Below are positions 1 to 52,207 of a stretch of DNA of 52,207 nucleotides, in pieces (positions within the stretch are counted from its first letter, which is position 1; the number at the start of each line of letters is the position of its first letter). A model generated the notes under the pieces. It had not been told where the DNA came from and did not search any database. It was given only the letters and a program-made list of their open reading frames with translations. The position numbers were made by a program, and so were the translations under genes. The stretch covers positions 1-52,207 of the forward strand of contig JAITOC010000057.1 in NCBI GenBank assembly GCA_031290175.1, in the 5' to 3' direction. This DNA is from Coriobacteriales bacterium. Its GTDB lineage: Bacteria > Actinomycetota > Coriobacteriia > Coriobacteriales > UBA8131.

Positions 1-101
1 CTCTTCCCATACTGCGGTGCGACTTTGTCCCAAAAGGCCGCCTGGTTGGGGAGCGCACGCAAGCGCTGCATCTTCTCCCATTTGGCATTCCAGTCAATCA
101 T
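1..101 (-). CDS. N-terminus of a probable class I SAM-dependent methyltransferase (truncated by window edge)
   Basis: Minus-strand reading from ATG at 101: MIDWNAKWEKMQRLRALPNQAAFWDKVAPQYGK..., resembling the N-terminal 'DWN..W......FWDKRAP.F' start of small methyltransferases. Confidence 0.45.
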   Translation of the reverse strand, partial: MIDWNAKWEKMQRLRALPNQAAFWDKVAPQYGK

Positions 102-180
102 GGCGCTCTTTCATGTTGTTTCATGTTGAGGTCTTGGAATTGTACCATGCGTGGGCTTCCGGGGAGCAGGAGATGAGACG

Positions 181-222
181 CAATACAGGGCTCGACTCAC
201 GCTTGAGACGAGCCCTGTATTG
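181..222. repeat. Perfect 14-bp inverted repeat (hairpin) downstream of the flavoprotein gene; possible terminator without a T-run
   Basis: CAATACAGGGCTCG (181-194) / CGAGCCCTGTATTG (209-222). Confidence 0.6.
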
Positions 223-239
223 CGGGGAATTGCTGCTTC

Positions 240-1907
240 CTAGCTCAAGCCCAGAGCCTTTCTGACGCCGATGTAGCTCATCACGGCTCCGGCACCAACA
301 GTCATGCCAGCTCCACAGTACTGGCCACCGGAGATACTGGCGGTGCAGTTACCTACGGCGTACAGATGGGGGATGACCTCATCCTTTGTCGTAAGCACCT
401 GAGCAAACTCATTGGTTCTGAGACCGCCGTTGGTACCGCATGTGCCAGGTACATACAGCGCCGCATAGAAGGGCGCTGTTGCAACAGGTGCAAGCACGGG
501 GTTGGCGAGTTCTGTTGCATAGGGATGATAGGCACCGATGGCGCGGTCGACCTCCTTCTCCCCACGATGGAAGGCGGGGTCGAAGCCTTGTTCCGCGCTT
601 GCGTTGAAGGTTGCGACCTCATCCTCAAGAGCTGCTGCATCGATGCCAAAGTGCTCGGCAATCTGTGCCAGAGAGTCAGCCTTGAAGAGGATGGAGGGCA
701 GATCTTCATTGACCTTTGCTCCGCCAGGCAGGCCACTGACTGCATACTTGCTGTCACAGATGAAGACGGCTGGAGTATTGAGATACGCAAGCGTGCCAGT
801 ATCGTAGTTGCCAAACGCCCGGTTGAACACCGCATAAGCGGAGGACTCATTGGCAAAACGACGACCCTGTTTGTTGACGATAATGCTTCCGGCGCCACTG
901 CGGTAGATGCCCCAATCTGGCCACATCATGTTATAGACAGCGGGCGCAGCAGGGTCAAAGACATCGATAAAGCTGGGAAGTCCCCAGTTGGTGTCCATAT
1001 TGGCCAATTGTGCGCCTATCGCCTGACCCATGGCATGACCGTCGCCCGTGTTGGTCTGAACCGCATTGCTCACGTAGATGGGAATCGATTGGAAGGCGGC
1101 AACCATCTCGGGGTTGTGGTCAAAGCCTCCTGTACCCAACACAACGCAGGTGCTCGCCTTGATGTTAAACGCCTTTCCACTACTTTGCGCCTCCACGCCA
1201 ATGACTGCTCCGGTCTCGTCCTGGACAAGTGCGGTTGCGGGGGTCTCCAGCATAATCTCAACACCAAGACCTGTGAGTTCTTCCTGCAAAGTCAGCCACT
1301 CCTGCGCGCCGCCGCCCGCGAAGTCAACCTGACGACCGTGCGAACGATAGCCCTGATATGGCTCATAGTAATCCTTGAATCCGGCACCGGGCGTACCCGA
1401 TCCCCATTCCCAACCAAAGGTGTCGCGTGTCCACTCGAGCAAGGCGTTTCCGTTATCGATATAGGCCTCCATGGCTTTGATGTTGCCGCGATCAGCAGCG
1501 CAGAGCTTCATGTAGGCGAGGGCTTCTTCACGCGTGTCATTCATACCCACCGCCTGACCAGTATAGGACAAGGGGATCCAAAGCGTACCCCCCGAGGTAC
1601 CCGAGGTGCCACCCCAGATTACGCTCTTCTCGATAACGAGGACATTCTCTGCGCCATTGCCTTTTGCAACCAGTGCGGCATAGGCAGCCGTTCCTGAGCC
1701 TACCACCAGTACGTCAACTTCTTTGTCCCAGGCGATGTTTGCGCCCGATGACCCCTGCGGCGCAGCACCGCCCTCAGCGTCCTTGCCGGAGCCTGGTGAA
1801 CAGGCCGCGAGGATTCCCAGCCCTACGGCTCCAAGTCCAGCAACTGCCGAGCCTCTTAGAAAATCCTTCCTGCTGATAGCACTCTGCTCGCTGTGTAGGT
1901 CGCCCAT
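240..1907 (-). CDS. FAD-binding flavoprotein (fumarate reductase/flavocytochrome c family) with Tat/lipoprotein-type signal
   Basis: SRKDFLRGSAVAGLGAVGLGILAACSPG signal; DVLVVGSGTAAYAALVA FAD motif; C-terminal NGGLRTNEFAQVL...LYAVGNCTASISGGQYCGAGMTVG. Start chosen at internal Met MGDLHSEQ. Confidence 0.88.
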   Translation of the reverse strand: MGDLHSEQSAISRKDFLRGSAVAGLGAVGLGILAACSPGSGKDAEGGAAPQGSSGANIAWDKEVDVLVVGSGTAAYAALVAKGNGAENVLVIEKSVIWGGTSGTSGGTLWIPLSYTGQAVGMNDTREEALAYMKLCAADRGNIKAMEAYIDNGNALLEWTRDTFGWEWGSGTPGAGFKDYYEPYQGYRSHGRQVDFAGGGAQEWLTLQEELTGLGVEIMLETPATALVQDETGAVIGVEAQSSGKAFNIKASTCVVLGTGGFDHNPEMVAAFQSIPIYVSNAVQTNTGDGHAMGQAIGAQLANMDTNWGLPSFIDVFDPAAPAVYNMMWPDWGIYRSGAGSIIVNKQGRRFANESSAYAVFNRAFGNYDTGTLAYLNTPAVFICDSKYAVSGLPGGAKVNEDLPSILFKADSLAQIAEHFGIDAAALEDEVATFNASAEQGFDPAFHRGEKEVDRAIGAYHPYATELANPVLAPVATAPFYAALYVPGTCGTNGGLRTNEFAQVLTTKDEVIPHLYAVGNCTASISGGQYCGAGMTVGAGAVMSYIGVRKALGLS

Positions 1908-2119
1908 AGCTTCTCCTTTTCTGCTGTTTCTTCCAGTCCTGTGCGCGAAAGACAAGACCGCATGTCAGGCTCACCATAGTGGACTCAGGCGCAGGAGGAA
2001 ATCCGCTTTTTCTTGGTATCTTTGGCCTGAGCCTTGTCACTACTTTTGGATGATGTCAAAGGGAGCGCGAGACAAGTGGTACACTCTCCACTGCGTTTTA
2101 CAAAGAGACGGAAGGGCGT

Positions 2120-3601
2120 TTGTTGGGGAAACCAATTCAGGATACAGCGATCACGCTCTGCGCCTGTGTGGCGTTCATTGCCTGCAGCGTGTGGTTTTAC
2201 CTCGTAGGCTACAGTTCTTCGTTTGAGGGTTCTGCAAAAATACTCATCCTTGGCATCAGCCCTGAGCGTATGCTGTTCTTTCTCGCGGTGATAACCGCCG
2301 GTGTGCTTATGGCCTTGCTACGCCGTCGCGTGCAACGCAACAGCAACCTCATATCCGCCATCGTCTATACCCTGCTGCTCATGGGCACACTCGTCTTCGG
2401 TCTCGCTGGTTATCAGGTACTGGTAAACGCAACAGTGCTCGCGTGTATCACCACGGTGCTGATGGGTTTTGGCTATGGGTGGACACTCACGATACTGTGG
2501 CTGATGTTGGTTCGTTTTGACAGTCTCTGGCGTATCGCGGTCGTGGTTGTGGGCTCATCGGCTCTGGCTCTCCTGATCCTTGCCGCAATCCATTATTTCA
2601 CCGACGATGCCGCTCAGGTAATCCTCTCGGTACTCATGGTACTACTGCTCATCGCTTGCATCCTCGTTCTGCAACGTAAGCTTGCTGTATGGGGCGCCTC
2701 CAAAGAAAAGATGGTGCAAGCTGCTGCACAGCCGTCGGTGGTACCGGTTGCGCAAGGTGAATACCCGTCCCTCAATAACGAGCAGCGTTATCATTTGTTG
2801 CAGCTCATGGCCATGTGCATCATTGTGATTGCCCTGCGCGACACCAACTCTGGTGGTCTTTGGGGAGGCGTGCGTGGAGATTTGCAAATTGTCGATCTCG
2901 CCGCATTTGCGCCTACCTTGGCTACCGCAGCCCTGTTCTTGGCCGTAAGCCTTTTTATGTTCCGCTTTCATACCCGCTCTGAGCGTAATCAGCGCCTGCA
3001 GTTGCCTTATCTGCTGCTGGTTGCCTTATTCCTTGCGTTGAGTTTGTTGCAGACGAACTTTGGCTCAACGCTCTCCTATACGGTGTTCTCCTCGGCAACC
3101 GAGTACATCAGTCTGGCGATATTCAGTTTTACCATTGCCAGCACGGCGCGCAGGCTGCCCTATCCGCCCTTGCTCACAATAGGCGCTGCGGTTGCATTCA
3201 ACCATTTGATTGCACTCGTCTGGATGGTCTTCTTTGAAGACATCGGCCTGATGGCAAGCTTCGTGTTTTCCTGCCTCTGCTATCTGCTGGTTCTGCTCAT
3301 GGCCTTCATGGGCTGGAAGGGCATCATTAAAGGGGCGAATACCACATCGGAGAGCAACGACATCTATGCCTCTCTGCTGCACCGCTGTAAAGAGCTTGCA
3401 GACGATAAGGGGCTCACCCAACGCGAGACCGAGGTTCTGATCCTCCTTGCACAGGGTCGCAGCATGCCCTTTATACAAAGCGAGCTCCATCTCTCAGAAG
3501 GCACCGTGAAGACCCACGTGAAACATATCTACGCCAAGCTCGACATCCACACAAAGCAGGAACTGCTCGATTTTATGGGCGCTCCTCTGCGCCAGGCGTA
3601 A
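2120..3601 (+). CDS. LuxR-family transcriptional regulator with N-terminal multi-TM domain
   Basis: Many hydrophobic TM segments then LTQRETEVLILLAQGRSMPFIQSELHLSEGTVKTHVKHIYAKLDIHTKQELLD (LuxR HTH); divergent to the flavoprotein gene. Confidence 0.88.
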   Translation: MLGKPIQDTAITLCACVAFIACSVWFYLVGYSSSFEGSAKILILGISPERMLFFLAVITAGVLMALLRRRVQRNSNLISAIVYTLLLMGTLVFGLAGYQVLVNATVLACITTVLMGFGYGWTLTILWLMLVRFDSLWRIAVVVVGSSALALLILAAIHYFTDDAAQVILSVLMVLLLIACILVLQRKLAVWGASKEKMVQAAAQPSVVPVAQGEYPSLNNEQRYHLLQLMAMCIIVIALRDTNSGGLWGGVRGDLQIVDLAAFAPTLATAALFLAVSLFMFRFHTRSERNQRLQLPYLLLVALFLALSLLQTNFGSTLSYTVFSSATEYISLAIFSFTIASTARRLPYPPLLTIGAAVAFNHLIALVWMVFFEDIGLMASFVFSCLCYLLVLLMAFMGWKGIIKGANTTSESNDIYASLLHRCKELADDKGLTQRETEVLILLAQGRSMPFIQSELHLSEGTVKTHVKHIYAKLDIHTKQELLDFMGAPLRQA

Positions 3602-3797
3602 GCAATCAGGCAATACGAACAGCAGCTCTCAGTGTGCGTGATACCTGATGTACGGCGTGGGCAGGTAGCTGGTATCGCCATCGTAGTAATTGCTTGCATA
3701 GAGAAAGCTGGCTCCCTTGCAGGTAGCAGTCTTTCTTGAGGATGATGGGGTTTTCCACGGCTACAGCCATGCGTGGCACCCGCGCTCATAGAGTTTG

Positions 3798-3866
3798 ACG
3801 CAAAAACCCCTCGCGGGTTCGAATCCACGAGGAGTTGATGTTGTTGGTAGCCCGTACGGGATTCGA
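3798..3866. repeat. 69-bp direct repeat copy 1 (3' end of tRNA-Glu plus downstream terminator)
   Basis: acgcaaaaacccctcgcgggttcgaatccacgaggagttgatgttgttggtagcccgtacgggattcga; one mismatch to 3956-4024. Confidence 0.9.
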
Positions 3867-3930
3867 CAATCGCTCGCTTCGCTCACGCTTGTAGACCTCA
3901 CTCGCTTCGCTCGCTCGGACGTTTTTGCTA

Positions 3931-3951
3931 AAACGTGCCGCGGGCACGTTT
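3931..3951. repeat. Palindrome between the two 69-bp repeats
   Basis: AAACGTGCC GCG GGCACGTTT, 9-bp perfect arms. Confidence 0.85.
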
Positions 3952-3955
3952 CTTA

Positions 3956-4024
3956 ACGCAAAAACCCCTCGCGGGTTCGAATCCACGAGGGGTTGATGTT
4001 GTTGGTAGCCCGTACGGGATTCGA
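3956..4024. repeat. 69-bp direct repeat copy 2 (overlaps genuine tRNA-Glu 3' end, ends in T-loop)
   Basis: Near-identical to 3798-3866, offset 158 bp. Confidence 0.9.
3958..3992 (-). terminator. Intrinsic terminator of tRNA-Glu
   Basis: Minus strand CCCCTCG...CGAGGGGTTTTTGCG immediately 3' of the tRNA. Confidence 0.75.
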
Positions 4025-4080
4025 ACCCGTGAATCTCCGCCTTGAGAGGGCGGTGTCCTAGGCCGCTAGACGAACGGGCC
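4003..4080 (-). tRNA. tRNA-Glu (anticodon CTC), CCA encoded
   Basis: Minus strand GGCCCGTTCGTCTAGCGGCCTAGGACACCGCCCTCTCAAGGCGGAGATTCACGGGTTCGAATCCCGTACGGGCTACCA folds as a cloverleaf. Confidence 0.95.
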
Positions 4081-4177
4081 ATGCCTAGTGCGCAGATTTC
4101 GCGCGACGCTCAAATAACTTTCCTTGCTGCCTCATCCTGGCTGAAGTGAAAGAAGCGAGCAGCTCCTTCCCGGCTTC

Positions 4178-4251
4178 TGGCTGGGATGGAAGGAGTTGAA
4201 CCCTCACTGACGGAACCAGAATCCGCTGTCCTACCATTAGACGACATCCCA
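4178..4251 (-). tRNA. tRNA-Gln (anticodon CTG), CCA encoded
   Basis: Minus strand TGGGATGTCGTCTAATGGTAGGACAGCGGATTCTGGTTCCGTCAGTGAGGGTTCAACTCCTTCCATCCCAGCCA. Confidence 0.95.
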
Positions 4252-4381
4252 GTGACAAGCTTTCGCGATGCCCTGTTTGAGCGCAAACCGTAATGTTACC
4301 GAACCTGAGCCTCAAGTGCAATACAAAGCTTGCAGGCGATTTGATGATTCGGTCGATTTGACGCCATTTTGACACTTTTTG

Positions 4382-5410
4382 TCAAAATGACTCGAGGAAA
4401 AGATCGAGTGAGTCTCCATAAGAGATGTCGTTGACCCGGGAGGTCGCGAACACGCTGGCCGCCAACAGGACAAGGGACGCAAACACAACAATCACCAAAG
4501 CACGGAGCGCCGATCCGACGATGAGTCTGATTCGTGTGGGAAGACTCCGTTTTGGAGCGCGTGGAAACTCATGGTAAATATGTATCTGCTTGCCTGAGGC
4601 CATGGTCACAATCTGGTTCTCATCAGAAAATGTGCCCAGCACGAGAGGAGCTGGCGATCTCTCTCTTCCCATTGAGTCATGTTCGGGGTCACTCTGCTGT
4701 AGTATCCGGTCAGCCTCAAGCCCAAGCGCCTCGCTCTTGAGCTCCTCGTTCTGCAGGCTGAGCTCAAGTAGTTCAGTTATGCGTTCGGCAAGTTCCTGCT
4801 CAAGGGTGAACTTCTCCTCAAGCGCACGCTCAAGTTCTGCACCGAGATTCTCCGTTGTTCCACTTACTTTTTCAAGGTCGTCGATCAGCTCTTCGCGGCT
4901 TAATGCGTCGAGCTTGACACGTTCACGGGTGTTCTCCAGCACGGCGCGGAGCAGTTCGTTGTCTTCCTTCTGTGTTTTCAGGGATTCCGAGAGGTCGCGC
5001 AGCAGTTCATCCCGCTGCTCGATCTTCACGTTCAGATCGAGCAGGTTTTCATCGCGATGATGTATCTCTTCTTGAAGCCTGGCTGCTTCTGCCAGCGCGG
5101 TCGAATAAGCTGTCGATGACTCGACCGCGCTTTCTGCTTGCGTTTCAATCGCAGGGGCATCATCCTGTGCTTCAGCTTCGTTGTCTGCGGCATGCTCGAC
5201 GCCCTGAAAGCCATGGTCATCGAGAAACTCCTTGGCGGCAAAGATGTCATCAGCGCATGCCAACTCCCTACCCAGACCAACATGGCGTTTGTCCGGATAG
5301 ATGAGAACATTTCCCACACGGTACGTGTTTGAAGCGCCTTCGGGGAGCAGCAGATCCTGCGCAGTAATCTCGTAGAGATACAGATCCTTGTATCTACCGC
5401 GCCCGATCAA
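4382..5410 (-). CDS. Coiled-coil protein with one near-C-terminal TM segment, unknown function
   Basis: Long heptad-like Glu/Leu-rich region; RLIVGSALRALVIVVFASLVLLAASVFA TM segment; ORF start is TTG and uncertain. Confidence 0.6.
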   Translation of the reverse strand: MIGRGRYKDLYLYEITAQDLLLPEGASNTYRVGNVLIYPDKRHVGLGRELACADDIFAAKEFLDDHGFQGVEHAADNEAEAQDDAPAIETQAESAVESSTAYSTALAEAARLQEEIHHRDENLLDLNVKIEQRDELLRDLSESLKTQKEDNELLRAVLENTRERVKLDALSREELIDDLEKVSGTTENLGAELERALEEKFTLEQELAERITELLELSLQNEELKSEALGLEADRILQQSDPEHDSMGRERSPAPLVLGTFSDENQIVTMASGKQIHIYHEFPRAPKRSLPTRIRLIVGSALRALVIVVFASLVLLAASVFATSRVNDISYGDSLDLFLESF

Positions 5411-5447
5411 GGTAGCTCTGCTTATCTCTGCTCAGTTGAGTGAGAGC

Positions 5448-5675
5448 TCACGAAAGTCCGAGGTATTGATCAAGAGCCTCGCGGATCATATCTGAAGAAC
5501 TTGTTGGATGGATACCGTGGATCTTGTTGTAGGCAGACTTCTCGAGCAGCAGCACGTATTGATCTGCGTAGATGTAGAATCCCTTGTACACTGTTGGGCG
5601 CTCAACACCCTTTTCATTCTTTAGCGCTTTCGTGAGTGCTGATTCGTTCGTCGGTTTTGCAGTTGCTTTTGCCAT
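5448..5675 (-). CDS. Small protein, possibly ribbon-helix-helix-like
   Basis: MAKATAKPTNESALTKALKNEKGVERPTVYKGFYIYADQYVLLLEKSAYNKIHGIHPTSSSDMIREALDQYLGLS; AAGGGGGT upstream of the internal Met. Confidence 0.55.
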   Translation of the reverse strand: MAKATAKPTNESALTKALKNEKGVERPTVYKGFYIYADQYVLLLEKSAYNKIHGIHPTSSSDMIREALDQYLGLS

Positions 5676-5818
5676 ATGCGCAACCCCCTTCATAAATAAT
5701 TGAACTTTTTTCCTAAAACCTATTGACAACCGAGTACTGCTCTATGCTAGCATAATAAAGCATCAGGGGGAATACTTTTTTTGTAGATATTTTATGAAAA
5801 TGTATGGAGGGATGATGA

Positions 5819-7114
5819 ATGAGACCAAAAAAGGTCGTTTTTCGGCACCGGTTACAGCTATCTGATGCAAGGGTACATCTTTGTGAGCGCTTCTTCTTGT
5901 CATTCATTTTGACTTTTGCATCGGTGCTCTTCTGCTCCATGGTCTCAGTGTTCAGTGGTTTGATCCCCTGGGAAGTTCAGGTTGCCTACGGGTTGGACAA
6001 GATAGACAGGGAGTATACCTACGATGCCGCAGGAGCCCCTCCGCAAGTAGAGCAGATGGTCACCGATGAGGCCGGAAGCCACTACAAGCTCGTAGCCACC
6101 AGCGAGCCGATTCCCGCAGATGGCTTTATCCACGAGATGGTCTTCACTTTTACGCAGATACGAGCCATTACTGCTGAACAACAAGCACAGGGGGAGGCTG
6201 CGCTGCGTGCCCAATTTGAACCCCGAGTGCTTATTGACGAAGACGATTATCGGGGTTCCATTCCGTTTGTCTCGCTCAATTCGGAGCCGTTTTGGCGCTC
6301 GGTTGAACGGGTGGTTGATAGGCAGTCCACCTACAAGGGTCTCCCCAGCGAGGACATCATACAGTTGCCCGAATATGCCGATTTTCTCGTCACAAGCGAC
6401 GAATCCGTGGATGCAAGCACGACAAAGAGCTTACGACGTGCTGGCGTTGTCTGGAAAACAACGGGCTATGCGGAGGATGGGCGGCCAAACGAGTTTGCCG
6501 CAACCGTCACCTATCGAGGTGTCGAGCGCGATCTGGTTGCCGATTATTATCTGGTCACCGCTCACTATGAAGGCGTCGTACCCGCGCGCGCCCAGATGGT
6601 GACCATTGTTGCAACCTATGAATTGCAGGTCGAGCCAGAGGTTGTGCGCGCCGCAGCGGTTCCGCCGCGTGAGTCGGCCAGCCTGCCCGCTGTCAATATC
6701 CCCCTTGATGCTCCTGCGGCTCCCTTCCCCTGGTTTATGCTCGGTCTTGCAGCCATGGTGAGTCTGCTTGGTCTGCTCATCTTGCTCTACTTTCTCCTGC
6801 GCAACAACGCCCAGCTCATTGAGACCTCTGTGGAGGGGCCAAGTCGCGTGTTGTTGCGCAAGCGTCTGAGGCTGAACGACGGTGAGGCACTCTTTCCGAT
6901 TCCCGCTGAACTTGAGCTCTTTGCTGCGGGTACTGCGCACAGGATTGTTCTGAGCGAGCGCCTTGCAAAGCGCGAAGGGATGCTGGTCGTGCACTGGGGT
7001 GACCTGCGGCTTTTGCTAACGCGTCTGTCGCGTGAGGTGGATTTGGCAGAGGATTTGGTCAGTGCCGCAACACCAGAGGTGTTGTCTGAAGGGGGGTTGA
7101 CCAAAGATGCATGA
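5819..7114 (+). CDS. Membrane protein: N-terminal TM/signal, ectodomain, TM, cytoplasmic C-terminal domain; first gene of adhesin operon
   Basis: Hydrophobic N-terminus, FPWFMLGLAAMVSLLGLLILLYFLL TM; ectodomain homologous to the C-terminal part of ORF 44171-49243 (see findings). Confidence 0.75.
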   Translation: MRPKKVVFRHRLQLSDARVHLCERFFLSFILTFASVLFCSMVSVFSGLIPWEVQVAYGLDKIDREYTYDAAGAPPQVEQMVTDEAGSHYKLVATSEPIPADGFIHEMVFTFTQIRAITAEQQAQGEAALRAQFEPRVLIDEDDYRGSIPFVSLNSEPFWRSVERVVDRQSTYKGLPSEDIIQLPEYADFLVTSDESVDASTTKSLRRAGVVWKTTGYAEDGRPNEFAATVTYRGVERDLVADYYLVTAHYEGVVPARAQMVTIVATYELQVEPEVVRAAAVPPRESASLPAVNIPLDAPAAPFPWFMLGLAAMVSLLGLLILLYFLLRNNAQLIETSVEGPSRVLLRKRLRLNDGEALFPIPAELELFAAGTAHRIVLSERLAKREGMLVVHWGDLRLLLTRLSREVDLAEDLVSAATPEVLSEGGLTKDA

Positions 7115-7919
7115 CGAGAAGACAAACCCCGAAGACAAGCAGGAGCTCGAAGACAAGGCCGACCGCAGAGGAGTGATTATTGGCCTTGCGCTAGTGGTTG
7201 TCTTCTTCATTGCGCTCATCTTGCTGTTTGCTTGTTCGCATTCGGTGGATTCTGTGTACACAGACGATACCAAGACGCTGCCCTCTTCCGGGAAGCCAAC
7301 AGAGGCTGGAGCCGAAAGGGACGTTAAGGCACCCGACAAGGCAACGGATGCGGATAAGGATGACGGGGACGGGAGGGGTGCAGACTCAGCTGGCGGCGAA
7401 GACACGCCTGCATTCGGTGATGAAAGCTCAAGCGGTGGGAGTGGCTCCGGGGGAACGGGGTCTGGCTCAGGAAGCGCGGGGAGCGGGAGCCCGGGGAGCG
7501 GGAGCACGGGCAGCAGCGGTTCTGGCAGCACGGGGGGCTCCGGTGGAGGAGGGACTGCGCCGGGTGGCAGCGGTTCCGGTGGCACGGGTGGCTCGGGCGG
7601 GGGAGGAGCAACGACGCCAACAGATCCCAATGCCGGAAAGACCTGGCACCCCGCATGGGACGAGAGCGTGTGGGTTGTAGATGTTCCGGGGCACAATAAC
7701 GAGGTCTACCATCAGGAGGAGGGACACTATGCTGCTGTGTGCAATACCTGTGGCGCAGAGCTCGGTCCCGGGTTGGCGGGTCAGCACTTGTTGGGCACAG
7801 GGCACGATAGTTACAGAAGCAATATATGGTTTACAGATGTCCCTGCGTGGATCGAGTCTGTCTGGGTACCTGAAGTAGGGCATTGGACAACGATACACCA
7901 TCCGGGTTATTGGCAATAG
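7107..7919 (+). CDS. Single-TM protein with Gly/Ser-rich linker and C-terminal CxxC/His/Trp-rich domain
   Basis: GVIIGLALVVVFFIALILLFACS TM; GSGGTGSGSGSAGSG... linker; WHPAWDESVWVVDVPGHNNEVYHQEEGHYAAVCNTCGAELGPG...HLLGTGHDSY...WHPGYWQ-like tail; overlaps previous gene by 8 nt. Confidence 0.7.
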   Translation: MHDEKTNPEDKQELEDKADRRGVIIGLALVVVFFIALILLFACSHSVDSVYTDDTKTLPSSGKPTEAGAERDVKAPDKATDADKDDGDGRGADSAGGEDTPAFGDESSSGGSGSGGTGSGSGSAGSGSPGSGSTGSSGSGSTGGSGGGGTAPGGSGSGGTGGSGGGGATTPTDPNAGKTWHPAWDESVWVVDVPGHNNEVYHQEEGHYAAVCNTCGAELGPGLAGQHLLGTGHDSYRSNIWFTDVPAWIESVWVPEVGHWTTIHHPGYWQ

Positions 7920-7934
7920 GGAGGAGAAGTAGAA

Positions 7935-10900
7935 ATGACACACAAAACAACACACACTGCGTCTGTGGGAGCTACGCTTCGGCGTTGCCTGCCGGCACTG
8001 TTTCTCGTAGCGGCTCTTGTGCTCTGTGGTTTGCAGGCTTCCCTCGCCTTTGCAGAAGACGAGATGGAGGAGGCTGTTTCTGGCACATCGGTTACGGCTG
8101 AAGAGGATGCAGGGGAAGATGACGCTCCTGCCGTCAAGCAGTATTCACCCCCTCTAACGCCCGGGCCTCCTCCGGTTGCAAGCATTCCACTGGGCAGCGG
8201 TGGCTTCGGTCTATTTGATGTAGCACCCTTCACTCCTCCCGCCACCTTGACCGGCACGTTTGAGGTGACCTACGCCTATGATACAAACGAGCCAAACAGC
8301 CCCGTGCGCAGCGATGACCACTTTGAGGGTAACCTGGCTATTGTGGAAGGGGACTTCACGGTAGATCGCTACGGTGCCTGGACACCGAACAATCCTTACA
8401 GCAACAGGGCAGCTGTGTGTTTGGATGGCTATGACCCCAATCGCCCCTATTACAACACCAGTTGGCCGGTCGGTACGCGTGCGGAGCATGTCGTACTGAC
8501 CTTTCTGAACTACGACACAACGACAAAACTTGTCTGGTACTACGCTCAGCTCTCGATGAACGCACCTCAATATCAGCGCCTTGGCATGTATGTGGCACTG
8601 AGCTGGGGCGGTGCGATTGAGTTGCAGAAACTCAGTGCAAGTCCAGCGATGACCGACGGTAATGCCTGCTACTCACTTGCAGGTGCCACCTATGGATTGT
8701 ATGAGTCTCAGCTAGACGCCGCAAACGATACCAAGCGTATCCATACCTTTACCACGAACAGCAGCGGTTATGGAGGCAAGGCAGAAGACCTCTGGTTTAG
8801 CACCTACTACATCAAGGAGTTGACCGCTTCTCCCGGATACGAGCTCGACGGGCGCATCTACGCGGTTGCGCTCAATACCGCGCTGGTCAAGCAGGAGGTT
8901 CTGGAAATACCCAAGGCCGACCCAGTGATCATGGTCGTACAAAAGCTCGACACTGAGACCGGTGAGGCCTACGGCAAGGATGACCCCTCAGGTGCTTCTT
9001 TGGCAGGGGCAGAGTTCACCATCCGCTATTGGGCTGGCTACTACGATACGGTGGAGGATGCTGAGGAATCTGGAGCGCCGACGAGAACATGGGTTTTGGT
9101 GACGGAGTCCAGCGGGCAGACCGCAATGATACCTCGGCTGCTTGTTTCTGGAGATCCCTTCTATTATGGTCTCGACGGCAACCCCACCCTCCCCCTCGGC
9201 ACCGTCATCATCCAGGAGACAAAGGCACCCCCTGCCTACCTCTTGCCCACCACCACACCCACGCTTGCCAACAAGGGCATCCAGCACATCAAGGAAGACC
9301 CCCTCGGTAAAGTTATCGAACTCAACCCGCTCCTCGTACCTGAGACTCCCCGCAAGCTCATCGTTGCCAAGCGTGACCGCGACACGCAGGCACTCCTGCC
9401 CGGTGCCACCTTTGCCCTCTATAAGGAGAGCGCCAAGGGGGCAGGTGACTGGAAGCTCATCGCCACCAAGACAACCGATGCAACAGGAACCATCAGCTAC
9501 GCTCCCATTGCGGCGGGTTCGTACAAGGCGGTAGAGACCGCAGCGCCTGCGGGCTACCTCCTTCCCTCTCAAAACGGTGGTAGCAATGAGCAGGCCTTCG
9601 TGATCAGGGAAAGCGACACCAAGCAGACCGTCGAGCTCACCTTCAACGACGCAGAGATTACCGGGGCAATCGAGCTGCGGAAGCAAAGCGAGAATCCAGC
9701 TTTGACTAACGGCAATGCCAGCTATTCCCTTGCGGGTGCCACCTATGGACTTTATGGGTCGGAGACAAACGCAAAGGCGGACAAGAACCGTCTGCACACG
9801 TTTACAACCAACGCAAGCGGCTACGGTGGCAAGGCGGTCGATCTGAAATACAGAACCTACTACATCAAGGAGCTAAAAGCCTCTCCTGGATACACACTCG
9901 ATGAGAAAATCTACACCGTGAAGCTCAATACTGCGCTGACCACGCAGGAGGTTTTAGAAGTGCCCAAGGGAACCCCGGTGAGCATGCTTGTGCAAAAGCT
10001 CGATAGCGAGACTGGCCAGACCTACGGCAAAGACGACCCGACCGGGGCTGCCCTGGCAGGGGCAGAGTTCACCGTCCGCTATTGGGATGGCTACTACGAT
10101 ACGGTAGAAGAGGCTGAGGCCTCTGGTGTACCGACGAGGGTCTGGGTGTTAAAGACGGGCGTCGATGGAAAGGCCTCGATGGGCTCTCCTTGGCTCGTTT
10201 CAGGAGACGCCTTTTACTACGATACCAGCGGCTCCCTGATCCTGCCTCTCGGTACGGTTGTCATCCAGGAGACAAAGGCACCACTTGCCTATCTCTTGCC
10301 CACCACCACACCAACGCTTGTCAACAAGGGCATCCAGCACATCAAAGAGAACGCGCTTGGTACCGTCGTTGCATTCAACTCGCTTAAGGTACCCGAGACC
10401 CCGCGTAAACTCATCGTTGCCAAGCGCGATAGCGAGACACAGGAGCTTCTGCCCGGCGCAACCTTCAAGCTTTACAGGGAGAGCGCCAAGGGTGCAGGCG
10501 ACTGGAAGCTCATCACCACCAAGACGACCGATGCAGCGGGAACCATCACCTATTCGCCCATTGCAGCAGGATCTTACAAAGTGGTCGAGACTGTGGCGCC
10601 TGCGGGCTATCTTCTTCCTTCCCAATGCGGCTACAGCGACGAGCAGGCCTTCGAGATAAAGGAAAGCGACACCGCGCAGATCGTCAAGCTCACCTTTGAG
10701 GACACAGCAGGCACCATAATCGTGAACAAAGTCGACAGCGATACCGCAGAACCTGTGGATAACACAGAGTTCACGCTCTACTCCTATCCCGTGACTCTTG
10801 CCAATGGACTTATCACAACCGATGTCTCCATCATCACCTCCGACGACCCCGCCTGGGCAGAGGTGGATACCAAGGTCACAGACGCACAGGGCAAGTTGGT

Positions 10901-12122
10901 TTTTGAAACCCTGCCCTTTGGGTACTACAAGATCGTCGAAACCCGCTCGAATCCCCTCTACGCAACCAATGAGGAGAGCGGGGGCACAGACCACTTTATC
11001 GTGCTCGACAAGAACACGACATCCGAGGTTCAGCTCTTTGAGGACGATCTCATACAGCTGTCCTGCGAGATATTCAAAGACACTATCAACGTCACGAGCG
11101 CAGCATTCCGAAGTGGCGAGGACGACTCGCTCGGCATTGATAACACGAATGCCGAGATGTTCCACTACGATCTTGACTTCCGTTCGACCTCCAGCGTGCG
11201 TGCCGACGAGTTCACGGTTATCGATTACATGGAAAGCGCCGCCGCTGGTCAGGTCACGCTCGTCGAGTTGTTCACGCCGGTTACCTGGGGCGATACGGAC
11301 GGATCTTTCAATCTCTGGTATCAGACGAACCTGACAGATGCGGGCACAATGTATTCACATGCGAATGCCATGAGTATCGACTCAACAGACGCCGACATTC
11401 CTGAGAAGGCACAGCAATGGTCGTCTCGCGGCTGGAGGCTCTGGGCGGCCGGTTTGCCCACCACAGCCACAACTCATTTGTTGGTCGCCGATCTCGGACT
11501 CTCGCCCAATGAATACGTGACGGCAGTCCGGTTTGAGTTTGGCAGCGTTGAGGCGGGGTTCACGACACGGGCAGCTGTCATCAACGGGCTGCAAACGGCC
11601 AAGGAGTTCAAAGATACCTCTGTGGATTGGACGAACCCGAAGATCACGGATGATGGTGCTGACAGAACAGACGAGGTGGACGCAGGCAATCCAAGGAGCG
11701 TTACCGTCCAAGGTGTGGCAAGTGCTTCATGCGCCCCCTCTGCCTCCGAGCTCAGACCCGCCACCTACCTCGTAACCTGCCCCGACGAGCTCATACCGCC
11801 GGCGGTGCTCACGAGCTCAGCACAAGCATTCATCGCACGCAACAGCGTCTTGACTGACGAGGATCTTGATTCTGTGAACACGCAGGTCATCGGAAGTTTC
11901 ATGCCACTGACCTTCTCTGATCCGCCGACCGATACCTCTACTCTGAAGAACTACGGCCAATCGGGCTCTGGCAAGCGCCTGCCCGACATGGGCGACTCTA
12001 CCTTAGGCACGCTTGCTCTTGCAGGAGCTCTGTTTGCCCTGGGTCTCGCCTTCATCGCACAACGCCGACTTGATAAATCAGCAAACAGGAGAACGACGCA
12101 ATCCCAAGGGGAGGCCGCATAA
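7935..12122 (+). CDS. Cell-wall-anchored adhesin with CnaB/SpaA-type repeats and LPDMG-type sorting signal
   Basis: Signal peptide ...LCGLQASLAFA; repeats KLIVAKRD.DTQ.LLPGATF.LY, ETAAPAGYLL, STYYIKELTASPGYELD; C-terminus RLPDMGDSTLGTLALAGALFALGLAFIAQRRLDKS. Confidence 0.88.
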   Translation: MTHKTTHTASVGATLRRCLPALFLVAALVLCGLQASLAFAEDEMEEAVSGTSVTAEEDAGEDDAPAVKQYSPPLTPGPPPVASIPLGSGGFGLFDVAPFTPPATLTGTFEVTYAYDTNEPNSPVRSDDHFEGNLAIVEGDFTVDRYGAWTPNNPYSNRAAVCLDGYDPNRPYYNTSWPVGTRAEHVVLTFLNYDTTTKLVWYYAQLSMNAPQYQRLGMYVALSWGGAIELQKLSASPAMTDGNACYSLAGATYGLYESQLDAANDTKRIHTFTTNSSGYGGKAEDLWFSTYYIKELTASPGYELDGRIYAVALNTALVKQEVLEIPKADPVIMVVQKLDTETGEAYGKDDPSGASLAGAEFTIRYWAGYYDTVEDAEESGAPTRTWVLVTESSGQTAMIPRLLVSGDPFYYGLDGNPTLPLGTVIIQETKAPPAYLLPTTTPTLANKGIQHIKEDPLGKVIELNPLLVPETPRKLIVAKRDRDTQALLPGATFALYKESAKGAGDWKLIATKTTDATGTISYAPIAAGSYKAVETAAPAGYLLPSQNGGSNEQAFVIRESDTKQTVELTFNDAEITGAIELRKQSENPALTNGNASYSLAGATYGLYGSETNAKADKNRLHTFTTNASGYGGKAVDLKYRTYYIKELKASPGYTLDEKIYTVKLNTALTTQEVLEVPKGTPVSMLVQKLDSETGQTYGKDDPTGAALAGAEFTVRYWDGYYDTVEEAEASGVPTRVWVLKTGVDGKASMGSPWLVSGDAFYYDTSGSLILPLGTVVIQETKAPLAYLLPTTTPTLVNKGIQHIKENALGTVVAFNSLKVPETPRKLIVAKRDSETQELLPGATFKLYRESAKGAGDWKLITTKTTDAAGTITYSPIAAGSYKVVETVAPAGYLLPSQCGYSDEQAFEIKESDTAQIVKLTFEDTAGTIIVNKVDSDTAEPVDNTEFTLYSYPVTLANGLITTDVSIITSDDPAWAEVDTKVTDAQGKLVFETLPFGYYKIVETRSNPLYATNEESGGTDHFIVLDKNTTSEVQLFEDDLIQLSCEIFKDTINVTSAAFRSGEDDSLGIDNTNAEMFHYDLDFRSTSSVRADEFTVIDYMESAAAGQVTLVELFTPVTWGDTDGSFNLWYQTNLTDAGTMYSHANAMSIDSTDADIPEKAQQWSSRGWRLWAAGLPTTATTHLLVADLGLSPNEYVTAVRFEFGSVEAGFTTRAAVINGLQTAKEFKDTSVDWTNPKITDDGADRTDEVDAGNPRSVTVQGVASASCAPSASELRPATYLVTCPDELIPPAVLTSSAQAFIARNSVLTDEDLDSVNTQVIGSFMPLTFSDPPTDTSTLKNYGQSGSGKRLPDMGDSTLGTLALAGALFALGLAFIAQRRLDKSANRRTTQSQGEAA
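8611..10704 (+). repeat. Two tandem ~1.05-kb intragenic repeats within the adhesin gene
   Basis: Unit 1 ~8611-9666 (IELQKLSASPAMTDGNACYSLAGATYGLY...) and unit 2 ~9667-10704 (IELRKQSENPALTNGNASYSLAGATYGLY...); co-linear along their length. Confidence 0.85.
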
Positions 12123-13960
12123 TGAATCTGGCAGCAGAAAGGCTCGTGCAGAGCATACAGGAAACCACCGAGGTGCCGACCTTCATCGTGGCACCTTCAA
12201 AATCCGGGCGTTCCGCCCTTGCGCTCGCCTATGCCCGTGCCCATTGTGGCGTCGAAGAGGCGTGTTGGCTTGATGGCACTTCCGAGGCTTTTAGAGAGGC
12301 GCTCGATAAGGGTCTGCTTGAAGTGTTCCTCAGCTCTGAGGCTCCCGAGTATGCTGTATGCAGACTTATCGTCATTGACGATTTACCGGGGCTCGACGAT
12401 GGAGCTGCCCAGCGTTTCTCGGACGGGATCGACCGTCTGGTTGAACGAGGCAAACAAATAATCGTCATCTGTTCGCCTGAAAACGATGCGTTTGCAAGCC
12501 TTCAATCTGATCGTCACCTCATCGATGTGCGAGCGCTCTGCTCGATCTTCAGGCACGATGAAATGCGCACACTTGCCTTTCTGCAAGCATTTTTTGCCTC
12601 GGATCTACCGCTTGAGTTCAAATCGACTGCAAGCCTCATGATACTGATGCGCACGGGCGTTGCCGATGAGTTGCGCGCCCTGGGGTATCACATTGCATCC
12701 GACACCCCCCTGCTCCTCAGTGCGTCTTGTCCCCTTATCGACTTCGATAGCTCTAGCGGCTACTTTGATGCCCGTGCATGCTTGCTCAAAGGGCTTGACC
12801 AGCAGCTCTTCGCCAGTGTTTGTGCTGCTGCGCGCGAAGGAGAGTGTGTCGTACAAAGCGAGAAGGAGCGAGCTTTTGAGCGGCTGTCAGGGCTTGCCAT
12901 GCATCTGTTTGGGCGCGACGAGCGACAGGAGAGCATGGAGGTACTCGAACTTGCGGGCAGGATACTTGCCTTCGATGAGCTCGGATCAGCCCAGCTCACA
13001 AGCCTTCCGAAGGAAGGGAAGCCCAACGAATCTGATCTCATCCGTCCATCCGCTACTGCTTTGGACTTTACCCACGCGCCCGGCACTGTCTCCAACCTCA
13101 TCTGTTCACTCGACAGCATATCCGGTGAGGAGCTTCCCTCTCTCGATGTTCCAAAAACCCCCAAGGGGCGCACGAGTGTTTCAGAGCAGCGTGATTGTGC
13201 GGTGGAGCCGCTCGTGGTTCGCTTGTTCGGTGGCATGGAGATTATACTCAACGGTGTGCGCATCGAAGCGTCACTCCTGAGAAGAAGCAAGGTCAAACTA
13301 CTCTTTATCCACCTTGTCCTGAGCCTGGGTAAGGGCGTCTCGCGCGATACGCTTATCGAACGCCTTTGGCCGAACAAAGACCGTGTCCATGCGCGCGACA
13401 ACTTCTATGTCACCTGGTCACGCCTGTGTCGGGTGCTTGCAGGCTCGGAAAGCAGTTGCCCCTATCTTTCCAACAACAATCAGATATGTCGCATTGATGA
13501 TCGCTATGTCTCACTGGATATCCTTGAGTTCGATGAGCTCTCCAAGGCGGTGCTCTTTGGCAGAGGACCCCTCGATGAGCAGCTTGATGCTATCTTCCGG
13601 CTCGACCAGCTCTATCGAGGAGACATCCTCGCCGGCCTGCAGCTCGATTCTCATATTCGCAGCAATCAGCAGCGCTACCGGAGCCTTCTGGTTGACGTTA
13701 TGCTCAAGGCGGCGCAGACCTTCTCTGAGATGGGCAATGGCGACAATGCGTTATGGTTCGCGCGCAAAGCCTATGAGACCGATGCGACGCGCGAGGACGT
13801 GTACCGCATCCTCATGGACATGCAGGATCGCGCGGGGCAGCGCACCTCAGCCTTGCGCACGTACTTTGACTGCAAGCGCTATCTCAATGAAGAACTCGGC
13901 ATCATCCCCTCACAGCGCACAACAGCGCTCTATCAGGAACTCATCCTCGATCGGAGGTGA
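12122..13960 (+). CDS. SARP/BTAD-type transcriptional regulator with degenerate N-terminal P-loop-like domain
   Basis: VRLFGGMEIILNGVRIEASLLRRSKVKLLFIHLVLSLGKGVSRDTLIERLWPNKD (winged helix) and BTAD-like C-terminus (ENFYVTWSRL..., ALRTYFDCKRYLNEELGIIPS); TAATG overlap with the adhesin stop. Confidence 0.8.
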   Translation: MNLAAERLVQSIQETTEVPTFIVAPSKSGRSALALAYARAHCGVEEACWLDGTSEAFREALDKGLLEVFLSSEAPEYAVCRLIVIDDLPGLDDGAAQRFSDGIDRLVERGKQIIVICSPENDAFASLQSDRHLIDVRALCSIFRHDEMRTLAFLQAFFASDLPLEFKSTASLMILMRTGVADELRALGYHIASDTPLLLSASCPLIDFDSSSGYFDARACLLKGLDQQLFASVCAAAREGECVVQSEKERAFERLSGLAMHLFGRDERQESMEVLELAGRILAFDELGSAQLTSLPKEGKPNESDLIRPSATALDFTHAPGTVSNLICSLDSISGEELPSLDVPKTPKGRTSVSEQRDCAVEPLVVRLFGGMEIILNGVRIEASLLRRSKVKLLFIHLVLSLGKGVSRDTLIERLWPNKDRVHARDNFYVTWSRLCRVLAGSESSCPYLSNNNQICRIDDRYVSLDILEFDELSKAVLFGRGPLDEQLDAIFRLDQLYRGDILAGLQLDSHIRSNQQRYRSLLVDVMLKAAQTFSEMGNGDNALWFARKAYETDATREDVYRILMDMQDRAGQRTSALRTYFDCKRYLNEELGIIPSQRTTALYQELILDRR

Positions 13961-14141
13961 GCTTTCGGGGCGTCCGGTCTGCACCCGCATATCGTTGATT
14001 GCCGGTTGTGAAGACCGTGCAACCGGACGCAACCCGAATTGCCGCGAAGCTAACTCTCTCGGGACTTGTGCTGTGGTAGAGTTATCATCGTACGCGTACG
14101 GCACGTACAGATGATAGTTTCGACCAAAGAAGGCATGTTAT

Positions 14142-16886
14142 ATGAGTTTTTTCTCAAAACTCCTCTCTATGGGTGAGGGCAAGCAGCTTAAAAGCTTTGA
14201 AGAGATCGTTGGACGTATCAACGAGATCGAACCGAGCATACAAAAACTTGATGATGAGGCACTGGTTGCTCAGACAACGGTCTTTCGCGAGCGGCTCGAG
14301 AACGGCGCTGGTCTTGACGATCTGCTGGTTGAGGCCTTCGCCACCGTGCGCGAGGCTTCGATGCGAACCCTTGGGATGCGTCATTTTGACGTGCAGCTCA
14401 TCGGTGCTATGGCGCTCGATGCGGGTCAGATTGCCGAGATGAAAACCGGTGAAGGCAAGACCCTCGTGTCCACGCTCGCGGGCTATCTGAATGCGCTTCC
14501 TGCGCGTGGCGTGCACGTGGTTACTGTCAATGACTACCTGGCAAAGCGCGACTCCGACTGGATGGGGCGCATCTATCGCTTCCTTGGTATGGATGTCGGC
14601 TTGATCCAAAACGGCATGAAGATTGCGGGCAAGATCCCGGCGTATCGGGCTGATGTGACCTACGGTACGAATGCTGAGTTCGGCTTTGACTATCTGCGTG
14701 ACAACATGGTCACCCGGGCGGATGATCGCGTCCAGCGCGGTCACGCATTCGCCATCGTCGACGAGGTTGACTCCATCCTCATCGACGAGGCGCGAACACC
14801 GCTCATCATCTCCGGAGCGGGAACCCGAGCCGCCGATACCTACAACAAGTTCGCCCGTGCGGTGCCCAACCTGCGCGATAGCATAGATTTTGAGATGGAA
14901 GAGGCAAAGCACACAATCTTCTCAACCGACGCCGGTCTCCATAAGATGGAGGTGCTACTCGGCATCGAGGACATCTATGCGGATCCTTCGGGCATGCTCG
15001 TCAATCACCTCCAGCAGGCACTTCGTGCGCAGTTCCTTTTCAAGAAGGACGTGGATTACGTCGTCGTGGATGGCGAGGTGAAGATTGTTGACGAGTTCAC
15101 CGGCCGCATCATGGAAGGGCGTCGTTACTCTGAAGGCCTGCATCAGGCACTCGAGGCAAAGGAGCGCGTGCTTATCCGTGAAGAGAACCAGACGCTTGCG
15201 ACCATAACGCTCCAGAATTACTTTCGTTTGTATGAGAAACTCTCCGGTATGACGGGTACCGCCATGACGGAAGACAGTGAGTTTCGTCAGATATACAAGT
15301 TGCCGGTCATGGCGATTCCTTCTAACAGGCCCGTGATCCGTGATGACAGGAACGATCTCATCTACCGTACGGTTGAGGCAAAGTTCAACGCCGTTGCCGA
15401 CGACGTGGCAGAGCGCCACGAAGCAGGGCAACCCTCGCTCGTCGGTACGGTCTCCATCGAGAACTCGGAGCGGCTTTCACGCCTGCTCGACAAGCGTGGC
15501 ATCCCGCATGAGGTTTTGAATGCCAAGCATCATGAGCGTGAGGCACATATCGTCGCGCAGGCAGGACGTGCGGGAGCCGTCACCATTGCGACCAACATGG
15601 CCGGTCGTGGTACCGACATCCTGCTCGGTGGAAACCCTGAGTTCCTTGTCGATGAACTGCTGGTAAACAAGGGCATCGTACTGGAAGAAGCCACAGATGT
15701 GGAGCGCGAGATGGCGCTTACACAGGCCGTCGGTATCTGTAAGGCAGAGCATGAGGTCGTTGTCTCAGCGGGAGGGCTTGCGGTCATCGGCACCGAGCGA
15801 CATGAGGCGCGTCGTATCGATAATCAGCTGCGTGGTCGCGCTGGTCGTCAGGGAGACCCAGGCTCCACACAGTTCTACCTGTCGCTTAAAGACGATTTGA
15901 TGCGCCTCTTTGGCGGTGACCGGATGGATCGTATCGGCTCGATTATGGAGCGTACCGACTTGCCGGAGGATGTGCCTATCGACTCGGGTATGGTATCGAA
16001 GGCGATAGAGGGGGCGCAGCGCCAGGTCGAGTCGATGCATTTTGATTCGCGTAAACACGTCCTCGAATACGACGATGTCATGAATCGCCAGCGTTCCGCC
16101 ATCTACCAGGAGCGCAACGCCATCCTCGATGGGAAGGACATCCATCAACGTGCGCTTGACATCATGCAGGACACTGTGGAGAAGGCGGCAGCGGAGTTTG
16201 CCAACACTGTCGCCGACGATTGGGATTTCGAGGGCATGCAGCTGTGGCTGAATGAGCTCACGGGCAGGGATGACTATCCTGTGAGAAACATCAAGCACAA
16301 AGACGACGCCAACGTGCTCGCCGAGAAGCTGTTTGAGCACCTCGATGGCATCCTCGCCGAGAAGGAGGAAACCCTTGGTGCAGAGCGTCTCCGCAAGCTT
16401 GAGATGCAGGTTATGCTGCGAATCATGGACACGCGTTGGATGAACCATCTGCAGGAGATGGACTATCTCAAGGCAGGCATCGGCCTGCGTGCCTTTGGCC
16501 AGCGCGATCCGCTCACTGAGTACAAGAGCGAGGCACACCTTGCCTTCGGTGAATTGCGTGACTCGATGTTTGAGGATTACCTGCGCACCGTCCTGCGTAT
16601 CCAGATAGTCATTCAGGATGAGCCGCCCGCCCAACTTGAGCAGGCAAAATACTCCGGCCCATCAGAGAATGTCCCTTCGCTGATGGGGGAGGCGCGGGCT
16701 CAGGCGGCACAACAGGCTGCAGCCAGAGGCGGTGCCGTCCCTGCGGGAACCCAACCTGCGGTTCGCAAGACAGCAACCATCATGAAAGACAAGGATGACC
16801 CCTTTGCCACCGTTGGGCGCAATGACCTCTGCCCCTGCGGGTCGGGCAAGAAGTACAAGAAATGCCATGGCCTTACGGCCGAGTGA
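14142..16886 (+). CDS. secA: Preprotein translocase ATPase SecA
   Basis: MKTGEGKTLVSTLAGYLNAL, TNMAGRGTDILLGGN, C-terminal SEC-C RNDLCPCGSGKKYKKCHG. Confidence 0.98.
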   Translation: MSFFSKLLSMGEGKQLKSFEEIVGRINEIEPSIQKLDDEALVAQTTVFRERLENGAGLDDLLVEAFATVREASMRTLGMRHFDVQLIGAMALDAGQIAEMKTGEGKTLVSTLAGYLNALPARGVHVVTVNDYLAKRDSDWMGRIYRFLGMDVGLIQNGMKIAGKIPAYRADVTYGTNAEFGFDYLRDNMVTRADDRVQRGHAFAIVDEVDSILIDEARTPLIISGAGTRAADTYNKFARAVPNLRDSIDFEMEEAKHTIFSTDAGLHKMEVLLGIEDIYADPSGMLVNHLQQALRAQFLFKKDVDYVVVDGEVKIVDEFTGRIMEGRRYSEGLHQALEAKERVLIREENQTLATITLQNYFRLYEKLSGMTGTAMTEDSEFRQIYKLPVMAIPSNRPVIRDDRNDLIYRTVEAKFNAVADDVAERHEAGQPSLVGTVSIENSERLSRLLDKRGIPHEVLNAKHHEREAHIVAQAGRAGAVTIATNMAGRGTDILLGGNPEFLVDELLVNKGIVLEEATDVEREMALTQAVGICKAEHEVVVSAGGLAVIGTERHEARRIDNQLRGRAGRQGDPGSTQFYLSLKDDLMRLFGGDRMDRIGSIMERTDLPEDVPIDSGMVSKAIEGAQRQVESMHFDSRKHVLEYDDVMNRQRSAIYQERNAILDGKDIHQRALDIMQDTVEKAAAEFANTVADDWDFEGMQLWLNELTGRDDYPVRNIKHKDDANVLAEKLFEHLDGILAEKEETLGAERLRKLEMQVMLRIMDTRWMNHLQEMDYLKAGIGLRAFGQRDPLTEYKSEAHLAFGELRDSMFEDYLRTVLRIQIVIQDEPPAQLEQAKYSGPSENVPSLMGEARAQAAQQAAARGGAVPAGTQPAVRKTATIMKDKDDPFATVGRNDLCPCGSGKKYKKCHGLTAE

Positions 16887-16955
16887 AAGCTATTACAAAA
16901 CGGCAATCAGCCAGGGCTTTACAGAGTGCGGGGATCGGGTTCCCGCTCTACACCG

Positions 16956-18068
16956 ATGAGGATGATGATGGAAGATCTGCGTGATGCGATAGAACGACTC
17001 GATACCCGCCTAGTGGAGGCTGAGCAGTATCTCCACCTCGTGGACAGGCGCACACAGCTTGCTGAACTGGAAAAGACCTTCTCGGAACCCAATTTCTGGG
17101 ATGACCAGCAACGCGCCAGTAAACTTTCGAAGCAGGCGTCGGACATACGTTCAGATATCACCTCTTATGAGGAGGCAGCCGCGCTGCTTGAGGATGCGCG
17201 CGTTGCCAATGAACTTGCGCTCTCCGAGGAGGACGAATCCTTTGCCGTTGAGGCCGAGCAGGCCATCGCCCAGCTCACGCATCGTATCGATACGCTCGAG
17301 CTCGCGTCCTGGTTCTCTGGGGAGTTCGATGCCGGCGATGCCATCGTCAGCGTGAATCCTGGCCAAGGAGGGCTTGAGGCGCAGGATTGGGCGGACATGC
17401 TCTTCAAGATGTATACGCGGTATTCTCAGCGTAACGGCTGGAAAGTCGAGGTGCTTGATGCGCCGAGCGGCGAGGTCATCGGCATCGACCACGCCACCTT
17501 TATCGTGAGCGGACATAATGCCTACGGCATGCTTAGAGCCGAGCAGGGCGTGCACCGCCTCGTGCGCATCTCGCCAACCGACGTGAAGCAGCGCCGTCAG
17601 ACCACCTTTGCCGGGGTGGAGGTGCTGCCCGTGCTGCCCGATGATATCGAGGTCGAGATCAAGGACGCAGACCTGCGCATCGACGTCTATCGTTCGAGCG
17701 GACCGGGGGGGCAGAGCGTTAACACGACCGACTCTGCGGTGCGCATCACCCACCTGCCAACAAACACCGTCGTCACCTGTCAGAATGAGAAGTCACAGCT
17801 GCAAAACAAAGAAGCAGCGATGAAGATCCTCCGTGCACGTCTCTACGAGATAGAACAGGCAAAGCGCGAAGCAGAACTTGAGGAGCTGCGCGGCCCTCGT
17901 GCTGAAGCCTCATGGGGAAACCAGATCCGCAACTACGTTCTCTATCCGTATCAACTGGTAAAAGATGTGCGTACGGGGGTCGAGACGGGCAATGTCGATA
18001 CGGTGCTCGATGGTGACCTTGATCAATTCATCGTGGCATTTCTGAGACAACAAGCGACGAAGAGGTGA
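16956..18068 (+). CDS. prfB: Peptide chain release factor 2
   Basis: RSSGPGGQSVNTTDSAVRITHLPT (GGQ); overall RF2 architecture; start chosen at MRMMMEDLRDAI. Confidence 0.95.
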   Translation: MRMMMEDLRDAIERLDTRLVEAEQYLHLVDRRTQLAELEKTFSEPNFWDDQQRASKLSKQASDIRSDITSYEEAAALLEDARVANELALSEEDESFAVEAEQAIAQLTHRIDTLELASWFSGEFDAGDAIVSVNPGQGGLEAQDWADMLFKMYTRYSQRNGWKVEVLDAPSGEVIGIDHATFIVSGHNAYGMLRAEQGVHRLVRISPTDVKQRRQTTFAGVEVLPVLPDDIEVEIKDADLRIDVYRSSGPGGQSVNTTDSAVRITHLPTNTVVTCQNEKSQLQNKEAAMKILRARLYEIEQAKREAELEELRGPRAEASWGNQIRNYVLYPYQLVKDVRTGVETGNVDTVLDGDLDQFIVAFLRQQATKR

Positions 18069-18072
18069 CAGC

Positions 18073-18960
18073 ATGAGAGATTCGTGCAACTTTGAAGCGG
18101 TGCAGGCAAAGGTAGCTGCGCTTCGCACAGACATCGTGCGGATGATCACCGCAGCGGGCAGCGGGCATCCTGGGGGTTCGCTTTCTGCCGTCGAGATCAT
18201 GGCGACCCTCTACTTTGGGGGCGTGCTCAACTACGATGCGGAAAACCCGAAGGCGGAGGCGCGCGACCGCTTTATCCTGAGCAAAGGTCATGCCGCTCCG
18301 GTGCTGTATGCCACGCTCGCCAATGCCGGGTATTTCCCGCGCGAGGAGCTGACCACGCTTCGCGCGTTTGGGTCACGCCTTCAGGGGCATCCTGACAGCC
18401 TGAAGCTCCCCGGTGTCGAGGTTTCCACGGGCTCCCTCGGTCAGGGGCTCTCCATCTCATCCGGTCTCGCCTATGCTCTCGCATTCCCTGCGAGCGCACA
18501 AAGCCCGACCGTATTCACCCTCCTTGGCGATGGCGAACTGCAGGAGGGTCAGGTCTGGGAGGCAGCTATGTTCGCGGCTCACTATCGCCTGAGCAACCTT
18601 GTGGCCATCATCGACAACAATGAGCTCCAGATTGATGGAGCAGTCTCCGAGGTCATGGACGTGAGGGATATCTCCGCGAAGCTCAGTTCGTTTGGGTGGT
18701 ATGTCCTTGAGGCCGACGGCCACGATGTGAGGGCGCTTTACAAAGAGCTGACCACGGCAAAGGCTCACAAAGAAGGCCCTGCTGTCGTTGTCGCTCACAC
18801 GGTTAAAGGCAAAGGCGTCAGCTTCATGGAAAACCAATGCGGCTGGCACGGCAAGGCTCCCAATGCCGAGCAGTGCGCCGCAGCCCTGGACGAGTTGTGC
18901 GCGCCGGGCGAGGCGGCGCTCTCAGTATCAGACAGGCCCGCTGACCGGGAGGTGGTGTGA
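18073..18960 (+). CDS. Transketolase, N-terminal subunit
   Basis: GSGHPGGSLSAVEIMATLYFGG, FILSKGHAAPVLYATLANAGYF, LGDGELQEGQVWEAAMFA. Confidence 0.95.
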   Translation: MRDSCNFEAVQAKVAALRTDIVRMITAAGSGHPGGSLSAVEIMATLYFGGVLNYDAENPKAEARDRFILSKGHAAPVLYATLANAGYFPREELTTLRAFGSRLQGHPDSLKLPGVEVSTGSLGQGLSISSGLAYALAFPASAQSPTVFTLLGDGELQEGQVWEAAMFAAHYRLSNLVAIIDNNELQIDGAVSEVMDVRDISAKLSSFGWYVLEADGHDVRALYKELTTAKAHKEGPAVVVAHTVKGKGVSFMENQCGWHGKAPNAEQCAAALDELCAPGEAALSVSDRPADREVV

Positions 18961-19895
18961 GGATGAGCGAGAAGAAAGCAACCCGCGCTGCCTTTGGCGA
19001 GACCTTGGTCGAGCTTTTGTATGAGGGCGTGGATGTCTATGCGGTCGATGCCGACCTCTCTGGCTCTACGACGACGGCCAAACTGGCTGCGGTTGCACCT
19101 GAGCGGCACCTCAACGTGGGTATTGCTGAGCAGAATATGATTGACGTTGCCGCCGGTCTCTCTCTTGCGGGCAAGACTGTGTTTACGGGGTCGTTTGCCG
19201 TGTTTGGCACCGGACGTGTCTATGATCAGATCCGCAATACCGTGTGCTACACGAAGCTCAACGTGAAAATAACGCCGACCCACGCCGGAATCAGCGTCGG
19301 CTCCGATGGCGGCAGCCATCAAATGATCGAGGATATAGCGCTCATGCGGGCGCTGCCCAACATGCGCGTCCTCGTGCCGGCGGATTTCAACTCCACCAAG
19401 GCGGCGCTTCGCATCGCAGCCGCTACGCCGGGGCCCTTCTACGTGCGCATGGGTCGCGCGAACGTGCCCAGTTTGTATCCGGACACCGGGGGCTTCGAGC
19501 TCGGTCGGGCGCGCATCCTCCGCGAGGGCTGTGACGTGACCATCGTGGCGTGCGGGGTCGAGGTCTATCTTGCGCTTGAGGCTGCTGAGCTTCTTGCTGC
19601 CGAGGGCATCCAGGCCGAGGTCATCGACGCCTTCTCTCTCAAGCCACTTGACGCTGCAACCATCCTCGCTTCGGCGCGGAAAACCGGGTTTGTCGTCACT
19701 GCAGAAGAACACTCGGTCATCGGTGGCCTTGGCGAGGCGACCGCCGCGCTTCTTGCGGAGAACCCCGGGGTTGCCGTAAAGCCACTGAGGCGCATAGGCG
19801 TTCAGGATCGGTTTGGAACCTCGGGCGAATTCGAGGAGTTGTTCAGGGAATACGGGCTTGACGCTCAGGCCATCCATGATGTTGTGGTAGAATAG
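18957..19895 (+). CDS. Transketolase, C-terminal subunit
   Basis: RHLNVGIAEQNMIDVAAGLSLAGKTVFTGSFAVF; 4-nt overlap with N-terminal subunit (alternative ATG at 18963). Confidence 0.95.
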   Translation: MRMSEKKATRAAFGETLVELLYEGVDVYAVDADLSGSTTTAKLAAVAPERHLNVGIAEQNMIDVAAGLSLAGKTVFTGSFAVFGTGRVYDQIRNTVCYTKLNVKITPTHAGISVGSDGGSHQMIEDIALMRALPNMRVLVPADFNSTKAALRIAAATPGPFYVRMGRANVPSLYPDTGGFELGRARILREGCDVTIVACGVEVYLALEAAELLAAEGIQAEVIDAFSLKPLDAATILASARKTGFVVTAEEHSVIGGLGEATAALLAENPGVAVKPLRRIGVQDRFGTSGEFEELFREYGLDAQAIHDVVVE

Positions 19896-19999
19896 AAGCG
19901 TCATATGCTCTACAGCGCCTGGAGTTGCGTGTTTAGCGAGACACTACCCTGGGATACAAGACTCCAGCAGAAAATGATCACTAAACGAACGGAGAGATA

Positions 20000-21283
20000 G
20001 TGACAGACGAGAATCAGGCGTGGGTTTCAGCAAACCCGCCACAGACCTCGCAACCGGAGCCGATAGCAGCACCGTCAGGCACAAACTCACAGACCACAAT
20101 CCAGCAGGCGAAAGCGGAAGCTGATTTGCGCGCCCAGTACCTCGTGGATGAGTTGATTGCCCAAAGCACGACGCTCGGTTCGCCGATACCCGAGGTAAAG
20201 ATCACAACACCAGCTTCGCAGGAGGCGGCGGTTGTGTCTCCGGCAAGCGTTGCACCCCCCCCAGCAGCTCCACCCGCGCAAACTGAGCCGGTAGCCGTCC
20301 GGGTCGAGGCGCCTGCTCCCGCATCCGCATCTGCTCCCGTCGCGAGCACGACAGCATCAATGCCTGCACCCGTCGCTTTCGCGGAGACTTCAGCGGTGCC
20401 TGCACCGGCATCGGGAAGCGCTTTAGCAACAACTCTGCCTGAGACTACGGTTGCACCCGCAGCGGAGCAGGGTTCAACCATGTCTATCCCTGAGGTGGCT
20501 CCTGTTGAACCTGTCACACCGGTCTATGATGGAACGGTGTCCGCAGGAAGATTGGGCACACAGAGACCCCGCTCACAGAGTGGCAGACCCGTCATCGTCT
20601 TCGACCACCTCACCAAAGCGTACCCCACGCAGCCGAATAAACCGGCGCTGTCCGGTGTGACGCTTGAGGTCTTTCCAGGAGAGTTCATCTTCCTCGTCGG
20701 CCATTCCGGCTCGGGCAAATCGACCTTCATCCGTCTGATAAACCGTGAACTCACCGCCACAAACGGTAGGCTTATCGTTGCAGGTGAAGATCTCGTTCGG
20801 ATGCGCAACTGGCGCGTTCCCTATCTGCGCCGCAACATCGGCTGTGTCTTTCAGGACTTCAAGTTGCTCCCAAACAAGACGGCGTTTGAGAATGTCGCCT
20901 TTGCGCTCGAGGTCATCGGCAAGTCAAAACACATAATCCGCACTCAGGTGCCCGAGGTTTTGCGATTGGTCGGTCTCGATGAGAAGCTTGACCAGTACCC
21001 CGATCAGCTCTCTGGCGGTGAACAGCAGCGCGTTTCTATCGCGCGCGCTATCGTGAATCGTCCACCGCTGCTCATCTGCGATGAGCCGACGGGCAATCTC
21101 GATCCGCAGACCTCACTTGGTATCATGCGCCTGCTCGACCGCATCAACCGTACCGGCACGACTATCCTGGTGGCCACGCACGACCGAGAGATGGTCGACT
21201 CGCTCCGCAAGCGCGTCGTTGCCCTCGAAAACGGCTGCCTTATCCGCGATGAGGAGAAGGGGGTGTACGGTCTCGATGCGTAA
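20000..21283 (+). CDS. ftsE: Cell-division ATP-binding protein FtsE with ~185-aa Ala/Pro-rich N-terminal extension
   Basis: VGHSGSGKSTFIRLINRE, LSGGEQQRVSIARAIVNRPPLLICDEPTGNLD; followed by ftsX. Confidence 0.95.
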   Translation: MTDENQAWVSANPPQTSQPEPIAAPSGTNSQTTIQQAKAEADLRAQYLVDELIAQSTTLGSPIPEVKITTPASQEAAVVSPASVAPPPAAPPAQTEPVAVRVEAPAPASASAPVASTTASMPAPVAFAETSAVPAPASGSALATTLPETTVAPAAEQGSTMSIPEVAPVEPVTPVYDGTVSAGRLGTQRPRSQSGRPVIVFDHLTKAYPTQPNKPALSGVTLEVFPGEFIFLVGHSGSGKSTFIRLINRELTATNGRLIVAGEDLVRMRNWRVPYLRRNIGCVFQDFKLLPNKTAFENVAFALEVIGKSKHIIRTQVPEVLRLVGLDEKLDQYPDQLSGGEQQRVSIARAIVNRPPLLICDEPTGNLDPQTSLGIMRLLDRINRTGTTILVATHDREMVDSLRKRVVALENGCLIRDEEKGVYGLDA

Positions 21284-22190
21284 TATCTGGCATTTCATAC
21301 GCGAGGCGCTCAGCAACTCGAAGAAGAACTTCTCCACGACTCTTGGTGCCATCGTCACCATATTCCTGTCTTTGTTGATAATCGGTGTGTTTATGGTCTT
21401 CTCGCTCATCATCGAAAAGCTTATCGTCCAGGTGGAAAGCGACATCAACATCACCATCTTTCTGGCAGACGATGTCAACGCTGAGGATCTTGCAGCTTTC
21501 CAGGACTACATCCGCACCCTCCCCGGCGTCGACAAGGATGGCGTGCTCTATGTGTCTAAGGAGGATGCGCTCGAGAAGTTCAGGGAGCAGGCCGGCTCCG
21601 AGATCGTGGACGCACTCGATGGCAATCCTCTGCCTGCTTCGATTGAGATCAAGCTCTCGGATCCCGAGCAGGTTCAGGCGGTCGTTGACGAGATAATCCT
21701 CTATCCGGGCACCATGACCGTAATCGACCGACCGGACAATCAGAGTGAGTCGTTCAGGTATGGTGAAGAATATGTCGAGCGACTCATAGACATCGCGAAC
21801 ATCATCCGAACCATCAGCCTAGCACTCATTGTGCTCCTGGTTGTTGTTGCTCTCATCTTTATCAACAACACGATCCGCCTTGCCATCCTCGCGCGGCGGA
21901 AGGAGATCGCCATCATGCGTCTCGTTGGTGCCTCCAATGGCTTCATCCGCGGACCCTACCTCATGGAGGGTGCACTGCAGGCTGCTATCGGAGCCGGGCT
22001 TGCGATAGGGACGATTTCCTTTGCCTGTGGCTATCTCCTCCCAAAGATACAAGAATCGACCATCCGGTGGCTGCCGCTTGACTTCACCTCTTTGGATCTC
22101 GGTTTGATCTATCTGATTTTGCTGGGTGTGGGGCTCATAATCGGTCTGTTCGGCTCGTTCTTCTCGGTACGACGCCATCTTAAGGTGTAG
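21276..22190 (+). CDS. ftsX: Cell-division permease FtsX
   Basis: MRNIWHFIREALSNSKKNFSTTLGAIVTIFLSLLIIGVF... FtsX architecture; ATG overlaps the ftsE stop. Confidence 0.95.
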   Translation: MRNIWHFIREALSNSKKNFSTTLGAIVTIFLSLLIIGVFMVFSLIIEKLIVQVESDINITIFLADDVNAEDLAAFQDYIRTLPGVDKDGVLYVSKEDALEKFREQAGSEIVDALDGNPLPASIEIKLSDPEQVQAVVDEIILYPGTMTVIDRPDNQSESFRYGEEYVERLIDIANIIRTISLALIVLLVVVALIFINNTIRLAILARRKEIAIMRLVGASNGFIRGPYLMEGALQAAIGAGLAIGTISFACGYLLPKIQESTIRWLPLDFTSLDLGLIYLILLGVGLIIGLFGSFFSVRRHLKV

Positions 22191-22191
22191 C

Positions 22192-23565
22192 ATGGGGGAG
22201 CAATTTCCTCCGGAGCAACGCCCTCCGTATCCTCCAAATCCTCCCTTTGGAGGGGAGGAGCAGCGTCCTTCACATAAGGCGCCCAGACAACTGGGTGCCT
22301 TTTTGCTCGGTGTCTTGCTCGCCCTTGCCCTCTTTGCCAGTGGCAACTTGTTTGCTGAGCTGGGGATCGTCAATCTTGGCACTGTCCTCGGCTTTCAGGA
22401 TGCACGGGTCAACGGCTCACCTGACGGCGACAAGGGTGTTTCACTGGTGCAGGTTCCCGCGCGTGTGCAGGAGGCTGCCACGATACTTGAGGCTGACGCG
22501 CTCCACGAGTTCACGCAGGAGGAGATCGACCGGGCAACCGACAGCGCCGTCTCTGGTCTGATCGAGGCCAGCGGCGATCCCTACGCAATCTATTACAGCG
22601 CCGCCGACTACGAGCAATACCTGCGCGACTCGAGTGGTGAATACGGTGGCATCGGTGTCACACTGACTGACGACGAAGGGGCGGTGACCGTAACGGAGGT
22701 ATTCTCCGACTCGCCAGCCGAGGAGGCCGGGGTTATCGCGGGTGACACCATAATCGCAATCGACGGCGTTCGTAAGGAATGGACGACCGAAGAGGCGGTT
22801 GGAGCTATTCGTCGCGAGGAGGGCACGTCGGTCACGCTTGTTTGGGGGCGCGAAGATGGTGAGCGTGAGACCACCATGACTTTGCGTGCCATCATCGTGC
22901 CGATCGTCACGACACACCTCCTTGAGGTGGATGGAGCCAAAGTTGGATACCTTTCCCTCGGCCGTTTTACTATGGACTGCGCCGATGACCTGCGTCGAGC
23001 AATCGAGGATTTCGAGGCTCTTGGTGTCGATGGCTACATCCTTGATCTACGGGGCAATCCAGGAGGCTTTCTGGTGGCAGCCATCGGTGTGACCTCACTG
23101 TTCGTGCCCGAAGGTGTGGTTTTGCAAATCGAGGATCACGAGGGCATCGTGACAAAGAAGGTCACGGGCAAGATGGCCACCGATAAGCCGGTCGTTGTGC
23201 TCGTCGATGGGAATTCAGCTTCTGCATCTGAGATTGTCGCGGGCGCGTTCAAGGACTATGGGCGTGCTACCATCGTGGGGGAGACAACCTATGGCAAGGG
23301 AACCGTCCAGGATGTTGTGATGCTGAGCTGGGGGGGCGCTATCCGCTTCACAGTCGCGCATTATCTGAGTCCTCTGGGTCATACGATAGACAAAGTGGGG
23401 GTGGTGCCCGATGTCGAGGTCACCTACAAGGCACCAGAGGTTCCCGAGGATATGAAATTGACAGATAGATTAGCACATTCTCTCTCAAATGATGCCTACG
23501 TCTATGAGCGTGGTTGGGACAATCAGCTCGATAGTGCCCTCAGTGTCTTCATATCGGAACCATAA
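22192..23565 (+). CDS. S41 family C-terminal processing peptidase (PDZ domain)
   Basis: YGGIGVTLTDDEGAVTVTEVFSDSPAEEAGVIAGDTIIAIDG; GNSASASEIVAGAFKDYGRATIVGETTYGKGTVQ. Confidence 0.95.
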   Translation: MGEQFPPEQRPPYPPNPPFGGEEQRPSHKAPRQLGAFLLGVLLALALFASGNLFAELGIVNLGTVLGFQDARVNGSPDGDKGVSLVQVPARVQEAATILEADALHEFTQEEIDRATDSAVSGLIEASGDPYAIYYSAADYEQYLRDSSGEYGGIGVTLTDDEGAVTVTEVFSDSPAEEAGVIAGDTIIAIDGVRKEWTTEEAVGAIRREEGTSVTLVWGREDGERETTMTLRAIIVPIVTTHLLEVDGAKVGYLSLGRFTMDCADDLRRAIEDFEALGVDGYILDLRGNPGGFLVAAIGVTSLFVPEGVVLQIEDHEGIVTKKVTGKMATDKPVVVLVDGNSASASEIVAGAFKDYGRATIVGETTYGKGTVQDVVMLSWGGAIRFTVAHYLSPLGHTIDKVGVVPDVEVTYKAPEVPEDMKLTDRLAHSLSNDAYVYERGWDNQLDSALSVFISEP

Positions 23566-25618
23566 AAAAAGGCGAAAGCCGAGCCCTGTCAGTGCTGGTG
23601 TCATCCACATCGCACGGAGGGGCTATGGTTTCGTGGACACACCCGAGGGTGAGTATTTCGTGCTGCGCGGATACCTCCGTGGTGCCATGGACGGCGATCT
23701 TGTCGAGGTCGTGCGCCTGCGTAGTCTGGAAGCACGAAGACGTCAGCAGATGCGTAAGCCAAGCACTCAGAACCCCCGACCAGGCGGCGGCGTTGGAGAT
23801 CGTGAGATGCTCGGCGGCGTACGACGCGTTATCGAACGCGCGCATACGACGGTTGTGGGAACCTTGCGTCTTGAGAACGGCCTTGGGGTTGTCATCCCCC
23901 AGGATGAGCGCATCCAGCACGACATCTTCATCGACCTGCGGACTCCCGGTAAGCAGGCAGATGAAGGGGCTATCGTTGTCGTGCGCATCACAACCTATCC
24001 CAGCAAGCTCGAATGTGCCTCTGGTTATATCGAGGAGGTCGTGGGGCATGAGACTGACCAAGGGATGGACATTGAGGTCATCATCCGCAAACATGGCCTT
24101 GAGACCGTCTTTTCTGCCGCCGCGCTTGAAGAGGCAGAAGCGGTTTGTCAGTCTGCGGGCACCCCTGAGGGGGCGGAGGCGTTCGGAGCGTCTGGAGTTC
24201 CTGGAGTACCTGGAACGCCCAGAGCGTACGAAGCTCAGCTCATACGCCGGGACCTGCGGGAGCGTTTTGTCTTTACGATCGACCCAGCTGACGCACGTGA
24301 TTTTGACGATGCGCTCTCAGTCGATTATCTTGACGGAAAGATGCGCCTGGGGGTGCACATCGCCGATGTCTCCGCTTACGTACCCTGGAACAGCGCGCTC
24401 GACCTGGATGCACGCCGTCGCGCCACGAGCGTCTACCTGCCCGACCGCGTTATCCCGATGCTGCCGCCCGCGCTCTCTGATGACCTCTGTTCCCTCAAGC
24501 CCCATGAGGACCGCCTGGCGTTCACGGTCGATATGCTCATGCGCAATGACGGAAGTGTCGAGAGCGCCGAGTTTTATCCCTCAATCATCCACTCGTCTGT
24601 GCGCCTGAGCTACGACGAGGTGCAGGAGCTCTTGGGCGCAAAGACCTCTGCGGCAGCCGCAGCGGCACCAGCAGCTCTTATCGGCGCACTCAATAAACTC
24701 ACCAAGAAGCTCGCCCGCAGACGGGAACAGCGGGGCGCTATCGACTTCGAGGGCACTGAGGCAAAGGTGGTGCTTGATGAGAGTGGGCACCCCGTAGCCG
24801 TTAACCTCCGCACAAAGACCGAGGCCACCTCACTGGTAGAGGAATCCATGATTCTCGCAAACGAGCAGATTGCGGCCTTTATGCTTGCTGCTGCAGCGCC
24901 GATGGTCTATCGCATCCACGATGAGCCTTACCCAGCAGCGCTTATCGATTTGCTCCCCACGTTGCAGGAGTTCGGCTATGCGATGCAGAGGGCACCCCAG
25001 ACATCTTTGGATATACAGGCGATCATCAGGCAAAGCAAGGGCAAGCCTGAACACACCCTTATCAGCACGCTCCTGCTGCGATCCATGAAACGAGCGCGTT
25101 ATGCACCCGTGTTCACCACCCACTACGGACTCGCCTCTGAGGCATACACACACTTTACCTCACCGATTCGCCGCTATCCCGATCTCATGGTGCACCGGCT
25201 TTTGCGCTACCTGCTGGCAGGGGAGCAGCCGCCCGAGGACATGTTGAAGCAGCTTGAGTGGATAAGCGCGCACGCATCCGAGATGGAACGTGAGGCAGAG
25301 CACGCCTCCTTTGAGGCAACCGCCCTCAAGCTGCGCGAATACCTCGCTCCCCTGGTGGGAGAGCGGTTCTCGGGAATCATCAGCGGCATCAACAGCTACG
25401 GTTTTTATGTGCGTGAGAATACGACAACGGCCGAAGGCTTTGTCGCTTGCGAGAGCCTTCCCGAGGGCTTTGCATACGACCCGGCGCGGTACCGCTATCA
25501 CCACGCAGACTTCCGCCAAAGCTATCGCCTGGGACAACCGGTCTCCGTCCTGCTTAAGGCAGTCGATCTCTCCCGGGGAAGCCTTGTGTTTGAGGTCATG
25601 GCGGCAACGAGCCTCTGA
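23489..25618 (+). CDS. rnr: RNase R/RNB-family exoribonuclease
   Basis: TIDPADARDFDDALSVDYLDGKMRLGVHIADVSAYV; YTHFTSPIRRYPDLMVHRLL; start uncertain because of overlap with the S41 gene. Confidence 0.9.
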   Translation: MMPTSMSVVGTISSIVPSVSSYRNHKKRRKPSPVSAGVIHIARRGYGFVDTPEGEYFVLRGYLRGAMDGDLVEVVRLRSLEARRRQQMRKPSTQNPRPGGGVGDREMLGGVRRVIERAHTTVVGTLRLENGLGVVIPQDERIQHDIFIDLRTPGKQADEGAIVVVRITTYPSKLECASGYIEEVVGHETDQGMDIEVIIRKHGLETVFSAAALEEAEAVCQSAGTPEGAEAFGASGVPGVPGTPRAYEAQLIRRDLRERFVFTIDPADARDFDDALSVDYLDGKMRLGVHIADVSAYVPWNSALDLDARRRATSVYLPDRVIPMLPPALSDDLCSLKPHEDRLAFTVDMLMRNDGSVESAEFYPSIIHSSVRLSYDEVQELLGAKTSAAAAAAPAALIGALNKLTKKLARRREQRGAIDFEGTEAKVVLDESGHPVAVNLRTKTEATSLVEESMILANEQIAAFMLAAAAPMVYRIHDEPYPAALIDLLPTLQEFGYAMQRAPQTSLDIQAIIRQSKGKPEHTLISTLLLRSMKRARYAPVFTTHYGLASEAYTHFTSPIRRYPDLMVHRLLRYLLAGEQPPEDMLKQLEWISAHASEMEREAEHASFEATALKLREYLAPLVGERFSGIISGINSYGFYVRENTTTAEGFVACESLPEGFAYDPARYRYHHADFRQSYRLGQPVSVLLKAVDLSRGSLVFEVMAATSL

Positions 25619-25704
25619 TATGCTACAATCGCTGCACTTCACCTGAACCAAAACGCCTGCCGAGGGACGAAGCCGGACGCAGGCTCTGATGAAAGGAACG
25701 ACCC

Positions 25705-26790
25705 ATGAACAAGAAAGACCTTGATTTTCTCCGCGACCTCACTGAGGCACCCTCTCCGAGCGGCTATGAGGTGCCGGCGGCTGAGCTTGTCCGCACGCGC
25801 CTGAAAAGCAGTGCCGACCAGATTGAGACCAACGTTCTCGGCAGCGTGCACGCAACCCTCAAGGGCAGCAAGAAAGCTGCTCCGAGTGTCATGATCGCCG
25901 GTCACATCGACGAGATCGGCATGATGGTGCGCTACATCAGCGATGAGGGCTTTATCAGCTTCGGTGCAATCGGTGGCGTTGACGCAGCGGTTTTGCCGGG
26001 CATACGGGTCAACGTTTACGGTACGGGCGACTCACCTGCCAAGCCGCAGCTGTTCCGTGGCGTCATGGGCAGAAAGCCCATCCATCTCATCGAGCCTGAT
26101 GAGCGTAAAAATGTTACTCAAATTGACAAATTATTCATCGATGTTGGACTCTCCGGCGCGGAGGCAAAGAAGCATATCCGCATCGGTGACCCCATCACCT
26201 TCGGGGTCGGGTTCGAGACCTTTGGCGACGGCTTTGCTGTCGCGCGTGCCTTTGACGACAAGATAGGCATCTGGATTGCCGTACGCGTCCTTGAGGAAGT
26301 CAAAAAGGCAGGCGGCGCTCAGGGTGACCTTATCGCCGCAGGTACCGTGCAGGAGGAGATAGGCCTGCGTGGCGGCGTGACCAGCGCCTATGGCGTCAAT
26401 CCCACTATCGGCATCAGTGCTGAGGTGGGTCATGCCACCGACTATCCCGGAATCGAGAAAACGAAGTATGGTGAGGCCAAGGCAGGCGCCGGCCCGCTCA
26501 TAGCGCGCGGCCCGAACATCAACCCGGTGCTCTTCGAGCGCATGATTGCAGCTGCCGATGCGGTAAAGGTGCCCTACCAGATAGGCCCTGAGCGCGGTGC
26601 CACCGGCACGGACGCCAACCCTATCCAGATAGCGCGTGGCGGCAAGGTGGCGGGGCTTATCTCCATCCCCCTGCGCTATATGCACACGCCCACCGAGGTG
26701 CTGAAACTCGTCGATCTGGAGCACGCCGTCAAGCTCCTGACCCGTTTTGTGCTTGACCTCGATGACTCAGTGGACTTCACGCCGCGCTAA
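25705..26790 (+). CDS. M42 family metallopeptidase
   Basis: IAGHIDEIGMMVRYISDEGF, ARAFDDKIGIWIAV, AAGTVQEEIGLRGG, ERGATGTDANPIQIARGG. Confidence 0.93.
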   Translation: MNKKDLDFLRDLTEAPSPSGYEVPAAELVRTRLKSSADQIETNVLGSVHATLKGSKKAAPSVMIAGHIDEIGMMVRYISDEGFISFGAIGGVDAAVLPGIRVNVYGTGDSPAKPQLFRGVMGRKPIHLIEPDERKNVTQIDKLFIDVGLSGAEAKKHIRIGDPITFGVGFETFGDGFAVARAFDDKIGIWIAVRVLEEVKKAGGAQGDLIAAGTVQEEIGLRGGVTSAYGVNPTIGISAEVGHATDYPGIEKTKYGEAKAGAGPLIARGPNINPVLFERMIAAADAVKVPYQIGPERGATGTDANPIQIARGGKVAGLISIPLRYMHTPTEVLKLVDLEHAVKLLTRFVLDLDDSVDFTPR

Positions 26791-26803
26791 TTGAGGATGA
26801 AAC

Positions 26804-27277
26804 GTGTCAAAACAGCCGGAACATAAGACCATCGCAAAGAACCGTAAGGCCTACCACGAGTACGATATCGAGGAGACCTTTGAGGCAGGCGTCGCGCTGA
26901 CCGGAACCGAGGTGCGCTCCTTGCGCGAGGGGGGTGGTCAGCTGACGGACACCTTTGCGCTCGTGCGCCAGGGGGAGGCCTGGCTGCATGGCCTGCACAT
27001 CAAGCCCTACAGCCACGGTAATCGTGCCAACGTTGAGCCCGACCGCAAACGCAAGCTCCTGCTCCACAAAAAGCAGATCCGCTATCTCTATGAGAAGGTG
27101 CAGAAGGTGGGCATGACCCTCATCCCTCTCTCGATTTACTTCTCTGAGTCAGGGCTCGTAAAGGTCGAGCTGGGGCTTGCGCGCGGCAAGAAAACCTACG
27201 ACAAGCGGGCGTCCATGGCAGAGCGCGACCACAAACGCGACCTCGACCGCGCCCTGAAGGAGCGCAGCCGGGAGTAG
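26804..27277 (+). CDS. smpB: SsrA-binding protein SmpB
   Basis: IAKNRKAYHEYDIEETFEAGVALTGTEVRSLREG; GLARGKKTYDKRASMAERDHKRDLDRALKE. Confidence 0.97.
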   Translation: MSKQPEHKTIAKNRKAYHEYDIEETFEAGVALTGTEVRSLREGGGQLTDTFALVRQGEAWLHGLHIKPYSHGNRANVEPDRKRKLLLHKKQIRYLYEKVQKVGMTLIPLSIYFSESGLVKVELGLARGKKTYDKRASMAERDHKRDLDRALKERSRE

Positions 27278-27385
27278 GACGTTGCCGTTAGCCGCGGCAG
27301 TGCGCCTGCGGATTGCCAGGAGCTCCTGTAACCACATGTGGACAGAAGGCAAATTAGAGAATATATGAGCTTGTAAAAAATAGGT

Positions 27386-27463
27386 TATACTAGTATAGTT
27401 GATTATGACATTGTTCTAGCAGATGATTTCGTATTTGCAAGATGATACTATATATGATACTAT
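27386..27463 (+). promoter_or_regulatory. AT-rich region with palindrome and direct repeat upstream of hicA; candidate HicB operator
   Basis: TATACTAGTATA (27386-27397, perfect palindrome) and ATGATACTAT at 27442 and 27454 (12-bp spacing). Confidence 0.5.
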
Positions 27464-27476
27464 CTAGGAGTTCTGC

Positions 27477-27704
27477 ATGACGCCATCAATCGAGAGCATC
27501 ATTGACAAAATGAAGACGCAGCCAGCGGGTATTCGTCCTTCGGAGGTCGAGCGGGTGCTCGAAGCAAACGGCTATCGATTTGTTCGGCAAAAGGGTTCTC
27601 ATAAGAACTACCGAAATGGATTCGGAGATGTTATAACAATAAAAATCGAGACACCACTCAAAGCTGTGTATGTCAAAGATGTCTTAAAGCGAATCAAGGA
27701 GTGA
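27477..27704 (+). CDS. hicA: HicA-family toxin (mRNA interferase)
   Basis: GIRPSEVERVLEANGYRFVRQKGSHKNYRNGFGDVITIKIETPLKAVYVKDVLKRI. Confidence 0.9.
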   Translation: MTPSIESIIDKMKTQPAGIRPSEVERVLEANGYRFVRQKGSHKNYRNGFGDVITIKIETPLKAVYVKDVLKRIKE

Positions 27705-27708
27705 ACCT

Positions 27709-28065
27709 ATGGATGCAAAGGACTACCAAAAACTTCCTTATAACTACATAATCCAGCCGGTGAACGATGAGAGCGGATCGTATTTTCATGCCAGGATTCT
27801 GGAGTTTGACGGTTGTCAGAGCACCGGAGATACCTATGAGGAAGCGTACGGCGGACTCCTGGAGGCTATGGAAGGTTGGATAGAGACGAAGCTCAGCGGT
27901 GGTTATCCCATACCCGAACCGATTGCAGCCGACTCCTTCAGCGGTCGATTTGTTTTACGGATACCGAAGTCCCTTCACGCAAAACTGGCACTATGCGCTC
28001 AAAGAGAAGGCGTCTCTCTCAATCAATACGCCCTCTTCAAATTAAGCGGGCAGGGTGGCTCCTAG
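27709..28065 (+). CDS. hicB: HicB-family antitoxin
   Basis: YFHARILEFDGCQSTGDTYEEAYGGLLEAMEGWIETKLSGGYPIPEP + RHH-like FVLRIPKSLHAKLALCAQREGVSLNQYALFKLS. Confidence 0.9.
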   Translation: MDAKDYQKLPYNYIIQPVNDESGSYFHARILEFDGCQSTGDTYEEAYGGLLEAMEGWIETKLSGGYPIPEPIAADSFSGRFVLRIPKSLHAKLALCAQREGVSLNQYALFKLSGQGGS

Positions 28066-28081
28066 CGCCCATCGCTCCTAT

Positions 28082-28111
28082 TTGCATAAAAAGTGTGAAA
28101 GGTTGTATACT
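28082..28111 (+). promoter_or_regulatory. Putative sigma70-type promoter of ssrA
   Basis: TTGCAT (28082-28087), 18-bp spacer, TATACT (28106-28111). Confidence 0.5.
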
Positions 28112-28213
28112 TACACGTCCGCCGCTTGTGGTGGTTGAACCTTGAGAAGTCGAGGTCTCTTTGAAAGTTCCCGGGGCGGTGGCTCAGACGCCGTGCCCAG
28201 GGGGACACAACAG

Positions 28214-28564
28214 GGGGGCGACTGGATTCGACATGATAGTCCTGAGAAGGGAAGCATGCGGTGGTCTCCTCGCCACCTTAAACAGGGGTACCGTCAAATT
28301 TAATTGACAGAAATCGTTTTGCACTCGCCGCCTGATTAGGCCGCGACGTCAACTTGGGATACATCCCCGCTCCCAACGCGACGCCACTTAGGGGAATGCT
28401 CCTGCGCACGTAGTCGGTATGGCGTAGGAAAAGATTGAACCGGCTGGCAATGGGCTCGTTTGTCAGTGTGCCTGCCCGGCGCGAGACCTGAACACCGACT
28501 GAGCATGGAGATGCCTTTCAAGGGGTTGTTATGGACCGGAGTTCGATTCTCCGCGCCTCCACCA
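28214..28564 (+). ncRNA. ssrA: tmRNA (SsrA); tag ends ...NRFALAA
   Basis: 5' GGGGGCGACTGGATTCGACATG and 3' GGAGTTCGATTCTCCGCGCCTCCACCA pair as acceptor stem; in-frame ...GAC AGA AAT CGT TTT GCA CTC GCC GCC TGA at 28306-28335. Confidence 0.95.
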
Positions 28565-28618
28565 AATCTCATACCCGATCAGCTTACAGCCACAATAAAC
28601 CTGCGGGTTCTCCGCGGC
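28555..28618. repeat. 64-bp direct repeat copy 1 (last 10 nt of ssrA plus downstream)
   Basis: gcctccaccaaatctcatacccgatcagcttacagccacaataaacctgcgggttctccgcggc. Confidence 0.9.
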
Positions 28619-28664
28619 GCAGAGAATACCCATGGGCTCATGCGCTGCTTCGCAGCTTCGCCCC

Positions 28665-28687
28665 TAAACAGTCCACTGGACTGTTTA
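28665..28687. repeat. Near-perfect palindrome between the two 64-bp repeats
   Basis: TAAACAGTCCA C TGGACTGTTTA, 11-bp arms. Confidence 0.9.
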
Positions 28688-28694
28688 CCCCCTT

Positions 28695-28758
28695 GCCTCC
28701 ACCAAATCCCATACCCGATCAGCTTACAGCCACAATAAGCCTGCGGGTTCTCCGCGGC
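28695..28758. repeat. 64-bp direct repeat copy 2
   Basis: Two mismatches to 28555-28618, offset 140 bp. Confidence 0.9.
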
Positions 28759-28772
28759 TTCTATCCAGCGCC

Positions 28773-29120
28773 TCAGGCGTCGGGCTGTCGCGATAGGACG
28801 ACTGCGGTGCCGTAGGCGATTGCTGCGCCGCCTGAATCGCCCATGTTTTCAGTGTCAAAGCGCAGGGCGAGTACGGCGTTTGCGCCCCTTTCAGCGGCAG
28901 CCAGACGCATACGCTCCAAAGCTTCATAGCGACATTCGGCAACGAGGTCTGTGAAGGAGTCGAGTTCACCACCCGACACCATGACGAGCCCTGCTCCCTG
29001 CGTGGCCACACGATTGCGTGAGCGACTCGATACCCCAAAGACCTCGCCGAGCACCGAGACGACTCGATAACCAGGAACATTCTCGGTTGTAACAACAAAG
29101 ACTGCGGCAGGATTAATCAT
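28773..29120 (-). CDS. YbjQ/UPF0145 family protein
   Basis: MINPAAVFVVTTENVPGYRVVSVLGEVFGVSSRSRN...ANAVLALRFDTENMGDSGGAAIAYGTAVVL. Confidence 0.88.
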   Translation of the reverse strand: MINPAAVFVVTTENVPGYRVVSVLGEVFGVSSRSRNRVATQGAGLVMVSGGELDSFTDLVAECRYEALERMRLAAAERGANAVLALRFDTENMGDSGGAAIAYGTAVVLSRQPDA

Positions 29121-29207
29121 ATACACTCCCCTGAACTCCCCCAGACGTTTACTAAACAGGCGTACCAAGCTCGTAAATGATACTACACTTTGTGTTACGA
29201 TGACCAC

Positions 29208-32024
29208 ATGAGAACCATAGCAGTCATCGACGGCAACTCGCTTATGCACCGAGCGTTCCATGCTGTCCCACCTTATATGACGGCACCTGACGGCCGTCCT
29301 ACCAACGCATGTTTTGGCTTTATCTCGATGTTGCTCAAACTTGCCGAGGATTTCAAGCCTGACGGTATCGTCTGCGCCTTTGACAAGGGCATTCCGGAGT
29401 TCCGGCTCAAGGCGCTGAGGGAATACAAAGCGCAGCGTCCGCCGACCGATCCCGATCTCAAAGTGCAATTCCCGATGATTCAGCAGCTGCTCGTAGGACT
29501 CTCCATCCCCGTTGTTCAGATTGAAGGATGGGAGGGTGACGACATCCTTGGCACGCTTGCCGTGCGCGGTGAGGAGGCGGGCATGAGCGTGCTTCTCGTC
29601 ACGGGGGACAAGGACGCGTTGCAGCTGACCAGCGAGTTTGTCAGCGTCGTCAAGAACAAGAAGGGCATGTCCGAGGTCGATATCTTTGACCCTGCCAAGG
29701 TGGAAGCAGAGTGGGGCGTGCCACCCGCACGTATCACCGATCTGCTCGGGCTTATGGGGGACACGTCGGACAATATCCCCGGCATCCCTGGCGTTGGCCC
29801 AAAGAAGGCCGTGCAACTCCTGCAAGACTACGGCACCCTCGAAAAAGTGCTTGCCCATGGTGCAGAGATAAAGGGCAAACTGGGGGAGAATGTGCGGGCA
29901 AACGGTGACTTGGCGCGCGCAAGCAAGGAAGTCGCGACCATCATGTGTGATGTGCCCCTTGTCTGCGATCTCACCACCGTGTCATTCCCGGCTTTTGATA
30001 CGGCAGCCATGAGCGCCGTCTTCACCGAGTTCGCTCTTACATCCCAGCTCAGGAAGCTGCTGACTCTGGCAGGGAGGACACCCGGAGCAGGAAGCGCGTC
30101 CGGGTCAGGGCGTGTTCCCGGGACGGGGGCTACGCCTAGGGCAGGAGCCATGCCGAACGCTGTGAGCGCCACCGGAGCAAAGGTGCCCGCCAAACCTGCC
30201 GAATCCCCTACCGCGCCCGCACCAGACGGCAACGCCCCAACGCTTACCCCTGTGCTGCCACTCACCCTCACAACGCCACTCACCCTCGCCCCGCCGATCA
30301 CCGGCAGTGACGCCCAGCGCCAGCTTGAGCTCGCCTGTGAGGCAGGCAGCCTTCTCGCCGCTTCTATCGACTCCGAGGCGGGAACCTCCCTCTTCGACTC
30401 AGCTCGTCACCTCTATATTGCTACACAAAATAGCATATTATGCTTCGACGACACAGCTATGACCACGGCGCTCACCGCAATCGTCAGACGGGGCACGCTT
30501 ATCACCGTCGATGCAAAGGCGCTGCTCCAAGAGCTTATCCCTCCCAACTCCAGCAAAGCCTGCGCCCTCGACCCCTGGGAGCTCGACCCCACGCGTATCT
30601 TCGACGCATCGCTGGCGGCATACCTTCTCGATTCCTCATCCGACTACCGCAAGGTCGATGCGCTCATCGAGCGCTTTACGCCGGGCATGCTGCCAGAAGC
30701 CACGGAGCAACTTCCGCAGGGTGCCCTGAACGCCGCCGCTCTTCTCAGTCTGCATGCCTTGCTTACGCAGCGGCTTATCGACGATGGCTCGATGGAATGC
30801 TACCAGCGCATCGAGATGCCGCTGGTTGCCGTGCTCGTGCAAATCGAGCGCTGGGGCATGAATGTCGATTCCAAGGTGCTCGATACCCTGGGTGCGCAGT
30901 TGGCGACGACGCTTGCGACGCTCAGGGCGCAAGCTACAGCTGAGGCGGGGGAGGAATTCAACCTCGATTCTCCCAAACAGCTCGGGGTTATCCTTTTCGA
31001 GAAGCTCAAGCTCCCGACGATCAGAAAGACGCGTACCGGCTATTCCACCGATGCCGCCGTGTTGCAGGAGCTCTCAGGGATGCACCCCCTGCCGCACATC
31101 ATGCTTGAATACCGCGAGCTCGCCAAGCTCAAATCAACCTATCTCGATGCGCTGCCGCGCCTGGTTGCCTCTGACCAGCACATCCACACCAGCCTGAACC
31201 AGGCGGTGACGGCAACGGGGCGGCTCTCATCAAGCGACCCCAATCTCCAGAACATCCCCGTGCGCACCGACCTCGGTCGCCAGATACGCACGGCGTTCAT
31301 CCCCGATCCTGTGGCGCTGGGGGTGGCGGACGCGGTGTTCCTCTCGGCGGACTACTCCCAGATAGAACTCCGTCTGCTGGCGCACCTCTCGGGCGATGAG
31401 GGGCTAATTGAGGCATTCCTGAGTGGCGAGGATTTTCACGCCTCTACGGCAGCACGGGTCTTCAATGTGCCGGTTACAGAGATCACCCCGCAGTTGCGCT
31501 CACGGGCAAAGGCGGTCAACTTCGGTATCGTCTATGGGCAACAGGCTTTTGGGCTGGCGCAGTCGCTGGGGGTTGCCTTTGCCGAGGCACAGGAGATGAT
31601 AAAGCGTTACTTTGCGGTTTATCCGCAGGTCAGATGCTATTTGGACGAGGTTGTCGAGCTGGCGCGTGAGCAGGGCTGGGTCGAAACACTCTATGGACGC
31701 AAACGGCATATCCATGAGATACGGTCATCCAATGCAAACCTGCGCGGTTTTGGTGAGCGCACCGCCATGAATCATCCCATGCAGGGCAGCGCGGCAGACA
31801 TCATCAAACTTGCGATGATTGAGGTGCAGCGGCGTCTTTGTGCAGAGGGATTCGTGTCGCAGATGATACTGCAGGTGCATGACGAACTCGATTTTAACTG
31901 CGCGAAATCTGAGGCAGACCGTCTCCAGATCATGGTAAAACAGGTGATGGAGAACGTCGCTGAACTCAGGGTGCCGCTGCTCGCAACCGTCTCGATAGGG
32001 GACAGCTGGGCGACTGCCCACTGA
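29208..32024 (+). CDS. polA: DNA polymerase I
   Basis: MRTIAVIDGNSLMHRAFHAV 5' nuclease domain; LSADYSQIELRLLAHLSGDE; KAVNFGIVYGQQAFGLAQ; LQVHDELDF. Confidence 0.96.
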   Translation: MRTIAVIDGNSLMHRAFHAVPPYMTAPDGRPTNACFGFISMLLKLAEDFKPDGIVCAFDKGIPEFRLKALREYKAQRPPTDPDLKVQFPMIQQLLVGLSIPVVQIEGWEGDDILGTLAVRGEEAGMSVLLVTGDKDALQLTSEFVSVVKNKKGMSEVDIFDPAKVEAEWGVPPARITDLLGLMGDTSDNIPGIPGVGPKKAVQLLQDYGTLEKVLAHGAEIKGKLGENVRANGDLARASKEVATIMCDVPLVCDLTTVSFPAFDTAAMSAVFTEFALTSQLRKLLTLAGRTPGAGSASGSGRVPGTGATPRAGAMPNAVSATGAKVPAKPAESPTAPAPDGNAPTLTPVLPLTLTTPLTLAPPITGSDAQRQLELACEAGSLLAASIDSEAGTSLFDSARHLYIATQNSILCFDDTAMTTALTAIVRRGTLITVDAKALLQELIPPNSSKACALDPWELDPTRIFDASLAAYLLDSSSDYRKVDALIERFTPGMLPEATEQLPQGALNAAALLSLHALLTQRLIDDGSMECYQRIEMPLVAVLVQIERWGMNVDSKVLDTLGAQLATTLATLRAQATAEAGEEFNLDSPKQLGVILFEKLKLPTIRKTRTGYSTDAAVLQELSGMHPLPHIMLEYRELAKLKSTYLDALPRLVASDQHIHTSLNQAVTATGRLSSSDPNLQNIPVRTDLGRQIRTAFIPDPVALGVADAVFLSADYSQIELRLLAHLSGDEGLIEAFLSGEDFHASTAARVFNVPVTEITPQLRSRAKAVNFGIVYGQQAFGLAQSLGVAFAEAQEMIKRYFAVYPQVRCYLDEVVELAREQGWVETLYGRKRHIHEIRSSNANLRGFGERTAMNHPMQGSAADIIKLAMIEVQRRLCAEGFVSQMILQVHDELDFNCAKSEADRLQIMVKQVMENVAELRVPLLATVSIGDSWATAH

Positions 32025-32030
32025 GCGTCG

Positions 32031-32070
32031 CCCGACCGTTGCCCGACCACACCCCGACCGTTGCCCGACC
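32031..32070. repeat. Short imperfect tandem repeat after polA
   Basis: CCCGACCGTTGCCCGACC repeated at 32031 and ~32053. Confidence 0.7.
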
Positions 32071-32262
32071 GACCGCTGAGCTCCGTCCACTGAGCGCGCC
32101 CAAGCATCCGCCCTTTTTGTTTCCGGCGTGTTAATTCAACGGTTCACCTGTGTAAACTTCCTGCAAAAGCCCTTGAACCATCCGCATATCTCCTGCATAG
32201 TACCTCTAAGCGCGGCTGCTGGAGCTGTGCATAGACACGGTCATGAGGGTCGTGCGGGAGTG

Positions 32263-33546
32263 ATGGAGGAGTTGAGAGGTTTGGACACAGGGACTATGGC
32301 ATTTATGCTCGTGTGCGCGATGCTGGTGCTCCTGATGACACCGGGGCTCGCGTTCTTTTACGGTGGTTTGGCCAGACGCAAGAATGTTGTGAACACCATG
32401 TTCATGTCCTTGGTTGTTCTGGGCATCGTCGGAGTGGTATGGGTACTCGCCGGGCATTCGTTTGCCTACGGCGGGGACGGAGAGAACCTGTTCTTCGGTG
32501 GATTTGACTTGTTAGGCGGTGCCAATTTTGTTTCGACGATGTTTGCTGAGTCGGCTGACCCCGAGTTCGACGGTGGCTATCTCACACTGGTGAACATCAC
32601 CTATCAGGCGGCTTTTGCGATGATTACCACCGCAATCATCACCGGATCACTTGCCGGGCGTATGAAGTTCGGTGCAGTCGTCGCGTTTGCGACTATTTGG
32701 GTGCTGCTGGTCTACGCGCCCCTTGCCCACATGGTCTGGGGCGGCGGTCTCATCGGTGGTACGATCGGTGCCTTGGACTTTGCCGGAGGCGACGTTGTTC
32801 ACATCTCCTCAGGTTTGACCGGCCTTACCCTCTGCCTCCTGCTGGGCAAACGTAAGGGCTACGGTCTCATGAGCTATCGTCCGCATAATGTTCCCTTCGT
32901 CGTGCTCGGTGCTTCGTTGCTGTGGTTTGGCTGGTTTGGCTTCAACGGTGGTTCGGCGTTCGCGCCTGACGGCATTGCGGCGCTCGCTCTGCTCAACACC
33001 GTTGCCGCCTCGGCAGCCGCCCTGCTTTCTTGGTCACTTGTCGAGAAGATCAAGACAGGCAAGTCCACCCTCGTTGGTGCATGCACCGGTCTGGTCGCCG
33101 GCCTGGTCGTCATCACGCCAGCTGCTGGTTTTGTCGAACCTTGGGCAGCCATCATAATGGGCATCATCGTCTCGCCCATCTGCTACTTTGCCATCTCCTT
33201 TCTCAAGGGAAAGATTGGCTACGACGACGCACTCGATGCTTTTGGTTGTCACACGGTTGGTGGTATCACAGGAGGTATCCTGACAGGCCTGTTTTGTGTG
33301 CCGGAGCTTTCCTGGACCGAGTTTGGCGGCCTGTTCTATACCGGGGACCCCACGCTGCTCGGAGCGCAGGTCTTGGGTATACTGATAACCATCGTCTTTG
33401 TCGCTGTGGCGACGCTCATTATCGGTTTCGTGCTCAAACTTATCTTCAAGGGCAGCCTGCGTGCGAGCGAGGAAGAAGAGTCGACCGGTCTGGATGTCTC
33501 CCTTCACGGCGAATCCGCTTATCCCGCGTTCAACGGTCTTGACTGA
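32263..33546 (+). CDS. amtB: Ammonium transporter
   Basis: MLVLLMTPGLAFFYGGLARRKNVVNTM; WFGWFGFNGGSAFAPDG; DDALDAFGCHTVGGITGGILTGLF. Confidence 0.95.
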   Translation: MEELRGLDTGTMAFMLVCAMLVLLMTPGLAFFYGGLARRKNVVNTMFMSLVVLGIVGVVWVLAGHSFAYGGDGENLFFGGFDLLGGANFVSTMFAESADPEFDGGYLTLVNITYQAAFAMITTAIITGSLAGRMKFGAVVAFATIWVLLVYAPLAHMVWGGGLIGGTIGALDFAGGDVVHISSGLTGLTLCLLLGKRKGYGLMSYRPHNVPFVVLGASLLWFGWFGFNGGSAFAPDGIAALALLNTVAASAAALLSWSLVEKIKTGKSTLVGACTGLVAGLVVITPAAGFVEPWAAIIMGIIVSPICYFAISFLKGKIGYDDALDAFGCHTVGGITGGILTGLFCVPELSWTEFGGLFYTGDPTLLGAQVLGILITIVFVAVATLIIGFVLKLIFKGSLRASEEEESTGLDVSLHGESAYPAFNGLD

Positions 33547-33562
33547 GAGGGAGTGACTATAC

Positions 33563-33901
33563 ATGAAAAAGATTGAAGCAATCGTTCGTCCCGCCAAGCT
33601 CGAAGCTCTCAAAGAAGCATTCCTCAAAGCGGACATCAAGGGCATGACCATTTCTGAGGTGCATGGCTGCGGTAATCAGCACGGGTGGAAGGAGTTCTAC
33701 CGCGGCAGCGAGATCATCGTGAACACGCTGCCCAAAATCAAATTCGAGGTTGTGGTTGCAGACAGTAAGGTGCAGAGCACCGTGGATCTCATCGTCGAAA
33801 CCGCAAAGACCGGAGAGGTGGGAGATGGCAAGATATTCATCCTCCCCGTCGAAGAAGTCGTACGCATCCGCACCAGCGAATCAGGAGAGGTAGCCATCTA
33901 G
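33563..33901 (+). CDS. glnK: PII nitrogen regulatory protein (GlnK/GlnB family)
   Basis: MKKIEAIVRPAKLEALKEAF...FYRGSEIIVNTLPKIKFEVVV...TGEVGDGKIFILPVEEVVRIRTSE. Confidence 0.93.
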   Translation: MKKIEAIVRPAKLEALKEAFLKADIKGMTISEVHGCGNQHGWKEFYRGSEIIVNTLPKIKFEVVVADSKVQSTVDLIVETAKTGEVGDGKIFILPVEEVVRIRTSESGEVAI

Positions 33902-33926
33902 CCCCTTCTTCTCGCCAGAACGTTTT

Positions 33927-33960
33927 ATGAACCCCTGCATTTCTGTGGGGGTTCATTTAT
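33927..33960 (+). terminator. Terminator-like hairpin after glnK
   Basis: ATGAACCCC (33927-33935)/GGGGTTCAT (33948-33956) followed by TTTAT. Confidence 0.6.
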
Positions 33961-34002
33961 AATGAACCGCTGTCCACAACGTTTGAGAGGAAGAGGAACC
34001 AT

Positions 34003-35013
34003 ATGCGCGCAAAGATCGTTCGCTTGGCTCTTGTGTTTGTGCTTATAGGTGCGACGCTGCTTTCGGGCTGTCAGGCACCGGGTACGGACACCGAGGGTAC
34101 AGAGGGCACAGGCACAGGGGGAGCACGGCGGGTCGTCGTCGGCACGATGGTCACGGAGGATCTCCTGCCGCTTTGGGCTGCCGAGCAGGACGGCATTCTC
34201 ACCGGGGATGACTTCATCGTTGAGATACAGGTTTTTCAATCCGCGCAGGAGCTCTCGACAGCCATCGCTGCTGGAGAGATCGATTTCGCCATGACCGACC
34301 CGCTCGTAGCTGCCAACCTCACCGCAGGAGGAACCCCCGTTACCCTGGAGTGGGTGACCCTCGGCGCAACCCCTGCTCAAGGACGTTTTGGCATCATGGC
34401 CAGCCCAGAAAGCGGCATCACGAGTTTGAAGGATCTTGCCGGTGTGCCCATCGGAGTTGGCTCGAACACGATGCTCGAATATGTCATGGACTCAGTGCTG
34501 ATTGATGCGGGCGTTCCCGTCAATCAGATAAAGAAAGAAGAGATCAAGAAGATACCGGTTCGCTACGAGATGATGGCGAGCAATCAGGTTGCCGCCGCCG
34601 TATTGCCTGCGACGATGCTCTATCTGGGAGAGAGCTCCGGAATGGTACTTATCGCCGATGACACAAAGGGCAAGAACCTCTCACAGTCGGTTATGGTCTC
34701 ACGCAGCGCCTTTACTGAAACACCCGAAGGACAAGAAGCACTCGCCTTCGTCAAGCAGGCATGGGATACTTCAGCTGCTCAGATAAACAAGAATCCGGAA
34801 TCGTACCGCGCGCTTCTTGTGGAGAAGTGCTCGCTGCCCGATCCTATAGCGGACAGCTATCCGGTCAGCGACTATCCGCTCGCCCAGCGCCCCGGCGCAG
34901 AAACCCTAGACCCACTCCTTGCTTGGATGGAGGAGAAGGGTTACCTTGAGCAGCCGCTTTCCTACGACCCGAAGACAGGGGAGTTCCGCAAAGACGAGAC
35001 AACAGGTAACTGA
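34003..35013 (+). CDS. ABC transporter substrate-binding lipoprotein (NMT1/SsuA-like)
   Basis: LALVFVLIGATLLSGCQAPG lipobox; ITSLKDLAGVPIGVGSNTMLEYVMDSVL. Confidence 0.85.
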   Translation: MRAKIVRLALVFVLIGATLLSGCQAPGTDTEGTEGTGTGGARRVVVGTMVTEDLLPLWAAEQDGILTGDDFIVEIQVFQSAQELSTAIAAGEIDFAMTDPLVAANLTAGGTPVTLEWVTLGATPAQGRFGIMASPESGITSLKDLAGVPIGVGSNTMLEYVMDSVLIDAGVPVNQIKKEEIKKIPVRYEMMASNQVAAAVLPATMLYLGESSGMVLIADDTKGKNLSQSVMVSRSAFTETPEGQEALAFVKQAWDTSAAQINKNPESYRALLVEKCSLPDPIADSYPVSDYPLAQRPGAETLDPLLAWMEEKGYLEQPLSYDPKTGEFRKDETTGN

Positions 35014-35016
35014 TCG

Positions 35017-35841
35017 GTGCCCATGCTCTCCTACAAGGATGTGTTCCTGACCTACCGCGGTACTGCGGTCAGCGTCAAAGCGCTCTCTCACTTCAGTCTC
35101 GACATCGACCCTGGTGAGCCCGTCGCGATAATCGGTCCTTCCGGTTGCGGCAAATCGACAGCCTTGTTGCTGGCTGCCGGCCTGCTGCAGCCGACGGATG
35201 GAGAGGTGAGCATAGCTGCGAGCAAGGTGACGAAACCACGCTTTGAGACCGCACTCATCCTGCAGGATTTTGGCCTGCTTCCATGGAAGACCGTCTATGA
35301 CAACGCAGCCCTTGGCCTGCGTGTTCGCAAGTTCAAGCGCTCTGAGATCAGGCAGCGCACCGAGAAGGCTCTGCAACAAGCCGAGCTCGCCGACTTTGCG
35401 CGGCTGTATCCAGCGGAGCTTTCAGGTGGTATGCGGCAACGCCTTGCGCTGGCACGCGCGCTGGCACTTGACGTGAATCTTTTGTTGATGGATGAGCCGC
35501 TTTCTGCTCTTGACGCTCTGCTGAGGGAGCAGTTGCAGGATCTCTTGCTGCAACTTTGGAGGACGAGCGCCTATGCGCAGGTGCTCGTGACGCACTCCAT
35601 TGAGGAGGCTGTCTTTCTCGGGCGGCGCATCATCATCATGAGCCAGCGCCCGGGACGCGTGGCGCACATTGTCGACAACCCGGGCATGGGCTCGACCGAT
35701 TTTCGCGGTGAGGCGGCTTTTTACACGAAGTGCCAGGAAGTACGTGCCGTTCTTACCGCGCAGAGCCTTAAGGGTGCAGGCGTAGCAGGTGCAGATGTGG
35801 CTACGGGTGCAAATGCAGACGCAGGGGTGAGCCGTGCGTAA
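35017..35841 (+). CDS. ABC transporter ATP-binding protein
   Basis: IIGPSGCGKSTALLLAAGLL; ELSGGMRQRLALARALALDVNLLLMDEPLSALD. Confidence 0.93.
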   Translation: MPMLSYKDVFLTYRGTAVSVKALSHFSLDIDPGEPVAIIGPSGCGKSTALLLAAGLLQPTDGEVSIAASKVTKPRFETALILQDFGLLPWKTVYDNAALGLRVRKFKRSEIRQRTEKALQQAELADFARLYPAELSGGMRQRLALARALALDVNLLLMDEPLSALDALLREQLQDLLLQLWRTSAYAQVLVTHSIEEAVFLGRRIIIMSQRPGRVAHIVDNPGMGSTDFRGEAAFYTKCQEVRAVLTAQSLKGAGVAGADVATGANADAGVSRA

Positions 35842-36577
35842 GCTCCTTTCTTATCTTGCAGCTATCGCCGTTATCCTCGTGGTGTGGGAGCTTGCGGCGC
35901 TGATGGTGCACTCGCCCGTGCTGCCCACGCCGCTGGCGACCTTTCCCATGCTCGTGCGCTATGCGGGTGCACTTGCGCCGGACTTCCTCATCAGTCTCTA
36001 CCGCGTCGTAATCGCGATGGCGCTGGGAACCGTCCTGGCCATGCCTCTCGGGCTTGCGGTTGGGCGCTCGCCTCGGCTCGATACTTTGTTGGCACCGCTC
36101 CTGTATATACTCTATCCCATACCCAAGATCGTCTTTTTGCCCGTGCTGCTTGTGCTCCTGGGTCTTGCCGATGCGCCCAAGATAGTGTTAATTGCAATAA
36201 CAATATTCTTCCAGGTGTTGGTGACGGTGCGAGATGCCGCAAAGGCCGTCCCCGAGGCTTCGGTTCTCAGTGTCCGCTCGCTCGGGGCGTCCCGGCTCGA
36301 TGTCTTTACGAATGTCGTCGTGCCGGCATCTCTCCCCGAGCTCTTTACCGCGCTGCGGATTAGCTCGGGTACAGCTGTTGCTATCTTGTTCTTTGCCGAG
36401 GCGATTGCCGGTTCAACCGGGCTTGGCTACTTTATCGTTGATGCGTGGGGTGCCATCGACTATCCCCGTATGTTCGCTGGTATCATTTCCATGGGACTTC
36501 TGGGAGTTGCCCTCTATGAGGTCTTCGACCTCGTAGAACACCGCCTGACACGCTGGCGCTCCTCCGTGCGTCGCTAA
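35834..36577 (+). CDS. ABC transporter permease (SsuC/TauC-like)
   Basis: YPIPKIVFLPVLLVLLGLADAPKI; SVRSLGASRLDVFTNVVVPASLPELFTALRISSGTAVAILFFAEAI. Confidence 0.9.
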   Translation: MRKLLSYLAAIAVILVVWELAALMVHSPVLPTPLATFPMLVRYAGALAPDFLISLYRVVIAMALGTVLAMPLGLAVGRSPRLDTLLAPLLYILYPIPKIVFLPVLLVLLGLADAPKIVLIAITIFFQVLVTVRDAAKAVPEASVLSVRSLGASRLDVFTNVVVPASLPELFTALRISSGTAVAILFFAEAIAGSTGLGYFIVDAWGAIDYPRMFAGIISMGLLGVALYEVFDLVEHRLTRWRSSVRR

Positions 36578-36750
36578 GAAGGCACCGATTCCTTGCCAGC
36601 CCACTGACCCTCTGAACAGAAACGCTTTGATCCCTCATTGAAAAAGTTTGCACTTCTGGCTTGCTTGTTTCTGCGCAAGCGCTACAATGACAGAGATATA
36701 TAAATGTGGTTACAGGGTTTACGGCGGGGTTTCTAAGGGGCTGGGGGGTT

Positions 36751-36837
36751 GTGAAGATTCGTACTTCAATATCACTCATAAAACGATTAGCGATTAGCTA
36801 TCCCATCAAGGGCAGAGCGCTCTACTTCTTGAAGTAG
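36751..36837 (+). pseudogene. Internally deleted remnant of a lipoprotein gene (paralogue of 37312-37797)
   Basis: GTG ORF VKIRTSISLIKRLAISYPIKGRALYFLK*; upstream ~120 bp and 3' end match those of gene 37312-37797. Confidence 0.6.
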
Positions 36838-36903
36838 TCGGCGTGGTGTCTTGGTGTGTGTGCAATAGTAGTTCAATATTAGCTAGAGGATAAGGAGAAA
36901 GTT

Positions 36904-37059
36904 ATGAAAAAGCGTCTTGTTCTATCTGTAGTGACCGTTATGGCCGTTGTTGCGATGTCACTTGCCTTTACCGGCTGTCATCGGGGCAGCGGTGGCACCA
37001 CCACTGGTGGCGCTGAAGAAACAGTAACCAATGCTGCGCTCTCAGCTCTTGGCCTGTAG
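36904..37059 (+). CDS. 51-aa small lipoprotein, truncated paralogue of 37876-38256
   Basis: MKKRLVLSVVTVMAVVAMSLAFTGCHRGSGGTTTGGAEETVTNAALSALGL*; same RBS and signal peptide as 37876 gene. Confidence 0.6.
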   Translation: MKKRLVLSVVTVMAVVAMSLAFTGCHRGSGGTTTGGAEETVTNAALSALGL

Positions 37060-37101
37060 GCGGTTAACGAACTGCGTCTAGCCACAACCTGATAGACCAC
37101 T

Positions 37102-37138
37102 GATAATCCTCCCAGGACACGTGAATGGGAGGATTATC
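37102..37138. repeat. Perfect 13-bp inverted repeat (terminator-like hairpin)
   Basis: GATAATCCTCCCA / TGGGAGGATTATC. Confidence 0.65.
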
Positions 37139-37311
37139 GTGTGGGCGGCATACATTCACTCACGTCATACTAACGCTTTCGGTCGCTCACTGAAAAAGTT
37201 ACTGGTTCTGGCTTGTTCGTCTCTGCAAATCGCTATAATGGCGAGTGTTGTATAAAATGAGGTTATAGGGATTTATGGAGGGGTTTTCCCCTGGGACTAG
37301 AGGAGAGGACA

Positions 37312-37797
37312 ATGAAGAAACGCTATCTTACGAAGTTGATTGCCCTTCTGACGGTGTTCGTGCTGGCTTTTGGCATGAGCGGCTGTTTGTTGATGGGCGG
37401 CGGCAACAGTGATCCAAAAGATGAACCATCCACTGCGAGCACGACCGGTGACACCGGTGACACTGGTGACGCTAAAGCTCCGGTGGCTCCGTCGACTCCG
37501 GTAACAGCATCAGCCATGAGTGGCACCTACAAGCTCTCGAAGTTCACGCTGACAGATGGTGAGAGTGTCTCTGGGAGCGACCTAGAGGAGCTTCTCCCTG
37601 CCGATGAGACCTATATCGAGTTCGGCAGTGGCGATAAAGTGACCTTCGTTCTCATGGGAGAAGAAATTGAAACAACCTATGAAGTCGATGGCGATATCCT
37701 GATTGTTGAAGACGGCAGTGAAGACCTGTACTTCGACATCGATGGTGATACAATCAGCTACACCACCGAGGACGGGACGCTCTACTTCTCAAAGTAG
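37312..37797 (+). CDS. Small beta-rich lipoprotein
   Basis: LLTVFVLAFGMSGCLLMGG lipobox; YIEFGSGDKVTFVLMGEEIETTYEVDGD... Confidence 0.8.
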   Translation: MKKRYLTKLIALLTVFVLAFGMSGCLLMGGGNSDPKDEPSTASTTGDTGDTGDAKAPVAPSTPVTASAMSGTYKLSKFTLTDGESVSGSDLEELLPADETYIEFGSGDKVTFVLMGEEIETTYEVDGDILIVEDGSEDLYFDIDGDTISYTTEDGTLYFSK

Positions 37798-37875
37798 CGA
37801 GCGCGGTTCTTGGTGTGCATGCAATAAGGATTCAAAGTCAGTGTATATGAGTATTTGGGTGATAAGGAGAAAGTT

Positions 37876-38256
37876 ATGAAAAAGCGTCTTGTTCTGGTTG
37901 TGGTGGCTCTTATGGCTGTTGGTGCGATGGCATTTGCTTTTGTCGGCTGTGGTGGCGGTAGCGCTGAGGGCGACCTTTCGGGTACCTATGGCCTCTCAGG
38001 GTTTGTGGCACCGGATGGCACAGAGCTCACCGGTGACCTTCTCACCACGTCCCTCCCGGCCAGCGAGAACTACATCGAGTTTGGCAGCGGCGACAAGGTG
38101 ACTTTTGTTCTCATGGGACAACCGATTGAGACGACCTACACGGTCAGCGGCGATACCGTCAGTGTAAAGGACGGCACCAGCAGCCTTGAGTTCATCGTCG
38201 ACGGCGACTCCCTCAGCTATGACAGCGAGATGGGAAAGCTGATCTTCTCCAAGTAA
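37876..38256 (+). CDS. Small beta-rich lipoprotein, paralogue of previous
   Basis: MKKRLVLVVVALMAVGAMAFAFVGCGGG; YIEFGSGDKVTFVLMGQPIETTYTVSGD... Confidence 0.8.
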   Translation: MKKRLVLVVVALMAVGAMAFAFVGCGGGSAEGDLSGTYGLSGFVAPDGTELTGDLLTTSLPASENYIEFGSGDKVTFVLMGQPIETTYTVSGDTVSVKDGTSSLEFIVDGDSLSYDSEMGKLIFSK

Positions 38257-38261
38257 ATCAG

Positions 38262-39323
38262 ATGTCCTTAGTTACAGACATAGAAGAGCAACAGTCAGCG
38301 GTGCTCGCCCGGATAGCGCTATCGGGCAGCACCGCTGAGCTTGAAGAGCTCCGTATTGCGGTCTTGGGAAAGAAGGGTTCGCTCACGGGGCTTTTGCGCG
38401 GCATGGGACAGGTGCCTCCCGAGGAGCGCGCGCTCGTTGGGCGATTGGTCAACGAGCTGCGTGATGTCGTGGAAGCCGCTCTGGGGCTTCGCCACGAAGA
38501 GTTGGCGTCTGCTGAGCTTGAAGCGCGCATCAGTGCCGAGGCGCTCGATGTCACATTGCCTGCTCGTGCGCGCCCCCTGGGCACCCAGCACCTCATCAGT
38601 CGCCTCACGGAGGAGATTGTCGAGGTTTTCCGGGGGATCGGCTACCGGGTAGTCTCGGGCACCGAGATTGAGACCGACTATTACAATTTTACGGCACTGA
38701 ATTCTCCGCCTGACCATCCTTCACGTGGCCTGCAGGACACCTTCTATGTGGTGGATCGCTCAGGCGCTGTGGCTGCGATAACCGGAGAGAGCGATGTCGT
38801 GCTGCGATCGCAGACAAGTGGTGTGCAAGTTCACACGATGGAGGACAGCGAACTGCCCATCTACATACTTGCCCCAGGTCGCGTCTATCGTCGTGATGTT
38901 GCCGACCCAACCCATCTACCACAGTTCACGCAGATAGAAGGTCTTGTCGTTGACCGTGGAATCACCTTTGGGGATCTCAAGGGCACGCTGGAATACTTCT
39001 GTCAGCAGGTTTTTGGCTCGGAGCGCAAAACGCGCTTTCGTCCGCACTTCTTCCCCTTTACGGAGCCTTCCGCAGAAGTGGATGTAAGCTGTGGCATCTG
39101 TGGAGGCGTGGGCTGTCGCTCCTGCGGGGGAACCGGCTGGCTTGAGATCCTCGGCTGTGGCATGGTGGATCCCAATGTGTACGGTTTCGTGGGCATAAAT
39201 CCGGAGCTTTATAGCGGCTTTGCCTTCGGGCTGGGAGTCGAGCGTATCGCCTGCCTGAAATACAACGTTCCCGATCTGCGCATGCTCCTTGAAGGGGATA
39301 TGCGCTTTCTCAGACAATTCTAG
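38262..39323 (+). CDS. pheS: Phenylalanyl-tRNA synthetase alpha subunit
   Basis: NSPPDHPSRGLQDTFYV; WLEILGCGMVDPNVYGFVGINPELYSGFAFGLGVERIACLKYNVPDLR. Confidence 0.97.
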   Translation: MSLVTDIEEQQSAVLARIALSGSTAELEELRIAVLGKKGSLTGLLRGMGQVPPEERALVGRLVNELRDVVEAALGLRHEELASAELEARISAEALDVTLPARARPLGTQHLISRLTEEIVEVFRGIGYRVVSGTEIETDYYNFTALNSPPDHPSRGLQDTFYVVDRSGAVAAITGESDVVLRSQTSGVQVHTMEDSELPIYILAPGRVYRRDVADPTHLPQFTQIEGLVVDRGITFGDLKGTLEYFCQQVFGSERKTRFRPHFFPFTEPSAEVDVSCGICGGVGCRSCGGTGWLEILGCGMVDPNVYGFVGINPELYSGFAFGLGVERIACLKYNVPDLRMLLEGDMRFLRQF

Positions 39324-39332
39324 GAAGTCTCC

Positions 39333-41795
39333 ATGAAGGTATCGGTCAAATGGCTTAAGACCCTGGTGGACGTACCCGCTGACCTGCGGGAGTTCAGCCA
39401 GCGCCTCGACCTGACCGGCACTGCCGTTGAGGGTGTGGAGGTCATCGGCGCCGCTCTTGAAGGTATTGTTGTTGGGCAGATACTGACGCGCGATCCCCAT
39501 CCTGATGCCGATACCCTCTGGATTACCACGGTGGATGTAGGGGAGCACAACCTCGACGCCGACGGCAAACCCACATCCCTGCAAATCGTCTGTGGTGCCC
39601 AAAACTTTGTTGCAGGCGATAAGGTGCCGGTTGCTCTGGTGGGCGCGATTCTGCCTGATGGCACCCCAATCAAGAAAGCAAAGCTGCGCGGTATCGAGTC
39701 GCGTGGCATGAACTGCTCGGCTCGTGAGCTCGGTCTTGGAGCAGACCACGCTGGGCTGCTTATACTCAATACGAATGCACCGGTCGGAGTTCCCATTGCG
39801 GAGCACCTCGACCTTTCTGATAGCATCATCGATCTGGAGATAACCCCCAACCGTCCCGACTGCATGAGTATGCTGGGCGTTGCCCGTGAGGTTGCCACCA
39901 TCTATGACACGAGCTACAGCATAGGGCGCACCGTGCCCGACCCTCCTGTTGGCGAGCCGGTGGACAGTCTTGTGCGTGTAACCATCGACGATGCGGCGCT
40001 CTGCCCACGGTATACCGCTCGTGTGATACGGGGTGTGAAGGTCGGTCCCTCACCTGATTGGCTCGTCGAGCGCGTGACGGCTGCGGGGGCACGCTCTATC
40101 AACAACGTCGTCGATGTGACGAACTACATCATGTTTGAGCTAGGGCAACCACTGCATGCCTTTGACCTGGCGACCTTAACCAAAGACGCTGAAGGGCGCG
40201 CACATATTGTCGTCAGGGCGTGTGCAGAAGCTGAGCGTTTCACGACCCTCGACAAGGTGGAGCGTACGCTCGATGCGGATGTCACCGCCATCGTTGACGG
40301 CAATGCCGCTGGTGGGGCGGGTACCACGATTGCCCTGGCCGGCGTCATGGGCGGTTTGGACAGTGAGGTTACCGAGCAGACCTGCGACATCCTTTTGGAG
40401 TCCGCAACCTTCTCAAGCGCCCACACAAGCCGCACGAGCCGCAAGCTGCATCTTTTTTCCGAGGCATCCGCCCGGTATGAGCGCGGCGTGGACGCAGCAA
40501 CCTGCGATGCCTTCTCGGCACGTGCAGCCGCCCTCATGGCGGAGGTCGCCGGTGGCGTGGTCTGCGAAGGCGTGGTCGATGGATACCCCGAGCTGATCAT
40601 ACTGCCTAAGTTGAACTTCCGCACAGAGCGCTTCCGGGATTTTGTCGGAGCAGCCATCCCCGAAGACGAGATACGAGCCATTCTCACCCGCCTGGGTTGC
40701 ACGGTCGATCTCCCACAGGTGACGCCGCCCTCTTTTCGCCCTGATCTCTCACGTGAGATAGACCTGTATGAAGAAGTGCTCCGCGTTTGGGGCATGGATC
40801 GTGTGGCGTCCACGCTTCCCGGTGGGCGCGAGCGCATCGGTGAGGCAACACGCGAACAGCAACGCTCAGCCCTCATCTCGCGGACGCTTCGCGGGTGTGG
40901 TTTGAATGAGACGATGACGTATTCCCTCGTTTCTCCGAGTGATTCCGTGCTTGTCGCTATGCCTTTTGAGGAGCATCAACAGGCCGTTGAGCTCATCAAC
41001 CCTATGAACAGCGAGCAGAGCGTCATGCGCCGGAGTATCTTGCCGGGCCTCTTGCGATCGGTCGCCTACAATCAGAGTCGTGGCGTGGAGAATATCCACC
41101 TCTTTGAGACCGGCGCGGTCTATTTTGCAGCCGAAGGGCGCAAGCTGCCCAAAGAGCGCCAGATGCTTGCCGGGGTTTTGGCGGGCAGCTGGAACGAAGC
41201 AGGCTGGAACACCGCTTCGACCCCCCTTGATTTCTTTGACGGTAAGGGCGTTGTGGAGAATCTGTTGCGCGAGCTCAACATCCCCAAGCAGCGCTTCAAA
41301 GCGCTGGATTCCAACGCGGCACCCTGGCTTCAACCGGGGCGCGCGGCTGAGGTGTTCTCGGGTTCAAAGCTGCTTGGCTGGCTCGGTGAAGTACATCCTC
41401 GCGTGTGTGCAGCCCTGGAAGCAGTTGCCCCAGTCGTAGCCTTTGAGCTTGACCTGAAGGCGCTGCTCGGATCTGCTGAGCAGGCGCGCCCCTATCGCGA
41501 TGTGCCCCTGTATCCCGCCGTCACCCTCGATGTTGCTCTGGTTGTGAACGAGCAGGTTTCAGCTGAACGCCTTGTGCAGGTCATTACCTCGGCGGGCGGC
41601 AGCCTGCTTGCTGCTGTTCAGGTTTTTGATGTCTACCGCGACGCGGAGCGCATCGGCGCAGACAGAAAATCTGTCGCGCTCACACTCTCCTATCGAGCTC
41701 CCGATCGCACACTGACCTCCGACGAGATCGAGAAACTTCATCAAAAGGTGCTCAACAAACTCGTTGGCGCCACCGGCGGAGAGCTTCGTTCCTAA
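39333..41795 (+). CDS. pheT: Phenylalanyl-tRNA synthetase beta subunit
   Basis: MKVSVKWLKTLVDVP; LEITPNRPDCMSMLGVAREVA; NVVDVTNYIMFELGQPLHAFD. Confidence 0.97.
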   Translation: MKVSVKWLKTLVDVPADLREFSQRLDLTGTAVEGVEVIGAALEGIVVGQILTRDPHPDADTLWITTVDVGEHNLDADGKPTSLQIVCGAQNFVAGDKVPVALVGAILPDGTPIKKAKLRGIESRGMNCSARELGLGADHAGLLILNTNAPVGVPIAEHLDLSDSIIDLEITPNRPDCMSMLGVAREVATIYDTSYSIGRTVPDPPVGEPVDSLVRVTIDDAALCPRYTARVIRGVKVGPSPDWLVERVTAAGARSINNVVDVTNYIMFELGQPLHAFDLATLTKDAEGRAHIVVRACAEAERFTTLDKVERTLDADVTAIVDGNAAGGAGTTIALAGVMGGLDSEVTEQTCDILLESATFSSAHTSRTSRKLHLFSEASARYERGVDAATCDAFSARAAALMAEVAGGVVCEGVVDGYPELIILPKLNFRTERFRDFVGAAIPEDEIRAILTRLGCTVDLPQVTPPSFRPDLSREIDLYEEVLRVWGMDRVASTLPGGRERIGEATREQQRSALISRTLRGCGLNETMTYSLVSPSDSVLVAMPFEEHQQAVELINPMNSEQSVMRRSILPGLLRSVAYNQSRGVENIHLFETGAVYFAAEGRKLPKERQMLAGVLAGSWNEAGWNTASTPLDFFDGKGVVENLLRELNIPKQRFKALDSNAAPWLQPGRAAEVFSGSKLLGWLGEVHPRVCAALEAVAPVVAFELDLKALLGSAEQARPYRDVPLYPAVTLDVALVVNEQVSAERLVQVITSAGGSLLAAVQVFDVYRDAERIGADRKSVALTLSYRAPDRTLTSDEIEKLHQKVLNKLVGATGGELRS

Positions 41796-41821
41796 GTGTT
41801 TGACGGCTTGGGCGCAACTCC

Positions 41822-41850
41822 TTGACAAAATACTATTAAACATATAAGTT
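41822..41850 (+). promoter_or_regulatory. Putative promoter for the alpha/beta hydrolase gene
   Basis: TTGACA (41822) with AT-rich TAAGTT at 17-bp spacing (41845-41850). Confidence 0.4.
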
Positions 41851-42013
41851 TACTAGCATTATGAAAAAGACCTTGATGCGAATGCCGAGAAAGACCATCT
41901 GCCTGGTAGCGTCTTATTGCCACCAGGGCTAGCACGCGCACGTTCTGTGCGTACAGGGTTCGTTCATGCCCAACACACCCTTCTTCACTCCCAAACCAAA
42001 AGGAGAGAGCATC

Positions 42014-42982
42014 ATGACAAAGAAATACCGTGGCAGCGAATGTGCCATCACACGCAGGGAGTTCATCAGGAACTTGGCACTTGGCTCGACCGTCATCAGC
42101 TTCACCGGTATCTCGGGGATATTCCTTACCGCTTGCAGTGCATCAGCCGTAACCTACAACCCCAAATACGCTTATGCCGAGCTCAGCACTGGCATCAAAA
42201 TCGCTTATGTAGAACTCGGCGATGAGGCAAAGCCACCCATCGTGTTCATCCATGGTGCGACCGACAGTTATATTTCCTGGTCGCAAGTCGCCCCACGCGT
42301 CGCCGATGCGGGGCACCGCGTCATTGTCTTGGAGCTTCGCGGCCACGGCAAGAGTGATAAGCCGGAGCAAGGACCCTATACCATCCAAACACATGCAGCC
42401 GATGTCAGTGCTCTTCTCACCCAGTTGGGTGTCTCAAATGCACATATCGTGGGGCACTCCTTGGGCACCTTTGTCGCGCAGAACCTCGCAGTGGAATATC
42501 CTGATACGGTCAAGTCGCTCACCTTGATTGGGAGTGCCGCGACCGTTGCTGGCAACCCCACCCTGGACTGGCTTCTTAACGGTGACGGTGAGTTTTTGGG
42601 GATAAATAATGAGTCCAGCCTCGACGAGGGATTCTTGCGGGATTGGACGGCCTCGACCAATTACGCCCCGGAGTTCATTGAGGCGACCTATGAACATGCG
42701 AAAGCCCTGCCCTTGTATGTATGGCGCAATGTCTTCAATGGCCTCAGCTCAAAGGCAACCGACCTCTCGAAGATCACAGTTCCCGCCCAGGTCATCTGGG
42801 GTAGCGAGGATGGGTTCTTCTCACGGGCTGACGAAGATGCCCTGTTGGCAGAACTCGGTAGCAACTCCAATGACATCGAGTTCCTCGTCAAAGACGGTGG
42901 GAGCCACAATACCCATTGGGAGGGGCATCTCGATGAAGAGGTTGCCCAGGACATCGTGGCTTTCGTCAAAGGCCATCAATAG
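42014..42982 (+). CDS. Alpha/beta-hydrolase with Tat/lipoprotein-like signal
   Basis: TRREFIRNLALGSTVISFTGISGIFLTACSASA; VFIHGATDSYISW, IVGHSLGTFVAQNLA; AAAGGAGAG RBS before ATG 42014. Confidence 0.88.
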   Translation: MTKKYRGSECAITRREFIRNLALGSTVISFTGISGIFLTACSASAVTYNPKYAYAELSTGIKIAYVELGDEAKPPIVFIHGATDSYISWSQVAPRVADAGHRVIVLELRGHGKSDKPEQGPYTIQTHAADVSALLTQLGVSNAHIVGHSLGTFVAQNLAVEYPDTVKSLTLIGSAATVAGNPTLDWLLNGDGEFLGINNESSLDEGFLRDWTASTNYAPEFIEATYEHAKALPLYVWRNVFNGLSSKATDLSKITVPAQVIWGSEDGFFSRADEDALLAELGSNSNDIEFLVKDGGSHNTHWEGHLDEEVAQDIVAFVKGHQ

Positions 42983-42999
42983 CATGCTGGTAGGCATAC

Positions 43000-43911
43000 A
43001 TGAATGCGCCTAGCGCTCCCGCGCCTCACTTCAACGCAGGCTTTCTGTACGCTACGGGAAGCTACCTGTTGTGGGGGCTATTCCCCTTTTACTGGAAGCT
43101 GCTCGTCACCGTCGCGCCGTTTGAGATACTTACGCATCGTATGCTTTGGTCGTTTGTGTTTGTGTCAGGGGTGTGTCTCCTGGTGCGCAGGGGAGAGTTG
43201 ATTCGCCTCTTCAAGGATCGGCGTGCCCTGCTCATCTTAGGTGCTGCTGGCTTCATCGTCGCTGTCAACTGGGGGCTCTATATCGTGGCAATCAATACCG
43301 GACACGTGCTTCAAGCAAGTTTGGGATACTACATCAACCCGCTTATCGCCATTCTGTTCGGGGTCGTTATATTCAAGGAGAGACTTACTCATATCCAAAA
43401 GACTGCCACGGTGCTGGCGGCGCTGGGGGTTTTGTATTTCTCGATAAGCTATGGGAGTTTTCCTTGGCTCTCGGTGGGGATGGCAGTCTCCTTCGCGTTG
43501 TATGGGGCGCTCAAGAAAAAGGGTGGCTACCCTGCGACACCGGCGCTTGCCGTCGAGTCCACGCTGGTGCTGCCCCTTGCGCTGGTGTTTGTGGTGGTAA
43601 CGTTCCTCCTGCCCAGCCATGCGTTCCTCGATGTTACCAACAGCGCAGGTTTGGGCTATTCCTGGGTTACGACCACCTTGCTCATGGGCGGCGGCATCGT
43701 GACCGCCGTGCCGTTGCTGCTGTTCTCCAAAGGTGCCAACAGCATCCCGCTCTCGTGGATGGGCTTCCTGCAATATATAACTCCCAGCATGACACTTCTG
43801 CTGGGCGTCTTCGTATACGGCGAGCCCTTCACTCCTGCACACGTAGTCTGTTTCTCCCTTATCTGGGCTGGACTTATCATGATAAGCATCGAGCTATTTC
43901 TGGGTCGCTAA
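43000..43911 (+). CDS. rarD: RarD/EamA-family transporter
   Basis: YLLWGLFPFYWKLLVTVAPFEILTHRMLWSFVF; VNWGLYIVAINTGHVLQASLGYYINPL. Confidence 0.92.
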   Translation: MNAPSAPAPHFNAGFLYATGSYLLWGLFPFYWKLLVTVAPFEILTHRMLWSFVFVSGVCLLVRRGELIRLFKDRRALLILGAAGFIVAVNWGLYIVAINTGHVLQASLGYYINPLIAILFGVVIFKERLTHIQKTATVLAALGVLYFSISYGSFPWLSVGMAVSFALYGALKKKGGYPATPALAVESTLVLPLALVFVVVTFLLPSHAFLDVTNSAGLGYSWVTTTLLMGGGIVTAVPLLLFSKGANSIPLSWMGFLQYITPSMTLLLGVFVYGEPFTPAHVVCFSLIWAGLIMISIELFLGR

Positions 43912-44170
43912 GAGTCAAGAATCTGACGCACAAGCGGCTATGAAAGGTGCCCTAAAGTTCAAAAAACTATTTACAAACACTTCTCCACAGGAGTATCATG
44001 TGCGGCAGAGATGAAGAGCAGGGTCTGCGACAGCCGTCGTAGGCCTATGTCGGGTCAAAACGTAAATGCACTAGAAACAAACCAGTCTTCGACGAATGCT
44101 CTGCGTCACCGTGCTTTCAAGATAATCAAATAGGAAAGACTTTTTCCTCGCTTCAGAGGGGTAAGGTTTT

Positions 44171-47100
44171 ATGAAACTGCAATCTATTTCGGCGGCATTA
44201 GCTAAAGGCCTGGCCACGGCTCTCGTCGTGCTGGTTGTCACTGCGGGCATCCCCTTTGTGGGACTCGCGTTTGGCAACGAGACGGTGAGGGGGTCGGGCG
44301 TTGCGGGCACTGCGCCTGCGGACTCCGACGCACAGAGTGCGCCTGATTCCAGCGCCATCCGAACACTAGACCCCGTACTTGCAGCAGAGACGAGCAACGC
44401 GGGCGCCTTGAGCGCGAGCGGCGTCGTCAGTGAGGACGCCCTAATCCCGGTCGAGCAGGAAAACTCCGATCAAGCCAACGACACCACCAGCTCTGAGGGT
44501 GCGGATGGCGCGGAGGTCGATATCAGCGGATTCACCATTCTTAGCGCGGATCTCACCGACCAGATAAATCTTCAGACGGGCTTTTTCTACTTCGACATGG
44601 CACTTCAGGAGTTTGTCAGGGTTCCGCCGAGCTTCTTGTTCATGAACGACCAGGTTGCCAGCCGTTACCGGATAAAGGCTGATTGGGATCTCGCGGGCGG
44701 CGTCATTGTAGAAGAGGGCAGCAGCTTCAGGATACCCATCTCCTTCGAGGGATCGGATATGCGTTTTGGAAACGTCTTGCCTATCTCATTCAAAGGCATA
44801 GATCAGACATCCGGGCAGGAGTTCCAGCTGGGAACCATCACGCTCAAGCATACCGATGCGCTGGGCAATCTGCTTGATACACCCCTGACCGAACCTGGCA
44901 GCTACTTTGCGCTCATCGCCACGTTTGACAGCGGTGCCTTCAGCGCACTGAACAACATCAAAGGCGAGTTCTTTATCGACTGCGAGATATACCCCGAGGA
45001 GGGGACTGAGTACGACGAGTTCAAGTGGACCGTGGGCAATGAGACGGGTGAGGGCTCCACGCAGGAGCCCTACGTCCCCCCGATAGTGGGGGAGCCGGGC
45101 TGGAGCACCAAGGAGGACTTTAAAAAGCTCTCGCAGCTCGATGCAAACAATGCCATGGTTCTCAACAGCCTCTACATCAACGAACAGCGCGAGAGCTTTT
45201 CAACGTATGGGAGCTCGGTGAAGTTGGCCGATACGATTGGCCCCGGCCAGGTGCTTTCGCAGCACTATGTTTGGGTGGACGGATCTGGTTTTGACCAGTC
45301 CTACGCACCCCAAACCGTCGATTACGCGCGCGGTATCTTTGGCTCCACGGTAACTGCCTCGGAGGGTGCCCCGGCGTACTTCAAGATGCTGGCTATCGAC
45401 TGGGAGCACGCTTATCAGATCCTCTACGATGTGCAAAGAGGCAGGAACAAGAGCTCGCTCGCTGGATATCCCATCACCAATCCTGCCTCTATCCCCAATC
45501 TCTCCTACGAGCTGCAGCAGAAATACCTTATCGTCGTGCGTTCCGCCACATGGGCGATAATCACCCGGGCAGTTGGTGGTGACTCGATAAGCCAAGCCCA
45601 AGGAGCTTTGATATTCGGCACCGACTTCAGCTACCTGAATAGCAATCCCGCGTACGCAACCTATCGCGCTACCTACGGCGATTTTACCGACTTTGAGGAT
45701 GTGCTGGCCTACTTTCTTACGCCGGTGGATCCCGCAGCCCTAAACAGCATCGAAGTTGATGAGACCAGCTTCACCCTAGACTTCAAGGATAAGGCGCTCG
45801 ACAAACAGACGCTGTTCATCTCCTACTTGACCAAGGTATTCGATCCTTTGCAGTCGTTGCTGTCAAACTCGGCAAACATCGATTGGAAGGGCAGCCCACG
45901 TCCGGTTTATTCATCGACGACAAACACAACAGGCGGCGGCGTGGTGACGGGTGATACCAACACCATCATGCTGCACAAACTTGACCCCCAGGGCAATCCC
46001 TTGCCGGGCGCGCACTTCAATGTTAGCAGGTATGCCGCTGACGACATCGAGCTCACGACTCCGCTCTTCAGTGAGGACCTCATACTCGGCAATGACGGCG
46101 CATGGGCCTCTACCGACAGGTTGGGCACCTATACAAAAGAGGATCAGATCGTCATAACCGAGACCCATCCACCGCGCGGATTCCTCCCTATCCCGGAAGC
46201 AAAGATTGTTTTGCATATAGACCCGGAGCACAACTATGCCGTTGTATCCTGTACGCCAGTGCCGAGTGGAGGTGGAGCCGATGGCGTACCCTGGCTTCAT
46301 GTTAGCGTCACAAACAATGGATCGGTACATATCTACGTAATCGACCAGCTCGATCAACAGCTCTCTCTGTATGACGTAGCTCTGCGGAAGTGGATTGTCA
46401 GGGTAAATGATACAGCCGTCACTGACGACGCCGCAACACAGGGGCTGCCTTCTCCCGTTGTGCAGGTTGATTACAACGATTATGTCACCTTCAAGATACG
46501 AGTCTTCAACCAGTGCGAGGAGCCGCTCATAGCAGCTGAAATCACCGATTACTTCCCTCGCTGGTTGCTTTGGGATGAGGATCTTGCCTCTGTTGAGAAC
46601 GCCGGCTGGAGCTTGGTTCCAGGAGCGGGGGGTGCGCGCGACCTGCTCGTTTACGACTGGAGCGACTATCCTACGGGTGCTCCGGTACTCACTCCGAACA
46701 CCTCAACTGAGCCGGGTGTCTACAGTGAGGGTTCTTATGCAGACGTCTATCTGACGCTTCGTGTCTCACCCTCAGCACCGGCAGGAGACGTCTTCACCAA
46801 CCTTGCGGAGGTCAGCAGGCTGACCGATGAGGACGGTGCCGCTGTTGTCGATATTGATTCGATCCCTGACCAAGACCCTGAAAATGACGGAGCCGTATGG
46901 GATAACGTCATAGACGGCAACGCGAAGGATCCATCAGCATCAGGCGCGGATAAGGATGAGGACGATAGCGACCTCGCTGAAGTCATTATCCCCAAGGCTA
47001 TCAGCTGCGAGGTTGACAAGGACACCATCAACCGCACGAGCGCAGCCTATGTCAGCCTGCCCGGGCAAGAGGGTTTTGATAACGTAGGCAAGGAAGACGA

Positions 47101-49243
47101 GCGGTTCCGCTACGACATAGACTTCCGTTCGACCGCGAATACGGACTGCACTGAGTTTGTCGTCGATGATCCGCTGGAAAATGTCGGAACCCTTGATCAG
47201 GTACGGGTTGAGGAGCTTTGGACAGCAGTGGTCTGGGGCGATAAAGACGGCAGGTTCAATGTCTGGTACAAGACCAACAAGACAGACGACTCGGCTGACT
47301 ATGACATAAGCACGCTCAGCGCCGATTCTGGTGTCCTGGCTTTTCCCAACACCGGCTTCAAACTCTGGGCAGCGTTTGATGACGCTACGAGTAGCAGTTA
47401 TACAGAAAGTGGCGTTATTCCGCGCCATCGGCTGAGCCTTCCCGAGGGTCTTGCTGATGATGAGTACATTACCGCTATCCGTTTTGAATACGGGGAAGTC
47501 TCGATAGGATTTACCAGCAAGAATTATTCTGATGTCTCGAAAAACGGGGAACACCGTGATAGCGAAGGCAACGTCGCGCTTCCCTCGGAGAAGGCGTCAG
47601 CCCTCAAGCTCCTCTCCACCTCGGATCCCTTCTCCCCGAGCTTGGCGATGGGCGAAGCAATCACCAAGACATCGCTTGATTGGACGCCGCAGACCATACG
47701 GTCGGACTTCGCACAGGGAGCACTCGATGCACCTGGACTCAAGCCAGCCTCCTATCTCGTATCAGCGACGCGACTCATGGAGGATGATGACATCGTATCC
47801 TCCGCATCTGCCCGTATAGCTTTAGCCGAGATGCGTGACCTCGACCAGGATGCTGTAGTTACCAAAGAGATTGGAACGTTCAAGACGCTCCCCATCACCC
47901 CCAATTTCGAAATCGGTCTGGACAAGACCAGCAGCGAAGTAAACGATGATTTGAAAGTTAACCAACGGACTGTCTGGGGTGGTCTTCCTTTGACGGGCGA
48001 TGACATCGTTTTATTGGTAGTGGGTCTCGTGCTTTGTCTCATAGGTCTTTGCTTCATAGTCGCGAGCAGGCGACGCTTGAGGCTTGAGAGCGACTCAAGC
48101 GGTTTGCTCGCATCCGCGTCCGCAGGAGTTCACCGAAGGCCGACTTCGACCGAACCGACCGTGTCTGTGGAGGCTCGCCTGGGGCAGTACGAGAAAAGCC
48201 CCTCGCGTGCAGGCATGCACAGTCGTCGTCGAAGGCTCCGCTTTAAGTGGCTTCCTATCACCAGTGGCTTCCTGCTTATGTTGGGCGTCTTGGTCTCGCA
48301 CGCCTTTGCTGAACCCGTCTCCACTGTTCCTGCAGACAGCTTGGTCAATGTCGAGTACCGTTATCTGGAGGGTGAAAGTGTCGATATGCCGCAGGAGATA
48401 GTTCAGTACGGACAGCGCTATCGCCTTGTGAGCCAAACTGAACCAACACTTGAAAACATGCTCCCCACGACGCGTACGTATACATACCGTGTCTACGGAA
48501 AATTGACCGAGGAGGGGCTTGCGGAGGCAAAGGCGTTGCCCGGCGTGAGCATCGTCCCCGTCGATCTCGTCTTTGAGCGACAGGTTGAGGGAAGAGGGAT
48601 CATCGAAGGTCTGAGCGATAACGATGTCGATAACCCTGACCTGCCCACCAAGGGGCTGTTCTCCGTCACTTCAGCAGATGCAGCTACGGGGACAGTTCAG
48701 TCTGAGCTCAGCCGTGCTGGAGTAGCGTACGAGGTGACCAGCTATGATGAGTTCGGTCTGCCAGAAACGTACAAGGCAACACTCGTGTTTCGTGGAATCG
48801 AGTCTTTCAAGGACTTCGGATATTACGAGGTCAATGCGCAGTACACCTCAACTGAGCAGATTGGCGAGAAGGCGCAGTATGTCATCGTTGCAACCTATGA
48901 ACCGGTCGACTTGGTAATCACGACTCCAGAAGGAGCTTGGCAGGCAGGTATCGATCCTTCTGCCGGAAGCGCGACAGGCGAGCAGTCCAGTGACGCTGCA
49001 GCTGATGGGCAAGACGAGGGCTCGGGGCAGCTCGGGCTGACCCCTCCCGTAACGGTTCCGAACAAGCCGCCTGTGGCTGATGGCATGGCGGGGAACGTTC
49101 TTGCCGGTATCCCCGATGGTGAAGTTGCTTTGGCGGGTCAGCCAGGGTCTCCTGCCCTTGCGCTTATAGCCGTCTTTATCGGGCTGGTGCTCATAGCGCT
49201 GCTCACAGTCTTCCTGTGGAGGAGGAAGCGGGCAGGCAAGTAA
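44171..49243 (+). CDS. Giant composite surface protein: adhesin with internal LPLTG sorting signal fused to a second signal/TM + ectodomain + TM
   Basis: N-terminal signal; CnaB-like NTIMLHKLDPQGNPLPGAHFNVS; internal GGLPLTGDDIVLLVVGLVLCLIGLCFIVASRRRLRLES; then RRRRLRFKWLPITSGFLLMLGVLVSHAFAEP; C-terminal SPALALIAVFIGLVLIALLTVFLWRRKRAGK. Confidence 0.85.
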   Translation: MKLQSISAALAKGLATALVVLVVTAGIPFVGLAFGNETVRGSGVAGTAPADSDAQSAPDSSAIRTLDPVLAAETSNAGALSASGVVSEDALIPVEQENSDQANDTTSSEGADGAEVDISGFTILSADLTDQINLQTGFFYFDMALQEFVRVPPSFLFMNDQVASRYRIKADWDLAGGVIVEEGSSFRIPISFEGSDMRFGNVLPISFKGIDQTSGQEFQLGTITLKHTDALGNLLDTPLTEPGSYFALIATFDSGAFSALNNIKGEFFIDCEIYPEEGTEYDEFKWTVGNETGEGSTQEPYVPPIVGEPGWSTKEDFKKLSQLDANNAMVLNSLYINEQRESFSTYGSSVKLADTIGPGQVLSQHYVWVDGSGFDQSYAPQTVDYARGIFGSTVTASEGAPAYFKMLAIDWEHAYQILYDVQRGRNKSSLAGYPITNPASIPNLSYELQQKYLIVVRSATWAIITRAVGGDSISQAQGALIFGTDFSYLNSNPAYATYRATYGDFTDFEDVLAYFLTPVDPAALNSIEVDETSFTLDFKDKALDKQTLFISYLTKVFDPLQSLLSNSANIDWKGSPRPVYSSTTNTTGGGVVTGDTNTIMLHKLDPQGNPLPGAHFNVSRYAADDIELTTPLFSEDLILGNDGAWASTDRLGTYTKEDQIVITETHPPRGFLPIPEAKIVLHIDPEHNYAVVSCTPVPSGGGADGVPWLHVSVTNNGSVHIYVIDQLDQQLSLYDVALRKWIVRVNDTAVTDDAATQGLPSPVVQVDYNDYVTFKIRVFNQCEEPLIAAEITDYFPRWLLWDEDLASVENAGWSLVPGAGGARDLLVYDWSDYPTGAPVLTPNTSTEPGVYSEGSYADVYLTLRVSPSAPAGDVFTNLAEVSRLTDEDGAAVVDIDSIPDQDPENDGAVWDNVIDGNAKDPSASGADKDEDDSDLAEVIIPKAISCEVDKDTINRTSAAYVSLPGQEGFDNVGKEDERFRYDIDFRSTANTDCTEFVVDDPLENVGTLDQVRVEELWTAVVWGDKDGRFNVWYKTNKTDDSADYDISTLSADSGVLAFPNTGFKLWAAFDDATSSSYTESGVIPRHRLSLPEGLADDEYITAIRFEYGEVSIGFTSKNYSDVSKNGEHRDSEGNVALPSEKASALKLLSTSDPFSPSLAMGEAITKTSLDWTPQTIRSDFAQGALDAPGLKPASYLVSATRLMEDDDIVSSASARIALAEMRDLDQDAVVTKEIGTFKTLPITPNFEIGLDKTSSEVNDDLKVNQRTVWGGLPLTGDDIVLLVVGLVLCLIGLCFIVASRRRLRLESDSSGLLASASAGVHRRPTSTEPTVSVEARLGQYEKSPSRAGMHSRRRRLRFKWLPITSGFLLMLGVLVSHAFAEPVSTVPADSLVNVEYRYLEGESVDMPQEIVQYGQRYRLVSQTEPTLENMLPTTRTYTYRVYGKLTEEGLAEAKALPGVSIVPVDLVFERQVEGRGIIEGLSDNDVDNPDLPTKGLFSVTSADAATGTVQSELSRAGVAYEVTSYDEFGLPETYKATLVFRGIESFKDFGYYEVNAQYTSTEQIGEKAQYVIVATYEPVDLVITTPEGAWQAGIDPSAGSATGEQSSDAAADGQDEGSGQLGLTPPVTVPNKPPVADGMAGNVLAGIPDGEVALAGQPGSPALALIAVFIGLVLIALLTVFLWRRKRAGK

Positions 49244-49343
49244 GTAAGATTAACTCCATCCATTCTAATATGAGTTAACTTATAATATTGCTATACTTAT
49301 GAATGATGACTGGGATACCCGTGAATAGGAAAGGGTGGACACA

Positions 49344-49549
49344 TTGAGCACGTCTATAGACCCTACGAGAGAAAAAGGCACAACGCGGGTGAAGACCGGC
49401 TTTGCGGAGATGATGAAGGGCGGCGTCTTTATCCGCGCCCCGCGCTTCAAAGGGCTCGCCGCCGCCGTGGAGGTGCTCTCAGCAACCCCCCAGGGTGAGT
49501 GCGCCAAGGCAGTGTTCTGGCGGTCACCCTCCACCCCGAACTGACCCCC
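49344..49549 (+). pseudogene. pdxS-pdxT deletion scar: pdxS 5' end fused to pdxT 3' end
   Basis: GTTRVKTGFAEMMKGGV (PdxS N-terminus) joined to FIRAPRFKGLAAAVEVLS and, in another frame, QGSVLAVTLHPELT (PdxT C-terminus). Confidence 0.75.
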
Positions 49550-49771
49550 TGAACTGCACCAGCACGTCATTCCAGTTCAGGGGGTCAGTACATTGGCAAG
49601 GAAACTCCGCACCCGATGCTCATTCCTATGCATTCAGCGCGAGAACCCCGGATAGTTTTGAGGGTTCAAGCTCTTATCCGGTCGGCTCGCGCTAACGAAT
49701 GCACAGCACTGAGCATCTGCTCCGCGATTCCTTGCCAACGCACTGACCCCCTGAACTGCAACAGCACGTCA
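49541..49771. repeat. ~230-bp foldback element: imperfect inverted repeat with ~80-bp arms plus 29-bp direct repeats
   Basis: Arms 49573-49654 and 49675-49758; direct repeats ctgaccccctgaactgcA/CcAgcacgtca at 49541-49569 and 49743-49771. Confidence 0.85.
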
Positions 49772-49805
49772 AAGTGCAAGTTGATTTGACGAATCGGATT
49801 TTTTG

Positions 49806-49848
49806 CCTTAATATAATGACAATTATAATAATATGCATTATATTAAGG
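49806..49848 (+). promoter_or_regulatory. Perfect 13-bp inverted repeat in leader of ATPase gene, overlapping SD
   Basis: CCTTAATATAATG (49806-49818) / CATTATATTAAGG (49836-49848); SD AAGGAGAG starts at 49845. Confidence 0.7.
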
Positions 49849-49859
49849 AGAGAGCTGTC

Positions 49860-51176
49860 ATGCACTTTGTCAACCGCGTCAATGAGCTCAAAACCCTTAC
49901 TGCAACGCTGCAGCGCTCGAAGCAAAACGCCCAGTTCACACTGGTGACCGGACGTCGTCGTGTGGGAAAAACCGCCCTGTTGTTAGAGCATTTGAAGGGC
50001 ATCGAAGGCAAGACGCTCTATCTGTACGTCGCCCGTAAAAGCGAGACACTTCTGGTCGTCGATTTTCAGCAAGCAGCCGAAGCCGAGCTTGGACTCAAAA
50101 TTTTTGGCACCCTCACGTCGTTCAGCGACTATTTTGAGCAGCTGCTCATCTATGCGCAGCAGGAGCACCTGACTCTGGTTTTGGATGAATTCCAAGACTT
50201 TGATCGTGTGAACAAGAGCATTTTCGGTAGCATTCAAAACCTTTGGGACCGCTACAAGGATTCGGCGCACATCAATCTGATAGTCTCGGGCTCAATCTAC
50301 GCGCTCATGGTAAAGCTATTCGAAGACGACAAGGAGCCCCTATTTGGTCGCCTGACCAGTAAACTCATTTTGCAGCCGTTCACGACTGAAATCATAAAAT
50401 CGGTATTGTATGACTATAACCCAACATGCAACAGTGAGGATCTGCTCTTTCTCTACGCGCTCAGCGGAGGCAGCCCTCGGTACCTTGCTTTGTTGATCGA
50501 TGCTGAAGCCACCGACCGCGCGTCCATGCTCTCCTACATCGCGAGTAACGGCTCGCCTTTTCTCTCGGACGGTAAGGACATCCTCGTCTCAGAGTTCGGC
50601 AAGGATTATGCGACCTACTTTTCCATCCTGCAATTAATCGCCAGTGGCAAAACGTCGCAAAGCGCCATCGACTTGATAATCGGCAAAACCACGGGCGCTT
50701 ACCTTCAGAATCTGGAGAAAGACTATTCCCTCATCGCGCCGCAACGCCCACTGTTTGCAAAGCCCCAGAGCCGTACCGTCAAGTGGCGCATTATAGACCG
50801 CTATCTGGTTTTCTGGTTTCGCTTCGTCTTTGCCAATCAAGGGCTTATCGAGATGGGGCGCTTCGATTTGCTGCAACAGAGCATAGAGCAGCACTACTCG
50901 ACGTTCAGCGGTTTGGCCTTGGAGGATTACTTCAGAGCCAAGCTCGCTGAAGAGGGGCGCTACACGCGCATCGGTGCCAGCTGGGACAACAAGGGTTTGG
51001 CTGAAATCGACATACTTGCCCTCAATGACCTGGATAAGACTGCCTTGGTTGCCGAAGTAAAGCGCAATGCAAAGAAAATCAATCTTGCAGCATTACGAGT
51101 GAAAGCCGACAGTCTGACCAATGAGCTCGCAGCCTACGAAGTGAGCTATCAGGGCTTCAGCATGGCGGATATGTGA
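49860..51176 (+). CDS. AAA ATPase (archaeal-type ATP-binding protein) with C-terminal DUF234/nuclease-like region
   Basis: VTGRRRVGKTALLLEHL Walker A; TLVLDEFQDF Walker B; C-terminal LAEIDILALNDLDKTALVAEVKRN. Confidence 0.85.
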   Translation: MHFVNRVNELKTLTATLQRSKQNAQFTLVTGRRRVGKTALLLEHLKGIEGKTLYLYVARKSETLLVVDFQQAAEAELGLKIFGTLTSFSDYFEQLLIYAQQEHLTLVLDEFQDFDRVNKSIFGSIQNLWDRYKDSAHINLIVSGSIYALMVKLFEDDKEPLFGRLTSKLILQPFTTEIIKSVLYDYNPTCNSEDLLFLYALSGGSPRYLALLIDAEATDRASMLSYIASNGSPFLSDGKDILVSEFGKDYATYFSILQLIASGKTSQSAIDLIIGKTTGAYLQNLEKDYSLIAPQRPLFAKPQSRTVKWRIIDRYLVFWFRFVFANQGLIEMGRFDLLQQSIEQHYSTFSGLALEDYFRAKLAEEGRYTRIGASWDNKGLAEIDILALNDLDKTALVAEVKRNAKKINLAALRVKADSLTNELAAYEVSYQGFSMADM

Positions 51177-51277
51177 CCGTTGGGGTGTGTCGCCGGTGCG
51201 CCACCCGACAAACTGGCAACACGCTATCTACTGGCAATACGCTGTTTATGAGAGCTGCCCTTGATTGGGCGCACCCC

Positions 51278-51784
51278 TCAGAGCAAGATGCCTTCCAGTT
51301 TGAGCAGGGCGGCCTTCTTGTCGAGCCCGCCGGCGTAGCCGGTGAGGGAGCCGGTGGAGCCTACCACACGGTGGCAGGGGATGAGGATCGAGATAGGGTT
51401 GTGACCTACGGCGCCGCCCACCGCCTGAGCGCTGACCTTCTTAACGCCGGTTTCCCGAGCGATCTGCGCAGCGATGGCACCGTAGGTAGTGGTAGTGCCG
51501 TGGGGTATCGCGCGGAGAATGTCCCAGACGCGGCGACGGAAGGTGGAGCCACCCTGAGGGTCGAGGGGAAAGTCGATAGGCTTGTTCTCGCCTTTGAAGT
51601 AGGCGTCGAGCCAGTCCTGGGCGGCGTTGAGCAGGGGGTGGTCGGGGGCGGAGAGCCACGCGGGCTTATCGGCAGGGAAGTACTTCTGCCCGTCGAACCA
51701 GATGCCGACAAGAGCGGTGTCGGAAGCCGAGGCGGTGATGGAGCCGAGCGGCGTGGCTATGGAGCGGGTGTAGAGGGCGGTCAT
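51278..51784 (-). CDS. ogt: Methylated-DNA--protein-cysteine methyltransferase
   Basis: NPISILIPCHRVVGSTGSLTGYAGGLDKKAALLKLEG. Confidence 0.95.
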   Translation of the reverse strand: MTALYTRSIATPLGSITASASDTALVGIWFDGQKYFPADKPAWLSAPDHPLLNAAQDWLDAYFKGENKPIDFPLDPQGGSTFRRRVWDILRAIPHGTTTTYGAIAAQIARETGVKKVSAQAVGGAVGHNPISILIPCHRVVGSTGSLTGYAGGLDKKAALLKLEGILL

Positions 51785-51965
51785 GATTCCCCCTTGGGAT
51801 GGATTGGGATATGGCGAGGGGCTGCGCCTGCTTTGGCGGGCTTGGCTTTATCCACATCCCAGAGGTATCCGAGCGTGCAGAAGTGGGATCAGGTCATCGC
51901 TTTCCCGCAGAAGAAAGTAGCAGGTGATAAGGGCGCAAGGTGATAGGGCATCGCAACAACAGGTT

Positions 51966-52175
51966 CTAATGCTCCACGCCAATCATCACCGAGGATGCCT
52001 TTATGACGGCATAGGCCTCCTGACCTGGCACCAGCGCTAGGTCATCTACGGCGGCATTGGAGATGCTGGCTGTAATCAGGTTGTCACCAATCCTGATGGC
52101 AACGTAACTGGTGACAGCGCCCTTTTCGATTTTCTCGATAACACCCTTGAGCTGATTGCGAGCAGATAACTTCAT
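51966..52175 (-). CDS. Molybdopterin-binding (Mop/TOBE) protein
   Basis: MKLSARNQLKGVIEKIEKGAVTSYVAIRIGDNLITASISNAAVDDLALVPGQEAYAVIKASSVMIGV. Confidence 0.92.
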   Translation of the reverse strand: MKLSARNQLKGVIEKIEKGAVTSYVAIRIGDNLITASISNAAVDDLALVPGQEAYAVIKASSVMIGVEH

Positions 52176-52207
52176 GGTGGTTCCTCTTCTCAGTAGAGCC
52201 TCCCCTG

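Follow-up and report, generated by a model that had tools for sequence, protein, structure and literature searches.

A candidate polyprotein that joins a sortase-type adhesin to a putative membrane partner through an internal sorting signal and an internal signal-peptide-like segment

How should a surface-protein reading frame be understood when its cell-wall sorting signal does not lie at the extreme C-terminus and a second export signal follows it? This question is raised by a 1690-aa open reading frame (ORF) in a 52,207-nucleotide stretch of a Coriobacteriales draft genome (the whole stretch is hereafter the window), in which 386 residues lie C-terminal to the RRRLR that ends the sorting signal. 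The window contig is C98 of this 1.78-Mb genome, which is 78.5% complete. Isolate names of related records indicate that the bacteria carrying such fused ORFs probably inhabit the gut, namely that of termites.

Layout and recurrence of the fused reading frame

A preliminary description of the locus had proposed a composite layout, with a sorting signal, a linker, a second signal-like segment, an ectodomain and a last transmembrane segment (TM) in one frame. All of these parts were located and are given below, where A is the name used here for the C-terminal part, which represents a family without a Pfam model.

44171..49243, + strand: fused adhesin-A polyprotein ORF, 1690 aa (open frame; homologous fused ORFs at loci L021-L024)
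44171..44281, + strand: N-terminal signal peptide region (TM 14-32), from hydropathy
46958..47920, + strand: ADH, the conserved membrane-proximal adhesin domain, aa 930-1250
47984..48082, + strand: internal cell-wall sorting signal, made up of LPLTG (47984-47998), TM1 (48005-48061) and RRRLR (48068-48082); TIGR01167 on the isolated segment
48083..48220, + strand: linker of 46 aa, predicted to be cytoplasmic
48215..48217, + strand: in-frame ATG proposed as an internal start, without a Shine-Dalgarno sequence
48224..48310, + strand: internal signal-peptide-like segment, from charge and A-x-A, made up of the basic n-region RRRRLRF (48224-48244), the second hydrophobic segment or h-region (48251-48307) and the site SHAFA↓EP, with a predicted cut after 48310
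48311..48913, + strand: A-family ectodomain, modelled as all-beta with pLDDT of about 80-95
48914..49150, + strand: low-confidence spacer, presumably disordered, with a modelled pLDDT below 50
49151..49240, + strand: C-terminal TM (about 49151-49216) and basic tail WRRKRAGK, without a cytoplasmic domain

The ORF starts at an ATG with a usable Shine-Dalgarno sequence upstream (duplex of -8.4 kcal/mol) and stops at TAA 49241-49243. Between the signal peptide and ADH lies a long part that was read as extracellular, and the whole 1690-aa chain contained no accepted domain of Pfam or NCBIfam.

The same fused layout was found in five genomes of five genera, assembled separately, namely the window and four others with ORFs of 1645 aa (L021), 1877 aa (L022), 2427 aa (L023) and 2077 aa (L024). 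In all five, the order of parts is a P-x-T-G-like motif, a TM, basic residues and a linker, followed by a basic n-region, a hydrophobic segment, an A-x-A type site, an ectodomain and a TM. The linkers are mutually unrelated in sequence and unequal in length, and the distance from TM1 to the second segment ranges widely, from about 20 to 98 residues; the charges and the TMs are kept. This recurrence bears directly on whether two genes had simply been joined by an assembly or sequencing error. In support of such an error, the named fused relatives are metagenome-assembled genomes, and the openness of the window linker is unsurprising when taken alone, as its 62 codons would stay open by chance at P of about 0.18. 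At codon positions 1 and 3, the GC content of this linker falls within the range of coding sequence. Against it, five assemblies from different genera carry different linkers that are all in frame, and we consider an error of this kind extremely improbable. We therefore took the fusion as real because the layout recurs in five genomes, and not because the window linker is open. With very high confidence, the fused ORF is neither a product of chance nor a misassembly.

The C-terminal half as a gene of its own

The preliminary description had also called for a search for homologues that are fused or split at this junction, and both forms were found at exactly this point. A profile termed A1, built from 22 members, matched 25 of the 33 genomes of the family and 13 more genomes of the order, several of these weakly; its match to the window ORF (1.5e-80) is to one of its own 22 rows. 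At about 30 loci, A is encoded separately; these proteins begin with a hydrophobic or signal segment of their own and continue with the ectodomain and a TM, after which a cytoplasmic domain of about 100 aa usually follows. The window ORF shares the homologous all-beta ectodomain and the TM after it, with 25-30% identity to the standalone members. The cytoplasmic domain, which is present in most standalone A proteins and is retained in the L024 fusion, is absent from the window fusion. This domain seems to be portable, and in another genome (G013) a 1305-aa ORF (L059 1477-5391) ends in a TM followed by the A-family cytoplasmic domain and no other part of A.

In the AlphaFold2 model of A, residues 7-202 form an all-beta ectodomain predicted with confidence, and a disordered spacer leads from it to a TM helix. 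Profile searches of Pfam, NCBIfam and the PDB with the ectodomain returned nothing significant, and a Foldseek search of the model against the PDB gave no credible fold (best E 0.026, TM below 0.1). The ADH domain likewise had no Pfam or PDB match, and its model was of poor quality, with a mean pLDDT of 47.8.

Wherever the contig leaves room to check, an adhesin with ADH adjoins standalone A on the same strand. The adhesin regions upstream of ADH vary (SpaA, FctA and SipW-dependent matrix types), and ADH and A form the constant pair. Because of this constant pairing with ADH-type adhesins, A is most likely a dedicated membrane partner of the adhesin's ADH, and its part may lie in assembly, in retention or in sensing. 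This links sortase-type adhesins to a membrane protein family that had not been described. The window itself contains one such split set:

5819..7114, + strand: A as a standalone gene, paralogous to the C-terminal half, with an N-terminal hydrophobic segment, ectodomain, TM and cytoplasmic domain
7107..7919, + strand: gene B of the split operon, with a TM and Trp/His-rich repeats
7935..12122, + strand: SpaA-repeat pilin/adhesin, the partner of standalone A (PF17802 2.6e-74; ADH match)

The SpaA-repeat pilin ends in a C-terminal LPDMG and carries the same ADH as the fused adhesin; a gene for a BTAD-type transcription activator (12122-13960) begins directly after it. Gene B, which had no match in Pfam, has repeats of the form HPAWDE..VWV..CxxCG..HHPGYW and was observed in several split A/adhesin loci (L029 2282, L032 7686, L038 8252, L061 3888, L063 2959 and L065 9504). 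None was found at the fused loci.

A second set of split genes was found in a metagenome-assembled genome of Clostridiales Family XIII, where four loci (L044, L045, L046 and L072) have the adhesin gene followed by the A gene. At each of them the start of A overlaps the end of the adhesin, through TGATG (L044 and L046), ATGA (L045) or GGTGAATAA (L072). The Shine-Dalgarno duplexes of A in L044-L046 are strong, at -10.7 to -14.8 kcal/mol, and in L072 a GGAGG lies upstream of the GTG start. The L072 protein has one C-terminal TM and lacks the cytoplasmic domain, like the window protein, and begins with an ordinary signal peptide, MKLSLSTVIVLALTLALTVPTAVFALPE.

In three of the Family XIII loci, a gene for an ECF sigma factor with a long C-terminal extension lies directly 3' of A (L044 10208-11338, checked against Pfam; L045 10151-11311 and L046 7971-9119, both similar to that of L044). 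This gene is a possible signalling link. Since it follows A, and since standalone A has a cytoplasmic domain, a sensing role for A is possible, which we offer as speculation. In the same loci, the frames of A and adhesin genes include at their N-terminal ends a dispersed repeat-like sequence, GFTGACRSTPSTSRVKPAMTVIG...ARNDG (L044 8752; L045 365 and 8746; L046 6491).

Sorting signal, with the predicted topology and processing

In the window ORF, an LPxTG motif is followed by a hydrophobic segment and basic residues. When the junction was isolated, it scored 19.1 bits against the NCBI curated model LPXTG_anchor (TIGR01167), above the cut-off of 15.9; the whole protein scored 14.0 bits, below this cut-off. 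The L023 junction likewise exceeded the cut-off, and the LPXTG models gave no match to the junctions of L021, L022 and L024. The motif is canonical in the window, L021 and L023, and degenerate in L022 (LVPTG) and L024 (APQTG). The window genome also encodes a sortase (PF04203 at G000:C2, 34.9 bits versus 26.6). The LPLTG, TM and basic tail are like those of TIGR01167 proteins, from which the window protein differs in that its signal is internal, with a second export signal beyond RRRLR.

Signal peptides were called here from charge, hydropathy and A-x-A sites, without a trained predictor, and by these simple criteria alone the internal segment has the basic n-region, h-region and A-x-A of a type I signal peptide. 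An A-x-A follows the internal h-region of the fused proteins, and most standalone A proteins show similar features at their N-terminal ends. In the fusions, TM1 and TM3 are preceded by little charge and followed by positive charge. The second segment has the reverse pattern, with a charge of +1 to +6 before it and zero or negative after it; in the window, the net charge is +6 before and -1 after. By the positive-inside rule, positively charged flanks are kept on the cytoplasmic side, and this charge pattern therefore predicts an alternating topology in which the adhesin and A face outwards and the linker and tail lie inside the cell.

Based on these features, we propose that an adhesin and its partner A, normally encoded by adjacent genes, became one frame, probably via loss of the adhesin stop codon. 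The chain would be threaded from its signal peptide with the adhesin outside, TM1 passing outward-to-inward and the linker in the cytosol. The second signal sequence would then pass inward-to-outward, leaving the A ectodomain outside, and TM3 would pass outward-to-inward. Sortase would cut at LPLTG, fixing the adhesin to the wall or a pilus, and signal peptidase would cut after SHAFA, so that A would stay next to the adhesin with a single TM and in a 1:1 ratio; the stub of TM1, linker and signal would be thrown away. Both cleavages are predicted from sequence. The reading we favour, with somewhat better than even confidence, is that stop loss fused a co-translated adhesin/partner pair whose product is matured at these two sites.

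The preliminary description had suggested that one ORF yields an adhesin and a separate second membrane protein, and this notion is supported by most relatives, which encode the second half separately. It had further described the second product as having two TMs, which now appears doubtful; a single-TM product is probable because the first hydrophobic segment resembles a cleavable signal peptide. A two-TM product would arise if sortase cut at LPLTG and the second hydrophobic segment stayed as an uncleaved signal anchor. This 19-aa segment, with a mean hydropathy of 1.75, is indeed long enough to span the membrane, and its n-region is strongly basic. Yet in the fusions the h-region runs into an A-x-A, and the homologues encoded alone open with ordinary signal peptides, as in L072, which makes an anchor unlikely.

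A chain that is never cut would instead form an adhesin tethered to the membrane, with three TMs, a second ectodomain and a vestigial LPXTG. The degenerate motifs of L022 and L024 are consistent with this, and fusion alone would hold the partner at 1:1 without processing. The canonical motifs of the window, L021 and L023, two of whose junctions pass TIGR01167, and the retention of the A-x-A sites argue against it, and we regard an uncut chain as rather improbable.

The preliminary description had also raised internal initiation at ATG 48215, by which A would be made separately from this codon or from elsewhere in the linker. The ATG is in frame and precedes the basic n-region, and L021 and L022 retain candidate starts in the linker with moderate Shine-Dalgarno pairing. 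However, the Shine-Dalgarno energy at ATG 48215 is -1.8 kcal/mol, weaker than the -3.3 that the remaining internal start codons of the ORF average, and the genuinely split sister genes reach the far stronger energies given above for L044-L046. Moreover, the L023 linker has no start codon and L024 has none before the signal segment. Because ATG 48215 is weak and two fused relatives lack a usable in-frame start, internal initiation is not the common mechanism of these loci, and it is disfavoured as highly improbable.

Origin of the fusion and comparison with known systems

Phylogenetic analysis grouped four of the fusions with the four split Family XIII genes in one clade (support 100/99). The L024 fusion fell elsewhere in the tree, on a long branch, with another set of adhesin-then-A loci. 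A single clade of all five fusions was rejected (p-AU 0.004 with 25 rows and 0.00045 with 35 rows), with the long branch of L024 as a caveat. At least two independent fusions are therefore likely, and the position of L024 calls for caution on this point. Both fused groups are placed among loci with A downstream of the adhesin, which is the arrangement that a stop-loss fusion requires. Constraining the four first-clade fusions to one clade was not rejected (p-AU 0.447), and in this clade the direction could instead be fission in the clostridial lineage. Taken as a whole, a polyprotein in which both a sortase signal and a signal peptide work within the chain, giving 1:1 products and arising at least twice from a co-translated pair, stands in our judgement at about even chances.

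The preliminary description claimed to know of no standard family with this layout. That goes too far, since a non-C-terminal LPXTG also occurs in streptococcal IgA1/Zmp proteases. In these proteases a further TM follows the LPXTG motif. The window ORF resembles them in that its non-C-terminal LPXTG is followed by a hydrophobic segment and an ectodomain. In the M26 IgA1 protease, ZmpB, ZmpC and ZmpD, a long extracellular domain lies after the motif (PMC7939560, PMC9637739), and a survey of YSIRK/LPxTG proteins found the motif away from the terminus in about 8.6% and called the localisation of its non-C-terminal LPxTG group indeterminate (PMC7644249). Our literature search for the present layout returned only the IgA1/Zmp precedent and that remark on non-terminal LPxTG motifs. 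The likeness stops there: the LPXTG of the IgA1/Zmp proteases is near the N-terminus with the catalytic domain after it, whereas in the window a complete adhesin precedes the motif, and relatives encode the C-terminal part on its own. Neither M26 nor G5 (Pfam) nor an HExxH motif (by sequence) was found in the window protein. A non-C-terminal LPXTG is thus known in itself, and what is new here is a full adhesin joined to a full second exported protein, with natural fused and split versions.

Other systems in which one translation product gives rise to two surface proteins include viral envelope polyproteins that contain internal signal peptides and the SlpA precursor of Clostridioides difficile. 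Unlike in these, the cuts would be made here by sortase and signal peptidase, and the comparison concerns only the division of one product into two. If the proposed processing holds, sorting signals and signal peptides can function mid-chain, and gene finders and localisation predictors that consider only the ends would therefore misread such proteins. The fused and split versions of one pair also make the localisation of non-C-terminal LPxTG proteins testable.

Finally, in L023 and in split L044, A ends in a three-TM part that is the FILTED domain (NF052597), from which the window protein differs by its single TM and to which it gives no match. FILTED was considered as a common theme and rejected, as any match was seen in only 5 of the 397 genomes of the phylum. 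Its cut-off was passed only by the window's own genome, which holds three FILTED matches, at G000:C41, C3 and C72 (L052, L057 and L058).
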